Shown here: positions 1 through 64,000 of the stretch, piece after piece
Position numbering within the stretch: position 1 is the first letter of the stretch
Layout: each line of letters opens with the position of its first letter
DNA from: Haloarcula rubra
Lineage (GTDB): Archaea > Halobacteriota > Halobacteria > Halobacteriales > Haloarculaceae
Length of the DNA: 64,000 bases
Assembly (NCBI RefSeq): GCF_019599465.1
Contig: NZ_RKLR01000001.1
Coordinates: 496,001 to 560,000, forward strand
Direction: 5' to 3'
Notes under the pieces: generated by a model
What the model saw: the letters and a program-made list of their open reading frames with translations, nothing else
The model's database searches: none
Told to the model about the DNA's origin: nothing
Program-made: the position numbers and the translations under genes

Positions 1-1030
1 CAGCGCTCTCGACGGCCTCCTCGGCCGTCTCTATCTTGTCTTCGAGGCGCGAGATGTCGCCCTTTATTTCCTCGATGTCGCGCTTGATGGCGAGTTGTTC
101 GTCCTCGCCCTTGCGCTCTATCTCCTGATTGAGTTCGTGGAGTTCGTCCTCCAGCCGGACGACCTTGCCCTGTCGGGCGTCCAGTTCCTCCTGCAGGTCG
201 GCGAGTTCGGCCTCCAGCTCGGCGATGCGGTCCTCGACGGCGTCGAGTTCCGCGCGCTTGTCTTCGAGTTCGGCGGCCTTGCGGTAGCCTTCGTACTCCT
301 CTTTCTCCTCGCGGAGCGACTGGTACTCCAGTGCCGTCTCGCGTTCGTCTTCGAGTTGGTCGAGACGGGTCTGTTTCTCCTCGATGCGGAGTTCCGCCTC
401 GTCGATGCGCTCCTCGACGACTTCCAGTTCCTCGAAGGCGTCGGCCTTCTTCTGGTCGAACTGGGCGACGCCGGCTATCTCGTCGATAATCTCTCGACGA
501 GACCCCGGCGTCATGTTGATTATCTCGGTGACGTCGCCCTGCATGACGACGTTGTACCCCTCGGGCGTCACGCCCGCCTGCGCGAGCAAGTCCTGGATGT
601 CCGAGAGGTTGACCGAGCGGCCGTTGATGTAGTAGTACGAGTAGTAGTTGTCCTCGGTCTCTTTCACCCGACGCTTGATAGCTATCTCGTCGACGTCGCC
701 GACGTCCTCGGTGCCGGCGGCGTTGACGACCTGTGCGCGTTCGAGGGTCCGGTCCTCGTTGGCGAGGATGACCTCGACGCTGGCCTGCCGGTCGCCCGAG
801 ACGTCGACGTCCTCGTCGGCGTGGCCGGGGTTGTAGATGAGGTCGGTGAGTTTCTCGGCGCGGATGCCCGACGTCCGGGCCAGTCCGAGTGCGAACAGGA
901 CGGCGTCGATGATGTTCGACTTCCCAGAGCCGTTCGGGCCGCTGATGGTAGTGAAATCTTCGTAGAACGGGATGCGAGTCTTCCGCCCGAAGCTCTTGAA
1001 GTTGTCGAGGACGAGCTCTTTGATATGCAT
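1..1030 (-). CDS. smc: Chromosome segregation ATPase Smc (N-terminal part, cut by window edge)
   Basis: Structural maintenance of chromosomes ATPase, which organises and helps segregate the chromosome. The first 343 residues are present. They begin MHIKELVLDNFKSFG and carry the Walker A motif GPNGSGKS at about residues 31-38, followed by the typical IIDAVLFALG helix. A Q-loop region (VMQGDVTE) lies near residue 145, and a long Glu/Arg-rich coiled coil follows. The hinge, the second coiled coil and the C-terminal Walker B/signature half lie beyond base 1. The start ATG is 18 bp after the stop of the small coiled-coil gene upstream, so the two are probably co-transcribed. Confidence 0.95.
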   Translation of the reverse strand, partial: MHIKELVLDNFKSFGRKTRIPFYEDFTTISGPNGSGKSNIIDAVLFALGLARTSGIRAEKLTDLIYNPGHADEDVDVSGDRQASVEVILANEDRTLERAQVVNAAGTEDVGDVDEIAIKRRVKETEDNYYSYYYINGRSVNLSDIQDLLAQAGVTPEGYNVVMQGDVTEIINMTPGSRREIIDEIAGVAQFDQKKADAFEELEVVEERIDEAELRIEEKQTRLDQLEDERETALEYQSLREEKEEYEGYRKAAELEDKRAELDAVEDRIAELEAELADLQEELDARQGKVVRLEDELHELNQEIERKGEDEQLAIKRDIEEIKGDISRLEDKIETAEEAVESA

Positions 1031-1048
1031 ACGGTCGTTGGCCGTCTC

Positions 1049-1387
1049 CTACGCGACGATGATGTCGGAGCCGGAGTCCTCCTCGGACTCCGACTCGGAC
1101 GCGGCCTCGGCCTCCTTGTCGGTGTCGTCGGTGGCCTCCGTGTTAGGTGTGTCGGCCTCTGGGGCCAGAATCTCGTCTTCGTTGGTCGTCGATTGCTCGG
1201 GTGCTGCGGCGTCGTTCTGGGCGTCGCCCTTGTGGGCGTCGGCCCCGAACCCGCTGTCCTCGTCGACGGTGTTCTCGAGTTCGCGGAGGCGAACTTTACA
1301 CTCGACGAGTTCGTCGGTCAGCCCCTCGACGGAAGCCTGCAGTTCCTGAACCTGCTCTTCTAGTTCCTCGACGCGGTTGCCGCACAT
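1049..1387 (-). CDS. Small acidic coiled-coil protein upstream of smc (DUF7518-like)
   Basis: A 112-residue protein. Residues 5-42 form a heptad-like coiled coil (EELEEQVQELQASVEGL), followed by a low-complexity acidic tail rich in Asp, Glu, Thr and Ala. There is one Cys near the N-terminus and one at the end of the coil. The gene is the first of a likely two-gene unit with smc, 18 bp apart, so a role in the Smc complex or its regulation is possible but unproven. I believe this matches a haloarchaeal family of unknown function, but the DUF name is from memory. An AT-rich box about 30 nt upstream of the ATG suggests a leaderless promoter. Confidence 0.8.
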   Translation of the reverse strand: MCGNRVEELEEQVQELQASVEGLTDELVECKVRLRELENTVDEDSGFGADAHKGDAQNDAAAPEQSTTNEDEILAPEADTPNTEATDDTDKEAEAASESESEEDSGSDIIVA

Positions 1388-1691
1388 ATCACAATGCCAG
1401 CCACGCTATCGTCATAAACTTACGTCAGACATTGACAGTTAATCTGATACATCTGACCGACCACCGAAAGTCGCCGTAGGGCCCTCGGCGACGGCGTCGA
1501 CGAGGGAGCGGACGCCGTGGTCGAAATCCAATGTTCGAGCGGCTGATAGTGACCGATGGGAGAGAGGTGGCCACAGAGACAGTTGCTCGAATCGGTCCGC
1601 TGACCGAGCGGTTTCCGGCCCGTCAGAGACGCCGTTCGGTCGGGCCCCTAGCGTTATGTGTAATTCAATCTAACCTTCACGGTGGACTTCC
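1388..1691. other. Divergent intergenic region between smc operon and 2-oxoacid dehydrogenase operon
   Basis: About 300 bp without a convincing gene. It should hold both outward promoters. The sequence ataaact (1414-1420) lies about 30 nt before the leftward start at 1387. The sequence taattcaat (1661-1669) lies about 27 nt before the rightward ATG at 1692. No Shine-Dalgarno sequence precedes either start. The middle is GC-rich with no clear repeats. Confidence 0.6.
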
Positions 1692-2732
1692 ATGGTATCA
1701 GTTAACGAACTGCGAGAGATGTACGTCGACATGGTGACGGCCCGCCATTACGAAGAGCGGTTGCAGGAGGAGTATCTGGAGGGGAAACAACCGGCGTTCG
1801 ACATCTCGGCGGGGCCGATTCCCGGGGAACTGCACCTCGCCGCCGGGCACGAAGCCTCGGCCGCGGGCGTCTGCCAGCACCTCCGGGACGACGACACGGT
1901 GACGGCACCCCACCGGCCCCACCACGTCGCCATCGCGAAGGGCGTCGACCTCGAACGGATGACCGCCGAGATATTCGGTCGGGAGACGGGCCTCGGAAAG
2001 GGGAAGGGCGGCCACATGCACCTGTTCGACCCCGACGTGGGGTTCGCGTGTAGCGGCATCATCGCGGAGGGGTGTCCGCCCGCGGCCGGCGCGGGACTCG
2101 CCGCGAAGAAGCGCAACACAGACAGCGTCGCCGTCGCCTACCTCGGCGAGGGCGCCATCGACCAGGGGGCGTTCCTCGAGTCGCTGAACTTCGCGGCGGT
2201 CCACGACCTGCCGGTCGTCTTCGTCGTCGAAGACAACGACTGGGCCATCAGTATGCCCAAGGGTCGCGTCACCGACGTCGAGAACGGGGCCCAGCGGGCC
2301 GGTGGGTTCGACATGCCGGGCGTCCGCGTCGACCACGACGACGCCGTCGCTATCTACGACGCCGCGAAGGAAGCCATCGGCCGCGCCCGCGACCGGAACG
2401 GGCCGACACTGATGGAGGTGCAGGTCCACCGGCGGATGGGCCACTTCATGGGCGACCCCGAGAGCTATCGCCCGGAGGAGGACCAGGAAGCGGCGGCCGA
2501 GCGAGACAGCATCGCCCGACTGGAGGCCGACCTGCAGTCTCACGGCGTCGACGAGGAGAGTATCGAGGAACTGCGGGACGACGCACACGAACGCGTCGAG
2601 GACGCCATCGCGTTCGCGAAAGACCAACCAGAACCGGACCCGAGCGCGGCACACGAGGACGTGTTCGTCAACCCACCGAGCGGCGTGACAGACACCGAAC
2701 CGGAGTACGACCTCGCGGGAGGTGACGACTGA
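1692..2732 (+). CDS. 2-oxoacid dehydrogenase E1 component, alpha subunit (AcoA/PdhA type)
   Basis: Thiamine-diphosphate-dependent decarboxylase half of a 2-oxoacid (or acetoin) dehydrogenase complex, 346 residues. The TPP/Mg motif starts at GEG (residues 152-154) and ends at EDND about 28 residues later. The early segment GELHLAAGHEA, the glycine-rich GLGKGKGGHMH stretch and RRMGHFMGDP are typical of the E1 alpha/acetoin dehydrogenase alpha family. It is the first gene of an operon; its TGA shares one base with the ATG of the beta subunit. The substrate cannot be read from sequence: pyruvate, branched-chain 2-oxoacids and acetoin are all possible, and similarity looks closest to AcoA-like proteins. 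Confidence 0.92.
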   Translation: MVSVNELREMYVDMVTARHYEERLQEEYLEGKQPAFDISAGPIPGELHLAAGHEASAAGVCQHLRDDDTVTAPHRPHHVAIAKGVDLERMTAEIFGRETGLGKGKGGHMHLFDPDVGFACSGIIAEGCPPAAGAGLAAKKRNTDSVAVAYLGEGAIDQGAFLESLNFAAVHDLPVVFVVEDNDWAISMPKGRVTDVENGAQRAGGFDMPGVRVDHDDAVAIYDAAKEAIGRARDRNGPTLMEVQVHRRMGHFMGDPESYRPEEDQEAAAERDSIARLEADLQSHGVDEESIEELRDDAHERVEDAIAFAKDQPEPDPSAAHEDVFVNPPSGVTDTEPEYDLAGGDD

Positions 2733-3757
2733 TGGCACAGAAAGAACACTCGAAGGTAATCGAACGCGAACTGACCATGAGCAGAGCGATGGTCGAAGCC
2801 ATCGCCCACGAGATGCGGGAGAACGAGGAGGTGTTCTACATGGGCGAGGACGTCGCCGACTACGGCGGCATCTTCGACTCCACGCAGGGCCTCTTAGACG
2901 AGTTCGGCTACGACCGCATCATGGACGTCCCCATCAGCGAGACGGCCTACCTCGGCGCGGCCGTCGGCGCCGCACAGGAGGGGATGCGCCCCATCGCCGA
3001 ACTGATGTTCGTCGACTTCTTCGGCGTCGCGATGGACCAGATATACAACCAGATGGCGAAGAACACGTACATGAGCGGCGGCAACGTGAGCGTTCCGCTC
3101 GTGTTGACGGCCGCCGTCGGTGGCACCTACAACGACGCCGCCCAGCACTCCCAGACGCTGTACGGGACCTTCGCACACGTGCCCGGGCTGAAAGTCGTCG
3201 TGCCGTCGACGGCCTACGACGCGAAGGGGCTGATGCACAACGCCATCCGCGACGACGACCCGGTGATGTACATGTTCCACAAGCGCCTGATGGGCATCGG
3301 GTGGCTCCCGGCCCCGGACGGGCCGAAGACGCCCGTCCCGGAGGAGGACTACACCATCCCCTTCGGCAGTGCGGACGTAAAACGCGAGGGCGACGACGTG
3401 ACCATCGTCACCCTCGGCCTGCACGTCCACCGGGCGCTGGAGGCGGCCGAGTCGCTGGCCGACGACGGCGTCAGCGCGGAAGTCGTCGACCTGCGGTCGC
3501 TGGTCCCGCTGGACACCGACACCGTCGTCGAGTCCGTCGAGAAGACGGGGAACCTCGTCGTCGTCGACGAGGACTACCGCTCGTTCGGCGTGACCGGCGA
3601 AATCGTCGCCAGCGTCGCCGAGGAGAACCTCGGCGCTCTCGACAGCGTCGAACGTCTCGCCGTCCCGGACGTGCCGATTCCGTACTCCCGGCCGCTGGAG
3701 AACGAAGTCGTCCCCGACGTGGCCGACATCGAAGCGGCGGTCGAGCGGACACAGTGA
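2732..3757 (+). CDS. 2-oxoacid dehydrogenase E1 component, beta subunit (AcoB/PdhB type)
   Basis: 341 residues; transketolase-like pyrimidine-binding domain followed by the transketolase C-terminal domain, completing the E1 alpha2beta2 heterotetramer. Family motifs include the N-terminal MSRAMVEAI, GEDVADYGG, the conserved DVPISE turn, and VVDLRSLVPLDTDT followed by VVVDEDYRSFG in the C-terminal domain. The gene overlaps the E1 alpha stop codon by one base (TGATG), which suggests translational coupling. The free-standing lipoyl domain gene follows three bases after the stop. Confidence 0.93.
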   Translation: MAQKEHSKVIERELTMSRAMVEAIAHEMRENEEVFYMGEDVADYGGIFDSTQGLLDEFGYDRIMDVPISETAYLGAAVGAAQEGMRPIAELMFVDFFGVAMDQIYNQMAKNTYMSGGNVSVPLVLTAAVGGTYNDAAQHSQTLYGTFAHVPGLKVVVPSTAYDAKGLMHNAIRDDDPVMYMFHKRLMGIGWLPAPDGPKTPVPEEDYTIPFGSADVKREGDDVTIVTLGLHVHRALEAAESLADDGVSAEVVDLRSLVPLDTDTVVESVEKTGNLVVVDEDYRSFGVTGEIVASVAEENLGALDSVERLAVPDVPIPYSRPLENEVVPDVADIEAAVERTQ

Positions 3758-3760
3758 CCG

Positions 3761-4018
3761 ATGAGCGGGGACAACCGGGTCGAGGTGACGGTCGCCGAGT
3801 GGCCCGACGACGCCGACAGCGACGAGGGCGTCGTCGTCAACTGGTTCACGCGGGAGGGCGCGAGCGTCACGGAAGGCGATAGCCTGTGTGAAGTCCAGAT
3901 AGAGAAGGTGAGTCTCGACGTTCTCGCACCAGCAGACGGCACGCTCGTCGAAGTCGTCTGTGGCGAGGACGACGAGTTCGCACGCGGGGACACGCTCGCG
4001 TGGGTGGAGCCAGCATGA
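3761..4018 (+). CDS. Free-standing lipoyl (biotinyl/lipoyl-like) domain protein
   Basis: An 85-residue single lipoyl domain. The modified lysine is predicted as K49 in CEVQIEKVSLDV, at the hairpin tip with the usual Glu-x-x-Lys context. It should be the swinging arm that carries the acyl group from E1 to the E2 active site. The domain is normally the N-terminus of E2, but here it ends with its own stop codon, which overlaps the E2 ATG (ATGA). A GDSLCEVQ strand and the APADGTLVEV hairpin are visible. There is no linker and no peripheral subunit-binding domain. Confidence 0.9.
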   Translation: MSGDNRVEVTVAEWPDDADSDEGVVVNWFTREGASVTEGDSLCEVQIEKVSLDVLAPADGTLVEVVCGEDDEFARGDTLAWVEPA

Positions 4019-4725
4019 CCGACGACGAAGCCGCGGAGCGAACCGTCCGCGAGGAGCGGTCGCTGAGTCCGATGCGCAAGACCATCGCCAGTCGGTTACA
4101 GGAGAGCTATCGGGAGGCCGTCCACGTGACGGTCAGCCGTGAGGTGGACGCGGAGAGCCTGTTGAGTGCCGTCGCCGCCGCGGACCCGGACGAGGACGGC
4201 GTCAGCCCCTCGATGGTCGACGTCCTCCTCTGTGCGCTCTCGGACACGCTGGAGGAACACCCCGCGTTCAACGCCACGTTCGAGGACGAGACGCACGTGG
4301 TGTACGAGGAACACAACGTCGGCGTCGCCGTGGCCATCGAGGACGGCCTCGTCACGCCCGTCGTCGCCGACGTCGGGTCGAAGTCACTCGGCGAACTCGC
4401 CACCGAGCGCCACGAGTTGACCGAACGCGTCAAAGAGGGCGAGTACACGATGAGCACGTTCCGCGGCGGGACGTTCACCGTGTCGAACCTCGGCCCCCTC
4501 GGCGTCGACTCGTTCGACCCCATCATCAACCCGCCCGAAGTCGCCATCCTCGGCGTCGGGCGCATCACCGAGCGGGCGACACAGAACGGCGACGGCGACG
4601 TCGCCTTCCGCCGACAGATGCCGCTGGACCTGAGCTTCGACCACCGTGTCGTCGACGGCGCGGACGCTGCCCGGTTTCTGGGAACGCTGTCGGAGCACCT
4701 CGACGCGGCCGAACAGTACGTCTGA
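4015..4725 (+). CDS. 2-oxoacid dehydrogenase E2 acyltransferase, catalytic domain only
   Basis: 237 residues corresponding to the CAT-like acyltransferase domain of E2. The active-site motif HRVVDG lies at residues 210-215 (SFDHRVVDGADAARFLG), and the N-terminal LSPMRKTIASRLQ helix is typical. The start is the ATG at 4015, overlapping the stop of the lipoyl gene; an upstream in-frame start at 4000 would sit inside that gene. Compared with usual E2 proteins (about 400-550 residues) it lacks the lipoyl domain, the E1/E3 subunit-binding domain and the long linkers. No dihydrolipoamide dehydrogenase (E3) gene follows, so E3 must come from elsewhere. Confidence 0.92.
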   Translation: MTDDEAAERTVREERSLSPMRKTIASRLQESYREAVHVTVSREVDAESLLSAVAAADPDEDGVSPSMVDVLLCALSDTLEEHPAFNATFEDETHVVYEEHNVGVAVAIEDGLVTPVVADVGSKSLGELATERHELTERVKEGEYTMSTFRGGTFTVSNLGPLGVDSFDPIINPPEVAILGVGRITERATQNGDGDVAFRRQMPLDLSFDHRVVDGADAARFLGTLSEHLDAAEQYV

Positions 4726-4911
4726 GACGCCGCCTCGGGGGCGCTCGGCGGCCAGAAACGTGCGTTTCCCACGAGGAGTGGGTCCCGTCGTCCTCCCGGG
4801 CGCCTCCGCGTGCCAGACCATATAGCCGTACTCGTCTCTGACGACCTGTTCGGCGAACGAGCGCCACCGGGGGTCGTTACCCTTTAGCCAGCCGACGCCG
4901 AACGACGGGTA

Positions 4912-6429
4912 ATGACTGCGCAAGCCGCCGAGTCCCGCGAACTCGCGGCCGTCATCGGGCTGGAGGTCCACGTCCAGCTAGAGACGGAGACGAAGATATT
5001 CTGCGGGTGCTCGACCGAACCGACCGACGAGCCGAACACCCACACCTGCCCGGTCTGTCTCGGCCTCCCGGGCGCCCTCCCCGTCGTCAACGAGGGCGCC
5101 GTCGAGGCCGCCGTGAAGGTGGGGAAGGCCATCGACGCCGACATCCCCGAGGAGACGACGTTCCACCGGAAGAACTACTACTACCCCGACCTCCCGAAGA
5201 ACTTCCAGATAACGCAGTACGACGCCCCCATCTGTCAGGACGGGGAACTGGAGTTCAGCGTCGAGAGCGAGCGACGGGCCGTCGACATCCGCCGCGCCCA
5301 CCTCGAAGAGGACCCCGGGTCCATCAAGCACGTCCGCGAGGGCACCGGCCCACTCGAATCGCGGACCTGCTCTATCGAACGGGCCGACTACACCCTCGTC
5401 GACTACAACCGCGCCGGCACACCGCTGATGGAGATAGTCACGGAACCGGACTTCCGCGCGCCGGGCGAGGTCCGAGCGTTCCTCGAGAAACTCGAAGAGG
5501 TCCTCGAATATCTCGGCGTCTTCGACGCCACCCGCGACGGCAGTCTCCGCATCGACGCGAACCTCTCGATGGTCGACGCCGACGAGGTGAGCGACGACGG
5601 CCACATCGACGAATCGGTACTGGAAGACGCCAACCGCACCGAGGTCAAGAACATCTCCAGCCACAAGGGCGCCGAACAGGCCCTCTCTTTCGAGGCCTCC
5701 CGCCAGCGAAAACTCATCCAGTCGGGCCGCGCCGTCGAACAGGAGACCCGGCACTTCAACGAGACTCACGGCAACACCGTCTCGATGCGCTCGAAGGAGG
5801 AGGAGAAGGACTACCGCTACTTCCGCGAGGCCGACATCCCGCCGCTCCGCGTGTCGAGTTGGAAAGACGAGATAGCCATCCCGGAACTGCCCGACGCCCG
5901 CCGCGAGCGGTTCGTCGCCGAGTACGGCCTGAGCGACGAGGCCGCCTCGAAACTCACCAGCACCAAACAGGTGGCGGACTTCTTCGAGAGCATCGCCGAG
6001 CAGTTCGACGCCGACCTCGCGGCGACGTGGGTGGCCGACAACCTCCTCGGAGAACTGAACTACCGCGACATGGCCATCACCGACGTCGACGACCGCTTCG
6101 ACGAGGTCACCCGCCTCGTCGAACTCGTCGCCGAGGACGAGATTACCGCGAAGAACGCCCGCGAGACGGTCCTCCGGGACATGTTAGACGAGGGCGACGA
6201 CCCGGACACCGTCGTCGAACGGGAGGGACTGGGCAAGACGTCCGGCGACGCGGTCCAGCAAGCCGTCGAAGAGGCCATAGAGGAGAACCCCGACGCCGTC
6301 TCCGACTACCACAGCGGCGAGGACGGCGCGCTCAACTTCCTCGTCGGACAGGTGATGCAGAAGACCGGCGGGAGCGCGGACCCCGGCGAGGTCAACGGGA
6401 TGTTGCGCGAGGAACTGGACGGGGAATAG
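4912..6429 (+). CDS. gatB: Asp-tRNA(Asn)/Glu-tRNA(Gln) amidotransferase subunit B
   Basis: Kinase/tRNA-binding subunit of GatCAB, which converts Asp-tRNA(Asn) to Asn-tRNA(Asn), and Glu-tRNA(Gln) where used. 505 residues, the usual GatB length. The N-terminal GLEVHVQL signature, the zinc-type cysteines in FCGCS and CPVCLGLPGALP, and YNRAGTPLMEIVTEPD are all diagnostic; the C-terminal YqeY-like tail domain ends the protein. GatA and GatC are not in the window. A TATA-like box cctttag lies about 28 nt before the ATG. The non-discriminating AspRS at 23.3 kb would supply its mis-acylated substrate. Confidence 0.97.
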   Translation: MTAQAAESRELAAVIGLEVHVQLETETKIFCGCSTEPTDEPNTHTCPVCLGLPGALPVVNEGAVEAAVKVGKAIDADIPEETTFHRKNYYYPDLPKNFQITQYDAPICQDGELEFSVESERRAVDIRRAHLEEDPGSIKHVREGTGPLESRTCSIERADYTLVDYNRAGTPLMEIVTEPDFRAPGEVRAFLEKLEEVLEYLGVFDATRDGSLRIDANLSMVDADEVSDDGHIDESVLEDANRTEVKNISSHKGAEQALSFEASRQRKLIQSGRAVEQETRHFNETHGNTVSMRSKEEEKDYRYFREADIPPLRVSSWKDEIAIPELPDARRERFVAEYGLSDEAASKLTSTKQVADFFESIAEQFDADLAATWVADNLLGELNYRDMAITDVDDRFDEVTRLVELVAEDEITAKNARETVLRDMLDEGDDPDTVVEREGLGKTSGDAVQQAVEEAIEENPDAVSDYHSGEDGALNFLVGQVMQKTGGSADPGEVNGMLREELDGE

Positions 6430-6492
6430 CGTACTACTCACGGGTAGCGAGCGAGTTCGGTCGACTCACGGCGTCTGACGTCCGGTAGAAGA

Positions 6493-6499
6493 TATTTAT
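6493..6499 (+). promoter_or_regulatory. TATA-like box for the lipoprotein gene at 6524
   Basis: AT-rich box tatttat centred about 28 nt before the ATG in otherwise GC-rich DNA. This spacing, with no Shine-Dalgarno site, is the pattern of haloarchaeal leaderless promoters. Confidence 0.55.
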
Positions 6500-6523
6500 C
6501 ACTTCCCTCGGTAGCCGCGGCGT

Positions 6524-7390
6524 ATGCCCTCCCAACGCTCTCGCCGCTCGGTCCTCGCGGCCTGTACCGCCTTGCTCGCCGCCGGTGGTTGTCTCGGGAC
6601 CGAAAGCGACCCGCCCGCGACCGGGACGACGACCACCGTAGCACAGACCGACACCACGACGACCACCGCGGAGTGGACCGACACCGTGAGGCCCGACGTC
6701 GGCACGGTCTGGGTGACCGACAGCGTCGCCCACACTGCGATGGTGGACAGTCGGATGGTCTCGGGGTCCCCCGACGGAACGCAACTGGTGTTCGCGAGTT
6801 ACGTCGACGAGAGCCGCGTCGACCCGGAGGCGTTCTCGCTCGTCGTCGACGGCGAGCGGTACGCCCCGAAACCGCCCGCGGATACCTACGCGGACTTCGA
6901 GACTATCGCGAACTCGACCGACCGCGTCGCCGACGACGAGAGCGTCACCGGGTTCGTCGTGGACGTGCGCGACACCGTGGACAGTGCGACGCTCGAATAC
7001 GGCGAGGCGTGGTCACACGACCTGTCGAACCCACAGCGCGAGCGACTGACCGGCGACCCGTCCTTCGAGGTACGCGAGTTCACGCTCCCCGATACCGTTT
7101 CGCCCGGTGACTCGTTGGTCGCCGACCTCACCGTCGCCAACGTGGGGACCGGACCGGGGACGTTTCGGGCGACCGTCCCGCGGGCGACGGTGTGGCCGAC
7201 GCTGATAGAACGCGACGTGGCGGCCGGTGAGAGCGTCAGTTTCAGCACACGGATAACGTGGAGTGCCAGCGACGGCGCACCGCTGGACCGACTGGCGGGG
7301 GAGGAGTACGAACTCGTGTTGTCGTGGCCCGACGGCCGGCGGTCGGAGCGTCTCACCGTCACCGAGCAGTCGACGGCGACGGACGCCTAA
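6524..7390 (+). CDS. Predicted Tat-exported lipoprotein, function unknown
   Basis: 288 residues. A twin-arginine signal (SRRSVLAA) is followed by a lipobox LAAGGC with the lipidated Cys at about residue 23, then a Thr-rich linker that probably spans the S-layer. The mature part is beta-rich; its last 110 residues (SPGDSLVADLTVANVGTG) resemble a CARDB-like or immunoglobulin-like surface fold. No catalytic motif was recognised. It converges on the membrane gene at 7387-7935 with a four-base overlap of the 3' ends. Confidence 0.8.
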   Translation: MPSQRSRRSVLAACTALLAAGGCLGTESDPPATGTTTTVAQTDTTTTTAEWTDTVRPDVGTVWVTDSVAHTAMVDSRMVSGSPDGTQLVFASYVDESRVDPEAFSLVVDGERYAPKPPADTYADFETIANSTDRVADDESVTGFVVDVRDTVDSATLEYGEAWSHDLSNPQRERLTGDPSFEVREFTLPDTVSPGDSLVADLTVANVGTGPGTFRATVPRATVWPTLIERDVAAGESVSFSTRITWSASDGAPLDRLAGEEYELVLSWPDGRRSERLTVTEQSTATDA

Positions 7391-7935
7391 CTCTCACTGG
7401 CGCTGTCGGCCTCGGCCCGTTCTGCGCTTTCGTTCGGGACGATAGCCGGGTCCTTCCAGAGCAGCGTCACGAAGATGGCGACGCCGAGGAACTCGATGGT
7501 CTTGATAGCGGACTCGACGGGTTCGGTGTCGAAGTGGTCGAGGACGAGGAACACCGTACTCTGACTCCCGTGGCTGTGACCGCTCGCCGTCGACGCCGTC
7601 TGGGCGCTGTCGACGAGGAACGCGCCGTGGCCCGTGGCGTGCCAGAACACCCACGCGGCGATAGAGCCGACCAGCAGGAGCGTCCCGGCGACGTAGGCGT
7701 TGCGCAGGCTGACGACCCGGCGGGTGACGAGGTAGGGGCCGGACAGCAGGAGCACCGCGAAGACGACGAAGAAGTACGGTCGCGGGTCCGGCGGAATCCC
7801 CTGTGCCGACAGCAGGCCGTAGGCTTGCAGGTAGACGATACTCCGTGGCAGGCCCCACCAGAGGTGGAACGCCGCCGTCGCGAAGACGAGGGCGGCGACG
7901 ACAGCCCGGAGTACTCTGGCGGTCCGTTGCTCCAT
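7387..7935 (-). CDS. Four-helix membrane protein, function unknown
   Basis: 182 residues with about four hydrophobic segments: the N-terminal VLRAVVAALVFATAAFHLWW, then FFVVFAVLLLSGPYLV, AGTLLLVGSIAAWVFW and a C-terminal helix FLGVAIFVTLLW. A His-rich loop (SGHSHGSQS) lies between helices 3 and 4. The start ATG at 7935 was chosen because the upstream extension is arginine/proline-rich antisense sequence. No family was recognised with confidence. It is transcribed alone. Confidence 0.75.
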   Translation of the reverse strand: MEQRTARVLRAVVAALVFATAAFHLWWGLPRSIVYLQAYGLLSAQGIPPDPRPYFFVVFAVLLLSGPYLVTRRVVSLRNAYVAGTLLLVGSIAAWVFWHATGHGAFLVDSAQTASTASGHSHGSQSTVFLVLDHFDTEPVESAIKTIEFLGVAIFVTLLWKDPAIVPNESAERAEADSASES

Positions 7936-8049
7936 ACCCGGAGGTTCGGGTGAGCGTGACAAGAGGCCATCGGAGTGCGGACCGGTCGTGTGCGAGTGGT
8001 GCGTACCCGGAGAGCAAGCGACGCCGACTGGTCGGCAAAGTCTCGAAGC

Positions 8050-8056
8050 GTTTAAT
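8050..8056 (+). promoter_or_regulatory. TATA-like box for the arylsulfotransferase-like gene
   Basis: The sequence gtttaat lies about 27 nt before the GTG start at 8080, which fits a leaderless transcript and supports that GTG as the start. Confidence 0.55.
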
Positions 8057-8079
8057 CCCGGGACTCTCTGAAAAGGAGT

Positions 8080-9483
8080 GTGCTCCCCGGTCGTCTCTCG
8101 CGCCGAACGCTCGCCCGTGGCGTCGTCCTGTTGCTCGTCCTCGTGTTGCTCACGCCGTCGGTCGCCAGCGCCCTGACCTACGAACCGAGCGAGAGCGAGT
8201 CGCTCCAGCGTGGGACGGTCACCGACGCGGCCGAGGGCCAGACGGTCGTCAGTACGCAGGGCTACACGTTCCGGGGCAACACGAACCCGAAGAAGCCCGC
8301 ACGGCTCGTGGCGCTCGACGAACGCGGCAGGCTGAACTGGACCTACCAGAGCCGACAGGGCACCGACGCGTGGTTCTTCGACGTCGACCCGCTCCCCAAC
8401 GGGAACCTGCTGGTCGTCTCGCCGCGCTCGGGCAACACCCTCGTCTACGAACTGGACCCCGAGACGAAGGAGCGAGAGTGGGAGCAGTTGCTCCCCTACG
8501 AGGACACCCACGACGTCGACATGCTCAACGACACCGCACTGGTCGTCTCGCACATGCGGGCGTGGAACGAGAGCCGTGAAGTCTCGAACGACGAAATCGT
8601 CGTCTACAACCTGACGACGGAGTCGGTGACGTGGCGCTGGCGCTACCGGAACCACTTCCCGAACAGCACCGACGGCGGGATGAACCACGACTGGACCCAC
8701 AGCAACGACGTCGACGCCGTCGGCGACGACCAGTTCCTCGTTTCGCCGCGGAACTTCGACCAGGTGCTACTCGTCAACCGGACCACGAAGGCCATCGACA
8801 TGCGACTCGGCGAAGACGACAACTACAGCGTCCTCCGCGAACAGCACAACCCCGACTACCTCGAAGGGGAGAACGGGACGCCGACGATGCTCGTCGCCGA
8901 CAGCGGCAACAACCGCGTCGTCGAGTACGCCTACACGAACGGGACGTGGACTAGAACGTGGTCCGTCGGGTCCGAGTCGCTCAACTGGCCGCGCGACGCC
9001 GACCGCCTCCCGAACGGCAACACCCTCATCACCGACACGTTGAACCACCGCGTCATCGAGGTGACGCCGACCGGCGAAGTCGTCTGGGAGTACTACGCGA
9101 CGTGGGGGCCCTACGACGCCGAGCGAGTGGCCCACGGGGACGGGTCGACGGGGCCGACCATCCGCGAGCAGAACGCGACCGGGACCTACGAGATAACCGG
9201 CAGCGCGGGACTGGTCGCCGGGAGCGGCCAGCAGACGAGCGTCGGGACGTTCATCACCGCGACGGTCGCCGGGACGCCGCTGGCCGGCGTCGGCGAGGAA
9301 CTCGGGACCCTCTGGGGCCACTACGCGCCGTGGCTCCGCCCGGTGTGGATGAGCGGGTGGGACCTGTTCTACGCCGCGCTGGCCGGCCTGCTGCTGGTCG
9401 GCTGGCTCCTGACGGAGGCGGGCGTCTACGGCTACCACTGGGCCAGTTCGCGGTCGGCGACCGGTCGAGCGACCGGGCGGTAG
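8080..9483 (+). CDS. Arylsulfotransferase (ASST)-family secreted/membrane protein
   Basis: 467 residues from a GTG start. An N-terminal signal helix (ARGVVLLLVLVLLTPSVASA) is followed by repeated beta-propeller blades with NGNLLVVSP, NGNTLITDT and GNNRVVEY motifs, then a C-terminal transmembrane helix (FYAALAGLLLVGWLL). The blade pattern matches arylsulfotransferase/NHL-type propellers, which sit outside the cell. HDWTHSNDVDAV resembles the catalytic-His loop of arylsulfate sulfotransferases, but activity is not assured; many haloarchaeal members may be non-enzymatic. Several N-x-S/T sites fit an exported glycoprotein. Confidence 0.8.
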   Translation: MLPGRLSRRTLARGVVLLLVLVLLTPSVASALTYEPSESESLQRGTVTDAAEGQTVVSTQGYTFRGNTNPKKPARLVALDERGRLNWTYQSRQGTDAWFFDVDPLPNGNLLVVSPRSGNTLVYELDPETKEREWEQLLPYEDTHDVDMLNDTALVVSHMRAWNESREVSNDEIVVYNLTTESVTWRWRYRNHFPNSTDGGMNHDWTHSNDVDAVGDDQFLVSPRNFDQVLLVNRTTKAIDMRLGEDDNYSVLREQHNPDYLEGENGTPTMLVADSGNNRVVEYAYTNGTWTRTWSVGSESLNWPRDADRLPNGNTLITDTLNHRVIEVTPTGEVVWEYYATWGPYDAERVAHGDGSTGPTIREQNATGTYEITGSAGLVAGSGQQTSVGTFITATVAGTPLAGVGEELGTLWGHYAPWLRPVWMSGWDLFYAALAGLLLVGWLLTEAGVYGYHWASSRSATGRATGR

Positions 9484-9540
9484 AGTCAACCCACAGGCGG
9501 CCGATGTTCCGGCGACGGACGCCGCGCCGTCCGACCACGC

Positions 9541-10005
9541 ATGAACGTCCGCGAAGCCACCGCCGCCGACGTCCCCGTACTCGACGTGATTCGCAGACAG
9601 GCCATCGAGGCCGCGTTCACGGACGAGTACGACCGCGCGGCGTTCGCGGACCTCGTAGCGTCGCCGGACGACCGTCTGCCAGAGTGGGTAGCCGACCCGG
9701 CGTGGGTCGTCCTCGTCGCCGAGAGCGACGTCACGGCCGTCGGCTACGGCGCCGTCAACACGGCGACCGGCGAGGTAGGTGCGCTGTACACCGCGCCCGA
9801 GCACCAGGGACGAGGATGCGGGAGTACGCTACTGGCACAGTTCGAACGGCGGGCACGCGAGGGGGGGCGTGACCGCCTCCACGCCGCCGTGCCGCGGACC
9901 GCCGTCGGCTTCTTCGAGGGACGCGGGTTCGAGCGCGGCGAGACTGTCGAGCGAGACGGCGACGTCCGGCGGGTTCGCGTCGAGAAGTCGCTCGCGCAGG
10001 GCTAG
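9541..10005 (+). CDS. GNAT-family N-acetyltransferase
   Basis: 154 residues with the acetyl-CoA-binding motif A in VGALYTAPEHQGRGCGS (QGRGCGS being the pyrophosphate loop) and the C-terminal GFFEGRGFERG motif B. It acetylates an unknown amine substrate: a small molecule, a protein N-terminus or an antibiotic-like compound. It stands alone and converges with gltD, with a four-base overlap of the stop codons. Confidence 0.88.
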   Translation: MNVREATAADVPVLDVIRRQAIEAAFTDEYDRAAFADLVASPDDRLPEWVADPAWVVLVAESDVTAVGYGAVNTATGEVGALYTAPEHQGRGCGSTLLAQFERRAREGGRDRLHAAVPRTAVGFFEGRGFERGETVERDGDVRRVRVEKSLAQG

Positions 10006-11474
10006 AGCAACGCCGGGTTGTCCGTCTCCAGACTCGGCGGGAGGTCCGTCTCCCCGGTGAGGTAGGCGTCGACGTGTCGGGCGGCGTCGCGTCCCTCGCC
10101 GATGGCCCAGACGACGAGTGACTGCCCGCGGGTCGCATCGCCGGCGGCGAACACCCCGTCGACGGCCGTCATCTTCCGCTCGTCCGTCTCGACGGTGCCG
10201 TCGGTGGCCCGTTCGACCCCGAGGTCGGCGAACGGGTTGTTCGTGGGGCCGGTGAACCCGATAGCGACGAACACGACGTCGGCAGAGATTTCGAGCGACG
10301 GGTCGACGACGGTCTTCTCGGCGCGGTCGCCGCTGTCGTCGTAGCTCCACTCGACCCGTTCGGCGTCGAGGCAGTCGACGTGGCCGTCGCCGTCGGTGTC
10401 GAGGAACGCCTGCGTGTCGACGCCGAACGACTCGCTCCCGCCCTCCTCCTGCGCGTACGTCTTATGATACGTCTTCGGTTGCTCGGGCCACGGGTTGTTC
10501 GGCGGTCGTTCCTCGGGCGGTCGCTCCCGGATGCCTATCTGGACGACCTGTGACGCCCCGTGTCGGTGGGCCGTCGCCACGCAGTCGGCCCCGGTATCGC
10601 CGCCACCCAGCACCACGACGTCGCGCCCCGCTATGGGAGTCCGTTCGACGTCGTCGCCCGCCTGTTCGCGATTCGTCTGTCGGAGGTACTCCATCGCGAA
10701 GTGGATGCCGTCGAGGTCACGGCCCGGCAGGTCGATGTCGCGCTGGCGCTGTGCGCCGACGGCGAGGCAGACGGCGTCGTGGTCGGCGACGAGGGTGTCG
10801 GCCGCGACGTCGCTCCCGACTTCGGTATCCGTCTGGAAGGTGACGCCCTCGGCCCGTAGCTGGTCGATTCGGGGGTCGATGCGGGACTTCCGGAACTTGA
10901 AGTCGGGGATGCCGTAGCGCATCAGGCCGCCGACCGCGTCGTCTCGCTCGTACACCGTGACGCGGTGGCCGACGCGGGCGAGTTGCTGGGCGGCGGCCAG
11001 TCCCGCGGGCCCACTGCCGACGACGCCGACGTGGTACTCGGTCCGCTCGGCCGGCGGTTCGGGCGTAATCCACCCCTCCGCCCATCCCACGTCGACGATG
11101 GCGCGCTCGATGCTCTTGATGGTCACCGGGTCGTCGTTGTACGCGAGGACGCAGGCGCTCTCGCAGGGCGCCGGGCAGGTGTAGCCCGTGAACTCCGGGA
11201 AGTTGTTGGTCTCGTGGAGGCGGTCCAGCGCCCGCTTCCAGTCGTCGCGGTAGACGAGGTCGTTCCACTCGGGGACGACGTTGCCGATGGGGCACCCGCT
11301 CATGCAGGTGGGGACGCCGCAGTCCATACACCGTTCTCCCTGCTCGCGGAGCGTCTCGGCGTCCCACGTCTCCTGCCATATCTCGTCGAAGTCGTCGGCC
11401 CGCTCCTCGGGGTCGCGCTTCTCGATGTCGGCCCGGTCGTGGTCGCGCCAGCCGTTGGGATGTGGCTCAGTCAT
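10002..11474 (-). CDS. gltD: Glutamate synthase (NADPH) small subunit
   Basis: 490 residues. This FAD/Fe-S subunit feeds electrons from NAD(P)H to GltB for conversion of glutamine plus 2-oxoglutarate to two glutamates. The N-terminal cysteines in CMDCGVPTCMSGCPIG and YTCPAPCESACV bind Fe-S clusters, GVVGSGPAGLAAA binds FAD and VVVLGGGDTGADCV binds NADPH. FAAGDATRG near the C-terminus completes the second FAD motif. Its ATG overlaps the 3' end of gltB by eight bases, so the two are translationally coupled. Confidence 0.95.
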   Translation of the reverse strand: MTEPHPNGWRDHDRADIEKRDPEERADDFDEIWQETWDAETLREQGERCMDCGVPTCMSGCPIGNVVPEWNDLVYRDDWKRALDRLHETNNFPEFTGYTCPAPCESACVLAYNDDPVTIKSIERAIVDVGWAEGWITPEPPAERTEYHVGVVGSGPAGLAAAQQLARVGHRVTVYERDDAVGGLMRYGIPDFKFRKSRIDPRIDQLRAEGVTFQTDTEVGSDVAADTLVADHDAVCLAVGAQRQRDIDLPGRDLDGIHFAMEYLRQTNREQAGDDVERTPIAGRDVVVLGGGDTGADCVATAHRHGASQVVQIGIRERPPEERPPNNPWPEQPKTYHKTYAQEEGGSESFGVDTQAFLDTDGDGHVDCLDAERVEWSYDDSGDRAEKTVVDPSLEISADVVFVAIGFTGPTNNPFADLGVERATDGTVETDERKMTAVDGVFAAGDATRGQSLVVWAIGEGRDAARHVDAYLTGETDLPPSLETDNPALL

Positions 11475-14400
11475 CTGTGGTCACCCGTTCTGCGGCGGCC
11501 GCCGGTTCCGGCGGGAGCGACGCCCGCGGGTCCTCCCCCTCGGCGAGTCGGTCGTCCAACACGGCGGCGAAGGCGTCCGGCATCACCTTCACGAACTGTG
11601 CGACGGTCGTCTCCCAGTCGTCCAGTACCTCGCGGGCGCGGTCACTGCCGGTGTAGCGGTAGTGGTTCTCGACCATGCGCCTGACGAGGCGGCGGTCCCG
11701 GTCGTCCAGTGGGTCGAAGTGGACCATCCCGGTGTTGACCCGGTCGCGGAACCCGCCGTCCCTGTCGAGGACGTACGCCTCGCCGCCGGACATCCCCGCG
11801 GCGAAGTTCCGGCCGGTGTCGCCCAACACGACGACGACGCCGCCGGTCATGTACTCACAGCCGTGGTCGCCGACGCCCTCGACGACGGTCGTCACGCCGG
11901 AGTTGCGGACAGCGAAGCGCTCGCCGGCGACGCCGTTGACGTAGGCCTCGCCGTCCGTCGCGCCGTACAGCGCGACGTTGCCGACCACGACGTTGTCCGT
12001 CGCGTCGTAGGCCGCCTCGTCTGGCGTCCACACGACGAGTTTCCCGCCGGAGAGCCCCTTCCCGACGTAGTCGTTCGCGTCGCCGGCCAGCGAGAGCGTG
12101 ACCCCAGACGCGAGGAAGGCACCGAAGCTCTGACCGGCCGACCCGTCGAACTCGACGGTGATAGTGTCGTCGGGGAGGCCCGCCTCGCCGTAGCGGTCGG
12201 CGACTTCGGAACTCAGCATCGCTCCGACCGTCCGGTTCCGGTTGCGAATCGGGAGCGAGACGTCGACGGACTCGCCGCGTTCCAGCGCCGGTCCGGCCCG
12301 GTCGAGGAGTTCGTGGTCGAGTTTCTCGTCCAGTCCGTGATTCTGCGTCCGGGTCTGCCGGCGGCCGCCACCCTCGGGGACGGTCAGCAGCGCCGAGAGG
12401 TCCACGGACTGGGCGCGGTCGTGGCTCACCGCGCGCTGGGAGAGCAGGTCGACGCGACCCACGAGGTCGTCCATCGACCGGACGCCCAGTTCGGCCATGT
12501 ACTCCCGGACCTCCTGTGCGATGCAGGTCACGTAGTTCACGACGTACTCGGGTCGGCCGGGGAACTTCTCCCGGAGGTCCGGGTCCTGCGTGGCGACGCC
12601 GACCGAGCAGGTGTTGCAGTGGCACTTCCGGAGCATGATACAGCCACAGGTCACGAGCGGTGCGGTTCCGAAGCCGTACTCCTCGGCACCCAGAAGCGCC
12701 GCGACGACGACGTCACGCCCGGTCTTCATGCCGCCGTCGACGCGGACCCGGATGCGCGAGCGCAGGTCGTTCGCCCGGAGAATCTGGTTCGCCTCGGCGA
12801 CGCCCAGTTCCCACGGCAGGCCGGCGGACTTGATGCTCGTCTTCGGCGACGCGCCGGTGCCGCCCGACTGGCCGCTTATCAGGACGGCGTCGGCCTTCGC
12901 CTTCGCGACGCCGGCGGCGATGATGCCCACGCCCGCCTCGGAGACGAGTTTGACGTGGACGTCGGCGTCGGTGTTCGCACACTTCAGGTCGTGGACGAGT
13001 TGCGCGAGGTCCTCGATGGAGTAGATGTCGTGGTGGGGCGGCGGCGAGATGAGGGGGACGCCGGGGGTCGTGTTGCGCGTCTCGGCGATTGTCTCGTCGA
13101 CCTTCTCGCCGGGGAGGTGACCTCCCTCGCCGGGTTTCGACCCCTGAGCCATCTTGATGCCGAGGTGGTCGGCGTTGGCCAGATACGTCGCGGTGACGCC
13201 GAACCGGCCCGAGGCGACCTGCTTGTTCCCGCACTCGCGTTCGGTGCCGAACCGCTCGACGGGTTCGCCGCCCTCGCCGGAGCAAGCGGTCCCGCCGATG
13301 CGGTTCATCGCGACGGCCAGCGTCTCGTGGGCCTCCTTGCTGAGCGACCCGAACGACATCGAGGCGGTGAAGAACCGCTCGACGATGCTGTGGACGGGTT
13401 CCACCTCGTCGAGCGGAACCGACTCGCGGCCCTCGGTGTCGAGTTCAAGGAGGCCCCGGAGCGTCTGGAGACGTTCCTGCTGGTCGTTCACCATCTCGGC
13501 GAACTCCCGGTACGCTTCGAAGTCGCCGGCCTGTGCGGCGTACTGGAGTTTGCCAATGGTGTTGGGGTTCCACTGGTGGAACTCGCCGTCCCGTCGCCAG
13601 TAGAGTTCGCCGCCGGGGTCGAGGTTCGTGCCAGCGTCGGCCTCGAAGGCGTTGTGGTGGCGTTCGAGCACGTCGGCCTCCAGGTCGTCGACGTCGATGC
13701 CCTCCGTGCGGGCCGTCGTCCCCGCGAAGTACTCCGCGACGAACTCGGAGTCCAGCCCGACGGCCTCGAACACCTGCGCGCCCTTGTAACTCGACAGCGT
13801 CGAGATGCCCATCTTGGCCATCACCTTCTGGAGGCCGTCTTCGAGGGCGTGCCGGTAGGCCGCCAGCGCCTCGTCCCGGTCGCACTCCAGCACGCCGTCC
13901 GCGACCATCGCGTCGATGCTCTCGTAGGCGAGGGACGGACAGAGCGCGTCGGCCCCGTAGCCGACGAGCGTGCAGACGTGGTGGACCGCACAGGGCTGGC
14001 CGGAGTCGAGGACCACCCCGACGTGTGTACGACGGCCGGTGCGGACGAGGTGGTGGTGGACCGCACCGACGGCGAGCAACGACGGAATCGGCACGCGGTC
14101 GGGGCCGACGGCCCGGTCCGAGAGGACGAGCACCTCACACCCGTCGTCGATGGCCGCGTCGGCGGCCTCGCGGACGCGTTCGACGGCGGGTGCGAGGGTC
14201 GTCGCCCCCTTCTCGTAGGTCAGGTCTATCGTGGCCGCGCGGATGCCGTTCTCGTCGACGTTCTCGACGGCGGCGAGTTCCTCGCGGGTGAGTATCGGCG
14301 ACTCGCAGAACAGGCGTCGGGCGTGGGCCGGCGTCTCGCCGAGCAGGTTCCGCTGGCGGCCGACGTGGGTGTACAGGGAGGTGACGACGTCCTCGCGGAT

Positions 14401-16032
14401 GTAGTCCAGCGGCGGGTTCGACACCTGCGCGAACAGTTGTTTGAAGTACGTGAACAGGGTCTTGTTGCGCTCCGAGAGCACCGACAGCGGCGTGTCGTTG
14501 CCCATCGCGCCGATTGGGTCACTGCCCGCCTCGGCCATCGGTTCGACGAGGCGGTCGAGGTGCTCGCGCGTGTAGCCGAAGGCTCGCTGCCGGGCGCCGA
14601 CCCCGGCGTCCGCTGGCGGCGACGGTAGCGGGTCGCTCCCGTCCACGAGGTCCGAGAGGTCGACTCGCTCGCGGGACACCCACGCGCCGTACTTGTCGTC
14701 GGTGAGTCGGTCGAACACCTCCTCGTCGGGGACGATGCGACCCTCGTCGGGGTCGGCGTAGAACATCTGACCGGGCTGGAGGCGGTCTTTCGTGACCACC
14801 TCCGAGGGGTCCGCATCGAGGACGCCCGTCTCGCTGGCCATCACCAGTCGGTCGTCGGTCGTGACGTAGTACCGACAGGGGCGCAGACCGTTACGGTCCA
14901 GCACCGCACCGACGCGGTCACCGTCGGTTGCCGCGACGAGGAGCGGCCCGTCCCACGGTTCGTTGACGGTCGCGTGGTAGCGGTACCAGTCCCGCCGGTC
15001 GGCGTCCATCGCGTCGTCACCGTGCCACGCCTCGGGGACCAGCATCCGGAGGGCGTGCGGGAGCGAGCGGCCGCCCTCGACGAGGAGTTCGAAGACGTTG
15101 TCGACGACGGCCGTGTCGCTCTGGTCGGCGTGCGTGACGGGCGTCAGTTTCTCGACGGCGTCGCCCAACACGGGGCTGGCGAGGTCGGACTCGCGGGCGG
15201 CCATCCAGTTGAGGTTGCCCCGCAGGGTGTTGACCTCGCCGTTGTGGACGACCTTCCGATACGGGTGGGCCAGTTCCCACGCGCCGAGCGTGTTCGTCGA
15301 GAACCGCGCGTGGACGAAGACGAGTCTCGTTCGGACCCGCTCGTCCGAGAGGTCGGGGTAGTACGACCGGAGTTGCCCGTTCGTCAGCAGGCCCTTGTAG
15401 ACGACGGTGCGGCGGTCCAGCGAACAGACGTAGAAGCGGTCCGCGCCGGGCGGGTCACGCTCGTCGACCCGCCGCTCTACGACCCGTCGGAGGACGTACA
15501 GCCGGGTGTCGAGGTCATCGGGGGCGAGCGAGTCCCTCGGTTCGACGAACACCTGCCAGACGGCGGGTTCGCTCTCCAGCGCCGTCGCCCCGAGGCCGGT
15601 GTTGTCCGTCGGCACCTCGCGCCACGCGACCACCTCGAACCCCTCGTCGTCGGCCGCACTCTCTAGCAGGTCACGGAACCGGTCGCGCTCGTCGGGGTCT
15701 CGCGGGAGGAACACCTGTCCGACGCCGTACTCGTCGTATCCGCCGAGGTCGGGGACGACGTCGCTGAAGAAGGCGTGAGGCTTCTGGACGAGCATCCCGG
15801 CCCCGTCGCCGGTGTTGGCCTCCGCGCCGCGTGCGCCGCGATGGTCGAGGTTCTCCAGCACCTCGAACCCGTCCTCGACGACGTCGTGCGTTCGCCGGCC
15901 GTCGAGGTTCACGAGGACGCCCACCCCACAGTTCGCACGCTGGTCGTGGGGGTCGGACAGTGGCGTATCGGTGTCGGGACTCGTCACGGTCGTTGAGTGG
16001 GTGCCGTGGGTGCTGGTGTACGTCACCGACAC
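11467..16032 (-). CDS. gltB: Glutamate synthase large subunit
   Basis: 1521 residues, the normal length of GltB. The glutaminase nucleophile is Cys35 (ANCGVG), so the first 34 residues would be a cleaved propeptide. The central and FMN-binding domains follow (GSKPGEGGHLPG, SGGTGASPKTS), then the 3Fe-4S cysteine set in CIMLRKCHCNTC and the C-terminal GXGXG beta-helix with repeated G-rich turns. The listed start is GTG at 16032; the GTG at 16026 is a close alternative. It is the first gene of a gltB-gltD operon; an AT-rich promoter region lies about 60-75 nt upstream. Confidence 0.96.
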   Translation of the reverse strand: MSVTYTSTHGTHSTTVTSPDTDTPLSDPHDQRANCGVGVLVNLDGRRTHDVVEDGFEVLENLDHRGARGAEANTGDGAGMLVQKPHAFFSDVVPDLGGYDEYGVGQVFLPRDPDERDRFRDLLESAADDEGFEVVAWREVPTDNTGLGATALESEPAVWQVFVEPRDSLAPDDLDTRLYVLRRVVERRVDERDPPGADRFYVCSLDRRTVVYKGLLTNGQLRSYYPDLSDERVRTRLVFVHARFSTNTLGAWELAHPYRKVVHNGEVNTLRGNLNWMAARESDLASPVLGDAVEKLTPVTHADQSDTAVVDNVFELLVEGGRSLPHALRMLVPEAWHGDDAMDADRRDWYRYHATVNEPWDGPLLVAATDGDRVGAVLDRNGLRPCRYYVTTDDRLVMASETGVLDADPSEVVTKDRLQPGQMFYADPDEGRIVPDEEVFDRLTDDKYGAWVSRERVDLSDLVDGSDPLPSPPADAGVGARQRAFGYTREHLDRLVEPMAEAGSDPIGAMGNDTPLSVLSERNKTLFTYFKQLFAQVSNPPLDYIREDVVTSLYTHVGRQRNLLGETPAHARRLFCESPILTREELAAVENVDENGIRAATIDLTYEKGATTLAPAVERVREAADAAIDDGCEVLVLSDRAVGPDRVPIPSLLAVGAVHHHLVRTGRRTHVGVVLDSGQPCAVHHVCTLVGYGADALCPSLAYESIDAMVADGVLECDRDEALAAYRHALEDGLQKVMAKMGISTLSSYKGAQVFEAVGLDSEFVAEYFAGTTARTEGIDVDDLEADVLERHHNAFEADAGTNLDPGGELYWRRDGEFHQWNPNTIGKLQYAAQAGDFEAYREFAEMVNDQQERLQTLRGLLELDTEGRESVPLDEVEPVHSIVERFFTASMSFGSLSKEAHETLAVAMNRIGGTACSGEGGEPVERFGTERECGNKQVASGRFGVTATYLANADHLGIKMAQGSKPGEGGHLPGEKVDETIAETRNTTPGVPLISPPPHHDIYSIEDLAQLVHDLKCANTDADVHVKLVSEAGVGIIAAGVAKAKADAVLISGQSGGTGASPKTSIKSAGLPWELGVAEANQILRANDLRSRIRVRVDGGMKTGRDVVVAALLGAEEYGFGTAPLVTCGCIMLRKCHCNTCSVGVATQDPDLREKFPGRPEYVVNYVTCIAQEVREYMAELGVRSMDDLVGRVDLLSQRAVSHDRAQSVDLSALLTVPEGGGRRQTRTQNHGLDEKLDHELLDRAGPALERGESVDVSLPIRNRNRTVGAMLSSEVADRYGEAGLPDDTITVEFDGSAGQSFGAFLASGVTLSLAGDANDYVGKGLSGGKLVVWTPDEAAYDATDNVVVGNVALYGATDGEAYVNGVAGERFAVRNSGVTTVVEGVGDHGCEYMTGGVVVVLGDTGRNFAAGMSGGEAYVLDRDGGFRDRVNTGMVHFDPLDDRDRRLVRRMVENHYRYTGSDRAREVLDDWETTVAQFVKVMPDAFAAVLDDRLAEGEDPRASLPPEPAAAAERVTTDD

Positions 16033-16346
16033 CTCGTCGCGCGCCGAACAGACTCAGGTCGCTACTGGGACGGACAGGCAATGGTGACCCTCATTGTTAA
16101 AAGTTAACTAATAACACACTAGTATCGTCAATACAGCAATATATTGTTTAATGCTCGCCGTCGCGCCCGGGCGACCGTTCGGGGAGTGGTACCCGGTGCG
16201 TGCCGTCCTATCGAGTCTCCACCGCACGTGCGTGTGTGTGCGCTCGCAAGCGCCCGCACACCCGCGCTGTCGGCCGATTTCCGCCGAAAGTCTTTAGAAC
16301 GTCTCCGGGCGTAGCGACCGCTAATGACTACCGCAGGTGGTGTCCG
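16033..16346. other. Divergent intergenic region gltB/topA with AT-rich island
   Basis: About 310 bp without a gene. A strongly AT-rich stretch at 16090-16160 contains two TTAAC-type elements in dyad arrangement (gttaaaagttaac, 16095-16107) and tattgtttaatg (16141-16152). It probably holds the gltB promoter and an operator; nitrogen regulation would be expected for gltB but is not shown by sequence. The topA-proximal 150 bp are GC-rich, with cttta at 16291-16295 as a weak candidate box. Confidence 0.55.
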
Positions 16347-18881
16347 ATGGAACTAATCATCACGGAGAAGGACAACGCCGCCCGCCGCATCGCCGACATC
16401 CTCTCGGAGGGGAGCGCGACGGCCGAGCGGCGGAACGGCGTCAACGTCTATCGGTGGGGCGACACCCGCGTCGTCGGCCTCTCGGGCCACGTCGTCGGCG
16501 TCGACTTCCCGCCCGAGTACAACGACTGGCGCGACGTCGAACCCGCCGAACTCATCGACGCCGAGGTGACCAAGGAACCGACTCAGGAGAACATCGTCAC
16601 GACGCTCAAGACGCTCGCTCGCCGGGCCGACGAGGCCGTGGTCGCTACCGACTACGACCGCGAGGGCGAACTCATCGGGAAGGAGGCCTACGAACTCATC
16701 CGCGAGGAGACCGACATCCCCGTCTCGCGCGTGCGCTTCTCCTCGATCACCGAGCGAGAGGTCCGCAACGCCTTCGCCGACCCCGAGGAGATAGACTTCG
16801 ACCTCGCGGCCGCCGGCGAGGCCCGCCAGATCATCGACCTCGTGTGGGGCGCGGCACTCACGCGGTTCCTCTCGCTGTCGGCCCGGCAGTTGGGCGACGA
16901 CTTCATCTCCGTCGGCCGGGTCCAGTCGCCGACGCTGAAACTCATCGTCGACCGCGAGCGCGAAATCGAGGCGTTCGACCCCGAAGACTACTGGGAGATT
17001 TTCGCCGACCTCCAGAAGAACGGGTCGGGGTTCGAGGCGCAGTACTTCTACGACGACGACGGCAGCGAGGCCGAACGCGTCTGGAACGAGGCCGACGCCG
17101 ACGCCGCCTACGCCGACCTGACGAGCGTCGACGCGGCCACCGTGACGAGCGTCCGCCGTCGGACCCGTACCGATAGCCCGCCGACGCCGTTCAACACCAC
17201 CGCGTTCATCTCCGCGGCCAGTTCGCTCGGCTACTCCGCCCAGCGCGCGATGTCTATCGCCGAGGAACTGTACACGGCCGGCTACATGACCTACCCTCGG
17301 ACGGACAACACCGTCTACCCCGACGATCTGGAGGAGGACGCCCTGCTGGACGAGTTCGTCGGGTCACCGACCTTCGGCGAGGACGCCGAGTCGCTGCTCG
17401 AACAGGACGACGTCGTCGCCACCGAGGGCGACGAGGAGACGACCGACCACCCGCCGATTCACCCGACTGGAGAGATTCCTTCGAAGGCAGACATATCGGA
17501 GGACGAGTGGGAGATATACGAACTCGTCGTCCGGCGTTTCTTCGCTACCGTCGCGGAGGCGGCGACGTGGGAGCGCCTGCGCGTCGTCAGCGAGGCCGGC
17601 GGTCGCTCGCTGAAGGCCAACGGCAAGCGACTCGTCGAACCGGGCTACCACGCGGTCTACCCCTACTCCAGCGCCAGCGAGAACCACGTCCCCGACGTCG
17701 AGGAGGGCGAGGAACTCGCTATCTCGGACGTCCGACTGGAGGACAAACAGACCCAGCCACCCCGCCGCTACGGCCAGTCCCGGCTCATCGAGACGATGGA
17801 GGATCTGGGACTTGGGACGAAGGCGACCCGACACAACACGCTGGAGAAACTGTACGACCGCGGCTACATCGAGGGCGACCCGCCGCGACCGACGGCGCTC
17901 GCCAACGCCGTCGTCGAGGCCGCCGAGGAGTTCGCCGACCGCGTGGTCAGCGACGACATGACGGCCCAACTGGAGCGAGACATGACCCGCATCGCCAACG
18001 GCGAGGCGACCTTAGACGAGGTGGCCGACGAGTCCCGCGAGATGCTCCAGCAGGTGTTCGACGAACTGGCGGCCTCCCGCGAAGAAATCGGCGAACACTT
18101 ACAGGAGTCGCTGAAGGCCGACAAGACGCTGGGGCCGTGTCCACAGTGCGGCGAGAGCATGCTCGTCCGTCGCTCTCGACAGGGGTCGTACTTCGTGGGC
18201 TGTGACGGCTTCCCCGAGTGTCGGAACACGCTGCCGCTCCCGTCGACGGGCGAACCGCTCGTGCTGGACGACCACTGCGAGGACCACGACATGCACCACG
18301 TGAAGATGCTCGCCGGGCGGGACACCTTCGTCCACGGCTGTCCCCGCTGTGAGGCCGAGAAGGCCGACGAGAGCGACGACGAGGTCATCGGCCCGTGTCC
18401 CGAGTGTGGCGTTGCTCCGGAGGAGCAACGAGGCGAAGGCGGCGAAGCCGCCGAAGAGAGCGAGGACGAGGGTGGCGAACTCGCAATCAAGCACCTCCGT
18501 TCTGGCTCCCGGCTAGTCGGGTGTACGCGCTACCCCGACTGTGACTACTCGCTGCCGCTCCCCCGCAACGGCGACATCGAGGTGACCGAGGAGTTCTGTG
18601 AGGAACACGCCCTCCCCGAACTCGTCGTCGACCCCGACAGCGACGACCCGTGGGAACTGGGCTGTCCCATCTGCAACTTCGAGGAGTATCAGGCCCGCAA
18701 CGCCGTCGAGGACTTAGAAGACCTGAACGGCATCGGCGCCGCGACGGCCGAGAAGCTCGCGGCCGCCGGCGTCGAGTCGCTGGACGACCTTCGAGACGCC
18801 GACCCGGACGGCATCGCCGCCGAGGTGCAGGGCGTCAGCGCCGGACAGGTGCAGGACTGGCAGTCCGAACTCGAAGCCTGA
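16347..18881 (+). CDS. topA: DNA topoisomerase I (type IA)
   Basis: 844 residues. It relaxes negative supercoils by single-strand passage. The Toprim domain is at the N-terminus (MELIITEKDNAARRIADIL, with DYDREGELIG), and the active tyrosine is Y316 in MTYPRTDNT. The C-terminal third holds several zinc ribbons (CPQCGESM...CDGFPEC; CPECG...CTRYPDC) and ends in a helix-hairpin-helix DNA-binding segment (LNGIGAATAEKLAAAG). The start at 16347 matches the conserved N-terminus; longer in-frame starts add unlikely sequence. The last full zinc ribbon carries an extra low-complexity loop at about residues 689-708 encoded by a hairpin repeat (listed separately). Confidence 0.96.
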   Translation: MELIITEKDNAARRIADILSEGSATAERRNGVNVYRWGDTRVVGLSGHVVGVDFPPEYNDWRDVEPAELIDAEVTKEPTQENIVTTLKTLARRADEAVVATDYDREGELIGKEAYELIREETDIPVSRVRFSSITEREVRNAFADPEEIDFDLAAAGEARQIIDLVWGAALTRFLSLSARQLGDDFISVGRVQSPTLKLIVDREREIEAFDPEDYWEIFADLQKNGSGFEAQYFYDDDGSEAERVWNEADADAAYADLTSVDAATVTSVRRRTRTDSPPTPFNTTAFISAASSLGYSAQRAMSIAEELYTAGYMTYPRTDNTVYPDDLEEDALLDEFVGSPTFGEDAESLLEQDDVVATEGDEETTDHPPIHPTGEIPSKADISEDEWEIYELVVRRFFATVAEAATWERLRVVSEAGGRSLKANGKRLVEPGYHAVYPYSSASENHVPDVEEGEELAISDVRLEDKQTQPPRRYGQSRLIETMEDLGLGTKATRHNTLEKLYDRGYIEGDPPRPTALANAVVEAAEEFADRVVSDDMTAQLERDMTRIANGEATLDEVADESREMLQQVFDELAASREEIGEHLQESLKADKTLGPCPQCGESMLVRRSRQGSYFVGCDGFPECRNTLPLPSTGEPLVLDDHCEDHDMHHVKMLAGRDTFVHGCPRCEAEKADESDDEVIGPCPECGVAPEEQRGEGGEAAEESEDEGGELAIKHLRSGSRLVGCTRYPDCDYSLPLPRNGDIEVTEEFCEEHALPELVVDPDSDDPWELGCPICNFEEYQARNAVEDLEDLNGIGAATAEKLAAAGVESLDDLRDADPDGIAAEVQGVSAGQVQDWQSELEA
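18411..18452 (+). repeat. topA: Two adjacent short hairpins inserted in frame in topA
   Basis: An 8-bp inverted repeat GTTGCTCC (18411-18418) / GGAGCAAC (18422-18429) with a 3-nt loop, then GGCGGC (18438-18443) / GCCGCC (18447-18452) with loop gaa. Both are read in frame and encode a Glu/Ala/Gly-rich loop between CPECG and ELAIKHLRSG, where TopA zinc ribbons normally have only a few residues. This looks like a small palindromic element captured by the gene. Confidence 0.6.
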
Positions 18882-18890
18882 GAGCGCCCC

Positions 18891-19136
18891 TCACTCGTCG
18901 ACGACGAACGTCACCCCGTCACACACCGGACACTCGATAGCGTCGGCGTTCTCCGCGGTGACGTCGTCGACGACGCCGTAGACGACGGCGTTGGCCATCG
19001 GGTCGACGAGTTGGCGGCCACAGAGCGGACACGTCACGACGCCCGCACGCAGGTTCTCGCGGTCGATGACGTTGGCGTCTCTGTCGCCGGGTCGTGGGCC
19101 GTCGTCGCCCTCTGACGGGTCGTCTCGGTCGGGCAT
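18891..19136 (-). CDS. Small zinc-ribbon protein, function unknown
   Basis: 81 residues with two Cys pairs, CPLCGRQLVDP and CPVCDGVTF, spaced about 30 residues apart, which fits one zinc ribbon. The N-terminus is a disordered, Asp/Pro-rich tail. The start is the ATG at 19136, five bases after the end of the Rieske gene, so the two probably form an operon. It ends head-to-tail with topA, with only nine bases between stop codons. Confidence 0.75.
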   Translation of the reverse strand: MPDRDDPSEGDDGPRPGDRDANVIDRENLRAGVVTCPLCGRQLVDPMANAVVYGVVDDVTAENADAIECPVCDGVTFVVDE

Positions 19137-19141
19137 GGTGG

Positions 19142-19540
19142 CTACAACTGCAGGTGTGACGTCGAACTCGGGCCATCGTCGTCGGTCCCGCCCTCGTGGT
19201 CGAACTCGTAGTCGTCGTCCACGAGAAACACCGTCCCGTGACGTTCGGCGACGTCGACGCCCGGCAAGGTCGTCCCGGCGGCCTCGCCGTTGTCGCAGTC
19301 GCCCTCGCAGGCGTCGAACAGCGACCCGTGGCGCGGACAGATAAGCTGGCCGTCCCGCATCGGGACCCCTCTGCCGGTGTCGAAGCGCTGGTTCTCGTGC
19401 GTACAGCGGTTGACCCACGCCTCGACGCCGTCCTCGCAGGGCACGACGACCACCTCCTCGCGGTCGCCGTGGGGTCCCGTCGCGGTGAACAGGTAGGACC
19501 CGGTGTCGTGGACCTGCTCGACGGTCGTGAGTTGGTGCAT
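19142..19540 (-). CDS. Rieske [2Fe-2S] domain protein
   Basis: 132 residues. The two cluster-binding boxes are C46-x-H48 (NRCTHENQRF) and C68-x2-H71 (CPRHGSLF). This is a small soluble Rieske ferredoxin-type protein, like the electron-transfer component of ring-hydroxylating dioxygenases or NirD-like proteins, not the membrane bc1 type: there is no transmembrane helix. Its partner is unknown. It is followed by the zinc-ribbon gene on the same strand. Confidence 0.9.
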   Translation of the reverse strand: MHQLTTVEQVHDTGSYLFTATGPHGDREEVVVVPCEDGVEAWVNRCTHENQRFDTGRGVPMRDGQLICPRHGSLFDACEGDCDNGEAAGTTLPGVDVAERHGTVFLVDDDYEFDHEGGTDDDGPSSTSHLQL

Positions 19541-19582
19541 ACGGCAGTGCTGGGACGCGACCGGCTAAGGGCTGGTGGTGGC

Positions 19583-20320
19583 TCAGTCCACGAACGTCGG
19601 CGCGTCCCGGGACCAGTCCCACTCCAGATAGCGGAGCGTCGGCGTCTCTCCGTCGGGAATCTGGTCGTACCGGCGGAGGAACGCGAGGACGCCGCGCCGC
19701 CCGCCGAAGTCTCCCGGGAACCACCTGAACGGGCGGGGAACGCGGGCGACGCCCGCCTCGCCGTCGTACTCGACCGTCGCGTCGAGGTACGCCCGCGTCG
19801 CCGTGTCGAGTTGGTCGTCGACGACCGGGGGGTCGTAGGCCCGGATGGCCGGGCAACTGGCCGCGCCGCAGTGCAGGGCGAAGTGAATCCGCGGGTCGGG
19901 GTCGGTCAGTCGGTAGCGTAGCTCGAAGCTATCCGGGAGTAGCCGCGGGAGGTAGCCGAGGCCGAACTTCGACCGGGAGCCACGGAGGATGCCGTGTTCG
20001 ATGGCTTCCAGTCCCAGCGAGTGGCCGGCGACGGTCACCACCGGTGCTCTGAAGAAGCGCAGCGAGCGCAGCCGACTCTCGTAGAGGTCCGGGAGTCGCT
20101 CGACCAGCAGCGTCGTTCCGGCGTTGTAGCAGTTCAGCCAGAACGCGAGCGCGGTCCGACGGTCGTCGCGAACGCCGTCCAATGCCGTCTCGTCGAGGTC
20201 GGCGAGCGCAGACAGGACGGGACCGGGGTCGTCGCCGACGCGCGTCGCCGTCAGTAGCGCCTGTGCCAACGCGGTCGGTGTGGCGTCGGCGACGGCCTCG
20301 GCGTCGCCCGTGGCGTCCAT
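19583..20320 (-). CDS. DUF547 family protein
   Basis: 245 residues. The pattern [15 protein letters not shown], with a conserved Cys-Tyr-Asn, and [17 protein letters not shown] match the DUF547 family, a papain-like/transglutaminase-related fold in which Cys and His residues could be catalytic. The substrate is unknown. The ATG at 20320 was preferred over an upstream extension to 20389 because the added residues look non-coding. It is divergent from GGGP synthase. Confidence 0.85.
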
Positions 20321-20467
20321 GTGCTCTCGGAGGTCACCACGGTGAAAAAGCGTTGTGCGGTCGTGTCCGGGCGGAACCAGCCGTCCCACGTCGGTACGTG
20401 TCGCCGCGACGAGAGGACCGTTCCGCCATCCGAAGCCGTTATGGCCTCAGGCAAAAGTCAAATCGGT

Positions 20468-21184
20468 ATGAGCGACTGGGCGGACTGGGACCACATCGTC
20501 AAAATCGACCCGGACAAGACGCTGGTCGACGGCGAGACGTTCGAGGACGTGGCGGCGACCGGCACCGACGCCATCGAAGTCGGCGGCACGACCGGGATGA
20601 CCGAGGAGAAGATGAAGCGGGTCGTCGACGCCTGCGGGAAGCACGACATCCCCGTCTACATCGAACCGTCGAACCCCGCCTCCGTCGTCCACAGCGACCG
20701 TCACGACGGCTACCTCATCCCGGTGGTGATGAACGCCGGTGACGTGACGTGGATAACCGGCGCCCACAAGGAGTGGATTCGCATCGACGACGAGATAGAC
20801 TGGTCCCGCACGTTCACCGAGGCGTACATCGTGATGAACCCCGACGCCTCGGTCGCCACCTACACGCAGGCCAACTGCGACCTGGACGCCGACGAAGTGG
20901 CCGCCTACGCCGAGGCCGCCGAACACCTCCTCGGACAGGACATCGTCTACGTCGAGTACTCGGGGATGCTCGGCGACACCGAGAAGGTCGCCGCCGCGGC
21001 CGACATTCTGGACGACGCGACCCTGTTCTACGGCGGCGGCATCCACGACTACGAGTCCGCACGGACGATGGCCCAGCACGCCGACACCATCGTCGTCGGT
21101 GACCTCGTCCACGACGAGGGCGTCGACGCGGTGCGAGAGACGGTCAAAGGCGCACAGGACGCGAAGGCCGAAGCCCCGCAGTAG
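20468..21184 (+). CDS. Geranylgeranylglyceryl phosphate synthase (phosphoglycerol geranylgeranyltransferase)
   Basis: TIM-barrel prenyltransferase that makes the first ether bond of archaeal lipids by joining geranylgeranyl-PP to sn-glycerol-1-phosphate. 238 residues from the ATG at 20468 ([17 protein letters not shown]), which aligns with the N-terminus remembered for haloarchaeal homologues; an in-frame ATG at 20441 would add nine residues. Signature stretches include [20 protein letters not shown] and the phosphate-binding [12 protein letters not shown]. The gene lies close to topA, an arrangement I recall from other haloarchaea. Confidence 0.95.
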
Positions 21185-21270
21185 ACCGACGAGACGCAGT
21201 GGTGCTCGGTAGTACAGTGCTACACCACGGGTGACACACCCGACTTTTCAACCGATGATAATCTGCAGAA

Positions 21271-21280
21271 TAGATAAATA
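21271..21280 (+). promoter_or_regulatory. TATA-like box for the Htr transducer gene
   Basis: The sequence tagataaata is centred about 27 nt before the ATG at 21302 with no Shine-Dalgarno sequence, so the transcript is probably leaderless. The 50 bp around it is notably AT-rich. Confidence 0.6.
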
Positions 21281-21301
21281 GACCATTAGCCATGTGAGGT
21301 C

Positions 21302-22990
21302 ATGGTTCTGTTTGGCAATCGGGACGGACCGGACGTGGACCTCGACGACGCGACCCCGGACCAGTTGGTCCTCGCGGGACTCGGGATGCCGACGCTCGTC
21401 CTGAACGCACAGGGCGAGATAACGCAGTGTAACGACCACGCACGCGACCTGTTCGCTGTCGACGAAGACACCGTGGTCGGCGTCGAACCCGAATCGCTCC
21501 TCGACACCCAGAGCGGCGTGAGCCACGCCGCACGGGAGGCAATCGTCAACGAGTCGGCTATCGAGGACCGGGAAGAGGTGTTCGTCGTCGACGGCCGTTC
21601 TATCGACGTCAGCCGGACGGTCAGACCGGTCTACGACGACTCGGGGACGTGTATTGGGGCCGTCGAAATCGACCGCGACATCGGCGCCCGCATCGAGCGC
21701 CGAGAGCGGACCGAGGCGTTGGAGACGTACCAGCGCGACGTTCTCGACGACCTCCGAGAGAAACTCACGCGTCTCGGCGACGGCGACCTCACCATCGACC
21801 CGACAGTCGAACCGCCCGAGTCGGATTTCGAGGAGGTGCAGGCCGTCTACGAGGAGTTCGTCGAGATGAACGACGACCTCCGCCGGGCGGTGAGCAACGT
21901 GCGGAGCGTCGTCTCGAGCCTCGACGACCAGTCCGAGACCATCGCCGCGACGAGTGACACGCTGAGTGCCTCGACGGAGGAGGTCACGGCCTCCATCCAG
22001 GAGATAGACGCGTCGAGCAACGAGATGGCGACGGGCGCGAGCAGGGTCGCCGAGGAGGCCGAATCCGCCGAGCGGACCGTCGACGACCTCTCGGCGTCTA
22101 TCGAAGAGATTACCGCGACGGCACAGGAGATAAGTGCCCGTTCTGAGACGGCGGAGGGCCTCACTCGGGAGGGGGTCGTGACGATTCGGGAGACCCTCGA
22201 CGAGATACGTGACGCGACCGACGCCGCGTCGGACGTGGCGACGGAGATGAACGAACTGGAGGCCCACATGAAAGAGGTGGGCGACATCGTCGCCATCATC
22301 AGCGACATCGCCGACCAGACGAACATCCTCGCGCTCAACGCCAACATCGAAGCCGCTCGGGCCGACACCGGTGGTGAGGGGTTCGCAGTCGTCGCGAACG
22401 AGGTCAAGACCCTCGCGGAGGACTCACGGCAGTCGGCCGACGACATCGTCAGCATCATCGAGGAAGCCGAATCGATGACGGCACATCTCGCCGAGAGCAT
22501 CCAGAACGCGAACAGGCGCGTCTCGACCGGGGCCGACGCCGTCGAGGAGTCGGCCGAAACCCTCGATACCATCCGGGAGCGGATTTCGGAGACCAACGAC
22601 GGCGTCTCGGAGATCACGAACGCCGTCGAGTCACAGGCACACGATGCAGAAGAGGTGAGTGCGCTCGTCGACGATACCGCCTCGATGGCCCACCAGGTGA
22701 GCGCCGCGGTCGAAGAGATAGCGAGCGGTATCGACGAACAGGCGGAGGCGATGGACACCGTGGCTCGTCGGGCGACGGCGCTGAGCACGGCGGGCGACAA
22801 CATCGAAGAACTCGTCGACCTGTTCAAACTCGACCGCGACGACGACGCGAACATCGACGAGGCCGACGACGTGACCGACGCGCAGGTACAGGTCACGGCG
22901 AACGACGAGACGGCGTCTACCGACCGGACCGACGCGGAGACCGTAGACGGGGCGGCGGGTCCGACCCGGCTCCAGCCGGGCGATTTCTGA
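21302..22990 (+). CDS. Soluble halobacterial transducer (methyl-accepting chemotaxis protein)
   Basis: 562 residues with no transmembrane helix, so it is a cytoplasmic Htr. Residues about 20-120 form a PAS domain ([23 protein letters not shown]), then a HAMP-like segment ([13 protein letters not shown]), then the long MCP signalling coiled coil with the conserved hairpin tip [19 protein letters not shown] and [13 protein letters not shown]. It should signal to CheA/CheW and the archaellum in response to an internal cue such as redox, energy or a bound ligand. No che genes are in the window. Confidence 0.92.
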
Positions 22991-22993
22991 CGG

Positions 22994-23104
22994 TCAGGGC
23001 CAGTCGCTCAGGTCGACGACGCTGTCGCTTGCCAACCACTCGCTGTCGGCCGCTGACTGCAGGACCGCTTTCGACGCTGTTATTTCGAGGGTCGTCTCGG
23101 ACAT
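22994..23104 (-). CDS. Candidate small protein of 36 residues
   Basis: ATG-to-TGA reading frame on the minus strand with strongly haloarchaeal codon use and acidic composition. It begins MSETTLEITASKAVLQ and ends DSVVDLSDWP. A box tatctaac (23124-23131) sits about 24 nt upstream of the ATG, right for a leaderless promoter. It could be a small regulator or an antitoxin-like peptide; function is unknown. It lies alone between the Htr and AspRS genes. Confidence 0.45.
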   Translation of the reverse strand: MSETTLEITASKAVLQSAADSEWLASDSVVDLSDWP

Positions 23105-23224
23105 AGCAGGTACGAGACGCCGTGTGTATCTAACGCGACTACCCGACTAGTTTGGACCGGCCGCCTCTCCCCGCTCGCTGCTTCGAGGGCCGCTCCCGGA
23201 GGGCGGCCCCTCGCTACGAATGAC

Positions 23225-23234
23225 TTTCCTTAAG
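23225..23234 (+). promoter_or_regulatory. TATA-like box for aspS
   Basis: The sequence tttccttaag is centred about 29 nt before the ATG at 23259. A GC-rich hairpin (gggccgc / gcggccc, 23188-23210) lies just upstream and may be a terminator or insulator. Confidence 0.45.
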
Positions 23235-23258
23235 TCCCGGCCACCAGAACGCATCCCT

Positions 23259-24563
23259 ATGGAAGACCGCACCTACACAGCGGACGCCGAGCCCGGTGAC
23301 GAAGTCACCGTGGCAGGCTGGGTCCACGAGATTCGGGACCTCGGTGGCATCGCGTTCCTCATCCTTCGAGACACGACCGGGAAGATTCAGGTCAAGTTCG
23401 AGAAAGACGAGATGGACGACGACCTCGTGGAGACGGGGCTGAACGTCCACCGCGAGTCCGTCATCTCTGTCACCGGCGCCGTCGAGGAGGAGCCACGCGC
23501 TCCCACCGGCGTCGAGGTCACGCCCCAGAGCGTCGACGTCGTCTCGGAAGCCGACCCCGAACTGCCGCTCGACCCCTCCGGGAAGGTCGACGCCGAACTC
23601 CCGACCCGACTCGACAACCGCACGCTGGACCTCCGCAAGGAGGAGGTCAAGGCCATCTTCGAGATTCGCGCCGAGGTCCTGCGCTCCGTGCGCGAGGCCT
23701 TCCGCGAGCTGAACTGCACGGAGATCAACACGCCGAAGATCGTCGCCACGGGGACCGAGGGCGGCACGGAACTGTTCCCCATCACGTACTTCGGCCGCGA
23801 GGCGTTCATGAACCAGAGCCCGCAGCTGTTCAAACAGCTGATGGTCGGCTCCGGCCTCGAACGCGTCTTCGAGATCGGCCCCATCTTCCGCGCCGAGGAG
23901 CACAACACGCCCCGGCACCTCAACGAGGCGACCTCCATCGACTTCGAGTCGGCCTTCTACGACCACACCGAGGCGATGGACGCCTGCGAGCACGTCGTCA
24001 CGGCCGCCTACGAGGGCGTCGCCGAGAACTGCACCGAGGAACTCGAAGCGCTCGGCCTCGAAGACGAGTTCGCGGCCCCCGAGGGCGAGTTCCCGCGTCT
24101 CAGCTATCAGGAGGCCATCGACAAGATCAACGCCACCGGCGAACTCGACGAGCCGCTGGTCTGGGGCGACGACCTCTCGACGGAGGCCGAACACGTCCTC
24201 GGGCAGGAAGTCGGCGAGCACTACTTCATCACCGACTGGCCAAGCGAGATCAAGCCGTTCTACATCAAGGACCACGACGACGACGAGGACGTCTCGACCG
24301 GGTTCGACATGATGCACCCGTCGATGGAACTGGTCTCCGGCGGCCAGCGTGAGCACCGCTACGACCACCTCGTCGCCGGCTTCGAACAGCAGGGGCTGGA
24401 CCCCGAGGCGTTCGACTACTACACCAAGATGTTCAAGTACGGCATGCCGCCCCACGCCGGGTGGGGCCTCGGCGGCGAGCGCCTCGTCATGACGATGCTC
24501 GGACTCGAGAACATCCGCGAAGCAGTGCTGTTCCCGCGAGACCGACAGCGTCTGTCGCCCTAG
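23259..24563 (+). CDS. aspS: Aspartate--tRNA ligase, predicted non-discriminating (AspRS)
   Basis: 434 residues, archaeal class IIb synthetase: OB-fold anticodon-binding domain (about 1-110), then the class II catalytic core with motif 2 FRAEEHNT and motif 3 GGERLVM. His23 (GWVHEIRD) and Pro82 (PRAPTGVE) occupy the positions that are Trp and Lys in the discriminating Thermococcus enzyme; His and Pro there mark enzymes that also charge tRNA(Asn) with Asp. With GatCAB (gatB at 4.9 kb) this gives the transamidation route to Asn-tRNA. The start at 23259 follows a TATA box at leaderless distance. Confidence 0.96.
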
Positions 24564-24651
24564 GCGACGGCCCGACCGCCGACCGCGCCCCGGGACGGTA
24601 CCGATACCGGCGTCCGCCGGGATTTTTGTTCCAGCGGCCGGCAGCGAGCGT

Positions 24652-24862
24652 ATGGACCGCCAGCGACGCCGACCCGAGCCTCTATACGCCGGTCGGCCGG
24701 TTCGGGACGTTCCCGGTCGGGGGGACCGACTTCTCACAGCCGGTCATCTACGTCTATCTCGTCACCATGTTCGCCGTGTTCGGACTCTACGTGGCGCTCC
24801 GCAGGGACACGCTGGAACGGTTCTCCGACCGGTACGCCGTCACCGACGAACTAGAGAACTGA
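24652..24862 (+). pseudogene. Small one-helix membrane protein with an apparent one-base frameshift after the start codon
   Basis: The frame ending at 24862 encodes a convincing small membrane protein: LYTPVGRFGTFPVGG, a transmembrane segment VIYVYLVTMFAVFGLYVAL and a charged tail. It lacks an ATG or GTG. The ATG at 24652, correctly placed 27 nt after a TATA-like box (gatttttg), is one base out of frame. Removing one G from atgGacc would give MTASDADPSLYTPV in frame, 69 residues. It may be a true frameshift, a sequencing error, or initiation at the in-frame TTG at 24626. Function is unknown. Confidence 0.6.
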
Positions 24863-24896
24863 GTGGGCGAGCGGCCGGGTCGTCGGTGCCGGGGAC

Positions 24897-25730
24897 TCAG
24901 TCGTCGGCGGGCGCGGCGTCGCCGCCCGTCGTCCCGGCGGCCCCCTCGGCGACCGTCGACTGATTGCTCGCCACCCAGCGGAGCAGGAGGAACGCGAAGA
25001 GGTACTTCGCGCCGATGTCGAGCAGGGAGTACCCCCACGACGTGAGTCCGACGGACTGGACGAGCGCGAGGCCCTCGACGCCGAGTGCCCAGATGACAGG
25101 GTACCCCAACCAGAGGACGACCGTCAGGGTACGGAGCGTCCCGAATATCTCGTCGGTCCCGGCGGCCGCGGCGTCCCGCGGCCACTCGACGAGGATGGCG
25201 TACAGCACGACGAGGAAGAACGCACAGCTGACGCCGTAGAAGAACCAGCGCATACCGTACGAGGACGTGATGAGCGCGGCCGCCAGTCCCGTGACGCACA
25301 TCCCGATGTCGGCCACGACGACGGTGAACAGGTCTGCGGTGTCGACGTCCGCGAGCAGGCCCAGCGCGAGCAGTATCATCGGCGTCGAGAGCGTCCACGT
25401 GAGGTAGCGACCCCACTGGCTCAGGACCTCTTGCCCGCCGAGCGGGTGACCCGCCGGCATCTCGGTGAAGCCGACGGTGAGGCCGGCGACCAGTGCCGCG
25501 TAACTGGCCAGCGACACCAGCGGGACGAACAGCGTCGCCGCCCAGATGAGCTTCGGGCGGGACGCGTCGACCCCCCGGCCCATGTAGACGAACAGGAGGA
25601 TGGAGAGCCCCGCGAGCGCGATGTTTACCCAGAGCGACGAGGACAACAGGAGGTCCGATGCGACGGCCGCCGCTGCATCGGACTGTGTCGTCTGGAGCGG
25701 AACGGTCGTGACTGCGTCGAGTGTCGACAT
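24897..25730 (-). CDS. hop: Halorhodopsin, light-driven chloride pump
   Basis: 277-residue seven-helix retinal protein. Helix C reads RYLTWTLSTPMILLALGLL: Thr111 and Ser115 replace the proton-pump Asp85/Thr89 pattern of bacteriorhodopsin and bind chloride, with Arg108 before them and Ala122 in the Asp96 position. The Schiff-base lysine is K242 (LLDIGAKYLFAFLLL). With the start at ATG 25730, these residues carry exactly the numbers used for Halobacterium salinarum halorhodopsin, which supports that start over the TTG at 25739. It imports chloride in the light. No retinal or carotenoid synthesis genes are nearby. Confidence 0.97.
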   Translation of the reverse strand: MSTLDAVTTVPLQTTQSDAAAAVASDLLLSSSLWVNIALAGLSILLFVYMGRGVDASRPKLIWAATLFVPLVSLASYAALVAGLTVGFTEMPAGHPLGGQEVLSQWGRYLTWTLSTPMILLALGLLADVDTADLFTVVVADIGMCVTGLAAALITSSYGMRWFFYGVSCAFFLVVLYAILVEWPRDAAAAGTDEIFGTLRTLTVVLWLGYPVIWALGVEGLALVQSVGLTSWGYSLLDIGAKYLFAFLLLRWVASNQSTVAEGAAGTTGGDAAPADD

Positions 25731-25805
25731 ACGGACCAATAGATGCGAGGCGTGTAAACAGACAGACCCAAACTGTATCGGTACCGGCGGGCGGCACCGG
25801 GAGGC

Positions 25806-26570
25806 CTACTCCGGGAACAGCTCTTCTCTGTGCTCGATAGCGTCGATGCGGTCGATATCGTCGTCGTCGAGTTCGAGGTCGGCGGCCGCGAGATTAGCTT
25901 CGAGATGTGCCCGCGAGGACGCTTTCGGGATGGTGACGACGTCGTCGTGGGACGTGACCCACGCGATGCTGACGGCGGCGGGGGAGGTGTCGTGTTTCTC
26001 CGCGACGGCCCGTATCGTCGGGTCGTCGAACACCTGCCCGCCGGCGAGCGGCGAGTACGCCACCAGCGGGTAGCCGTGGCGCTGGGCGTCCTCGAGGAGC
26101 GCCTCCTGTCGGAAGTACGGGTGGAACTCGACCTGATGGGCGGCGACGGGACTCGCGAGGTGGTCGCGGGCGGCGTCGAGTTGGTCGGGGTCGAAGTTCG
26201 ACAGGCCGACGTGCGTGGTCAGGCCGGCCTCGCGAACCGCGTCGACTGCCGGTAGGGTCGTCGCCGGGTCGTAGTCGCCGCGCGGCCGGTGGACGTACAG
26301 GAGGTCCACGCTGTCGAGGCCGAGACAGTCGAGACTCGCCTCGGTCCCCGGTCGAACGTCGTCCTCCGCGAGGCGGTCTATCCACAGTTTCGTCGCGACG
26401 GTCAGCGCCTCGCGGTCGACAGTCGCCGACGCGACGGCGTCGCCGACGACGCGTTCGTTCTCGTACACCTGTGCCGTGTCGAGGTGCCGGTAGCCGGCGT
26501 CGATAGCAGTCGTGACGGTGTCGGGGTCGTCGATTCCCATCGTCCCGAGACCGACCGGTGGCAGGTCCAT
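25806..26570 (-). CDS. Aldo/keto reductase
   Basis: 254-residue NAD(P)H-dependent oxidoreductase of the AKR family with the full catalytic tetrad: D31 and Y36 in LDTAQVYENE, K61 in TKLWI and H94 in LLYVHRP. The C-terminal half has the usual GLSNFDPDQL, QVEFHPYFRQ and IPKASS cofactor-binding segments. The substrate is unknown; similar archaeal proteins reduce aldehydes, ketones or 2,5-diketogluconate. It precedes halorhodopsin on the same strand by 76 bp, with a separate promoter likely for hop. Confidence 0.93.
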   Translation of the reverse strand: MDLPPVGLGTMGIDDPDTVTTAIDAGYRHLDTAQVYENERVVGDAVASATVDREALTVATKLWIDRLAEDDVRPGTEASLDCLGLDSVDLLYVHRPRGDYDPATTLPAVDAVREAGLTTHVGLSNFDPDQLDAARDHLASPVAAHQVEFHPYFRQEALLEDAQRHGYPLVAYSPLAGGQVFDDPTIRAVAEKHDTSPAAVSIAWVTSHDDVVTIPKASSRAHLEANLAAADLELDDDDIDRIDAIEHREELFPE

Positions 26571-26646
26571 AGTCCTCGCTCGGACGACGAACGGATGGGC
26601 GTGTCGGTTACGACGGCGTGACGCTCGTAGCAACCGCCACGTCGCA

Positions 26647-26662
26647 GTACTCGCGCGAGTAC
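26647..26662. repeat. Perfect 16-bp palindrome GTACTCGCGCGAGTAC
   Basis: A perfect dyad in the gap between the DUF7344-like gene and the aldo/keto reductase gene. It lies 12 bp after the former's stop and about 77 bp before the latter's start. A near-identical 14-bp version (GTACTCGCGAGTAC) occurs at 32525. It could be an operator or terminator element. Confidence 0.5.
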
Positions 26663-26673
26663 GGCGGTTCGTC

Positions 26674-27084
26674 TCAGAACTCGGTGCGGTCGCTGACCGC
26701 CGCCGCGTGTTCGGCCCACTTCTCGACGGTCGGTGACCCCCAGTACCGGACGGCCTCGCTCCGTTCGTCGTAGTCGACGATACCCAGGCGGTGGAGTTCG
26801 GGGAGGTGTGTCTCGACCAGTTCGGCCTCTACGGCCTCGACGTCGGTGTCGGCCTCGGGCAGACTGGTCTCTCGTCCCCGTTCCGCGACGGCGGCAGCGA
26901 GCGTCCCGACGTCGGCTCCTGTCCCCCCACAGGTCGTGAAGTAGCGACAGACCGCACGTCGTCGCCAGTCCGACAGTGCCTCGAAGACGTCGTCCACCAT
27001 CGGCGTCGTGAGACCCCGGTCCTGCGGAGTCATCCCACGCCACGTTTCTTCCCCCGGCCCCGGGTTGGATGACTGGTCGCTCAT
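26674..27084 (-). CDS. Winged-helix regulator-like protein (DUF7344 type)
   Basis: 136 residues. The core MVDDVFEALSDWRRRAVCRYF, followed by ETHLPELHRLGIVDYDERSEAVRYW, matches the haloarchaeal ArsR-like winged-helix family now called DUF7344. It probably binds DNA as a small regulator. The first 25 residues are disordered. The start is the ATG at 27084; a longer frame to 27117 adds MRYYRRFAHAP. It lies between the large Bat-family gene and the aldo/keto reductase, all on the minus strand, so it may take part in control of the halorhodopsin region. Confidence 0.8.
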   Translation of the reverse strand: MSDQSSNPGPGEETWRGMTPQDRGLTTPMVDDVFEALSDWRRRAVCRYFTTCGGTGADVGTLAAAVAERGRETSLPEADTDVEAVEAELVETHLPELHRLGIVDYDERSEAVRYWGSPTVEKWAEHAAAVSDRTEF

Positions 27085-27182
27085 TGGCGCGTGTGCGAAT
27101 CGACGATAGTATCGCACATCAACACAGCACCTAGTCTTCTAGGTACAGTGTCGCGACCGGCCGTTCGTTCGGACCGCTACGG

Positions 27183-30100
27183 TCAGACGTCCAGCAGCGC
27201 GTCGAACAGGTTCCGTTCGGCCCGTCGCAGGTGTTGGTGGAGGGTCGGGGAAGAGATGTCGAGCGTGTCGGCCAGTTGTTCGGCCGTCGTATCCCGCGGC
27301 CACTCGTAGTAGCCGGCGAGGTAGGCCGCCCTGAGCACTTCCAGTTGCCGGTCGGTCAACTGGTCTCGGAGCGGCGAGTCGTCCGTGACGGTCGTCGGTC
27401 GGTGCTCGCGTTCCCGTTTCGCGACGAGGTCGAACCCGCTGTGCTGGGCCGAGAGCGTCTCCTGTATCGTCCGCGGGTCGGCGTCCGTCGGCGCCTCGAC
27501 GACCACCGAGAGTCGGGTCGGTTCCGCGACGGCGTCGACGAGGCGTGCACCGACGTCGAGGAGCAGCGACTGGTAAGTCTCCGTGGTCCGGACTTCGACG
27601 ACACCGCCGTCAGCGCCGGCCCGGACGACGCGGCCGTCGAGAATCGGCTCGAACGTCAACAGACTCTCGAGGACGTCTGCCGGCGGGGCACCGTCGACGC
27701 GGATGTACTGGAGGGCCTCGTCGCCGACGTCGACGCTGCCCGCCGCTTCGAGCCGACAGTCGTGTCGGCTGGCCACGACGATGGGGTACGCGTCCCGGTC
27801 CTCGGACTCGAACTCCATCTCGAGGACCCGGTCGTGCGTCAGGAGCCGTCTGTTCTGGACGGCGGTGAAGGCGAACCCGACCATCTCACCGAGGACCGTG
27901 AACGCGTCGACGACGCGGTCGCTGAACGCGTCGACGCGGTTGGCGTAGACGACGAGGACCCCGTGGACGACGTCGTCGTGTCGGAGCGGAACCACGACCG
28001 CCGACCGGTAGTTCCGGTCGAGCGCTTCGTCGCGCCAGCCAGCCAGTCGGTCGTCGGTGGCGATGTCGTCGACGACCTGCACGTCGCCCGTCTGAATCGC
28101 GACGGTCCCCGGTCCGTGTGCGCGGTCTGACGGCGTCGTCCGGTCGGCAACGATGTCGAGATACCCGTCTTCGTCGCCGGCGACCGCCTCTCTGGTGATT
28201 CGATTGTCCGGGCCCGCACGTTCGCCGATCCACGCGAGTTCGTAGAACTCTGACTCGACCAGTCGGTCACAGACGGTGGTCTCGATTTCGTCTCGGGTCG
28301 CCGCCGTCCCGAGCGCCCGGATGACGTCCTGGATGAGGACTTGGACCTGTGTGAGCGTCGCCAGGTCGTCACGCTGTGCTTCGAGTTCCTGCTGGCGGTG
28401 CTTTCGCTCGGTGATATCCTGATGGATACCGACGGCCCGGAGCGGCGTCCCGTCCTCGTCGCGTTCGAACACCCGGCCGATGTCCCGTATCCACTTGTAG
28501 TCGCCGTCTTTCGTCCGCAGGCGGTGGTCACACTGGTAGATGTCCGACTCGCCGTCGAAGTGGGCCTGAATAGCGTCCCAGGCGCGGTCGGTGTCGTCCG
28601 GGTGGACTAACTCCTCCCACGTCTCGACTCGCTGTTCGATTTCCGACAGTGAGTAGCCGAGCATCCCGACCCAGCGCTCGTCGAAGGCGACGTCGCCAGT
28701 CTCGACGTTCCAGTCCCAGACGCCCAGTTCGGCCCCCTCCAGCGCGAGTTCGAGGCGCTCGGTCGTTCGCTCCAGTTCCCGCTCTCTGTCTCGCTGCTCG
28801 GTGACGTCCCGATAGAGCCAGAGATTGCCCTCGCTGTCCGGCAGGTCGATGGGGATGTAACTCCGCTGTACCGTCCGCCCGTCGCTCAGTTCGAGGTCCG
28901 TTCGGAGGTCGGTCGAGCGGTCCGCCAGCAACTGCTCCGTCTCGGCGAGGAAGGACTCGGGGTCGGCGAACTGCTGGCTCACGCGCTCGGCGGCGGCCGA
29001 ACAGTCCGTGCCGACGAGGTCCTCGGCCGACCCGGGGATGTCGAAGACGTCGACGAGTCGCTGGTTGGCCGTCAGAATCTCGCGGTCGTCGTCCTCGACG
29101 AGGATGCCCACCGGGAGCGCGTCGAGCAGCGTCGAGAGGAGCGCGTTCGACTGCTCGAGTTCCTGTTCGTACTCCACCCGGTCCGTGATGTTCTGTGCGA
29201 CGGTCATTCCCGAGACGACCGCCCCGTCGTCGTCGCGTATCGGTATCACCTGCACGTAGTAGTGGGTGCCCCGGTACTCGTCGACGAACGCGCTGGTCCG
29301 CCCCTCGAAGGCCGCTTCGTACGCTTCTTCGAGGAGCGACGCGTTCTCCGGGGGCAGCACCTCTCGTGGCGTCTTCCCGACGAAATCAGACGGTTCGAAC
29401 CCGTGTGCGGCCAGGTCTTCGCCGCCCGCTTCCGTGTACCGGAACTCCTCGTCGAACAGGAACACCGTACCGTTCGGGAAGCGGTCGACCAACTGTTCGA
29501 ACAGTTCCGTGCGTTCCCTGAATTCGCGCTCGCGTTCGCGTCGCTCCGTGACGTCCCGGGCGACGCCGTGCAGGCCGCGATACGTGCCGCTGTCGTCTCG
29601 GAGCAGCGTGTAGTGGACGGATATCTCCCGCTCCGTCCCGTCCTTGCACCGGAAGGTGAGGTCGACGCTCGTGCCGTCGGCCTCGTCTTCGAGCAACTGT
29701 TCGATGGTCTCTTGGCCCGTCGCCAGTTCGCCGGGTGCGAGCGTCTCCGACGCGTGTTTCCCGGTCAGTTCCGACGGCTCGTAGCCCAGCATCTCGGCGA
29801 ACGACGCGTTACAGTAGTCGACGACGCCGCGTTCGTCGAGGGTGTACAAGCCGTCCTGCGCTTGCTCGGTGAGTCCTTCGAGCCGTGACAGTCTGGCCTC
29901 CCGACGGGCCTCCCCCGTGATGTCCTCGATTTCGAAGAGGCGGAGCGACCCGGCCGCGGCCGGTAGGTCGTAGCCCCGAAGCCGGAGGTGTCGGTCGTTC
30001 TGGTCCGTCTCCACGCGGACCGTCACCGGGTCCGTCGGGTCGTCCCGAAGGCGCTCCGCGACGTCGTCGGCCGCAGTGTCCGACGCCAGCGTCGCCACCG

Positions 30101-30671
30101 CGTCGTAGACGTTCGTCGCCCCGAAGTCGAGGCCGACGCCGTCGAGGGCCCCACGCGACCAGACCGGGTCGCCAGCGTCGTCGACCAACACCGTCAGTTC
30201 GCCCTCGTCGGCGCGGTCCGCGACGTCTTCGACTGCGGTCTGGAAGGCGTGTGTGGACCGGTCTACGGCCGGTTCGACGACGCTGGCGACCTTCTCGGCG
30301 AGGAACGACTCGTTCGCGTCGGCCCCCTTCTCGACCACCGTCGTCGCCGCGTCGATCAGCGCCTCGTCGACGTCCGCCGGGTCCCGTGCCGAGTACAGTA
30401 CCACTGGGCAGTCGAAGGTGTCGACGAGTCGGTCGGCCCCCTCGATACCCACGGGGTCGACGACGAGACTCTCTGGGGGCGTCGCCGCCCCGACGTCGAG
30501 CGCCGCGTCGGTACTCCCGACGGCGGCGACGTCGATGTCGGCCCGGTGCTCAGTCACCTCGGCCCGCGTCCGTTCGCGCGTCGCTGGGTCGGCGTCGACG
30601 TACAGGATAGTGGTCCGCTCGGTCTGCTGGCTATCCGTGGCCACAGTCCGGGACTGAGAGTGGTCTGTCAT
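27183..30671 (-). CDS. Multi-PAS/GAF sensor-regulator of the bacterioopsin activator (Bat) family
   Basis: 1162 residues. The order is a degenerate receiver-like domain (about 20-130, TILYVDADPATR), four or more PAS domains (about 260-760; QDGLYTLDERGVVDYCN, GVWDWNVETGDVAFDERWVG), a GAF domain (about 790-940), a Bat-type GAF domain and a C-terminal HTH_10 motif (LTDRQLEVLRAAYLAGYYEW). There is no histidine kinase core, so it acts as a one-component transcription factor sensing light, oxygen or redox through PAS/GAF. The ATG at 30671 is given; a GTG at 30698 lies at leaderless distance from the TATA box and may be the true start. Confidence 0.9.
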   Translation of the reverse strand: MTDHSQSRTVATDSQQTERTTILYVDADPATRERTRAEVTEHRADIDVAAVGSTDAALDVGAATPPESLVVDPVGIEGADRLVDTFDCPVVLYSARDPADVDEALIDAATTVVEKGADANESFLAEKVASVVEPAVDRSTHAFQTAVEDVADRADEGELTVLVDDAGDPVWSRGALDGVGLDFGATNVYDAVATLASDTAADDVAERLRDDPTDPVTVRVETDQNDRHLRLRGYDLPAAAGSLRLFEIEDITGEARREARLSRLEGLTEQAQDGLYTLDERGVVDYCNASFAEMLGYEPSELTGKHASETLAPGELATGQETIEQLLEDEADGTSVDLTFRCKDGTEREISVHYTLLRDDSGTYRGLHGVARDVTERREREREFRERTELFEQLVDRFPNGTVFLFDEEFRYTEAGGEDLAAHGFEPSDFVGKTPREVLPPENASLLEEAYEAAFEGRTSAFVDEYRGTHYYVQVIPIRDDDGAVVSGMTVAQNITDRVEYEQELEQSNALLSTLLDALPVGILVEDDDREILTANQRLVDVFDIPGSAEDLVGTDCSAAAERVSQQFADPESFLAETEQLLADRSTDLRTDLELSDGRTVQRSYIPIDLPDSEGNLWLYRDVTEQRDRERELERTTERLELALEGAELGVWDWNVETGDVAFDERWVGMLGYSLSEIEQRVETWEELVHPDDTDRAWDAIQAHFDGESDIYQCDHRLRTKDGDYKWIRDIGRVFERDEDGTPLRAVGIHQDITERKHRQQELEAQRDDLATLTQVQVLIQDVIRALGTAATRDEIETTVCDRLVESEFYELAWIGERAGPDNRITREAVAGDEDGYLDIVADRTTPSDRAHGPGTVAIQTGDVQVVDDIATDDRLAGWRDEALDRNYRSAVVVPLRHDDVVHGVLVVYANRVDAFSDRVVDAFTVLGEMVGFAFTAVQNRRLLTHDRVLEMEFESEDRDAYPIVVASRHDCRLEAAGSVDVGDEALQYIRVDGAPPADVLESLLTFEPILDGRVVRAGADGGVVEVRTTETYQSLLLDVGARLVDAVAEPTRLSVVVEAPTDADPRTIQETLSAQHSGFDLVAKREREHRPTTVTDDSPLRDQLTDRQLEVLRAAYLAGYYEWPRDTTAEQLADTLDISSPTLHQHLRRAERNLFDALLDV

Positions 30672-30716
30672 GAAGTGGTCCGCCGTCTCACGTTGCACAT
30701 ACGCACCACCTCTGAC

Positions 30717-30726
30717 AACTATATAC
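30717..30726 (-). promoter_or_regulatory. TATA box of the large Bat-family gene
   Basis: The sequence aactatatac is centred about 24 nt before the GTG at 30698 and about 50 nt before the ATG at 30671. It lies between pcc1 and the regulator, so the regulator has its own promoter despite sharing strand with the L37Ae operon. Confidence 0.55.
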
Positions 30727-30778
30727 TGTCGGTCAATTTATCAGAGACGATAGTAGAATCGACCGACTGCGACCCGTG

Positions 30779-31027
30779 CTACAGGCTCTCGCCCGCGGCC
30801 TCGGCGACGCTCGTCAGCGTCAGCCACGTGTTACAGCCGGCGCGGAGGGCGACGAGGTCCTCTGCCGCGACGGTGAACTCCAGCGTCGCGCCGTCGCGGG
30901 TCAGCGTCGCCGTCGTCCGGTCGCCGTCGATGGCACCGAGTTCCGGACGGAGGCTCCGCTCGACGCGGCGTGCGCGCTCCGCGTCGGGGTAGTCGAACGT
31001 GAGAACGGTTCGGTGTGGCGCTGTCAA
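30779..31027 (-). CDS. pcc1: KEOPS complex subunit Pcc1
   Basis: 82-residue dimerisation subunit of KEOPS, which makes the universal t6A37 modification on ANN-decoding tRNAs. Key stretches are [20 protein letters not shown] and the C-terminal [13 protein letters not shown]. The only sensible start is a TTG whose last two bases begin the TGA stop of rpoP (TTGA overlap), so translation is probably coupled. It is the third gene of the rpl37ae-rpoP-pcc1 operon, an archaeal arrangement that links ribosome, RNA polymerase and tRNA modification genes. Confidence 0.93.
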
Positions 31028-31158
31028 TTGACGTCGATTTCTTTGACGTCGGGCGACCGCTCCTTCAGCAGGACGCGGTGGCCACAGTACGGACAGCGGA
31101 CGCCACCGTACTCGTCGAGTGTTACGTCGCGCTTACAGCGTGAACACTTGTAGCTCAT
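31024..31158 (-). CDS. rpoP: DNA-directed RNA polymerase subunit P (Rpb12/RpoP)
   Basis: 44-residue zinc-ribbon subunit of archaeal RNA polymerase. It begins [19 protein letters not shown]; zinc ligands are C5, C8, C22 and C25 ([13 protein letters not shown]). The ATG at 31158 is 26 bp downstream of the L37Ae stop, and the stop overlaps the TTG start of pcc1. Confidence 0.97.
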
Positions 31159-31184
31159 ACCAGATGGGTGGGCGTGAAGGCCCT

Positions 31185-31463
31185 TTACTCCTCGTCTTCG
31201 GCCAGCGCGGCGCGAATCGAACGGCGGACGGTCTTGCCACCGGGCGTCTGTGGCTTGTAGCTCCCGCCGGTGTACTTGTAGTCACAGTAGCTGCACTGCC
31301 AGATACCGGTCCCCTGCCGGTCGACGCGGTCCTCGCCGCAGTTCGGGCAGGCGTGGTCCTCGTTCATCTCCGACTCGATTTCGGCGACGCGGCGGCGAGC
31401 GACGCGACCGTAGCGAGCGCCGAAGCGGCCGGCGCTCCCGGTTCGTCCTCTCTTGTTGGCCAT
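31185..31463 (-). CDS. rpl37ae: 50S ribosomal protein L37Ae
   Basis: 92 residues of the large-subunit zinc protein L37Ae/eL43. The N-terminus is basic ([19 protein letters not shown]), and the zinc finger is CPNCG...[11 protein letters not shown]. It is the first gene of the L37Ae-RpoP-Pcc1 operon. A TATA-like box (gcttatgtgg on the coding strand) is centred 30 nt upstream of the ATG. Confidence 0.97.
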
Positions 31464-31489
31464 AGTACTCTGTGGTCGGCCGAGCGGCC

Positions 31490-31497
31490 ACATAAGC
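31490..31497 (-). promoter_or_regulatory. TATA-like box of the rpl37ae-rpoP-pcc1 operon
   Basis: The sequence acataagc (coding strand gcttatgt) sits about 30 nt before the ATG at 31463, in a GC-rich context, at the usual leaderless spacing. Confidence 0.5.
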
Positions 31498-31614
31498 CCT
31501 TCGAGACGGACGCAAACCGAACTGCGTCAGGCACTCACTCCCGCGGTGACCCACGGAACGGTGGAACCGTGGCCACAGCGACTAAACCACGCCGTGCCAA
31601 ACAGTGCTGGTGCT

Positions 31615-31839
31615 ATGGACGAAGCACTCGAAGTCGTCGAAGTCGTCGCAGACTCCGAACTCGAGGGTGTCGTCACATGGCTACTGCGCCTCGTCGGGCT
31701 CGTCGCACTGCTCGCGGGGCTCGGGCTCTGGCTGTTCACCGAGATGGGACTGCTCGTGCTCCCGGCGTTGCTCATGTTCGTGGGCGTCGTCCTGCTGGTG
31801 GCACCGAGCGTCCTCCTGCTCGCCGCAGAGCTGACGTAG
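31615..31839 (+). CDS. Two-helix membrane protein, function unknown
   Basis: 74 residues with two hydrophobic segments (LVGLVALLAGLGLWLF and VLPALLMFVGVVLLVAPSVLLL) after an acidic N-terminal 22 residues. The ATG at 31615 follows an actaaac box by about 30 nt. No family was recognised. It is followed 41 bp downstream by another membrane gene on the same strand, possibly with its own promoter. Confidence 0.7.
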   Translation: MDEALEVVEVVADSELEGVVTWLLRLVGLVALLAGLGLWLFTEMGLLVLPALLMFVGVVLLVAPSVLLLAAELT

Positions 31840-31880
31840 GGACAGCCACATCCATTACCGTCGACCGCGAACGAGGAGCG

Positions 31881-32453
31881 ATGGCACCGACCGACGGCCT
31901 CCGACTTCGGCTCCGCGACGTCGCACCCGCCACGAGCGGCCGCCTCACCGAATCCGAGTTCCTGCTCGCCGGGACCGCCGCGGGGGCTCTGGGCTGGGGC
32001 GGGACACAGGCGCTCGCGTGGCTCGACCCCCCGAACGCCGCGCTTGCCGCTACGGCGCTGTGGGTCGTCCTCGTGGGCGCGTTCGCGGGCACGACGGTCC
32101 TGCACGGCCCGGACGCCGTGCGGTTCTCCGACGCGATGTTCGTCTGGGGTGCGGTCAACGGCACGGCGACGGGCCTGACGCTGGCCGGTCTCGCGGGACT
32201 CGTCCCCGCCTCCATCGCCTTCTGGCACGTGTGGGCCGGCGCCGCAGCAGTCGGCTACTGCTGGACCGGCGGCCTGCTCGAAGGGGCCGGCGACGCCGAG
32301 CGGGGCCGGACCTACCTCACCTCGGGCGCCGTCGCACTGGCCGTCCTCCTCGTCGGGAGCGTGCGGTTCTCGCTCGTCGAACCGGTCGCCTTTCTCCTGC
32401 TGGGGTTGCTCCACGTGGCCCCGCTGGCGCTCGACGCCCGGCGGCTATCCTAA
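31881..32453 (+). CDS. Multi-pass membrane protein, function unknown
   Basis: 190 residues with about five transmembrane helices (LLAGTAAGALGWGGTQALAW, AATALWVVLVGAFAGTTVL, GTATGLTLAGLAGLVPASIAF, YLTSGAVALAVLLVGSV, VAFLLLGLLHVAPLAL). The N-terminal 25 residues are soluble. A ccattacc box lies about 27 nt before the ATG. No domain was recognised. Confidence 0.7.
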   Translation: MAPTDGLRLRLRDVAPATSGRLTESEFLLAGTAAGALGWGGTQALAWLDPPNAALAATALWVVLVGAFAGTTVLHGPDAVRFSDAMFVWGAVNGTATGLTLAGLAGLVPASIAFWHVWAGAAAVGYCWTGGLLEGAGDAERGRTYLTSGAVALAVLLVGSVRFSLVEPVAFLLLGLLHVAPLALDARRLS

Positions 32454-32524
32454 CCACGCGTCCCCCGGCCGCGAACTCGGTCGGCCACCGAGCGGGCGTC
32501 ACAGCAGCTATCGTGCTCGCTGTC

Positions 32525-32538
32525 GTACTCGCGAGTAC
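32525..32538. repeat. Perfect 14-bp palindrome GTACTCGCGAGTAC
   Basis: A perfect dyad 14 bp before the ATG of the TfoX-like gene at 32553, placed where a leaderless promoter start site or operator would be. It resembles the 16-bp palindrome at 26647. Confidence 0.5.
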
Positions 32539-32552
32539 ACGGAGACCGACAG

Positions 32553-32894
32553 ATGACGTACTACGACCCGGAGACCGGCGCGGCGCTGAAGGCGGCCCTC
32601 GACGACCTCGTCTCGGAGTGGCCGGCGGTGACCGAACGAACGATGTTCGGCTGTCCGTCGTATCAGGCCGACGGGACGCTGTTCGCCGTCGTCGTCACCG
32701 ACGGCGTCGCACTCACGCGCCTCCCCGAGACGGACCGACCGGAACTCGAGGCGGCGTTCGAGACGGGACCGTTTCGGGCGGGCGAGCGGACGGTGACGAA
32801 GTGGGTGCAGGTGACCGTCGACGAAGACGGGGTCGAACGACTCGCGCCGTTCGTCGAGTCGAGCTACGAAGCGGCGCTCGAAGAGACGGACTGA
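32553..32894 (+). CDS. TfoX N-terminal domain-like protein
   Basis: 113 residues. The pattern ERTMFGCPSYQADGTLFAVVV, then LTRLPETDRPELEAAF and GPFRAGERTVTKWVQV, matches the TfoX/Sxy N-terminal (YjbR-like) fold. In bacteria TfoX regulates competence genes, but archaeal single-domain members have no known function. It converges on the DUF2103 gene with 15 bp between the stops. Confidence 0.78.
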   Translation: MTYYDPETGAALKAALDDLVSEWPAVTERTMFGCPSYQADGTLFAVVVTDGVALTRLPETDRPELEAAFETGPFRAGERTVTKWVQVTVDEDGVERLAPFVESSYEAALEETD

Positions 32895-32909
32895 GCGTCA
32901 TCGCCGTCT

Positions 32910-33638
32910 TCAGTCCTGTAACTCGGCGTCCCGCAGGGCTTCGTTCAGGTCGTCGCGGACGTGCTCGCCGAGTTCCCGGTCGCCGGCCGTCGTGACGACG
33001 CGGTTCTCCTGCACGCTGGAGCCGTCCCGAATCAGGACGCGGACGTTGCCGTTGGTGTCGGCGCGGGTCGCCTTCGCCCGCACGCCCGTGGGCGAACTCG
33101 ACCCGCCGGCGTCGATGGGGCCGGGGATGACCTTCTTGACGTGCGGGTGGCCGGCGACGGTGTGGATGACCCGCTGGCCGGAGCGGCCGCCGATGAGCGT
33201 CGAGTGGCTCCCACCCAACTTCTCGGCCGGCGCGGCGTCGACGACGTCGAGCGCGGGTTCGCCCTGCCGGTCGAGGACGCGCTGAACGGGGTCGTCGCCC
33301 TCGACGCGGAAGAACTCGTGGTGCAACTGACCTCGGACGGCGGCGATGACGTCCCGGTCGCCGGTGACGTACACTTCTTCGGGGCGCTTGCGCCGTACCT
33401 CGTCGGCGACGAGGCCGGCGAAGTTGCGCAACTCGACGACGGCCTTCTCGTCGGTGTCCTCGCCCTCCGGCGTCGTCGTCACCGTGCGCCGGCCGACGAC
33501 GGACTCGTCGGCGATACAGGAGACGGTCGCCCGGTCGCGGCCGAGTTCGAGGACGACGGCCTCGGTGTTGGCAGTGTGACAGACCAGACAGTAGTCGCCC
33601 GGTCGGTCCAGCGGCGTCGCACACTGCCGGCAGTCCAT
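32910..33638 (-). CDS. Predicted metal-binding protein, DUF2103-like
   Basis: 242 residues. An N-terminal zinc finger (CRQCATPLDRPGDYCLVCH) is followed by an alpha/beta domain and then a C-terminal core EKLGGSHSTLIGGRSGQRVIH...VIPGPI, which resembles the archaeal DUF2103 family of predicted metal-binding proteins. Function is unknown. A ggataag box is centred about 27 nt before the ATG. It lies immediately downstream of truD on the same strand, 50 bp apart, with its own promoter likely. Confidence 0.72.
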   Translation of the reverse strand: MDCRQCATPLDRPGDYCLVCHTANTEAVVLELGRDRATVSCIADESVVGRRTVTTTPEGEDTDEKAVVELRNFAGLVADEVRRKRPEEVYVTGDRDVIAAVRGQLHHEFFRVEGDDPVQRVLDRQGEPALDVVDAAPAEKLGGSHSTLIGGRSGQRVIHTVAGHPHVKKVIPGPIDAGGSSSPTGVRAKATRADTNGNVRVLIRDGSSVQENRVVTTAGDRELGEHVRDDLNEALRDAELQD

Positions 33639-33688
33639 AGGTGGGTGTAGGGAGGTTCGGCCGGATAAGCCGGACGGTTCGAGATTCC

Positions 33689-35056
33689 CTACGCGCCCGG
33701 GTCGGTCTTCCGGAACTCCCGGAGCAAGACCGTCGCGTAACTGCCCTTCGGGAGCGCGAACGAGAACGTCAGGTCGTCGCCGTCGCGGTCCACGCCGAGG
33801 TCGGTGCGGACCATCACGACCCGCCGGGTCCCTTCACTGTCGAACTCGCCCGGCAGGTCGAAGTCGGCGGGTTCGAGGCCCACGTCGGACAGGACCTCGC
33901 GCTCTATTTCCCCGGGTTCGCCGTCGGCCAGTTCCGTCTCGGTGCCGACGAGCGGTGCGGTGACGAACGCCCGACCACGCTCGCAGTGGCGTTCGACGGT
34001 TCGCAGGCGCTTCTCCGTGACGCGCTGGGTCCGGTCGGGGTCGGGCAGGCGGAGGTCCGCCGGCGCGTCACTATCGGCAAAGCACACCACGTCGCCCTCG
34101 ACGGGCCGGTCGAACGGCAGGCCCCGTTCCAGTCGCTTCGAGAGGACGCGGTTGAAGACGTAGGACTGCGCGGCGTTGACGAACAGCGTCTGGAGGTTCG
34201 TCGGGAGCGTCTCGACGGCCGCGCGGAAGTCCTCGGGACCCTCGGCACCGTTCTCGACGAGTTTGTGACACATCGACCGCTCGTAGCCCAGCGCTCGCGG
34301 CAGGCGGTCCAGCGCCCCCTGCCAGTCGTGTGTCTCGTCGACGTACTCGCGGGCGGCCTGCGTGTCCTCGGGTTCACGCTCGTGTGGATTACCCACGTAG
34401 GCGAGGACGGCCTCCTCCCAGTCCTCGCGGACGATTGCCAGTCCGACGTCGTGGGTAACCGGGCGGCGCGACCCGAAGCGTTGCTGGCCGAAGAAGTTCG
34501 GGACGCCGACGGTCGACTCGTCGTCCGGGAGCGAGTCGGCGTCGATGCCATCGGCGTCCTCGCCCGCGAACGCCCGCAGATCTGCCAGCACCGACGCGGC
34601 GTTCTCGGGGTCCTCGGTGTCCCGAACCACGATGTCGAAGGCGTTGCCCGCGAGGTCACCGAACAGGACCGGCCGGCCGGCGCGGCCGACTATCTCGACG
34701 TCGGCGCCGTCCACCTCGGGCACGTCGCCGGCGTCGATACCCTTCACCGAGAACAGTTGTCGAGTGACCGCCCGCTTGTCCTTCGTTCCGGCCCACGAGA
34801 CGCGTTCGCGGGAGATGCCCAGTTTGTCCGAGAGGGCGCTGGCGAAGTCGTTCGTGTCCCAGTTGTGCAACTCGACGCGGAGGACGAGATGGGGGTACCC
34901 CCCCGTGTCGGCGTCGACGGGCGACGTGTCGAACGCCTCCAGTTCGGTGACGCGGAAATCCTCGGGCGAGACTCTGAGACGGCCGCCAACGCCGTCGGCG
35001 TCGCTGACGTAGTACTCCATGCCGACCACCTGCTCTATCGGGTGGGCCTCGCGCAT
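33689..35056 (-). CDS. truD: tRNA pseudouridine(13) synthase TruD
   Basis: 455 residues. It isomerises U13 of tRNA to pseudouridine. The catalytic Asp is D93 in [27 protein letters not shown], the [12 protein letters not shown] loop and VLLREFRK at the C-terminus are family signatures. The start at ATG 35056 is supported by a leaderless box (gtttagc) about 28 nt upstream; the longer frame to 35113 adds unlikely residues. Archaeal TruD carries a long insertion domain, consistent with this length. Confidence 0.95.
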
Positions 35057-35109
35057 TGGTGGTCTGTTCGTCGGGCCGGGTTTAGCGTTGGCGTTCGTCG
35101 CCCAGACTC

Positions 35110-35571
35110 TCACCGAAGCACGACGAGCACGGCACCGACGAGCAGTTGGCCCACCGGGGCGAGAGCGAGTGCCCCGATAGCCCGGATACCCCGGGTTCGG
35201 CCGGCCGCCAGCGCCGCGGCGACGGGGACCAGCAGGTAGCCCAGATAGAGGGCGAGGACGAACCCCAGCGCCACTATCGGCGGGCGCGCGGTTCGTGGCG
35301 GGAACCCGAGCGAGAGGACGAGGAACCCGGCGAGTGCTAACACCGACGTGACGAGGAGCCAGCCACCGACCGTCGCCACGAGAACGGGGCTCTCACCCGG
35401 CCGTTCGTGGGCGAAGGCCGCCGTGGCCGCGACGGCGGGCACGCACGCGTACACGACGGGGTACCAGATGCCGTCGGCGAGGCCGAGGTCGGCCTCGATG
35501 GCGAACGCGAGCACCGCGCCGAGGGCACCCACGGCGACGGCGAGCGCAGTCCACTGCCTGTTCCTGTCCAT
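35110..35571 (-). CDS. Membrane protein with four to five helices, function unknown
   Basis: 153 residues, very hydrophobic: [82 protein letters not shown] and [21 protein letters not shown]. No domain was recognised. It is on the same strand as the MFS gene upstream, 54 bp apart. Confidence 0.72.
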
Positions 35572-35625
35572 GAGCGACTACCGTCCCTCTCGTCTGCCGA
35601 CGGCTTCCGCCTACCGGTCGCCGCC

Positions 35626-36972
35626 TCACGCGTACGCCTCGAACTCCTCGCCGAAGACGAGGAAGTACGCGACGCCGACGCTCCCGACGGCCGTGGCGAG
35701 ACCGAAGGCCAGTTCCGGGCCTGCCCGGACGGTCGTCCCGGCCACGCCGACGACCCACTCGCTCCCGTAGAGCCACCCGCCCAGCGCGGCGCTCGGGATG
35801 ACCAGCGTGTTCCGGACGAGGTAGTAGGTGCCGGTGACGCGGCCGCCGGCGTCCCGTTCTGCGGGGCCGACGATGAGTGCCTTGTGCGCCGGAAGGCCGG
35901 CGAAGCGCAGGCCCGAGTACGCGAAGAGGAGGAGGAGAATCCACTGGTCGGCCGGTGCGTAGATGAGCACCAGCGGGAACAGGGCGTACACCGAAAACCC
36001 CAGCGCGACGGCGGGCTTGAGGCCGGCGTACTCCGCGAGCTTCGAGACGGGTGCCATCGAGAGGATGGCGACGACCATCTCCACGCCCAGCAGGACGCCG
36101 AAGAAGGCGTCGGGTCGCAGGGAGAGGCCGAAGCCCGAGAAGCCGACCGAGAGGAAGTCCGTGACGACGATGACGAAGAAGACGTACACCATGCCGTTGG
36201 CGAAGCGGACGAGCGTGTCGGCGACGAGCAGTGGGCGAAGCGTCGCCGGCATCCCACGCAGGTCCCCGAGGACTTGCTGGAGTCCCTCGAAGGACTTGCC
36301 CAGCGTGTCCTCGCCCGCGTCGTAGAGGCGGTGCTGGGCCACCGTGGCCACCGCGCCGCAGGCGACGGCGACGAGGAGGACGAGCTGGAAGCCGCCGACG
36401 AACGTCGCCGAGACGGCCAGCAAACCGGCGGCGACGAGCGGGCCGACGAGGAAGCCGAGGCGGCGGAACACCTCGGTGCTGGCGAAGCCCATCGCCAGTC
36501 GCTCGGGCGGGACGCTCTGTTTGACGATGGCGAACGTCGCCCCGAGGCCGAACGACTTCCACGCCTGTGCCAGAAAGAGGCCGACGAAGACGAAGGCCCA
36601 CGCGGGGACCGTCAGCGGACCGACGGCGACGGTGCCGACGACGGCGGCGAGATACCAGACGCCGAAGCCGACGGTGGCGAGGACGGCGAAGGCCGTCAGC
36701 GCGAACCGGGAGCCGAGGCGGTCGGAGACGGCCCCGCCGGGGTAGGGGTAGACGGCGCTGATGAGGTTCCCGACGCTACCGTACAGACCGATGACGCCCG
36801 CGCTCGCCCCCAGCAGGCGCATGTACTCGGGGACGTACCGACTGGTCATCTGGAAGGCCAGCGAGAACGCCAGCATCGACAGCGAGAGGACGAGGACGTC
36901 CCGTTCGAGCGCGAAGAACTGCCGAAAGGCGTCGAGCAAGTCGACGTCGTCCTCGGCGTGGTCCGTGGCCAT
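35626..36972 (-). CDS. Major facilitator superfamily transporter
   Basis: 448 residues with 12 predicted helices. The loop 2-3 motif reads GGAVSDRLGSR, the classic MFS motif A, near residue 80; helix 1 begins after an acidic cytosolic N-terminus. The substrate cannot be inferred. The start ATG at 36972 (MATDHAEDDVDLL) is placed 28 nt after a ttata box at 37000, so the transcript is leaderless. It may be co-transcribed with the small membrane gene downstream. Confidence 0.9.
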   Translation of the reverse strand: MATDHAEDDVDLLDAFRQFFALERDVLVLSLSMLAFSLAFQMTSRYVPEYMRLLGASAGVIGLYGSVGNLISAVYPYPGGAVSDRLGSRFALTAFAVLATVGFGVWYLAAVVGTVAVGPLTVPAWAFVFVGLFLAQAWKSFGLGATFAIVKQSVPPERLAMGFASTEVFRRLGFLVGPLVAAGLLAVSATFVGGFQLVLLVAVACGAVATVAQHRLYDAGEDTLGKSFEGLQQVLGDLRGMPATLRPLLVADTLVRFANGMVYVFFVIVVTDFLSVGFSGFGLSLRPDAFFGVLLGVEMVVAILSMAPVSKLAEYAGLKPAVALGFSVYALFPLVLIYAPADQWILLLLFAYSGLRFAGLPAHKALIVGPAERDAGGRVTGTYYLVRNTLVIPSAALGGWLYGSEWVVGVAGTTVRAGPELAFGLATAVGSVGVAYFLVFGEEFEAYA

Positions 36973-37129
36973 CGACCGGAGCAAGAGGCGGGTGGCACTT
37001 ATACCTGCACTCTGCCGGTTTCAGGCGCTCCATACCGCTATATACGGATTCGGAGCCCGCCACTCGGTCGGTGGTTAGCGGCTCCATAACGAGAACGGTG
37101 GGCGACCGAGGTCCACCCGAGCAAGGACC

Positions 37130-37300
37130 GTGACCGAACCCGAACACGCACACGACCGCAGGCGCGACGACATGGCCGACCGCGTCGAGCAGTGGCGCGC
37201 GAGCGACGTCGAGATAACGGAGTTCAGCGGGCGCACCGTCGCGTACCTCCCCGACGTCGAGGAGTCGTGGATATGTGGCTGGGTCGACGTGCCGCGCTGA
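37130..37300 (+). CDS. Small haloarchaeal protein of 56 residues (DUF7331-like)
   Basis: GTG-to-TGA frame with typical haloarchaeal codon use: an acidic, His/Arg-rich N-terminus (DRRRDDMADRVEQW), then VEITEFSGRTVAYLP and a Trp-rich end (ESWICGWVDVP). The spacing of the AYLP and WV motifs resembles small haloarchaeal proteins grouped as DUF7331, but this is from memory. An internal ATG at 37172 could be the start instead, giving 42 residues. It lies alone, convergent with psmB. Confidence 0.6.
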   Translation: MTEPEHAHDRRRDDMADRVEQWRASDVEITEFSGRTVAYLPDVEESWICGWVDVPR

Positions 37301-37351
37301 GCGTCGCTCACGACTGGCGAGAAAAGCGAAGAACGCAGTCCCGACGCGCCG

Positions 37352-38044
37352 TCAGGCCGCGGACTCGTAGTCGTCGAAGCGGTCGATTTCGACGCCGTCC
37401 TCGGTGACCTCTGCGAGGACGATACCGTTCCCGGAGCCAGTGTCGCGCTCTGCGGCCGCCTGCACGGCGCGGATGGCCAGCGCGCGGGCCTCTTCGAGGC
37501 TCATCTCGGGGTCGTACTCGCCCTCGATGGTCCCCGTCGCGACCATCGTCCCGGAGCCGGTGACGGTGTAGTCGTCCTGCAGGACGCCGCCGGCCGGGTC
37601 GATGCTGTAGACGTGGCTGCCCTCGTCGTCGACCCCACCGATGATGGGGTTGATGGCGAAGAACGGGCCGCCGCGAGCGAAGTTACCCGCGAGCGTCGTC
37701 AGCGCGTGAATCGAGAGAGGTTCGTCGCGGCGGACCTCGTAGAGGTTCGCCTCCGAGCGCAGCGAGCGGATGAACGACTGGGCACCGCCGACGCTGCCGA
37801 CCAGCGTCATGGCGGCCGTCGGGTGAATCTGCTCGACCTTCTGGACGCTCTTGTTCGAGACGAAGCGGCCGCCCAGCGAGGCGCGGCGGTCCGTCGCGAT
37901 GAGGACGCCCTCCTCGGTACTGATACCGACGGTGGTCGTCCCGGTCTTGGTGACCGTCTCCTCGTCGCGGCCGCCGTCGTCGTTGGGCAGCGTGCCGACC
38001 TCGGGTTCGTAGGCGTCGGTCAGGCGGTTATCGGGGTCGTACAT
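37352..38044 (-). CDS. psmB: Proteasome subunit beta
   Basis: 230 residues. The 20S proteasome catalytic subunit. Autocleavage between Gly35 and Thr36 (KTG/TTTVG) exposes the N-terminal nucleophile Thr36; Asp and Lys catalytic partners lie in ATDRRASLGGRFVSNKSVQK. The propeptide is 35 residues and acidic. Its ATG overlaps the psmA stop (ATGA), so alpha and beta are made from one message. Confidence 0.96.
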   Translation of the reverse strand: MYDPDNRLTDAYEPEVGTLPNDDGGRDEETVTKTGTTTVGISTEEGVLIATDRRASLGGRFVSNKSVQKVEQIHPTAAMTLVGSVGGAQSFIRSLRSEANLYEVRRDEPLSIHALTTLAGNFARGGPFFAINPIIGGVDDEGSHVYSIDPAGGVLQDDYTVTGSGTMVATGTIEGEYDPEMSLEEARALAIRAVQAAAERDTGSGNGIVLAEVTEDGVEIDRFDDYESAA

Positions 38045-38778
38045 CAGTTCTCACCTCCGAGTTCGAACTCCTCGATGCGACCGGCGATGTCGTCCTCGCC
38101 GAGCTTGGTGAACGTCTCGGTCTCGACGTCGACGGTGGCGATGTCGACGCCGGTGGCGTCGAGGCCCTCTTCGTTGACCGAGGCGAGTGCCTGTAGCGCC
38201 AGTTCGACGCCGCCCTCTAAGTCCATCTCATCGGCGTACTCGTCCTCGAGGAACGTCTGGAGTTCCTCGCGAGACCCGCCGATGGCGACGGCCTGCCACT
38301 CGTAGGGCGTCCCCGAGGGGTCCGTCTCGAACAGGCGGGGCTCGCCGTCCTCGATGCCGCCGACCAGCAGGGCGACCCCGAACGGGCGTGCGCCGCCGGT
38401 CTGGGTGTACTGCTGGATGTAGTCCGTGACTTCCTTGGTCAGAGACTCGACGCTGGCGGGCTCGTCGTAGCGCAGGCGGTTGACCTGGGCCTGCCGCCGG
38501 GCGACGTCGATGAGCTGGCGGGCGTCGGCGACGTGGCCGGCGCTCGCGACGCCGACGTGGTCGTCGATCTCGTGTATCTTCTCGATGCTGTCGCGCTCGA
38601 TGAGCGGGGAGCGGGCGTGGCGGTCGGCCGCCAGCACGACGCCGTCGGCCGTGCGGACGCCGACACTCGCGGTCCCTCGCTTGACTGCCTCACGAGCGTA
38701 CTCGACCTGATAGAGGCGCCCGTCCGGCGAGAAGATGGTTATCCCGCGGTCGTACGCCTGTTGTTCGTTTCCTTGCAT
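38044..38778 (-). CDS. psmA: Proteasome subunit alpha
   Basis: 244 residues. Forms the outer gating rings of the 20S core. The N-terminal gate YDRGITIFSPDGRLYQVEYAREA is the proteasome alpha signature, and the HbYX-docking lysine region KRGTASVGVR follows. It is the first gene of the psmA-psmB operon. A tatataac sequence at 38821-38828 lies about 45 nt upstream, which would leave a short leader. The Pth2 gene ends 78 bp upstream on the same strand. Confidence 0.96.
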   Translation of the reverse strand: MQGNEQQAYDRGITIFSPDGRLYQVEYAREAVKRGTASVGVRTADGVVLAADRHARSPLIERDSIEKIHEIDDHVGVASAGHVADARQLIDVARRQAQVNRLRYDEPASVESLTKEVTDYIQQYTQTGGARPFGVALLVGGIEDGEPRLFETDPSGTPYEWQAVAIGGSREELQTFLEDEYADEMDLEGGVELALQALASVNEEGLDATGVDIATVDVETETFTKLGEDDIAGRIEEFELGGEN

Positions 38779-38856
38779 TGTGGGTGTTCTCTGTTATTCA
38801 CCTGAGGTTAGGGCTTCTGGTATATAACGACATCGTCGATGTCGTCTCCGCTGCCC

Positions 38857-39195
38857 TCAGTACAGCGAGAGGTCGCCGGTGACGCGGTCCACGTGGTCGT
38901 CCTCGGCCGGCCCCACCGCGAGGGCGGTGACCGTCCCGGGGTCCAACTGCGTGTGGCCAGCGTCCCTGACGATGGCATGCGGCAGGCCTTCGCGCTCGGC
39001 GACGTCGGCGAGTTCGAACAGTTCGGACTCGCCGGTCGCCTTCAGGACCACCTTCTTCTGGCCCTCGCCCTTCCAGGCGTTGCGGGCCGTCCGACCGGCG
39101 TCCTCGTAGGCCGACAGCGAGGCGTGGGCGACCTGCGCGGCGAGTTTGCCCTCGCCCATACCGAGGTCGGCCCGGGCGACGATGGCCTGCTTCAT
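38857..39195 (-). CDS. pth2: Peptidyl-tRNA hydrolase, archaeal/eukaryal type (Pth2)
   Basis: 112 residues. It releases peptidyl-tRNAs that drop off the ribosome. The N-terminus [26 protein letters not shown], with conserved Lys and GKxAAQxxHA, and the C-terminal [22 protein letters not shown] are the family signatures. An acttaaacg box centred 25 nt before the ATG gives a leaderless promoter. The proteasome operon follows on the same strand. Confidence 0.96.
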
Positions 39196-39294
39196 ACACC
39201 GTACGTAGCGACCCGTACTTAAACGCCCGTCGGAGTACCCGACCGGTTGCACGTACCACAGGGCACTTACCGTGTGGGTGTGCACTCCCCGGAG

Positions 39295-40017
39295 ATGCCC
39301 GCCACCGTCAGGACGTTCGTCGCGCGACCCGGCGAGTTCTTCGAGCGGCGAGCGGACCGGTTGAGCGGTCTGCGTGGGGCCGGCCTCGCCGCCGCACTCT
39401 CGCTCCTGATAGTCCTCGCCCTCGGCGTCGTGCTCCGCCTGTTCAGCCGGCAGTTCACCGGCACCACGACCGTCGACAACCCGGCGTATCCCGGCGACAC
39501 GTTCTGCGAGGACGGCGGCGTCGGCGGGACGACCCCGAGTGGCTGTGACGAACCGGCGACGGTGACCGTCGAGATTAGCGCGCTCCTCTGGGAGGAGATA
39601 ACCGGCACGCTCCCGTGGCTGTTCGTCGGTGTACTGGTCGTCTGGTTCGGCCTCGCCGTCGCACTCCACGTCGGTGCGTGGCTGGGCGGCGGGAGCGGGC
39701 GCTTCGGGGCGACGATGGAAGTCGCCGCGTGGGGGCTCGTCCCGACGGCGTTCGTGACGGCCGCGGCCGGCGTGGCGCTGGTCTCCTTCGCCGCGCAGGC
39801 CGACCTCGCCAGTGCGACCCCGGAGACGCTCCTCTCGGAGGTCAGAACGCTCCAGTCGGGCGTCTCCGGGTTGACGTTCCTCCTGATACAGATAGTCGGC
39901 GCGGCGTGGCAGGCGTTCGTCTGGGCCGGCGGCCTCCGCGTCGCCCACGAACTCAGTCGTCGAGCGGCAGTGGTCGTCGGCGTGGTCGTGGCGACCGTGC
40001 CGGTGGTACTCTCGTAG
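39295..40017 (+). CDS. Yip1-family membrane protein
   Basis: 240 residues with five predicted helices. The N-terminal [16 protein letters not shown] is typical of haloarchaeal Yip1-domain proteins, followed by helices such as [20 protein letters not shown] and [19 protein letters not shown]. An external loop has a pair of cysteines (CEDGGVGG...GCDEP) that could form a disulfide. Function in archaea is unknown. The ATG at 39295 follows a cttacc box by about 28 nt. Confidence 0.82.
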
Positions 40018-40027
40018 GCCGACGCCG

Positions 40028-40795
40028 TCACTCGACGCGTGCGTCGGCTTCGGCGAGCGTCTCGTCGTCGTGGACTGCGCGCACCACGAACTCCGTGCCG
40101 TCCGGGAGAGACTCGAAGTCCATCGTGACGGTGAACGACCCGTCGTCCGCTACCGTCGCCACGCGTTGCCGGATGAACGGCGTACTCGACCCGGTACTAC
40201 GCGCGCGAATCGTGACGTTCGTGCCGGGGTCGAGGTCGGTCGTCCCGCGAATCGACTGGTCGGCGTCGTTCCGGACGGTCAGAGCGTCGCCGTCGTAGTC
40301 GAACTGCGTCCCCGCGCTCGACTCGTCGTCGGCCTCACCGTCCGACGCTCCGGGGACGTGGCGAATCTGCGCCGTCCGGTTGGTCAGTTCTGCGCCGTCG
40401 TGACGGACGCTGACGGTCGCCGTCGCGTTCCCCTCGACGTTCGAGAGGTCGACCTGCACCGCGAAGGTACCGTTCTCTCGTACCGTCGTCTGTCGCTGGT
40501 AGAGGAACGGGTTCTCGGCGCTGTCGCTCCTGATTCTGAGAGTCAGGGTCGCGCCGGGGTCGAGGTCGGTCACTCCGTCGACCGTCTCGTTCGCCCGGGT
40601 CTCGAGGACGAGCGAGTCGTTCACCGGGGAGACGACGGTGCCGTTCACCTCGTTCGGGGCCGGCGAGTCAGTCGTCGGGGCCTCGGCGGGCCCGCCCGTC
40701 TGGCCGGAGAGGGCCGGCAGGGCGAACAGGCCGCCGGCGAGGAGGACCGCGCCGACGGCGACGACACTGACGACGGCGGTTCGACGGGCGGTCAC
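40028..40795 (-). CDS. Secreted or surface-anchored protein with two BGTF-like repeats
   Basis: 255 residues. An N-terminal signal/anchor helix ([21 protein letters not shown]) is followed by a Pro/Thr linker and two homologous beta-rich repeats of about 90 residues. Each has the pattern TDLDPG...FxxQR...G(S/T)F; compare [16 protein letters not shown] with [16 protein letters not shown]. This resembles the haloarchaeal BGTF surface domain. Many N-x-T/S sites suggest glycosylation. The start is a GTG six bases after a perfect GGAGGT Shine-Dalgarno site, unusual here because most neighbours are leaderless. Confidence 0.78.
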
Positions 40796-40801
40796 GGGCA
40801 C

Positions 40802-40807
40802 ACCTCC
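40802..40807 (-). promoter_or_regulatory. Shine-Dalgarno site GGAGGT deciding the GTG start at 40795
   Basis: The coding-strand sequence GGAGGT lies six nucleotides before GTG 40795 and supports that start over an upstream ATG at 40894. Confidence 0.65.
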
Positions 40808-41008
40808 TGCGGCGTCGGGCGGTCGATAGGGCTGTACGGTCTGTCTCGGATGGGTGGAGGGCAAGTAGCGCGCATCCACTCGACCGTACACCACCCTGTA
40901 AAAAACCCCCGACGGATGCTAAAAACGAGCGTTGAGCGGTACCCGAAGGCTCGCGTCGTCGGGGTCGAGACGGGACGCTTTAGGTATCCCGCGCCGCTAC
41001 GTCGGGTA

Positions 41009-41596
41009 ATGATACTCTCCGACGCGGATATCGAGCGTCGCCTCCGCGAGGGCGACCTCGTGGTCGAACCGCTCGACGACCCCGACATCCAGATTCAGCC
41101 AGCGAGCGTCGACCTCCGACTCGGCCACGAGTTTCTGGAGTTCCAGCACGCCAACATCCCCTGTATCCACCCCAACTCCGAGGACGAGGTGGCCGACTAC
41201 GTCGAGGAGACGACGATAGACGAGGACGGCGAGTACATCCTCCACCCCGGCGACTTCGTGCTGGGGACGACCCACGAACGCGTCGAGATTCCCGACGACC
41301 TCATCGCCCACGTCGAGGGGCGGTCCTCGCTCGGCCGACTCGCCATCGTCGTCCACGCCACCGCCGGTCTGTGTGACCCCGGCTACGAGGGCCAGATTAC
41401 GCTCGAACTGTCGAATCTGGGCACCGCTCCGGTCGCGCTCACCCCGGGCATGCGAATCTCGCAACTCACCTTCACCGAACTGAAGACGCCCGCAGAGCGG
41501 CCGTACGGGTCCGAACGCGGCTCGAAGTATCAGGGCCAGCGGGGGCCGCAGGCGAGCAAGATACAGGGCGATAGGGAGTTCGGAGGCGACCAGTAG
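41009..41596 (+). CDS. dcd: dCTP deaminase
   Basis: 195 residues. Deaminates dCTP to dUTP for thymidylate synthesis; archaeal relatives can also hydrolyse dUTP, which cannot be decided here. N-terminus [21 protein letters not shown] and the active-site strand [20 protein letters not shown] are characteristic, as is the C-terminal [15 protein letters not shown] ctttagg box (40978-40984) is about 28 nt upstream of the ATG. The thiR-like gene begins immediately after the stop codon. Confidence 0.95.
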
Positions 41597-42493
41597 ATGC
41601 GCTTCGTCGAGGAGATCGTCGTCGAGGAGTTCCTCCCGACGTTCCGGTCGATGCTGGCCGAGGCCCTCCGAGAGCGGGACCTCACCCAGTCCGAGGTGGC
41701 GGACCTGCTGGGCATCAGTCAGAGCGCCGTCTCGAAGTACGTCCACGGCGACGTCGAGCGCAACGAGGCGCTGCTCGACCACCGCGGACTGAACGAACTC
41801 GTCGAGCGACTGGCCGAGGGGCTGGCCGACGGCGACGTGAGCCCCGTGCAGGCGCTCGTCGAGGCCGAGGTGTTCGTCCGCGAACTCGAACAGGGCGGCC
41901 TGCTCGCGTCGCTCCACGAGGACGCGGTGCCGGAACTCGCGGAGTACGGCGGCGAGTTCAGCGTCCACGACCCGGACTCGACACTGCGGGCCGCAGAGCG
42001 GACGCTGTCGACGGTGCGGCAGGGCCTGCGGGTGTTAGAGAACACCAGCGGGTTCGCGACGCTCATCCCCGCCGTCGGGTCGAACCTCGTGCAGGCGCTC
42101 CCCGACGGGGACAGCATCGAGGACGTGGCCGCCGTCCCCGGCCGGATTCTGGACGTGAAGGGGCGGGCGACCATCCCCGCCGAACCGGAGTACGGTGTGA
42201 GCGAACACGTCGCCACGGTGTTGCTGGCGGCGCGTGCCGCCGGGAGCGACGCCCGCGCGGCGCTGAACGTCCGGTACGACGAGTCCGTCGTCGCGGCGCT
42301 GGAAGAGGCCGGCCACACCGCCGTCGAGTTCGACGCCGAGACGGCTCTCGAACCGGCTATCGAGGCGGCGCTGACCGACGACCCCGACGCCGACGTCATC
42401 TATCAGACCGGCGGGATGGGCGTCGAGCCGGTCGTCTATCTGCTGGGCGACGACGCCGTGACCGTCGCCGAGTGGACCAGAGACCTGCTGTGA
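41597..42493 (+). CDS. thiR: HTH-ThiN transcriptional regulator (ThiR-like)
   Basis: 298 residues. An N-terminal Xre-type helix-turn-helix (LTQSEVADLLGISQSAVSKY, residues about 29-48) is fused to a C-terminal ThiN domain (about 130-298), the fold that binds thiamine phosphate in ThiD-ThiN enzymes. This architecture is that of archaeal ThiR, a repressor of thiamine genes that senses thiamine phosphates. Residual synthase activity cannot be excluded. It starts directly after the dcd stop and overlaps the methyltransferase start (GTGA). Thi4, a likely target, is 3 kb away. Confidence 0.88.
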   Translation: MRFVEEIVVEEFLPTFRSMLAEALRERDLTQSEVADLLGISQSAVSKYVHGDVERNEALLDHRGLNELVERLAEGLADGDVSPVQALVEAEVFVRELEQGGLLASLHEDAVPELAEYGGEFSVHDPDSTLRAAERTLSTVRQGLRVLENTSGFATLIPAVGSNLVQALPDGDSIEDVAAVPGRILDVKGRATIPAEPEYGVSEHVATVLLAARAAGSDARAALNVRYDESVVAALEEAGHTAVEFDAETALEPAIEAALTDDPDADVIYQTGGMGVEPVVYLLGDDAVTVAEWTRDLL

Positions 42494-43140
42494 GCGACCC
42501 CCCGAACGTCTACGCGCGCTGGGCCGCCCTCTACGACAGCGTCGCCGACCTCCCGGTCCTCCGGTCGTGGCGCGCCCGCGCGGCCGACGCGCTCGACCTG
42601 TCGGCGGGCGACACCGTCGTCGAGATGGGCTGTGGCACCGGAGCGAACGTGCCGGTCCTCCGCCGTCGCGTGGGGGCGGGGGGCCGGGTCGTCGGCGTTG
42701 ACCTGACTCGCGAGATGCTCGCGCAGGCACGCGCCCACGACGACCGGACCGGCGACGGCGTCCACTACTTGCTCGGCGACGCGACGCGCCCGCCCGTCGA
42801 CAGTGCCGACGCGGTGCTGGCGACGTTCGTCGCCGGCGTCTTCGCGGACCCCGCCGCGGCCGTCGACGCGTGGTGTGACTGCGTCGCCCCCGGCGACCGG
42901 GTCGCGCTGTTGAACTTCCAGCGGAGTCGGAACCCACTCGCGACACCGGTGAACGTCGCCTTCGAGGGGTTCGTCCGCCTCTCCGCGCCCGGGACGCGAC
43001 TCTCGCGACAGTCACACGCCGACGCCTTCGAGCGACGAGTGACGGCGGCCCGGGACCGGTTGGCCGAACGGACCGTCGACCGGCGCTACGAGACGTTCGC
43101 GGGTGGGTACCTCGGGTTGGTCTCCGGGCGCGTCGAGTGA
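42490..43140 (+). CDS. Class I SAM-dependent methyltransferase
   Basis: 216 residues from a GTG that overlaps the thiR stop. The SAM-binding motif I is VVEMGCGTGANVPVL (near residue 45), with motif II GRVVGVDLTREML. The N-terminal PPNVYARWAALYD resembles UbiE/COQ5-type and related methyltransferases acting on quinones or lipids, but the substrate is unknown. It is the third gene of dcd-thiR-methyltransferase. Confidence 0.87.
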   Translation: MSDPPNVYARWAALYDSVADLPVLRSWRARAADALDLSAGDTVVEMGCGTGANVPVLRRRVGAGGRVVGVDLTREMLAQARAHDDRTGDGVHYLLGDATRPPVDSADAVLATFVAGVFADPAAAVDAWCDCVAPGDRVALLNFQRSRNPLATPVNVAFEGFVRLSAPGTRLSRQSHADAFERRVTAARDRLAERTVDRRYETFAGGYLGLVSGRVE

Positions 43141-43156
43141 CGGGAGACGCGGCCGC

Positions 43157-43921
43157 TCAGCGCCGATAGCGCTCGGCGTGGCGCGGACAGAAGTCGGGGT
43201 CGCGCAGTTGCGCTTCGACGACGCCGGGGTGCCGGTGTGGGTTGTGCAGCCGACACTGCTCCTCGTCGCAGAACGCCTCGCCCGTCGCGAGGTAGTGGTA
43301 GGCCTGCAGGACGTACCCCTTCAGCGCCTCGGTCGTCCGGGGGTCGTTCTCGACCAGAAAGTCGCCCTCGACTTCGTTCTCCAGCACCTCTCGGGGCGGC
43401 GAGTCGCCAGTGAGTAACGCGTGTCGCTGCTGTGCCTCGTAGTACTGGTCGGGTTTCGCGGGCGCTTCGTACAGCCCCGGCACCGACACGATGGCGGGTT
43501 GGCCGAGGACGTTCACGCGCTTGTGCCAGCGGCCGTCGTGGTCGCCCCACGTGCCGACGACCCGGTCCAGCAGGACGACGTGGAGGTGGGCGAGCGACCG
43601 TTCGGCGTCGGGAATCCGGCGGTGGAACAGTCGCTGGAGTTCGAGGCCGTCGTAGATGACGCCACCCGCCCGTTCGGGGCTCTCGACGGCGCGCTCCTCG
43701 TAGCGGACGATACCGAGCATCGTGTTGCCGGTCTCGCGCTCGTAGGGGTCCAGCACGCGCACCGAGGCCATCTCCTCGGGCAGGTCGTCGTCGGCGTACC
43801 GAGAGAGGAACCGCTCGCGGACGGCTACCTCGGCGTCGACGTGGGCGCCGAGCCAGTCGGCGATCGCGTCGGCGTCGGCCGCCGCAGTCGGCGCGCGGTA
43901 GAGCGTGATCTGGTCGATCAT
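43157..43921 (-). CDS. Putative archaemetzincin-like metallopeptidase (DUF6775-like)
   Basis: 254 residues beginning MIDQITLYRAPTAAADADAIADWL. The middle AHLHVVLLDRVVGTW and the Cys/His-rich C-terminus (CDEEQCRLHNPHRHP...CPRHAERY) resemble archaemetzincin-related haloarchaeal proteins annotated as DUF6775. The classical HExxHxxGxxH zinc motif is not present, so peptidase activity is doubtful. The cysteines probably bind zinc. It converges with the methyltransferase gene. Confidence 0.6.
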   Translation of the reverse strand: MIDQITLYRAPTAAADADAIADWLGAHVDAEVAVRERFLSRYADDDLPEEMASVRVLDPYERETGNTMLGIVRYEERAVESPERAGGVIYDGLELQRLFHRRIPDAERSLAHLHVVLLDRVVGTWGDHDGRWHKRVNVLGQPAIVSVPGLYEAPAKPDQYYEAQQRHALLTGDSPPREVLENEVEGDFLVENDPRTTEALKGYVLQAYHYLATGEAFCDEEQCRLHNPHRHPGVVEAQLRDPDFCPRHAERYRR

Positions 43922-44069
43922 ATCGGCCAGTGGTACCGCCCAGTGATACAGGTTGTGAACGGAGTAGAAGTAGGGACATCAGTGTCGACGGGACCGGGTT
44001 CGGTCTCGACGTGGGGGCGGTCACAGCGTCGAGTCGACGACGGCAGTCGTACGAGCGTGCGCCGCTCTC

Positions 44070-44591
44070 TCAGGGAGTCCCCAGTCCGGTCATCGGCAAC
44101 GCCGCTCGCTCGCCAGTACCGCCGAGCGACGTCTCGTCGGCTTCGAGGACGTCGAGGAACTCGGGAATCGTCCACGTGCGGTCGCCGTCGGTACAGGGGT
44201 AGACCCCGAGGATGTCCTCGCCGTCGGTGAGGCTGGCGAGCATCATCGGCGTCGTCAGCACCTCCTTGCTCTCGCCGACCAGTAGCGACGCCGTCCGCGT
44301 CTCGAACGGTGGCCGGACGCTCACGCCGTTCTCGGCCGCCCACGCCTCGAACGTCTCGATGGTCGCCAGCAACTCGCTGTGCTGGTTCCGGTCGGAGACC
44401 ACTATCTCGTCGGGCCACGTCGTGACCGTGAAGTCGCTCAGCGTCCCCGCCGTCCGGAGGCTACTCAACCGGTCGATGACCGTCGTCCGTGGCCCACACA
44501 CCGGCCGTCGCGTCCAGAGGTCGACCGTGAGACCGTTCGCCGGACCGGTGTCGGGCGCCGTTCCGTTCAGATGTTGTAATCCGTCGGACAT
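44070..44591 (-). CDS. Conserved haloarchaeal protein, function unknown
   Basis: 173 residues. A core of about 110 residues (VDLWTRRPVCGPRTTVIDRLSSL...TVTTWPDEIVV...PFETRTASLLVGE) recurs, to my memory, in several haloarchaeal paralogues of unknown function often near HTH proteins. It is cytosolic: no signal or membrane segment. A dyad-like ttactgtaa (44656-44664) lies about 65-73 nt upstream of the ATG, in the gap shared with thi4's 3' end. Confidence 0.72.
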   Translation of the reverse strand: MSDGLQHLNGTAPDTGPANGLTVDLWTRRPVCGPRTTVIDRLSSLRTAGTLSDFTVTTWPDEIVVSDRNQHSELLATIETFEAWAAENGVSVRPPFETRTASLLVGESKEVLTTPMMLASLTDGEDILGVYPCTDGDRTWTIPEFLDVLEADETSLGGTGERAALPMTGLGTP

Positions 44592-44699
44592 CGGTTGGCA
44601 ATCACAATCACGATTGGGGGAAATTCCTACATAATCGTTGGCACTAGCCACATATTACTGTAAGTACACGAATAAGGTTCGAGAATCGACGACCGTTCG

Positions 44700-45737
<1,038 letters not shown>

Positions 45738-46526
45738 TCAGGCCCAGGCGTGCAGGCCAGCGACCGTCAGAACGTCCCGTCCACCGTCGGGTTGGCAGAC
45801 GGCCCAGCGCGACCGGTCGGCGTCGGCGGGGAACAGGTGTTCGGGGACGATGGGCATCGGCACGGGGGCGTAGCCGCCGCGGCGCATCGCCGTCGGCCCG
45901 GGGAACCGCTCTATCACCTCGCCGCCAGCAGTCACCTCGAAGCGGCCGTCGTCGGCCCGGCGATAGGCGTGCTGGAAGGCGTGCCGTCCCGCGTCGCCCA
46001 GTGCGTCGACGTGTTCGAAGACGGCCACGACTTCGGTGCCGACGCTCAGTTCCAGTCGCGGCCGACCCTCGTCGACGCGCACCTCCCGCCACTGGAGGTC
46101 CGAGGCGGGTGCGCGGGCACAGGCGTAGCTCCCGTCCGAGAGCGGCACGCGGTCCGGGCCCTTGTAGAAGTGTCTGCCGTCGGGTTCGTCGACGGCCACG
46201 CACGCGGGGTCGCCGAGCACCGTCGCGACGACCTGTGTGAGCGTCGTCCCGGTCGCCTCCGTCGAGGGGACGACGAACAGACAGTCACGGTCTTCCCGGA
46301 GGGCGTCGGCGAAGCGCGGGACCAGTCCCGACGGTCCCACGTCGGCCTCGGTGAGCGGTTCGATGGCGACCGGGCGCGGGTCCTCCGCGTCGACGAGGCC
46401 GACGGCTGACTGGCCCGGTTCGGCGAGCGCCGGCGGCCCGGCGAGGCCCTCGTGCACGGTCACGTCGTAACCGGCCCGCTCGCACAGCGAGACGCCGTGG
46501 TCGCGGACCGAGGGATAGACAGGCAT
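45738..46526 (-). CDS. Conserved hypothetical protein upstream of thi4
   Basis: 262 residues beginning MPVYPSVRDHGVSLCERAGYDVTVHEGLAG; cytosolic, no membrane segment. A CVAVDEPDGRHFYKGPDRVPLSDG stretch and a Pro-rich GGYAPVPMPIVPEHLFP end are visible, but no known domain was recognised. It is 111 bp upstream of thi4 on the same strand; the thi4 dyad and TATA box lie between, so they are probably separate transcripts. Confidence 0.68.
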   Translation of the reverse strand: MPVYPSVRDHGVSLCERAGYDVTVHEGLAGPPALAEPGQSAVGLVDAEDPRPVAIEPLTEADVGPSGLVPRFADALREDRDCLFVVPSTEATGTTLTQVVATVLGDPACVAVDEPDGRHFYKGPDRVPLSDGSYACARAPASDLQWREVRVDEGRPRLELSVGTEVVAVFEHVDALGDAGRHAFQHAYRRADDGRFEVTAGGEVIERFPGPTAMRRGGYAPVPMPIVPEHLFPADADRSRWAVCQPDGGRDVLTVAGLHAWA

Positions 46527-46579
46527 CTACGGGGCGATACGGGCCGCGGCGGCAAGAAGCCCCCGCCGTCCCGCTCCGC

Positions 46580-47323
46580 CTACGCCCCGTCGCGAATCGC
46601 TCGCTCGGCGGCCTCGAGCGCTTCGTCGGCGTCGAACGCCTCGATAGCCGCCCGCTGGGCCTCGGGGTCGTCGGCCATCTCGCGCGCGTGAGCGGTCACG
46701 TTCGGAATCGCCCGGACGATGTTGTCGATTATCGGGACCGTCGCGACCTGTGCCGACCGGCTGAGCGGGTTGAGGTCGACGACGAGTTCCGTCTTGCCCA
46801 TCTCGCCCAGCGCCTCCGCTCGGTCGCCGTCTTCCAGTGGGACCAGCACCACGTCGGCGTCGCCGATGCCGTCGGCGTCCACCTTCGCGCGTTCGTGGTC
46901 GAGGCCCGGGATGCGCCCGTCCGCTTCGAGTCCCAACACCTCCTCGGCACCGTGGTCGCGGAGGTACTCGGCGATGGCCCGAATCCGCTCCTCGGTGCGG
47001 TTGAACAGGTTCACTTCGAGGTCGGCGCCGGTGGCCTCGGCCAGTTCGACGAGTTCGCCGGGGACGAGGGCGGCGGCGTTGCCGTTGACAGAGACGACGG
47101 CGTGGTCGGCCCGCAACAGGTAGGCGGCCGCCGCCCGTTCGGCCCGGTCGGCGCTCTCGAGGGTCCGTTCGCCCAGCAGGTAGTCGTAGGCCTCGCCGCG
47201 GCCCTGCGCGATGAGTCCCTGTCTCGACGTGATACCGCGGTCGACGCCGTCTTCGATGCGGTGACGCGTCAACAACGACTCGTAGCGGGGGTGGCTCTCG
47301 GGAACGTCGACCTCGTCGCTCAT
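46580..47323 (-). CDS. 4-phosphopantoate--beta-alanine ligase
   Basis: 247 residues of the archaeal phosphopantothenate synthetase (COG1701 type): ATP + 4-phosphopantoate + beta-alanine to 4-phosphopantothenate in CoA synthesis. Diagnostic stretches include HPRYESLLTRHRIEDGV, SVNGNAAALVPGELVEL and VVDLNPLSRSAQVATVPIID. Together with pantoate kinase just upstream it replaces the bacterial PanC-CoaA route. Spacing between the two genes is 48 bp. Confidence 0.94.
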   Translation of the reverse strand: MSDEVDVPESHPRYESLLTRHRIEDGVDRGITSRQGLIAQGRGEAYDYLLGERTLESADRAERAAAAYLLRADHAVVSVNGNAAALVPGELVELAEATGADLEVNLFNRTEERIRAIAEYLRDHGAEEVLGLEADGRIPGLDHERAKVDADGIGDADVVLVPLEDGDRAEALGEMGKTELVVDLNPLSRSAQVATVPIIDNIVRAIPNVTAHAREMADDPEAQRAAIEAFDADEALEAAERAIRDGA

Positions 47324-47371
47324 ACAGTTCGTTCGACGGCGGACCGTCGAAAAGTCGTCGGTCGCGGGCCG

Positions 47372-48211
47372 TTACGGCGGTCCGTTCTCGACGGTGGCGC
47401 CCGGCGGGTACACCTCACAGACGCTGGCGTCGTAGCCCGCGTCGGTCAGCCCCGTGCCGAACGAGAAGACCGTCTCGCCGAGCATCGCCATCGCGGCGTC
47501 GCCACCCGCCCCGGTCACGTCCCGAACCACGCGCCCGACGTCCTCGGTCAGCAACTCTGCCTCCCGGGAGAACTGCCGTGACGCGCGAGTGAACGTGTCG
47601 AGCGTCGGGTCCTCGACGACCATCGAGAGCGCTCGCTCGCCGGCCCGCGTCAGCGTCGCCGTGTCCCCGCCCACCACGTCGGCCGTCGACAGTTCGCCCA
47701 GCGTGTGGTACTCGACGCGGGCGCGGGCGGGAATCGCGTCGACGTAGTTGTGTCGTGGCGCGCCGGGCTCGAGTCGAAGCGGCACCCCGCCGCGGGCCTG
47801 CCCGACCACGTCACCCAGCCCGGTACCGGCCTGTACCTCCGCGCCGTGGGCTATCGTGACGAGTTCGTTGTACGAGAGAGCACGGTCGAACGCCGCGTTG
47901 GCCGCGAGCGCCGTCCCAAGCGCCGTCGCGCCGGAGACGCCGAACCCTGCACCGAGCGGCAACGGCGTCTCGGCGGTGACGCGTGCCGAGACGCGGAGCG
48001 CCTCCAGCACTCGCTCCACGGCGGCCATCTCGACGCGTTCGCCGTCGAGTGTTACCGCCGTCTCGGCGGCCGGTTCCACCGTCACCGAGACGCCGTCCGA
48101 CAGCGCCAGCCCACCACCCCGGGACCCCGTCTCCGTCGGGTCGTCCGCCCGGTCGACCGTGAAGAACCCGGTCACGTGGCCCGGGACGAACGCTCGTGCC
48201 TGCTCGCTCAT
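47372..48211 (-). CDS. Pantoate kinase (GHMP family)
   Basis: 279 residues. Phosphorylates pantoate to 4-phosphopantoate. The GHMP ATP-binding loop is LPLGAGFGVSGATALGTALA (near residue 110), and N-terminal AFVPGHVTGFFTV plus the C-terminal DVTGAGGDAAMAMLG are typical of archaeal PoK. It forms a two-gene CoA operon with the ligase. The start ATG at 48211 follows a cttaacgg box about 29 nt upstream, so the transcript is leaderless. Confidence 0.93.
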   Translation of the reverse strand: MSEQARAFVPGHVTGFFTVDRADDPTETGSRGGGLALSDGVSVTVEPAAETAVTLDGERVEMAAVERVLEALRVSARVTAETPLPLGAGFGVSGATALGTALAANAAFDRALSYNELVTIAHGAEVQAGTGLGDVVGQARGGVPLRLEPGAPRHNYVDAIPARARVEYHTLGELSTADVVGGDTATLTRAGERALSMVVEDPTLDTFTRASRQFSREAELLTEDVGRVVRDVTGAGGDAAMAMLGETVFSFGTGLTDAGYDASVCEVYPPGATVENGPP

Positions 48212-48346
48212 TGCCCATCTATCGGGGACCGCCCCGCTTAACGGTTGGCGGTCCGGGCCGTCGGCGCCCGGAGTGGTCACTGCACTAACACTCGGTTCCT
48301 CGACCCCTACCTTGATGTGTGTTTACCTGAGACCACTGTGCAAACA

Positions 48347-48649
48347 ATGCCAACAATTAGCGCGCGGCTCCCCAGCGAGGAGAAGGCCGAACTCGACGAC
48401 GTGGCGGAACTGCTCTCCGAGGACCGCTCGACCACCATCCGGAAGGCACTCCGCGAGGGGTTAGAGACCCTGCGCATCCGCGTGGCCGTCGAGCAGTACC
48501 AGTCGGGCGACATCTCCGCGGCGGAGGCCGCCCAGATTGCGGACCTCTCCATCGCCGAGTGGCTAGACGTGGCCCGCGAGCGCAACCTGACCACGCAACT
48601 GCAACTGTCGGACCTCGAACTCGACGCCGACACCGCCGCGGAGCTATGA
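48347..48649 (+). CDS. UPF0175-family antitoxin
   Basis: 100 residues. The N-terminal MPTISARLPSEEKAELDDVAELL, with STTIRKALREGLETL, is a ribbon-helix-helix-like DNA-binding region; the C-terminal AAEAAQIADLSIAEWLDVA is the UPF0175 signature. UPF0175 proteins act as antitoxins paired with PIN-like toxins and probably autoregulate. The ATG at 48347 is preceded by a gtttacc box about 24 nt upstream. Its stop overlaps the start of the next gene (ATGA). Confidence 0.9.
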   Translation: MPTISARLPSEEKAELDDVAELLSEDRSTTIRKALREGLETLRIRVAVEQYQSGDISAAEAAQIADLSIAEWLDVARERNLTTQLQLSDLELDADTAAEL

Positions 48650-49161
48650 CCCGCATCTACGTCGGCCCCACCGCGCTGTACAGTCTCGGGCAGGTGGGCG
48701 AACTGGCGTTGCTGGAGTCGTTCGACGGCGACGTGGTGGTCCCCGACCCGGTCATCGAGGCGGTACCGGTCGAACCGACCGCGACCAACCTCTCGGAGTT
48801 TCTGGCGGGCGGCGACGTGGAGACGGCCGTCGACGAGGGCCAGATAGAACGTGCCCGCACCGTCCTCGGCGAGAAGGACATCGGTGCCGCCGTCACCGTT
48901 CTGGCCGGCGTCCTCGCGCACCGCGACCAGTCCGACCGCTCGGCCGTCGCCGTCGTCTCGGAGGACCGCACCGTCCGCCGGACCGCGCAGGGACTCGGCG
49001 CCGAGGTGACGAGCAGTTTCGGCGTCGTCGTCCGCGCGGCCATCGAGGACAAGTACCTCAGTTCGCGACAGGCCAAACGTATCGTCCGTCGCATCGACCA
49101 GCACGGGATGCACCTCACCGGCGAACTACGAGAACGCGCGGTCGGCGAGATTGCGGAGTAG
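48646..49161 (+). CDS. PIN-like toxin (DUF3368-related)
   Basis: 171 residues, overlapping the UPF0175 gene by four bases. TRIYVGPTALYSLGQVGELALLESF starts the fold, with VVPDPVIEAV and acidic residues in VVSEDRTVRRTAQGLG, consistent with a PIN-type RNase, although the canonical first Asp is replaced in YVGPTAL. The C-terminal LSSRQAKRIVRRIDQHGMHLTG resembles DUF3368 proteins. It probably cleaves RNA when the antitoxin is lost, or is a degenerate relative with another role. Confidence 0.82.
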   Translation: MTRIYVGPTALYSLGQVGELALLESFDGDVVVPDPVIEAVPVEPTATNLSEFLAGGDVETAVDEGQIERARTVLGEKDIGAAVTVLAGVLAHRDQSDRSAVAVVSEDRTVRRTAQGLGAEVTSSFGVVVRAAIEDKYLSSRQAKRIVRRIDQHGMHLTGELRERAVGEIAE

Positions 49162-49284
49162 CGGGGTCGGGTGCGTCCCCGACGACGACCGGGGGTGCCG
49201 CAGGCCACCGGAAACGCGCCGGAAACGCCCACCCCGACGCCGTCGGGCGTCGACGTGGGTGCACCGATAGGTACGAAAGCGTGG

Positions 49285-49291
49285 GTTTAAC
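49285..49291 (+). promoter_or_regulatory. TATA-like box for the prefoldin beta gene
   Basis: The sequence gtttaac is centred about 28 nt before the ATG at 49316, a leaderless arrangement that marks the start of the pfdB-DUF3194 unit. Confidence 0.55.
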
Positions 49292-49315
49292 ACTCCGGGC
49301 CCCGACCCTCGGAGT

Positions 49316-49690
49316 ATGCAGGGTAATCTTCCGCCTGAAGCACAGGAGAAGCTCGAGGAACTGCAGGATCTGCAGGAGACCGCACAGCAGGTCGCCGCAC
49401 AGAAACAGCAGGCCGAGACGAACCTCCAGGAGTCCCGCACCGCGCTGGACGAGCTCGAGGACGTCGACGAGGACACGACGATGTACCGCGAGGTCGGCGA
49501 ACTCCTCGTGAAGACAGGCTTCGACGAGGCCAAGGACGACCTCGAAGAGAAGGTCTCCAGCCTCGAAGTCCGCGTCGAGACCCTCGAGAAGCAGGAAGAG
49601 CGCGTGCAGGAGCAGTTCGAGGACCTCCAGAGCGAGCTCCAGCAGATGCTCGGCGGCGGTCCGGCCGGCGGCCCCGGCGCTGGCGCGTAA
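49316..49690 (+). CDS. pfdB: Prefoldin subunit beta
   Basis: 124 residues. A hexameric chaperone subunit that hands unfolded proteins to the thermosome. The fold shows as two long coiled-coil helices ([22 protein letters not shown] and [21 protein letters not shown]) joined by [15 protein letters not shown], ending in a [12 protein letters not shown] tail. The DUF3194 gene follows four bases after the stop. In many archaea this pair continues the L37Ae-RpoP-Pcc1 operon, but here it is 18 kb away. Confidence 0.95.
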
Positions 49691-49694
49691 GGCG

Positions 49695-49940
49695 ATGCCG
49701 ACGGACGCCGAGGTTGTCGAGGTGGCCGCTGACGCGGCCGAAAACGTCGTTTTCTCGCGGTTCGACGCGAGCGACGTCGACGACGTGGACGTGACCGTCA
49801 CCTTCGAAGACGGCGTCCTCGAAGTGGACGTCTACGTCAACGCCCCGGACAGCCGCGTCGACGAGACGCGGGTGGCCGACGACGCCGCGCTGGCCGCTCG
49901 CTCGGCCGTCGACGACCTGTTCGCCGACGAGGAGAACTGA
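49695..49940 (+). CDS. DUF3194 family protein
   Basis: 81 residues, acidic alpha/beta protein (DVDVTVTFEDGVLEVDVYVNAP) ending AARSAVDDLFADEEN. It matches the archaeal DUF3194 family that follows prefoldin beta; function is unknown, perhaps linked to KEOPS or prefoldin. It is cotranscribed with pfdB (four-base gap). Confidence 0.88.
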   Translation: MPTDAEVVEVAADAAENVVFSRFDASDVDDVDVTVTFEDGVLEVDVYVNAPDSRVDETRVADDAALAARSAVDDLFADEEN

Positions 49941-49991
49941 ACCGCGCGCGGTTCGCCCACACCGGTTCGGTGTGGGGCGACGAACACTCCG

Positions 49992-50924
49992 TCAGTGGCG
50001 ACGCTCCCGCAGGAGCACGGCGCTCACGACGGCGAGGGCGGCCGCGAGCACCCCGAAGCCGGAGCCGCTACCGCCAGTCGTCTGTGACGTCGTGGCCGTG
50101 GCGCTGTCCGTGGGCGGGGCCGTCGTCGTCGCCCCCGTCGGCGAGCCGTCGGTTGTGGTCGTCACCGGCGTCGTGACGGTCGGTGTCGCCTTCTCGACGG
50201 CGAGGTGCGTGCCGACGGACTCGGTCCCGGCGGTGACGGGCGTGTCGGTCGCCGGGTCGAAGGTGCCGTCGCCGTCGTCGTGATACAGCGTGAGTTCGAG
50301 TTCGAACGAGGACCGCTGGTCGTTGTAGAAGGCGGGGTCGAGACCGACGGTCACGTTCTCGTGACGGCCGGCCGCGAGGGGCGTGACCCCGGCGATGTGT
50401 CCGTCGTGTGCGCTGGCGACGAGGTACCCGTCGGCGTCGATGGCCACGTTCTCGACCGTGACGTTCGTCGCCACCGTCTGTTCGTGGGCGACGACACTCG
50501 CGTTCCCATCGGCCTTCCCGAGGACGAACTGGTGGCCGACCGGCTCTCCGTCGCGGCTGATGACCGCGTCTGACTCGGGGTCGAAACGACCGTCGCCGTC
50601 GTCGGTGTGGAGCGCGGCGAACAGCGTGCGGTTCCCGGTGACGTTCGCCCACGCCGACGGCTCTACGCGGACGGTGACGTGGTCGCGTTCGGTGAGGGGG
50701 CCGTCGTGCGAGAGGTACCGATGCCCCACGACCGGACCGAGCGTCGCCCCGTCGGTCCGATGGAGCACCAGATGCGCGCTCGTAATCTGGGAGACGTGTG
50801 CCACCTGTACGACGCCGTTCGACGAGCGTTGGCTGTGGACGACCACGTCGTTACCGTGTGCCGTGGCGACGCCGCTCGCGGCGACCAGAACGACGAGTAG
50901 CACACTCAGCGTACGGACCTGCAT
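49992..50924 (-). CDS. Exported surface protein with DUF7282-like repeats and C-terminal anchor
   Basis: 310 residues. A signal peptide (LSVLLVVLVAASGVATA) precedes two related blocks (VVVHSQRSSNGVVQVAHVSQ...HDHVTVRVEP and VSAHDGHIAGVTPLAAGRHENVTVGLDP) with the VVVH/HxNVTV pattern of DUF7282. A long Thr/Pro-rich stalk, then GGSGSGFGVLAAALAVVSAVLLRERRH, follows: a Gly-rich, hydrophobic, basic tail like an archaeosortase (CTERM) sorting signal. Many N-x-T sites. An actaaatac box lies about 27 nt before the ATG. Convergent with the DUF3194 gene. Confidence 0.8.
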   Translation of the reverse strand: MQVRTLSVLLVVLVAASGVATAHGNDVVVHSQRSSNGVVQVAHVSQITSAHLVLHRTDGATLGPVVGHRYLSHDGPLTERDHVTVRVEPSAWANVTGNRTLFAALHTDDGDGRFDPESDAVISRDGEPVGHQFVLGKADGNASVVAHEQTVATNVTVENVAIDADGYLVASAHDGHIAGVTPLAAGRHENVTVGLDPAFYNDQRSSFELELTLYHDDGDGTFDPATDTPVTAGTESVGTHLAVEKATPTVTTPVTTTTDGSPTGATTTAPPTDSATATTSQTTGGSGSGFGVLAAALAVVSAVLLRERRH

Positions 50925-50966
50925 ACGAGACAGAGGAATCCCTGTCACTAAATACCACAGTGCCCG

Positions 50967-51245
50967 TCAGGTCCGGTCGCTCGCGAACCCGGTCCGGAAC
51001 GCGATCCACCCGAGGACGCTGATGAACAGAATCGGCGGGAGAATCATGAACCCCCACAGCGGGTCCAGCCCCCAGCCGAGCAACAGCACGAGGTCGAATA
51101 GACCGATGGCCACGAACGGCGCGATGTACTTCGTCGCCTGCCACCGGTCGACGCCTGACGTCTCCCCGACGTCGTCCGTCTCGTCGGCCGAGAGCAGGTC
51201 CTCGGTGGTCCGCTCGGCCGTGTCGGCGTGGGCGGAGTCGTCCAT
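50967..51245 (-). CDS. Small two-helix membrane protein, function unknown
   Basis: 92 residues: an acidic soluble N-terminus of 35 residues (DDSAHADTAERTTEDLL), then two hydrophobic helices (YIAPFVAIGLFDLVLLLGWG and MILPPILFISVLGWIAF). A ggtatttttg box is about 28 nt before the ATG. No family was recognised. Confidence 0.7.
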   Translation of the reverse strand: MDDSAHADTAERTTEDLLSADETDDVGETSGVDRWQATKYIAPFVAIGLFDLVLLLGWGLDPLWGFMILPPILFISVLGWIAFRTGFASDRT

Positions 51246-51332
51246 ACCGGTAGTGCGTGACGAGCGAGCAAAAATACCGCGCTTGGTCGCTACGTGGGTC
51301 GGGTCGGTGGAACGGGCGAAGAATCGGCCGGG

Positions 51333-51851
51333 TTACTGCTCGCTGTCGGTCGTCTCGTCGTCGCTGTCGGTCTCGGTGTTCTCGTCTTCGTTCTCTGCCT
51401 CGCTGTCGGCGTTCTCGTCTTCGCTATCGTCAGCGTCGTCGGGGGTGACGTCGCTGACCTGGTCGCCGAGGTTGCCGTTGAGGTTCCCGTTCATGTGCTG
51501 CTGGACCAGCGAGTGAATCTCGCTGACGAAGTCGGGCACCTGTTCGGGGAGGTCCGCGGGCGGACCGCGTTCGCCGTCCGGGCCGACGTCGGCGGGCGGG
51601 CCCTGACGCTCGGCGGCCGCACTCGCGTTCGACGCCTCCGCGTCCGCGTCAGACTCGTTCGACTCGGCCATCGCCTCACCGTCGGCGGCGTGGTCGTCGG
51701 CGTCCGTGGCAGTCTCGTTCGCGTACTCGTCTGCCTGTGCGCCGTCCGCGTTGTCGTTGGCCTGTGCGCCTGCCGCCGCGGGCAGCGCCGCCGCCGACCC
51801 CGTGACGACGAGGACGGCCAGCAGCGCGCCGGCAATCTTTGTGAGTTTCAT
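51333..51851 (-). CDS. Exported, extremely acidic low-complexity protein
   Basis: 172 residues. A signal peptide (LTKIAGALLAVLVVTGSAAALPAAAGA) is followed by a mature chain composed mainly of Asp, Glu, Ala, Asn, Ser and Gly, with a short ordered segment (VPDFVSEIHSLVQQHMNGNLNGNLGDQ) in the middle and a Glu/Asp/Ser tail. There is no cysteine and there are several N-x-S/T sites. It could be a cell-surface or cation-binding protein; function is unknown. Confidence 0.7.
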   Translation of the reverse strand: MKLTKIAGALLAVLVVTGSAAALPAAAGAQANDNADGAQADEYANETATDADDHAADGEAMAESNESDADAEASNASAAAERQGPPADVGPDGERGPPADLPEQVPDFVSEIHSLVQQHMNGNLNGNLGDQVSDVTPDDADDSEDENADSEAENEDENTETDSDDETTDSEQ

Positions 51852-51957
51852 CGTGCGTTGTCTCCATCCTACCCTCACGACCGTCACCACTTCAAGGGGA
51901 CAAGCAGCAAAGGCGGATAAAGTCGATTTAGGCCGTTTTAACCGTTCCGAGCGCCGA

Positions 51958-51973
51958 TTTAACCCGGATTAAA
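51958..51973. repeat. Near-palindrome TTTAACCCGGATTAAA in an AT-rich intergenic patch
   Basis: 14 of 16 positions match the reverse complement. Two further TTTAA elements (51928-51941) lie on one side, and cgattta occurs twice (51924, 51955). It sits between two minus-strand genes, about 105-120 bp upstream of the acidic-protein start; it may be an operator or a terminator for the gene at 51991-52278. Confidence 0.4.
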
Positions 51974-51990
51974 CGGGATTTGCGAGGCAG

Positions 51991-52278
51991 TCACTCGTCT
52001 GTCTCCGGGAGCGTGTACTGGCGGCCCGGCGCGTCGGCGCGCGCGACGGCGCGGGTCCGGCCGACGAGGTAGCCGTCGGCGTCGTCGTCGGCCCACGGCG
52101 GGGCGTCCTGTAGCCAGACGGCGGCCGTCGCCCCGCGACAGGCACGCGCCCACTCGCGGGCCAGCGCCTTCGAGTCGAAGGTTCGGGCCGGTCCCTCGCG
52201 GTTGACCCAGCGACCGGCGCGAGCGCTCACCCGGCGCGCGGACGGCTTCACGACCACTCGGTAGGCGTCCTCGGCCAC
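51991..52278 (-). CDS. Small basic-aromatic protein, DUF2188-like
   Basis: 95 residues beginning MAEDAYRVVVKPSARRVSARAGRWVN. The RVVVKP...REGPARTFDSKALAREWAR pattern is reminiscent of small DUF2188-type proteins (a short beta hairpin and a helix), but the match is loose. Divergent from the DUF151 gene: a gtaaaac box about 27 nt before its ATG and a ttttcat box for the neighbour face away from each other. Confidence 0.65.
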   Translation of the reverse strand: MAEDAYRVVVKPSARRVSARAGRWVNREGPARTFDSKALAREWARACRGATAAVWLQDAPPWADDDADGYLVGRTRAVARADAPGRQYTLPETDE

Positions 52279-52352
52279 GGACGCCGGTACGGACCGGACC
52301 TGTAAAACGACCGCGGGCTAGCTTTTCATACCCGCCGACCGAACTGTACGAC

Positions 52353-52802
52353 ATGGAACACGAGGCCACGGTCGAAGGAGTCGGCGTCGGCGTCAGCGAA
52401 GAGGGAGCGGGAACGCCGGTCGTGTTGCTCCGCGCCCGCGGCGAAATCGTCCCGATTTTCGTCAGTTCCGACCAGGCCCAGTCGATGCAACTGGCCATCG
52501 ACGGCGAACCGTTCGAGCGACCGCTCACACACGACCTGCTGGTCGAGATGGTCGCGGAGTTCGGCAGCGCAATCGACCGTGTCCGCATCGACGACCTGAC
52601 CGACGGCACCTTCTACGCGAAGATAGACACCGAGCAGTACCTCGACGACCGCCGCAAGGAGATGGTGTTCGACGCGCGGCCCTCCGACGGCATCGCCATC
52701 GCGTTGCGCGTAGACTGCCCGCTGGTCGTCTCAGACGAGGTGATAGACGCCGCCGGTCGCTCGCCCGAGGAGTTCGATACCGGGGACGAACTCGGCCTCT
52801 GA
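52353..52802 (+). CDS. Bifunctional nuclease family protein (DUF151)
   Basis: 149 residues. VVLLRARGEIVPIFVSSDQAQSMQLAIDG and the C-terminal ARPSDGIAIALRVDCPLVV are the DUF151 signatures; plant and bacterial homologues degrade RNA and DNA, but archaeal roles are unknown. A cttttcat box (52321-52328) lies about 28 nt before the ATG. Followed 39 bp later by the HAD gene. Confidence 0.92.
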   Translation: MEHEATVEGVGVGVSEEGAGTPVVLLRARGEIVPIFVSSDQAQSMQLAIDGEPFERPLTHDLLVEMVAEFGSAIDRVRIDDLTDGTFYAKIDTEQYLDDRRKEMVFDARPSDGIAIALRVDCPLVVSDEVIDAAGRSPEEFDTGDELGL

Positions 52803-52841
52803 GTGGAAAGGTTCTCGGCCGCAGGGAGCGACGGTACCGGT

Positions 52842-53498
52842 ATGGGCTACGAGGCAGTCATCTTCGACAACGACGGCGTCCTGTTGACGCTGACGAGCAT
52901 GGACGCCCATCTCGACGGCACGCGCGAGGCGTTCGCGCGCGTCGGGGTCACCGACCCACACCCGGACCACGTCGAGGCGATGAGCATCGGCGTGACGGTG
53001 GACCGACTGGAGGCGGTCTGCGCCGAGTACGACCTCGACCCCGACGAGTTCTGGGTGGCGCGGGACGGCACCATCTCCGAGGTGCAACGCGCCGAGATGA
53101 CCGCCGGCGAGAAGCGCCCGTACGACGACGTCGACGCACTCGATAGCTTCGACTCGCCGCTGGGCGTCGTCTCCTCGAACCAGCGGGCGACGGTGGAGTT
53201 CGCGTTCGACCACTTCGGACTCGCCCCGCACTTCGAGACGGTCCACGCACGCGATCCGACGATACAGAGCCTCGAACGCAAGAAGCCGCGTCCGTACTAC
53301 GTCGAACAGGCGCTCGCCGACCTCGGCGTCTCGGACGCCCTGTTCGTCGGCGACAACGAGTCCGACGTGCGGGCCGCCCACGCCGCGGGCATCGACTCGG
53401 CGTTCATCCGCCGCCCGCACCGCGTCGACACCGACCTCTCGGTGACGCCCGACTACGAGGTGTGGGGGCTGGCGGACGTCGTGAGCATCGCAGAGTGA
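52842..53498 (+). CDS. HAD-superfamily hydrolase
   Basis: 218 residues. The nucleophile motif is FDNDGVLL (D9 nucleophile, D11 acid/base). Motif II is VVSSNQRATV, a Lys follows in KKPRPYYVEQAL and motif IV is FVGDNESDV. The cap domain is of type C1. It is probably a phosphatase of phosphoglycolate or sugar phosphate type; the substrate is unknown. Confidence 0.9.
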   Translation: MGYEAVIFDNDGVLLTLTSMDAHLDGTREAFARVGVTDPHPDHVEAMSIGVTVDRLEAVCAEYDLDPDEFWVARDGTISEVQRAEMTAGEKRPYDDVDALDSFDSPLGVVSSNQRATVEFAFDHFGLAPHFETVHARDPTIQSLERKKPRPYYVEQALADLGVSDALFVGDNESDVRAAHAAGIDSAFIRRPHRVDTDLSVTPDYEVWGLADVVSIAE

Positions 53499-53606
53499 GT
53501 TCCGGAGTGGTGGTCGAGAGGGTGGTAACCACCTGAGGACCATCGTGGTGTAGCTGACGTCGAGCCCGAAATCACACTTTCCAACGACAGGCACGGACGG
53601 GCGTGC

Positions 53607-56006
53607 ATGGAAAAGTCGGTCAGTGACTCCTCGGGTGAGCGGACCACCACAACCGAGACGTCACAGACACCACGCGCGTTTCTCGACTCACTCGTCACTC
53701 GGCTTCCCGAACCGGCCGTCGTCGTCGACACGGAGTTGCGAGTCCTCGCCGCGAACGAACACCTCTGTTCGCTGGTCGAGACGCCGGCCGAGACGCTCGT
53801 CGGTCGGTCGCTCCCGAACCTGTTCCCGGCGGCGACCCGCGGCCGTATCGAAGCCAACTGCGCCCAGACCGGGGCGTACGTCACGACCTGCTGCCAGACC
53901 GTCGAGGACGACCGCTGGGTCGACCTCGCGTTCGAGCGCCACGAGTCGGAGGGCGAGACGGTGTATCTCGGCATCGGCCACGACGTGACCGAGCGACAGG
54001 AGCGCGAGCGAACGCTCGAAGCGTACGAGCGCATCGTGGAGACCATCGAGGACGGCGTGTACACGCTCGACGACACCGCCACCATCCGGACGGTCAACGA
54101 CGCGATGGCGTCGATTACCGGCTACGACCGGGAGACGCTGGTGGGGGCCGACGCGTCGTTGCTCGCGGACGAGTCGACTATCGACCGGGCGGCGACGCTG
54201 AGCAAGCAACTCAGAGACGGGGAGTTAGACGTCGCGACCATGACGACGGAACTCCAGACGGCCGACGCAGGGACGGTCCCCGTCGAGACGCGGTTCTCGA
54301 CGCACAGCCTCGAAGACGACCACTACCGACAGGTAGGCGTCGTCAGGGACGTCTCCGACCGTCAGCAGTTCGCCCGCATGCTCGCGTCGCTCCACGACTC
54401 CACGCGGCAACTGCTCCGGGCCGAGACGAAAGACGAGGTGGCGACGGTCATCGCGGAGACGGCGGCGGACGTTCTGGACCTCTCTGGCGTGACCGTCTAC
54501 CTGTTCGACCGGTGCGAGAACCTCCTCCGACCGAGCGCCGTCGGCCCGGACGCGGCCGTCGACGAGACCGACCTGTCCGCCGTCGGCCCCGACGGCGGCC
54601 TCGTCTGGGACGTCTTCGTCGACGACGAGGGGGCGACGCTGGGGACGGGCGCCATCTACCGCTCGCTGACCGACCACGGGGTGTTCTACGCGCAGACGCC
54701 CAGCGACGGCCTCGACGAACGGACGCGCGAACTCGTGGACTTGCTCGCCAGCAGCGCCGAGGCCGCACTCGCCCGCGTCGACCGCGAGACGGCCCTGCGA
54801 GAGCGCGAGGAGGAGCGGCGCCAGCAGAACGAGGAACTCAGGCAGTTGAAGGAGGTCAACGCCATCATCCGACGGGTCGACCGCGTCCTCGTCGAGGCCG
54901 ACACCTGCGAGGCCATCGAACAGGCCGTCTGCGACGAACTCGCGGCCTCGAAGTGGTTCTCGTTCGTCTGGCTCGGTCGGTCGACGGAGGACGGCGTCGA
55001 CCCGCGTGCGTGGGCCGGTCGGTCGTCGAGCTATCTCGACGCGGTCAGCCAGTCGACCGCCGGCGACGACGGGCCGCCCGCGGTCCAGACGGCACAGTCG
55101 GGGACGACGACCCTCGTCCCGTGTATCACCGACGACCTGCGACGCGGCCACTGGCGGACCGAAGCCATCTCCCGAGACTTCCGCTCGGCCATCAGCGTCC
55201 CGCTGGCGTACGACGACTACCTCTACGGCGTGTTGACCGTCTACGCGGACCGGACAGAGCACTTCGGCGAGACGCTCGAGTCCGTGTTCGCCGAACTCGG
55301 GGAGAGCATCGCGAACGCGATGCGGGAGATAGAGTCCCGGCAACGGCGCCCGGGCGACGGCGTGGTCGAACTCGCCCTCTCGGTCCCGGGGTCGAAACCG
55401 TTCACCACGCAGGTGGCGCGACGCCTCGACCAGCGGATTACCTGCGAGGGCGTGGTCCCCGGCGAGGCCGACGCCACGAGGCTGTTCGTCCGCGTCCCGG
55501 ACGGGGAGCCAGCGACGGTCACGGAGGCGATAGCCGGGATACGGCAAGTCCAGTCGGTGTCGCCGGTCTCCGAAGACCTGTACGAAGTGGTCGTCGAGGG
55601 CGAGACGGTCGTTCGAGCGGTCACCGACCAGGGGGCCCGGCTCGGCGACCTCGAAGCGCGTCCCGACCGGGTCGACGTCGTCGTCCACCTCGCGGCCGGG
55701 GCGGACGTGCGGACGTTCGTCGAGCAACTGGAGAGCCGGTACGACGACGTGCAGTTGAACGCCCGGCGGGAGAAGACGACGCGCCAACCGAACCACGGCA
55801 GCGTCCGGGCCGTCCTCGAAGAGAGACTCACCGACAGACAACTGGAGGTGTTGCAGACGGCCTACCTCAGTGGCTTCTTCGACTGGCCCCGCGAGACGAC
55901 CGGCGAGGAAGTCGCGTCGATGCTGGACATCACCCAGCCGACGGTGAACCGTCACCTACGTGTCAGCGAGCGAAAACTGCTCGAACTGGTGTTAGAGGAC
56001 GGCTGA
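53607..56006 (+). CDS. PAS/GAF bacterioopsin activator (Bat)-family regulator
   Basis: 799 residues. Two PAS domains (about 20-130 and 140-255; DTELRVLAANEHLC and DGVYTLDDTATIRTVNDAMASI), two GAF domains (about 270-400 and 430-585), a Bat-type domain (about 590-740) and a C-terminal HTH_10 (LTDRQLEVLQTAYLSGFFDW...DITQPTVNRHL). No kinase core is present, so it is a one-component regulator. It is a clear paralogue of the protein at 27183-30671. The HalOD1 gene lies 104 bp downstream. Confidence 0.9.
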   Translation: MEKSVSDSSGERTTTTETSQTPRAFLDSLVTRLPEPAVVVDTELRVLAANEHLCSLVETPAETLVGRSLPNLFPAATRGRIEANCAQTGAYVTTCCQTVEDDRWVDLAFERHESEGETVYLGIGHDVTERQERERTLEAYERIVETIEDGVYTLDDTATIRTVNDAMASITGYDRETLVGADASLLADESTIDRAATLSKQLRDGELDVATMTTELQTADAGTVPVETRFSTHSLEDDHYRQVGVVRDVSDRQQFARMLASLHDSTRQLLRAETKDEVATVIAETAADVLDLSGVTVYLFDRCENLLRPSAVGPDAAVDETDLSAVGPDGGLVWDVFVDDEGATLGTGAIYRSLTDHGVFYAQTPSDGLDERTRELVDLLASSAEAALARVDRETALREREEERRQQNEELRQLKEVNAIIRRVDRVLVEADTCEAIEQAVCDELAASKWFSFVWLGRSTEDGVDPRAWAGRSSSYLDAVSQSTAGDDGPPAVQTAQSGTTTLVPCITDDLRRGHWRTEAISRDFRSAISVPLAYDDYLYGVLTVYADRTEHFGETLESVFAELGESIANAMREIESRQRRPGDGVVELALSVPGSKPFTTQVARRLDQRITCEGVVPGEADATRLFVRVPDGEPATVTEAIAGIRQVQSVSPVSEDLYEVVVEGETVVRAVTDQGARLGDLEARPDRVDVVVHLAAGADVRTFVEQLESRYDDVQLNARREKTTRQPNHGSVRAVLEERLTDRQLEVLQTAYLSGFFDWPRETTGEEVASMLDITQPTVNRHLRVSERKLLELVLEDG

Positions 56007-56109
56007 CCGGGTCGCTATCTGCATAGTGTCGCTCGAAGACGGTATCGTTCTGTATAGCCAGAATGCGTTTTTTGCAACGGAATGATTGACCGATAGCGGA
56101 GTGCAACCG

Positions 56110-56400
56110 ATGACAGGAACCCAACACGTGTACACTACCTCACCGTCCGAACCACTGAGTCAGACAATCGTCTTCGGTATCGCCGACGCGAAGGGTATCG
56201 ACCCGATGGACCTAGACGAGTGTCTCTACGACTGTATCGACCCCGAAGCGCTCGACGAGCTGTTCGACTCCTCGGACGGGAGCCTCGTCGCCACCTTCTC
56301 TTTCTCGATGTCCGGCTGCCGCGTCGAAGTCGAACGCGGACAGAAAGTCGTCGTGACCGAACAGCGAGACGAACAGGCCCGAGCAGAGATTACCGCGTAG
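56110..56400 (+). CDS. HalOD1 output domain protein
   Basis: 96 residues. PLSQTIVFGIADAKGIDPMDLDECLYDCIDPEALDELF and the C-terminal TFSFSMSGCRVEVERGQKVVV match the haloarchaeal HalOD1 domain, an output module found alone or attached to receiver domains. The ATG at 56110 is taken as the start; in-frame GTG 56101 and TTG 56086 are alternatives. Its position after the Bat-family gene suggests a signalling link. Confidence 0.88.
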   Translation: MTGTQHVYTTSPSEPLSQTIVFGIADAKGIDPMDLDECLYDCIDPEALDELFDSSDGSLVATFSFSMSGCRVEVERGQKVVVTEQRDEQARAEITA

Positions 56401-56449
56401 CCCGCCAGTCCCCGCTTTTCCGTATCCACTGCGTCGAGTGACGGTCCGC

Positions 56450-57994
56450 TCAGTCGTCGGCGACCAGCGTCTCGTCTTCGTCGGCCACCAGCCGGTCCAT
56501 CGCGTCGACCATCGCCCGCACGGAGGCCCGCGTGATGTCCGAGTCGCTGGCCGACACCACCACCGTGTCGTCCCCGCGAGACATCTCTATCTCGACGGTG
56601 ACCATCGCGTCGGTACCGCCGGTGATAGCGTCGACGTGGTAGTCTTCGAGCGTCGCGTCGGCGGTGTGGGACAGCGCCGCCTCGGCGGCGTTCATCGCGG
56701 CGTCGACGGGTCCGGACCCGACGGCGGCCTCCTTGCGTTCCTCGCCGTCGACGGAGAGCCGCACGCTCGCCGTCGGCGTGTCCGACCCGGAGACGGCGGT
56801 CAGACCGAGCAGTTCGACGCGGCGGTCCTGCGACTGGCCGGTCACCTCGTCGGCGATGGTCAGCAGATCGGCGTCGGTGACGCGCTTGCCCCGGTCGCCG
56901 ATCTCCTTGACGCGGGCGACGATGTCGGAGAGTTGGTCGTCGGTGACGTCCACGTCGTGTTCCTCAAGGGCGGCCTGCACACCGGCGCGGCCGGCGTGTT
57001 TGCCGAGTGCGAGACGACGCTCGCGGCCCACCTTCTCCGGTGGGTAGGGCTCGTACATCGCGTCGTCTTTCAGCGTGCCGTCGGTGTGGATGCCCGACTC
57101 GTGGGTGAAGGCGTTCTGCCCGACGACGGCCTTGTTCGGGGCCAGCGGGATGCCGGTCCGGTTTGCGATGAGGTCGGCGAGGTCGTACACCTTCGTCAGG
57201 TCCATCGTCTCGACGCCGTACCCGTGGTCGAGCGCGATAGCCACCTCCTCGAGGGCGACGTTACCGGCCCGTTCGCCGATGCCGTTGATGGTGCCGTGGA
57301 CGAGGTCCGCGCCGGCGGCGACGGAGACGAGCGCGTTCGTCACGGCGAGGCCGAGGTCGTCGTGGGTGTGCGTGCTGACCGGCCCCAGTTCCGAGAGGCG
57401 GGAGACACACTCGAGCGCGCGGTCGGGCGTCGCGTGGCCGACGGTGTCGGCCCAGCAGATGCGGTCGGCCCCGGCCTCGACGGCCGCGCCGAGCAGTTCT
57501 TCGAGGTAGTCGAGGTCCGCGCGGGAACCGTCCTCGCCGATGACCTCGACCCACAGGCCGTGGTCTTTCGCGTACTCGACGAGTTCGACGGTCGAGTCGA
57601 CGTTGTCTGCCTTCGAGGTGCCGACCTTGTCCTCGACGTGGCGGTCGCTGGCCGGGACGACGAGGTTGACGCCGTCGACCCCGCACTCTACCGCGAGGTC
57701 GATGTCGTTCCGGATGCCGCGACAGAAACTCGTCACCGTCGCGTCGAGGTCCAGTTCGGCGACCCGCGAGATGGTCTCGCGCTCGCCCGGCCCGGTGCAG
57801 GCGCTCCCGGCCTCGATGACGTCGATACGCGCGGCGTCGAGTTTGCGTGCGATGTCGGCCTTGTCGTCCGGCGTCAGCGAGACACCGGGGGCCTGTTCGC
57901 CGTCGCGCAGCGTGGTATCGAGAAACTGTACCTCACCGACCTCGTCGAGGGGACGCGTCGCTGGATGGTCCCCGAACAATGTGTGCTGACTCAC
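56450..57994 (-). CDS. (R)-citramalate synthase / 2-isopropylmalate synthase family
   Basis: 514 residues. Condenses acetyl-CoA with pyruvate (citramalate, isoleucine route) or 2-ketoisovalerate (leucine route). The HMGL-like TIM barrel has FLDTTLRDGEQAPGVSLT at the metal site, THTHDDLGLA with zinc-binding His, and NGIGERAGNVALEE; the LeuA allosteric dimer domain follows after about residue 385. The barrel resembles methanogen CimA closely. The start is GTG 57994, seven bases after GGAAGTGA; the longer GTG 58033 is possible. A 24-codon ORF precedes it. Confidence 0.93.
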   Translation of the reverse strand: MSQHTLFGDHPATRPLDEVGEVQFLDTTLRDGEQAPGVSLTPDDKADIARKLDAARIDVIEAGSACTGPGERETISRVAELDLDATVTSFCRGIRNDIDLAVECGVDGVNLVVPASDRHVEDKVGTSKADNVDSTVELVEYAKDHGLWVEVIGEDGSRADLDYLEELLGAAVEAGADRICWADTVGHATPDRALECVSRLSELGPVSTHTHDDLGLAVTNALVSVAAGADLVHGTINGIGERAGNVALEEVAIALDHGYGVETMDLTKVYDLADLIANRTGIPLAPNKAVVGQNAFTHESGIHTDGTLKDDAMYEPYPPEKVGRERRLALGKHAGRAGVQAALEEHDVDVTDDQLSDIVARVKEIGDRGKRVTDADLLTIADEVTGQSQDRRVELLGLTAVSGSDTPTASVRLSVDGEERKEAAVGSGPVDAAMNAAEAALSHTADATLEDYHVDAITGGTDAMVTVEIEMSRGDDTVVVSASDSDITRASVRAMVDAMDRLVADEDETLVADD

Positions 57995-58001
57995 AGAAGA
58001 T

Positions 58002-58009
58002 TCACTTCC
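58002..58009 (-). promoter_or_regulatory. Shine-Dalgarno-like GGAAGTGA before the citramalate synthase GTG
   Basis: One mismatch from the haloarchaeal anti-SD complement GGAGGTGA, with seven nucleotides to GTG 57994. It supports the shorter protein start and indicates initiation within a leadered mRNA. Confidence 0.55.
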
Positions 58010-58010
58010 G

Positions 58011-58085
58011 TCACTCTTGGGGGCGAATTTCACACCCAGCCGCCTCGCGGCGACTTCCTCTATCCTCCGTCGGGTGTTCCGACAT
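58011..58085 (-). CDS. Candidate 24-codon upstream ORF (leader peptide) of the citramalate synthase gene
   Basis: ATG at 58085 lies about 30 nt after a TATA-like box (58112-58118), exactly where a leaderless message would begin. The frame MSEHPTEDRGSRREAAG... closes with TGA 17 bases before the main GTG. It contains no Leu or Val codons and one Ile codon, so classical branched-chain attenuation is not obvious. It may work by translational coupling, or be chance, or a decayed N-terminus. Confidence 0.35.
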   Translation of the reverse strand: MSEHPTEDRGSRREAAGCEIRPQE

Positions 58086-58111
58086 GGTGTTAGCTACTCA
58101 CACGTTCATCC

Positions 58112-58118
58112 TTTAAAA
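58112..58118 (-). promoter_or_regulatory. TATA-like box upstream of the citramalate synthase leader
   Basis: Coding strand ttttaaa, the most AT-rich point of the gap, about 30 nt before ATG 58085. Predicted transcription start is near 58085-58088, giving a leader of about 90 nt before GTG 57994. Confidence 0.5.
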
Positions 58119-58155
58119 TCTGCCGGAAGGACGGCGTGGGCCGACGACACGTCCG

Positions 58156-58503
58156 TCACCCCTCCACGACGACCGTATCGCCCTCGCTGACGCCGTCGGC
58201 GGCCCCGGCGGGCAGTTCGAGAACGGTGTCGGCTCTGGCCCACCCGACGCCGTACCACGGCGAGACCGTCTCGACTGCCTGCACCTCGTCGTCGGCCAGC
58301 CACAGCACGTCCAGCGGGAACGGGACGAACAGCATGTGGATAGAGCGGGTGCCCACGTCGTCGAACGGAAAGACGAGCGCGTAGTCGTCGGGAATCGACC
58401 GCCGGAACATCAGCCCCCGGGCCTGTTCGAGCAGGGACTCGGCCCGGTCGACCTCGTGAGCGAGTGTCTGGGGGTGTCCGTCCGGGTCGTGGACGATGCG
58501 CAT
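58156..58503 (-). CDS. DUF192 family protein
   Basis: 115 residues. The pattern ARGLMFRRSIPDDYALVFPF, then RSIHMLFVPFPLDVLWLADDEV and WARADTVLELPAGAADG is diagnostic of DUF192, a small beta-barrel protein of unknown function, often secreted in bacteria but without a signal peptide here. It is divergent from the zinc-HNH-like gene, 87 bp away. Confidence 0.92.
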   Translation of the reverse strand: MRIVHDPDGHPQTLAHEVDRAESLLEQARGLMFRRSIPDDYALVFPFDDVGTRSIHMLFVPFPLDVLWLADDEVQAVETVSPWYGVGWARADTVLELPAGAADGVSEGDTVVVEG

Positions 58504-58590
58504 ACGCCGGCCGAGACGGCCACCGGGCAAAAGCGTTCCGTCGGTCGGCGGGGAGTCAGATTCAGGTGTCTCCGGGCCCCACCAGCGGGC

Positions 58591-59148
58591 ATGGAGAAGG
58601 CACCGGGCGGCACCAGCGTCGGCGTCGACGACCCCTACGACCACGTCGACCGGTGTGACTTCGTCACCGACGAGGGGAAGTGCCGCTGGGCGCGCGAACA
58701 CGGCCACCACGACCCGGCGTTCGCCGACGCCCGGAGCGCCGAGGCGTTCCGGTGTCCGGCGGCAGTGGGACCGGACGACGACCCGGCAGGTGCCGAGTGG
58801 GACTGGAGCGACTGCCCGCACTTCCGCTGTCGGAACCGGGACCGCGAGTGCATCCGCTGTGGCCTCGCAGAGCGCCGGATGGCCCACTCCGACGAACGGC
58901 CACTCCTCGAAGAGCACCACCTGTCGTACGACGAGACGCGAGACGGCGACGACGCCGACCTCGCCCACGAGATCACGGTGTACCTCTGCCGCTGGTGTCA
59001 CTCGAAGGTCCACGGGTCGTGGGCGCGAATCGACGACGACGTGAACCCGGACCCGGAGGCCATCGCGGAGAAGGAGGGGCGCCGCTCGAAGGAGCAGTCC
59101 GAGATGGGGTTCCAGTCGGCGGCCGAGCGGTACGACGACGGCGAGTGA
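58591..59148 (+). CDS. Zinc-finger HNH-like protein (DUF7097-like)
   Basis: 185 residues. A Cys/His-rich protein with CPHFRCRNRDRECIRCGL and, 25 residues later, EEHHLSY followed by VYLCRWCHSKVHGSW. The order CxxC-HH-CxxCH is that of HNH nuclease zinc folds, though a nuclease Asn/His cannot be assigned with confidence. I recall haloarchaeal homologues grouped as DUF7097. Start ATG 58591 (MEKAPGGTSVGVDDPYDH). Confidence 0.78.
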   Translation: MEKAPGGTSVGVDDPYDHVDRCDFVTDEGKCRWAREHGHHDPAFADARSAEAFRCPAAVGPDDDPAGAEWDWSDCPHFRCRNRDRECIRCGLAERRMAHSDERPLLEEHHLSYDETRDGDDADLAHEITVYLCRWCHSKVHGSWARIDDDVNPDPEAIAEKEGRRSKEQSEMGFQSAAERYDDGE

Positions 59149-59244
59149 CTGCGTGCCTGCCGGACAGCGGGGCGTTCAGCCGCCTGCCACGGTCCTGTGC
59201 TCGGACGTACCCCGTCCGAAGTTGCTGTGAGCCCCGTTTCAGGA

Positions 59245-59254
59245 GATATATACG
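59245..59254 (+). promoter_or_regulatory. TATA box for the GMP synthase subunit A gene
   Basis: gatatatacg, centred about 28 nt before the ATG at 59278; the clearest TATA box in the window. Confidence 0.65.
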
Positions 59255-59277
59255 CCCCGATGGCGTGACAGTATCCA

Positions 59278-59847
59278 ATGACTCACATCGTCGTCATCGA
59301 CAACCACGGTCAGTTCACCCATCTGGAGCAACGTGCGCTCCGGGACATGGGCGTCGACGTCGAACTGCTGGACAACGACACGCCGCCGGAGGACATCGAG
59401 GCGGACGGCGTCGTCCTCTCCGGTGGCCCGGACATGGACGACATCGGCAACTGCCCCGAGTACCTCGACCTCGACGTGCCGGTGCTGGGCATCTGTCTCG
59501 GCATGCAACTCATCGCGAAGGAACTCGGTGGCCGCGTCGGCAGTGGGGAGTACGGCGGCTACGCCGACGTCACCGTCGAGATTCTGGACGAGGAGGACCC
59601 CCTTATCGGCTCGCTGGCCCCGGAGACGCGCGTCTGGGCCAGTCACGCCGACGAAGTGAAGGCGGTCCCCGAGGGCTTCGAGTGCACCGCGACGTCGGAC
59701 GTCTGTGGCGTCGAGGCGATGAGCGACACCGACCGCAACCTCTTCGGCGTCCAGTGGCACCCCGAAGTCGCCCACACCGAGGAAGGTGAAGCCGTCTTCG
59801 AGAACTTCCTCGCGGTCTGTGACCGGCAATCCGCGCCCACGCAGTAA
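59278..59847 (+). CDS. guaAA: GMP synthase, glutamine amidotransferase subunit A
   Basis: 189 residues. The separate glutaminase subunit of archaeal two-subunit GMP synthase, supplying ammonia to convert XMP to GMP. Catalytic triad: Cys73 in GICLGMQ, His161 and Glu163 in QWHPEV. Begins IVVIDNHGQFTHLEQRALRD, typical of this family. The ATP-pyrophosphatase subunit GuaAb is not in the window. Confidence 0.96.
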   Translation: MTHIVVIDNHGQFTHLEQRALRDMGVDVELLDNDTPPEDIEADGVVLSGGPDMDDIGNCPEYLDLDVPVLGICLGMQLIAKELGGRVGSGEYGGYADVTVEILDEEDPLIGSLAPETRVWASHADEVKAVPEGFECTATSDVCGVEAMSDTDRNLFGVQWHPEVAHTEEGEAVFENFLAVCDRQSAPTQ

Positions 59848-59896
59848 CCGACAGCAAGCGACTGTTTTATGTGCCGACGCGGGGAGTGAGTAATAA

Positions 59897-61759
59897 ATGA
59901 CTGCGACACAGGGGAACCTCGCCAGTCTCTCCCGGTTCATCTTCCGGGCGCCGAACTGGTACGCGAGCCTCACGTTCGCCCTGTTCATCGCCGCGCTGAC
60001 CGGCGTGGCCGCGTTCGACTCGCGGTTCGTGCTGGACGACGCGTGGCAGGGAATCTTCTTCATCGGCTTTCCGACGGCCATCGCCGGCGCCGTCACGCCG
60101 TGGGTCGACCAGCGACTCGACGGCCAACTCACGCCCAACCGGGCCTCCCTGCTGGCGCTCATCTGCGAACTGATCACCATCGCGTTCCTGACGGCGGCGG
60201 GCGTCGTCGCCCTCGTCAGCCCACGGCTCGGCCAGAACTTCGTCTTCGACGTCCTGCTGGTCGCACTGGCCTCCATCTTCGCCTTCCGCCTGCTCATCCT
60301 GATGGCCGTCTCCCGCCACTCGCTGTTGAAGGCGGCCGTCCCCGCGAGCGTCCAGACCGTCGCCGCCGCCGGGTTGCTGGCCATCTACAGCGGCGCGACG
60401 GCGTTCATCCTCGACAACCCGACGCTCAGAGAGACGCTGGCCCGCGCCGAACAGGCCCCGCCGGAGATTCAGGGGTTCATCCCCGCCGACTTCGTCCTGC
60501 TGGGCGTCATCTGTGCCATCTACGCGCTGGCGGTGTGGCTCTTCCTCGTCGTCATCGACCAGCCGTGGCGCTCCTCGCTGGGCGTCTCGGCGCTGGACTT
60601 CCTCCGTGGGTTCATCGGCCACATCGCCGAGGGGTCGGACGAACTGGAGGCGTTCTTCGAGGACATCGGCGAGGAGGCCATCGTCCCCGTGACCGTCCTC
60701 TCGGTCCGGCGGCCCGACGGTGAGGAGAAGGCTCGGTTCGTCCTGCCGATGATACACCCCGGCCCGATGGGCGAGATAGGCGGCGGGAACCTCCCGAAAC
60801 GGGTCGCCGAGTCCGCCGACGGCCTCGCCTTCCCGCCCCACGCCACCGCCGGCCACGACTTCAACCTCGTCACCGAGCGGGAAGTCGACACGATTCTGGA
60901 GACCGCGGACCGGGCCTACGACGACATCGAGTACAGCACCGAGGCGACGGCCGGCCACCGCATCACCGAGGGCGAGGCGACGCTGACCGGACAGGCGTTC
61001 GGCGGCGACGCCTTCGTCGTCGCGACGTACGCGCCCGGATGTGCCGACGACGTCGACTACTCCGTCGGCCTCTCGGCCATGTCCGAGGCCCGGTCGGGCG
61101 ACATCGAGGACGTCCTGCTGGTCGACGCACACAACTCCAACGACGGACTGGAGGGCGACGACCTCGGCCACGTCGTCCCCGGGAGCCAGCGCTCCTTCGA
61201 CATGATTCACGGGACCGGGAAACTCGCCCGCCTCCTCACCGAGGCCGAGACGGGCGAGTTGCGCTGTGGCGTCGCGTGGGACGAGACGCCGTGGGAACCG
61301 GCGGATGGGATCGGTCCGCTGGGCATCCGCGTCTGTGTCTTCGAGGTGGACGGGCAGAAGACCGCCTACGCACTCGTCGACGGCAACAACATGGAACCCG
61401 GCCTCCGTGACCGCATCCTCGACGCCGTGGACGGGGTCGACACGCTGGAGGTGATGACCAGCGACACGCACATCGTCAACACCGTCGAGGCCGAGAATCA
61501 GGTCGGACAGGCCATCCCGGAGGCGGAGGTCGTCGCACTGGTCGCCGACCTCGTCGACCGCGCCGTCGCCGACCTCGAACCCGTCGAGGCCGGGATGGCC
61601 AGCGACACCGCCGAGGTGACGGTGTTCGGCAACGACCGCACCGAGACGCTGGCCTCGACGGCCAACGCGATGGTGTCGCTCGGCGGGGCGCTGGCGGCGG
61701 CGTTCATCCTCGTCGTGATGGCCATCAGCGTCCTCATCTTCCTCGTCGCCGGCGTGTGA
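59897..61759 (+). CDS. DUF2070 family membrane protein
   Basis: 620 residues. Six to seven N-terminal transmembrane helices (about 20-225), a large soluble domain (about 240-590) with the family motif MIHPGPMGEIGGGNLP, HDFNLVTEREVD and LVDAHNSND, and a final helix (GGALAAAFILVVMAISVLIFLVA). DUF2070 is widespread in archaea; the His/Asp-rich soluble domain suggests a metal-dependent hydrolase, but function is unknown. A ttttat box (59865-59870) lies about 30 nt before the ATG. Confidence 0.9.
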   Translation: MTATQGNLASLSRFIFRAPNWYASLTFALFIAALTGVAAFDSRFVLDDAWQGIFFIGFPTAIAGAVTPWVDQRLDGQLTPNRASLLALICELITIAFLTAAGVVALVSPRLGQNFVFDVLLVALASIFAFRLLILMAVSRHSLLKAAVPASVQTVAAAGLLAIYSGATAFILDNPTLRETLARAEQAPPEIQGFIPADFVLLGVICAIYALAVWLFLVVIDQPWRSSLGVSALDFLRGFIGHIAEGSDELEAFFEDIGEEAIVPVTVLSVRRPDGEEKARFVLPMIHPGPMGEIGGGNLPKRVAESADGLAFPPHATAGHDFNLVTEREVDTILETADRAYDDIEYSTEATAGHRITEGEATLTGQAFGGDAFVVATYAPGCADDVDYSVGLSAMSEARSGDIEDVLLVDAHNSNDGLEGDDLGHVVPGSQRSFDMIHGTGKLARLLTEAETGELRCGVAWDETPWEPADGIGPLGIRVCVFEVDGQKTAYALVDGNNMEPGLRDRILDAVDGVDTLEVMTSDTHIVNTVEAENQVGQAIPEAEVVALVADLVDRAVADLEPVEAGMASDTAEVTVFGNDRTETLASTANAMVSLGGALAAAFILVVMAISVLIFLVAGV

Positions 61760-61826
61760 AGCGGGGGTCCGCCGCCGAGCGGGGACCGCCGACTCGCGGT
61801 GCTCGTCGAGTAGCGTCGACAGAAAC

Positions 61827-61910
61827 GCCGAGGAGGAGATTTGAACTCCTGAGTCCGTGAGGACAGTTGCTCTCGAAGCAACCGCCTTGGCCAGGCTAGG
61901 CTACCTCGGC
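61827..61910 (-). tRNA. tRNA-Ser (anticodon CGA)
   Basis: 84 nt. The acceptor arms pair GCCGAGG with CCTCGGC, the anticodon stem is GTTGC/GCAAC with loop TTCGAGA giving anticodon CGA, and a long class II variable arm follows (GTCC/GGAC), as in tRNA-Ser. The T arm is GAGGA..-type with GTTCAAATC. The CCA end is not encoded. It reads UCG codons, which are very frequent here. Confidence 0.95.
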
Positions 61911-61936
61911 TCATGCTGTTGTACCGTGGTTTGCTC

Positions 61937-61942
61937 TTTAGG
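61937..61942 (-). promoter_or_regulatory. TATA-like box upstream of tRNA-Ser
   Basis: Coding strand cctaaa, centred about 29 nt before the tRNA 5' end. Confidence 0.5.
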
Positions 61943-62006
61943 CGTTTCGATTCGCCGGGAGGTGTGTTCTCGACACGCATATGCCGGACGCGTGACACGC
62001 ACGGGT

Positions 62007-62954
62007 ATGGACGTCACTGAAGCGCGCGACGTGACGAGTCAGGTCCTCGACGAAGTCGGCCGTGCAGTCGTCGCCGAACGGGAGTTCTTCGAGACGGTCC
62101 TCCTCGGCGTCGTCGGCAAGGGCCACGTCCTGCTGGAGGACGTGCCCGGCACCGGCAAGACGCTCACCGCCCGGAGCGTCGCGACGGCCCTCGGCCTCTC
62201 GTTCTCCCGGGTACAGTTCACGCCCGACCTCCTCCCGGCGGACATCACCGGGACACACGTGTTCGACGAACAGACCCGCGAGTTCGAGTTCAACCGCGGA
62301 CCCATCTTCGCGAACGTGGTGCTCGCCGACGAGATAAACCGCGCCCCGCCGAAGACCCAGTCGGCACTCTTAGAGGCGATGGAGGAGGGACAGGTCACCG
62401 TCGACGGCGACACGTACGCCCTCCCGGACCCGTTCTTCGTCATCGCCACGCAGAACCCCGTCGACATGGAGGGGACCTTCGAACTGCCCGAAGCGCAGGT
62501 CGACCGGTTCCTCGCGAAGAGTTCCATCGGCTACCCGGACGACCGGGGCGAAGTCGAACTCCTCCGTCGGCGGGCCGGCCGGACCGAGCAGAGCCCCAGC
62601 GTCGAGGCGGTGCTGGACAGCGACCGGGTGGAAGCACTCCGAGCCGTCCCCGAGACGGTCACCGTCGACGACGACCTGCTGGCGTACATGGCCGGCATCG
62701 CTCGCTCGACCCGAGAGGACTACCGCGTCGAGGTGGGCGTCTCACCGCGCGGGACCCAGCGCCTCTTCGAGGCCGCTCGCGCGATGGCGACCATCGAGGG
62801 CCGCGAGTTCGTCGCCCCGGACGACGTCAAGCGGGTCGCCCAGCCGGTGCTGGCCCACCGACTCGTCCTCACGCCGGACGCCCGCGTCGAGCAAGTCGAG
62901 AAACGCGACGTGCTGGCGGACGTACTCGACGACGTCCCCGTCCCGACGGCCTGA
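62007..62954 (+). CDS. MoxR-family AAA+ ATPase
   Basis: 315 residues. Walker A is VPGTGKT (K51), Walker B LADEINRAPPKTQSALLEAM, sensor 1 VIATQNPVDMEGTF; the C-terminal lid has VSPRGTQRLFEAARA. MoxR ATPases are chaperone-like and usually sit beside DUF58 and von Willebrand factor A genes; here an unrelated lipoprotein gene follows in the opposite direction, so the partner is missing. Start ATG 62007; longer starts overlap the tRNA gene. Confidence 0.92.
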   Translation: MDVTEARDVTSQVLDEVGRAVVAEREFFETVLLGVVGKGHVLLEDVPGTGKTLTARSVATALGLSFSRVQFTPDLLPADITGTHVFDEQTREFEFNRGPIFANVVLADEINRAPPKTQSALLEAMEEGQVTVDGDTYALPDPFFVIATQNPVDMEGTFELPEAQVDRFLAKSSIGYPDDRGEVELLRRRAGRTEQSPSVEAVLDSDRVEALRAVPETVTVDDDLLAYMAGIARSTREDYRVEVGVSPRGTQRLFEAARAMATIEGREFVAPDDVKRVAQPVLAHRLVLTPDARVEQVEKRDVLADVLDDVPVPTA

Positions 62955-62995
62955 GCGCGGGCCCGGGCGACGAGTTGTGTTCCGTCCGTCGGCGC

Positions 62996-63730
62996 TCACT
63001 CGAGGGGCCGACACTCCAGAAGCGTCCCGTTCCGCGGGGCGGTCTCCTCGTCGGCCGCTCGCCGCACGACCCGCTCGTCGACGTAGTACCGGACGCTCCA
63101 CCAGTAGTCCCCGTGGAAGTTCGTCGCCTTCACCGAGAGTTCGACCGTGGTGCCATCGACGTCGACGTACAGCGTGTCGGTGTCGCCGCGGCCCGCCGGC
63201 CCGTCGAAGTGGTCGGCGGTGGCGTCCAGCATGTCGAGATACTGCTCGTCCGGCGATTCGACGTGTAGCTGCGCCGAACCGGTCTCGGCCGCCTCGCGGA
63301 GCGTCTCGGTCAGCGGCGCGTTGTCGATGCTGGCCACCGGGACGGGAGTTATGCCCTCGGGCGCCTCGCCGGTCTCTGCCTCCAGTAGCAGCGTCGGCCT
63401 GTACACCCCACCGCTGCCCGAGTAGGAGACGACCCAGCCGTCACCGCGTCGCGTCGGCGGGTCGGTCACGCTCCCGTGCAGGGCGTAGGCGTCCAGCCGC
63501 GTCTCGGGCTCGTAGTCGACGACGACCTCCCGGTAGTAGGTCCCCTCGTAGCGCTCGACGAACGACTCGACCGTGCTCGCGTCCAACTGCTCGGGCCACT
63601 CGACACCGAGGTTCTGGGAGGTCGGGCAGTCTTCGGGCAGGTCGGCGCCGGCGCTCGGGGCCGATGACAGGCACCCGGCCACGGCGAGCGGGGCGGCACC
63701 GAGCGCGGTGAGGAGGCGTCGGCGTCGCAT
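62996..63730 (-). CDS. Predicted Tat lipoprotein, function unknown
   Basis: 244 residues. RRRRLLTALGAAPLAVAGC contains a twin-arginine start and a lipobox with Cys at residue 20. The mature part is alpha/beta with WPEQLDASTVESFVERYEGTYY, LHGSVTDPPTRRGDGWVV and NFHGDYWWSVRYYVDERVV; one Cys near each end. It resembles other haloarchaeal lipoproteins of unknown function. Start ATG 63730. Confidence 0.78.
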   Translation of the reverse strand: MRRRRLLTALGAAPLAVAGCLSSAPSAGADLPEDCPTSQNLGVEWPEQLDASTVESFVERYEGTYYREVVVDYEPETRLDAYALHGSVTDPPTRRGDGWVVSYSGSGGVYRPTLLLEAETGEAPEGITPVPVASIDNAPLTETLREAAETGSAQLHVESPDEQYLDMLDATADHFDGPAGRGDTDTLYVDVDGTTVELSVKATNFHGDYWWSVRYYVDERVVRRAADEETAPRNGTLLECRPLE

Positions 63731-63848
63731 GGTCACCGATGGGTCCACGGCCTGTAAGTGCCTTCTGGACGTTCAAAACGCGGTTTGTGCGACAGTTGGT
63801 CGGTCACCCGGACCGCCCGACCCCGGCCGACGGGGGCTGGCGTCCCGC

Positions 63849-64000
63849 TCACTCCGGGTCGCCGTAGCCGCCACCGCCGGGCGTCTCGACCCGGACGGTC
63901 GTCCCGGCCTCTACCTCCCTCGTCACCTTCGCTGGCACTCGCTCCCCGTCGATTTCGTTGCGCCCCGGCGCGCCGTCGTCGCCACCGGCCAGCCCCCACG
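63849..64000 (-). CDS. Hydantoinase B/oxoprolinase family protein (C-terminal end, cut by window edge)
   Basis: The last 50 codons of a gene that continues past the right edge. The residues include GRNEIDGERVPAKVTREVEAG and end TPGGGGYGDPE, the characteristic C-terminus of HyuB/5-oxoprolinase beta subunits, which hydrolyse hydantoins or 5-oxoproline with ATP. The HyuA partner would be expected upstream, outside the window. Confidence 0.85.
   Translation of the reverse strand, partial: WGLAGGDDGAPGRNEIDGERVPAKVTREVEAGTTVRVETPGGGGYGDPE

Follow-up and report, generated by a model that had tools for sequence, protein, structure and literature searches.

A free lipoyl protein and a bare E2 catalytic domain in a putative dismantled 2-oxoacid dehydrogenase of haloarchaea

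In Haloarcula rubra, a short operon encodes what is, judged by its sequence, a dismantled 2-oxoacid dehydrogenase: the lipoyl arm is a separate protein (LIP), the transferase (E2) consists of a catalytic domain alone, and no subunit-binding docking domain (PSBD) is present. According to the textbook view, efficient transfer in 2-oxoacid dehydrogenases depends on a swinging arm that is tethered and on a very large core. The operon belongs to a conserved set without the arm tether, the docking domain and probably the core contacts, and one organism was found to have no backup, which makes the textbook assumption directly testable; the set also makes it possible to trace how a multidomain enzyme was dismantled and in part replaced. 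Because the split is conserved and under selection, the PSBD is absent, and the genome of Halobellus salinus shows neither a PSBD nor a fused E2, we consider a mobile carrier resembling the H-protein to be the best reading. The DNA analyzed (the window) is a stretch of 64,000 nucleotides from a genome of 37 contigs.

Organization of the operon and its two E2 fragments

The four genes are co-directional, with overlaps or gaps of only a few bases (Table 1). The sequence-only reading of this DNA had correctly placed the lipoyl arm and the catalytic core in separate, overlapping genes; the 237 residues that it gave for E2 should read 236 from the ATG, or 241 from an alternative upstream GTG at position 4000.

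Table 1. Features of the operon and their positions in the window
Feature	Position	Strand	Evidence or remark
E1-alpha, first gene of the operon, 346 aa	1692..2732	+	Pfam E1_dh, 235 bits
E1-beta, 341 aa	2732..3757	+	Pfam Transket_pyr and Transketolase_C; NCBIfam NF006667, 335 bits (cut-off 321)
LIP, stand-alone lipoyl protein, 85 aa, lipoylation-site Lys49	3761..4018	+	Biotin_lipoyl, 50.2 bits
E2, bare catalytic domain, 236 aa counted from ATG	4015..4725	+	2-oxoacid_dh, 234.6 bits; HRVVDG motif
LIP stop and E2 start overlapping as ATGA, 4 nt	4015..4018	+	Same layout in loci L127 (H. pellucida, a 94% match), L128 and L141
E2 C-terminus, HLDAAEQYV at the end, where full-length E2s have P-x-x-LL	4669..4725	+	

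In the window, LIP and E2 are parted by just one stop codon and the four-nucleotide overlap, as might be expected of a single fused E2 taken for two genes through a sequencing or annotation artefact. The probability of this is negligible, however, as LIP has its own stop codon ahead of the E2 catalytic part in all 24 unbroken E2-bearing loci examined, with varying frames and spacings, and the PSBD is missing altogether. The consistent separation rules out a sequencing error or an overlooked fusion, including the missed base that the sequence-only reading had itself named as the finding that would overturn it. RefSeq annotates the same two genes separately in Natrialba magadii and Halobaculum roseum.

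Above the Pfam cut-offs, LIP matches only Biotin_lipoyl and E2 only 2-oxoacid_dh. The arrangement is thus not that of a classical multidomain E2, since the lipoyl domain sits in its own gene with its own stop and no PSBD is present. In a profile search for E3_binding (PF02817) at E<=1, no match was obtained in LIP, in the window's E2, or in the longer bare E2 of genome G087, while the four positive controls in the same search, one E2 from Chloroflexota and three haloarchaeal E2s of full length, gave 43 to 137 bits. The subunit-binding segment is therefore absent from both products, as had been proposed. A PSBD hidden in the longer bare E2s was also considered and rejected: the one tested, the 267-residue protein of G087, shows an acidic linker only.

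LIP has the features of an E2-type lipoyl domain, exceeding the Biotin_lipoyl (PF00364) cut-off of 22.1 bits by a wide margin and carrying Lys49 within EVQIEKVS. It resembles GcvH and LbpA, which are likewise small, unattached proteins that carry lipoyl between separate enzymes (excerpt of PMC6067878), but differs from them in the profile that it matches, and its score of 14.6 bits against GCV_H (PF01597), below the cut-off of 22.2, rules out its being either of the two.

The bare E2 retains the hallmarks of the catalytic domain. H210 and D214 of the H-x-x-x-D-G motif are invariant across 13 aligned bare E2s, and the structure predicted from 13 sequences (mean pLDDT 77) has the E2 fold, with a TM-score of 0.81 to 1b5s and about 0.8 to E2 catalytic cores in the PDB. 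The C-terminus has changed: P-x-x-LL or a similar motif ends 19 of 21 canonical E2s and 15 of 18 full-length relatives, compared to a single one of the 24 bare E2s. According to an excerpt of PMC10415282, the C-terminal end of E2 forms the "knobs and socket" contact between trimers, and in actinobacteria disrupting the C-terminal region yields a trimeric E2. Given the loss of the motif from 23 of 24 bare E2s and the actinobacterial precedent, a trimer is a reasonable prediction, and the bare E2 may lack a large multi-trimer core. Loss of the motif is not tied to loss of the PSBD, since the motif is also missing from one Chloroflexota E2 and from three E2s of full length. Separately, in the bare E2 of Halobellus salinus (L080; genome G138) the variable loop before HRVVDG is lengthened by about 70 residues, an in-frame insert of Gly/Asp-rich repeat.

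Distribution, conservation and origin

LIP orthologues were found in 43 of 146 Halobacteriales genomes at E<=4.8e-18, with a clear gap to the next match at 5.6e-9. In each of the 43 loci LIP directly follows E1-beta, E1 being broken or cut off in some, and E1-alpha adjoins LIP in nearly all relatives. A bare E2 follows LIP in 12 of these genomes, which answers in the affirmative the earlier question of whether other haloarchaea keep the split; two of the copies are broken, by a stop in G043 and by a frameshift in G121. The remaining 31 surveyed loci have E1 and LIP without an E2 alongside. At least 80 named loci were listed, comprising 76 from haloarchaea and four from Chloroflexota; L204 and L183 come from different contigs of a single strain. 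Seventeen of the haloarchaeal loci have an adjoining E2 (frameshifted in L158) and 59 have none, one of the latter (L146) lying too near a contig end to tell. LIP is thus a more general part of the system than the bare E2, and the idea that it is mainly one half of a split E2 does not hold. Since most LIP loci lack an adjoining E2, E2 may not be the sole partner of LIP.

Among 11 LIP neighbors in E2-less loci that were read by eye, nothing acyltransferase-like was seen. A recurrent neighbor, considered as the missing partner, was rejected because it resembles isocitrate dehydrogenase by eye and lies on the opposite strand. In three related genomes (L092, L093 and L096), LIP is followed on the same strand, at about +300 to +340, by a protein of 192-193 residues, which in L092 looks by eye like a haloarchaeal 2Fe-2S ferredoxin. 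Locus L108 has a small gene (116 aa), cupin-like by eye, at -2475 from LIP and upstream of E1-alpha, and open reading frames of approximately that size occur at that position in some other loci.

Comparison of the window with four relatives gave dN/dS values of 0.02-0.26 across the four operon genes, and of 0.14-0.26 for LIP. Other pairs mostly fall below 0.35, LIP reaching up to 0.45 (L152-L156) and, over 82 codons between H. salinus and H. clavatus, 0.75. The lysine corresponding to Lys49 is kept in all 80 named loci listed, the four from Chloroflexota included, and in 42 of the 43 surveyed loci, the exception being an arginine in G121, a locus with frameshifts. The split is conserved and under purifying selection.

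These values also bear on the alternative of a relic operon that is in decay and does little. Broken copies occur in at least ten loci (G043, G054, G057, G086, G121, L158, L163, L164, L174 and L176), and occurrence is sporadic, with the operon present in only two of 32 Haloarcula genomes. The low dN/dS of all four genes in the window and its relatives and the unfailing lysine nevertheless make a relic very improbable. The many broken copies indicate that numerous lineages can dispense with the operon. Interruptions or frameshifts affect the E1 genes of L082, L112, L094, L163, L164, L174 and L176, and in G054 and G086 unrelated open reading frames replace most of E1-beta; with E1 broken in several loci, decay is frequent. 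Large plasmids of haloarchaea carry the lipoyl gene as well (10 PLSDB records, NC_013924.1 included), and this location fits the gene's patchy distribution.

Among the matches listed, the closest non-haloarchaeal kin are Chloroflexota, with 53-58% identity to the window for E1-alpha, 63-67% for E1-beta, and 40-45% for the lipoyl domain. Against a LIP profile, their four lipoyl domains score 60-63 bits, compared to at most 48 for all 39 haloarchaeal E2 N-termini and 14 for the GcvH of the window's genome, a comparison to be read with the pre-selection of the Chloroflexota loci by LIP patterns in mind. The Chloroflexota E2 of L202 combines lipoyl domain, PSBD and catalytic domain in one chain; that of L205 is also a single open frame, and contig ends truncate those of L203 and L206. 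The catalytic domain of the window's E2 is 36-39% identical to those of Chloroflexota (two loci), compared to 56-65% for a group of full-length haloarchaeal E2s, two of which were scanned and have two and three PSBDs. A tree of 65 catalytic domains unites the 24 bare E2s (84/74, not starred) and nests them in a starred clade that also holds 18 haloarchaeal E2s of full length. A constraint joining the two long-branched Chloroflexota E2s with the bare E2s was not rejected (p-AU 0.147), and a separate origin of the bare E2 is therefore likely rather than proven. The bare E2 is likely to be related to multidomain haloarchaeal E2s and not to the E2 of the Chloroflexota operon. In the related clade, the haloarchaeal E2s of full length have tandem PSBDs, and several carry a C-terminal extension; in G112 (L064) the extension is an OsmC domain (PF02566, 60 bits), an unusual fusion.

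A tree of E1 with 70 rows (the window, 65 named haloarchaeal loci and four Chloroflexota) places all 17 E2-bearing loci within one 36-member clade with an SH-aLRT of 100, and no E2 was seen in any of the 30 haloarchaeal loci outside it. Grouping these 17 loci as a clade of their own is rejected (p-AU 0.00015). This topology suggests a single gain of the bare E2 within haloarchaea followed by several losses. The simplest history would then be that of an E1 operon resembling the Chloroflexota operon with its fused bacterial E2, of which haloarchaea retained only the lipoyl domain; in one sub-clade, a bare E2 akin to the multidomain haloarchaeal E2s would have been placed behind LIP, and several lineages would later have lost it.

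Partners in the genome and the proposed mechanism

The sequence-only reading had described a system with no E3 and had advised a search of the genome for E3 and lipoylation genes. The operon indeed contains no E3, but two E3 genes elsewhere exceed the TIGR01350 cut-off, and absence from the operon therefore does not imply an E3-free system. One of them, on contig C22, belongs to a complete second complex, OADHC1, which consists of LipA, E1-alpha, E1-beta, a 536-residue E2 and E3. The other, on contig C13, is part of a glycine cleavage operon, in which GcvH and E3 were identified by profile and the other genes by eye. The two LipA genes lie near OADHC1 (C22:19710-20588) and near the glycine cleavage operon (C13:24427-25308). 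A 264-residue LplA-family protein on C11 matches several lipoate-ligase models, all below their cut-offs, and is thus LipM/LplA-like; this class is LipM in Halobacteriales according to an excerpt of PMC3904984. With these genes elsewhere in the genome, both lipoylation and E3 are available in trans, and lipoylation of LIP in vivo is possible.

Halobellus salinus JCM 14359 (G138, locus L130), listed as 99% complete, serves as a natural test case. PF02817 was searched over 13 genomes and a PSBD was found in 11, those without being G138 and G089 (70% complete). The only PF00198 match in the H. salinus genome is the bare E2, which has a dN/dS of 0.24 against H. clavatus, and the only PF00364 matches are LIP and the AccC-type biotin domain of a 610-residue carboxylase. 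One E3 over the cut-off and LipA are present. Unless genes fell in assembly gaps, H. salinus would thus have no classical E2 at all and have kept the split one. The case shows that such a set can stand in a genome where neither a PSBD nor a fused E2 is detectable.

On this basis, we think it fairly probable that LIP is a diffusible carrier, similar to the H-protein, that serves E1, a trimeric E2 and a borrowed E3. E1 (alpha2beta2, ThDP) would decarboxylate a 2-oxoacid and acylate the lipoyl-lysine of the diffusible carrier. The acyl carrier would then visit the bare E2, probably only a trimer, where the acyl group would be transferred to CoA, and the E3 of one of the other operons (OADHC1 or glycine cleavage) would reoxidize the carrier, yielding NADH. 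Lipoylation, the replacement of channelling by diffusion, the trimeric state and the sharing of E3 are all steps that we infer. Our opinion is evenly balanced on the broader proposal that this would be a scaffold-free 2-oxoacid dehydrogenase with no PSBD, cage or tethered arm, the only E2-dependent system of H. salinus, and that in the E2-less majority the carrier may feed the E2s of other complexes.

Two other arrangements deserve consideration. LIP might mainly feed the E2s of other complexes in trans, with E1 and LIP acting as an add-on decarboxylase module to which the bare E2 is optional. The predominance of loci without an adjoining E2, in both the named and the surveyed sets, speaks for this, as does the presence of at least one E2 gene in 42 of 43 genomes with LIP compared to 87 of 103 without (Fisher p 0.023, kinship ignored); however, an E2 is present in most haloarchaea in any case, the bare E2 coupled to LIP in the window would be left unexplained, and H. 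salinus has a bare E2 only. We therefore see feeding in trans as a serious possibility, but a somewhat doubtful one as the main role. It is unlikely that the bare E2 instead joins the E2 cage of OADHC1 in a hybrid complex, at which LIP, E1 and E3 would gather with the PSBD provided by the other E2. Such a partner does exist in the window's genome, whose OADHC1 is complete and has an E2 with two PSBDs, and 11 of the 12 genomes with a bare E2 have a PSBD elsewhere, but H. salinus has neither a detectable PSBD nor a second E2, the bare and canonical catalytic domains are only about 41% identical, and 23 of the 24 bare E2s lack the C-terminal motif.

A further gene follows the bare E2 in H. salinus (L080:7687-8343) and in H. 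clavatus (L132:6003-6641). The 219-residue protein from H. salinus weakly matches octanoyl/lipoyl-[GcvH] transferases (33.7 bits against a cut-off of 400), and the protein could possibly be a dedicated lipoyl-relay enzyme in these two species; LipL is reported to be absent from archaea in the excerpt of PMC3904984.

Relation to known systems

A search of the open-access literature retrieved no description of a free lipoyl protein with a bare E2, of a PSBD-less genome, or of the operon's history. Wanner and Soppa reportedly described, in 2002, that E1-alpha and E1-beta are accompanied by an "unattached lipoic acid binding domain" in the oadh2 operon of Haloferax volcanii (HVO_2595/HVO_2596). 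We take this oadhAB2 to be an E2-less form of the present operon, on that description and on the gene order of eight loci from other Haloferax species, which have E1-alpha, E1-beta and LIP as in the window but, unlike it, no bare E2. For oadhAB2 of H. volcanii, the table in PMC8305020 gives no substrate and excludes pyruvate and 2-oxoglutarate.

Borziak et al. (2014; PMC3904984, excerpt) already name archaeal proteins that consist of a lipoyl domain only as a class next to those of E2 and GcvH, and LIP is alike in being a single-domain archaeal lipoyl protein. These proteins, and the split genes as annotated in RefSeq, are what is already known; the E1 operon, the bare E2, the loss of the PSBD and the history of the operon are not described in that excerpt. 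A functional parallel comes from actinobacteria, where OdhA works on lipoyl supplied in trans (PMC10415282, excerpt). As in the system proposed here, an E2 catalytic domain that has no lipoyl domain of its own (in OdhA/KGD) uses lipoyl in trans, and the E2 core is reduced to a trimer (AceF); the differences are that AceF carries the lipoyl domain, that OdhA/KGD joins its E2 domain to E1, and that an insertion accounts for the C-terminal change. Within the window's own genome, the OADHC1 E2 shares its chemistry and catalytic domain family with the bare E2, but it is a single 536-residue chain of lipoyl domain, two PSBDs and catalytic domain, with E3 adjacent.
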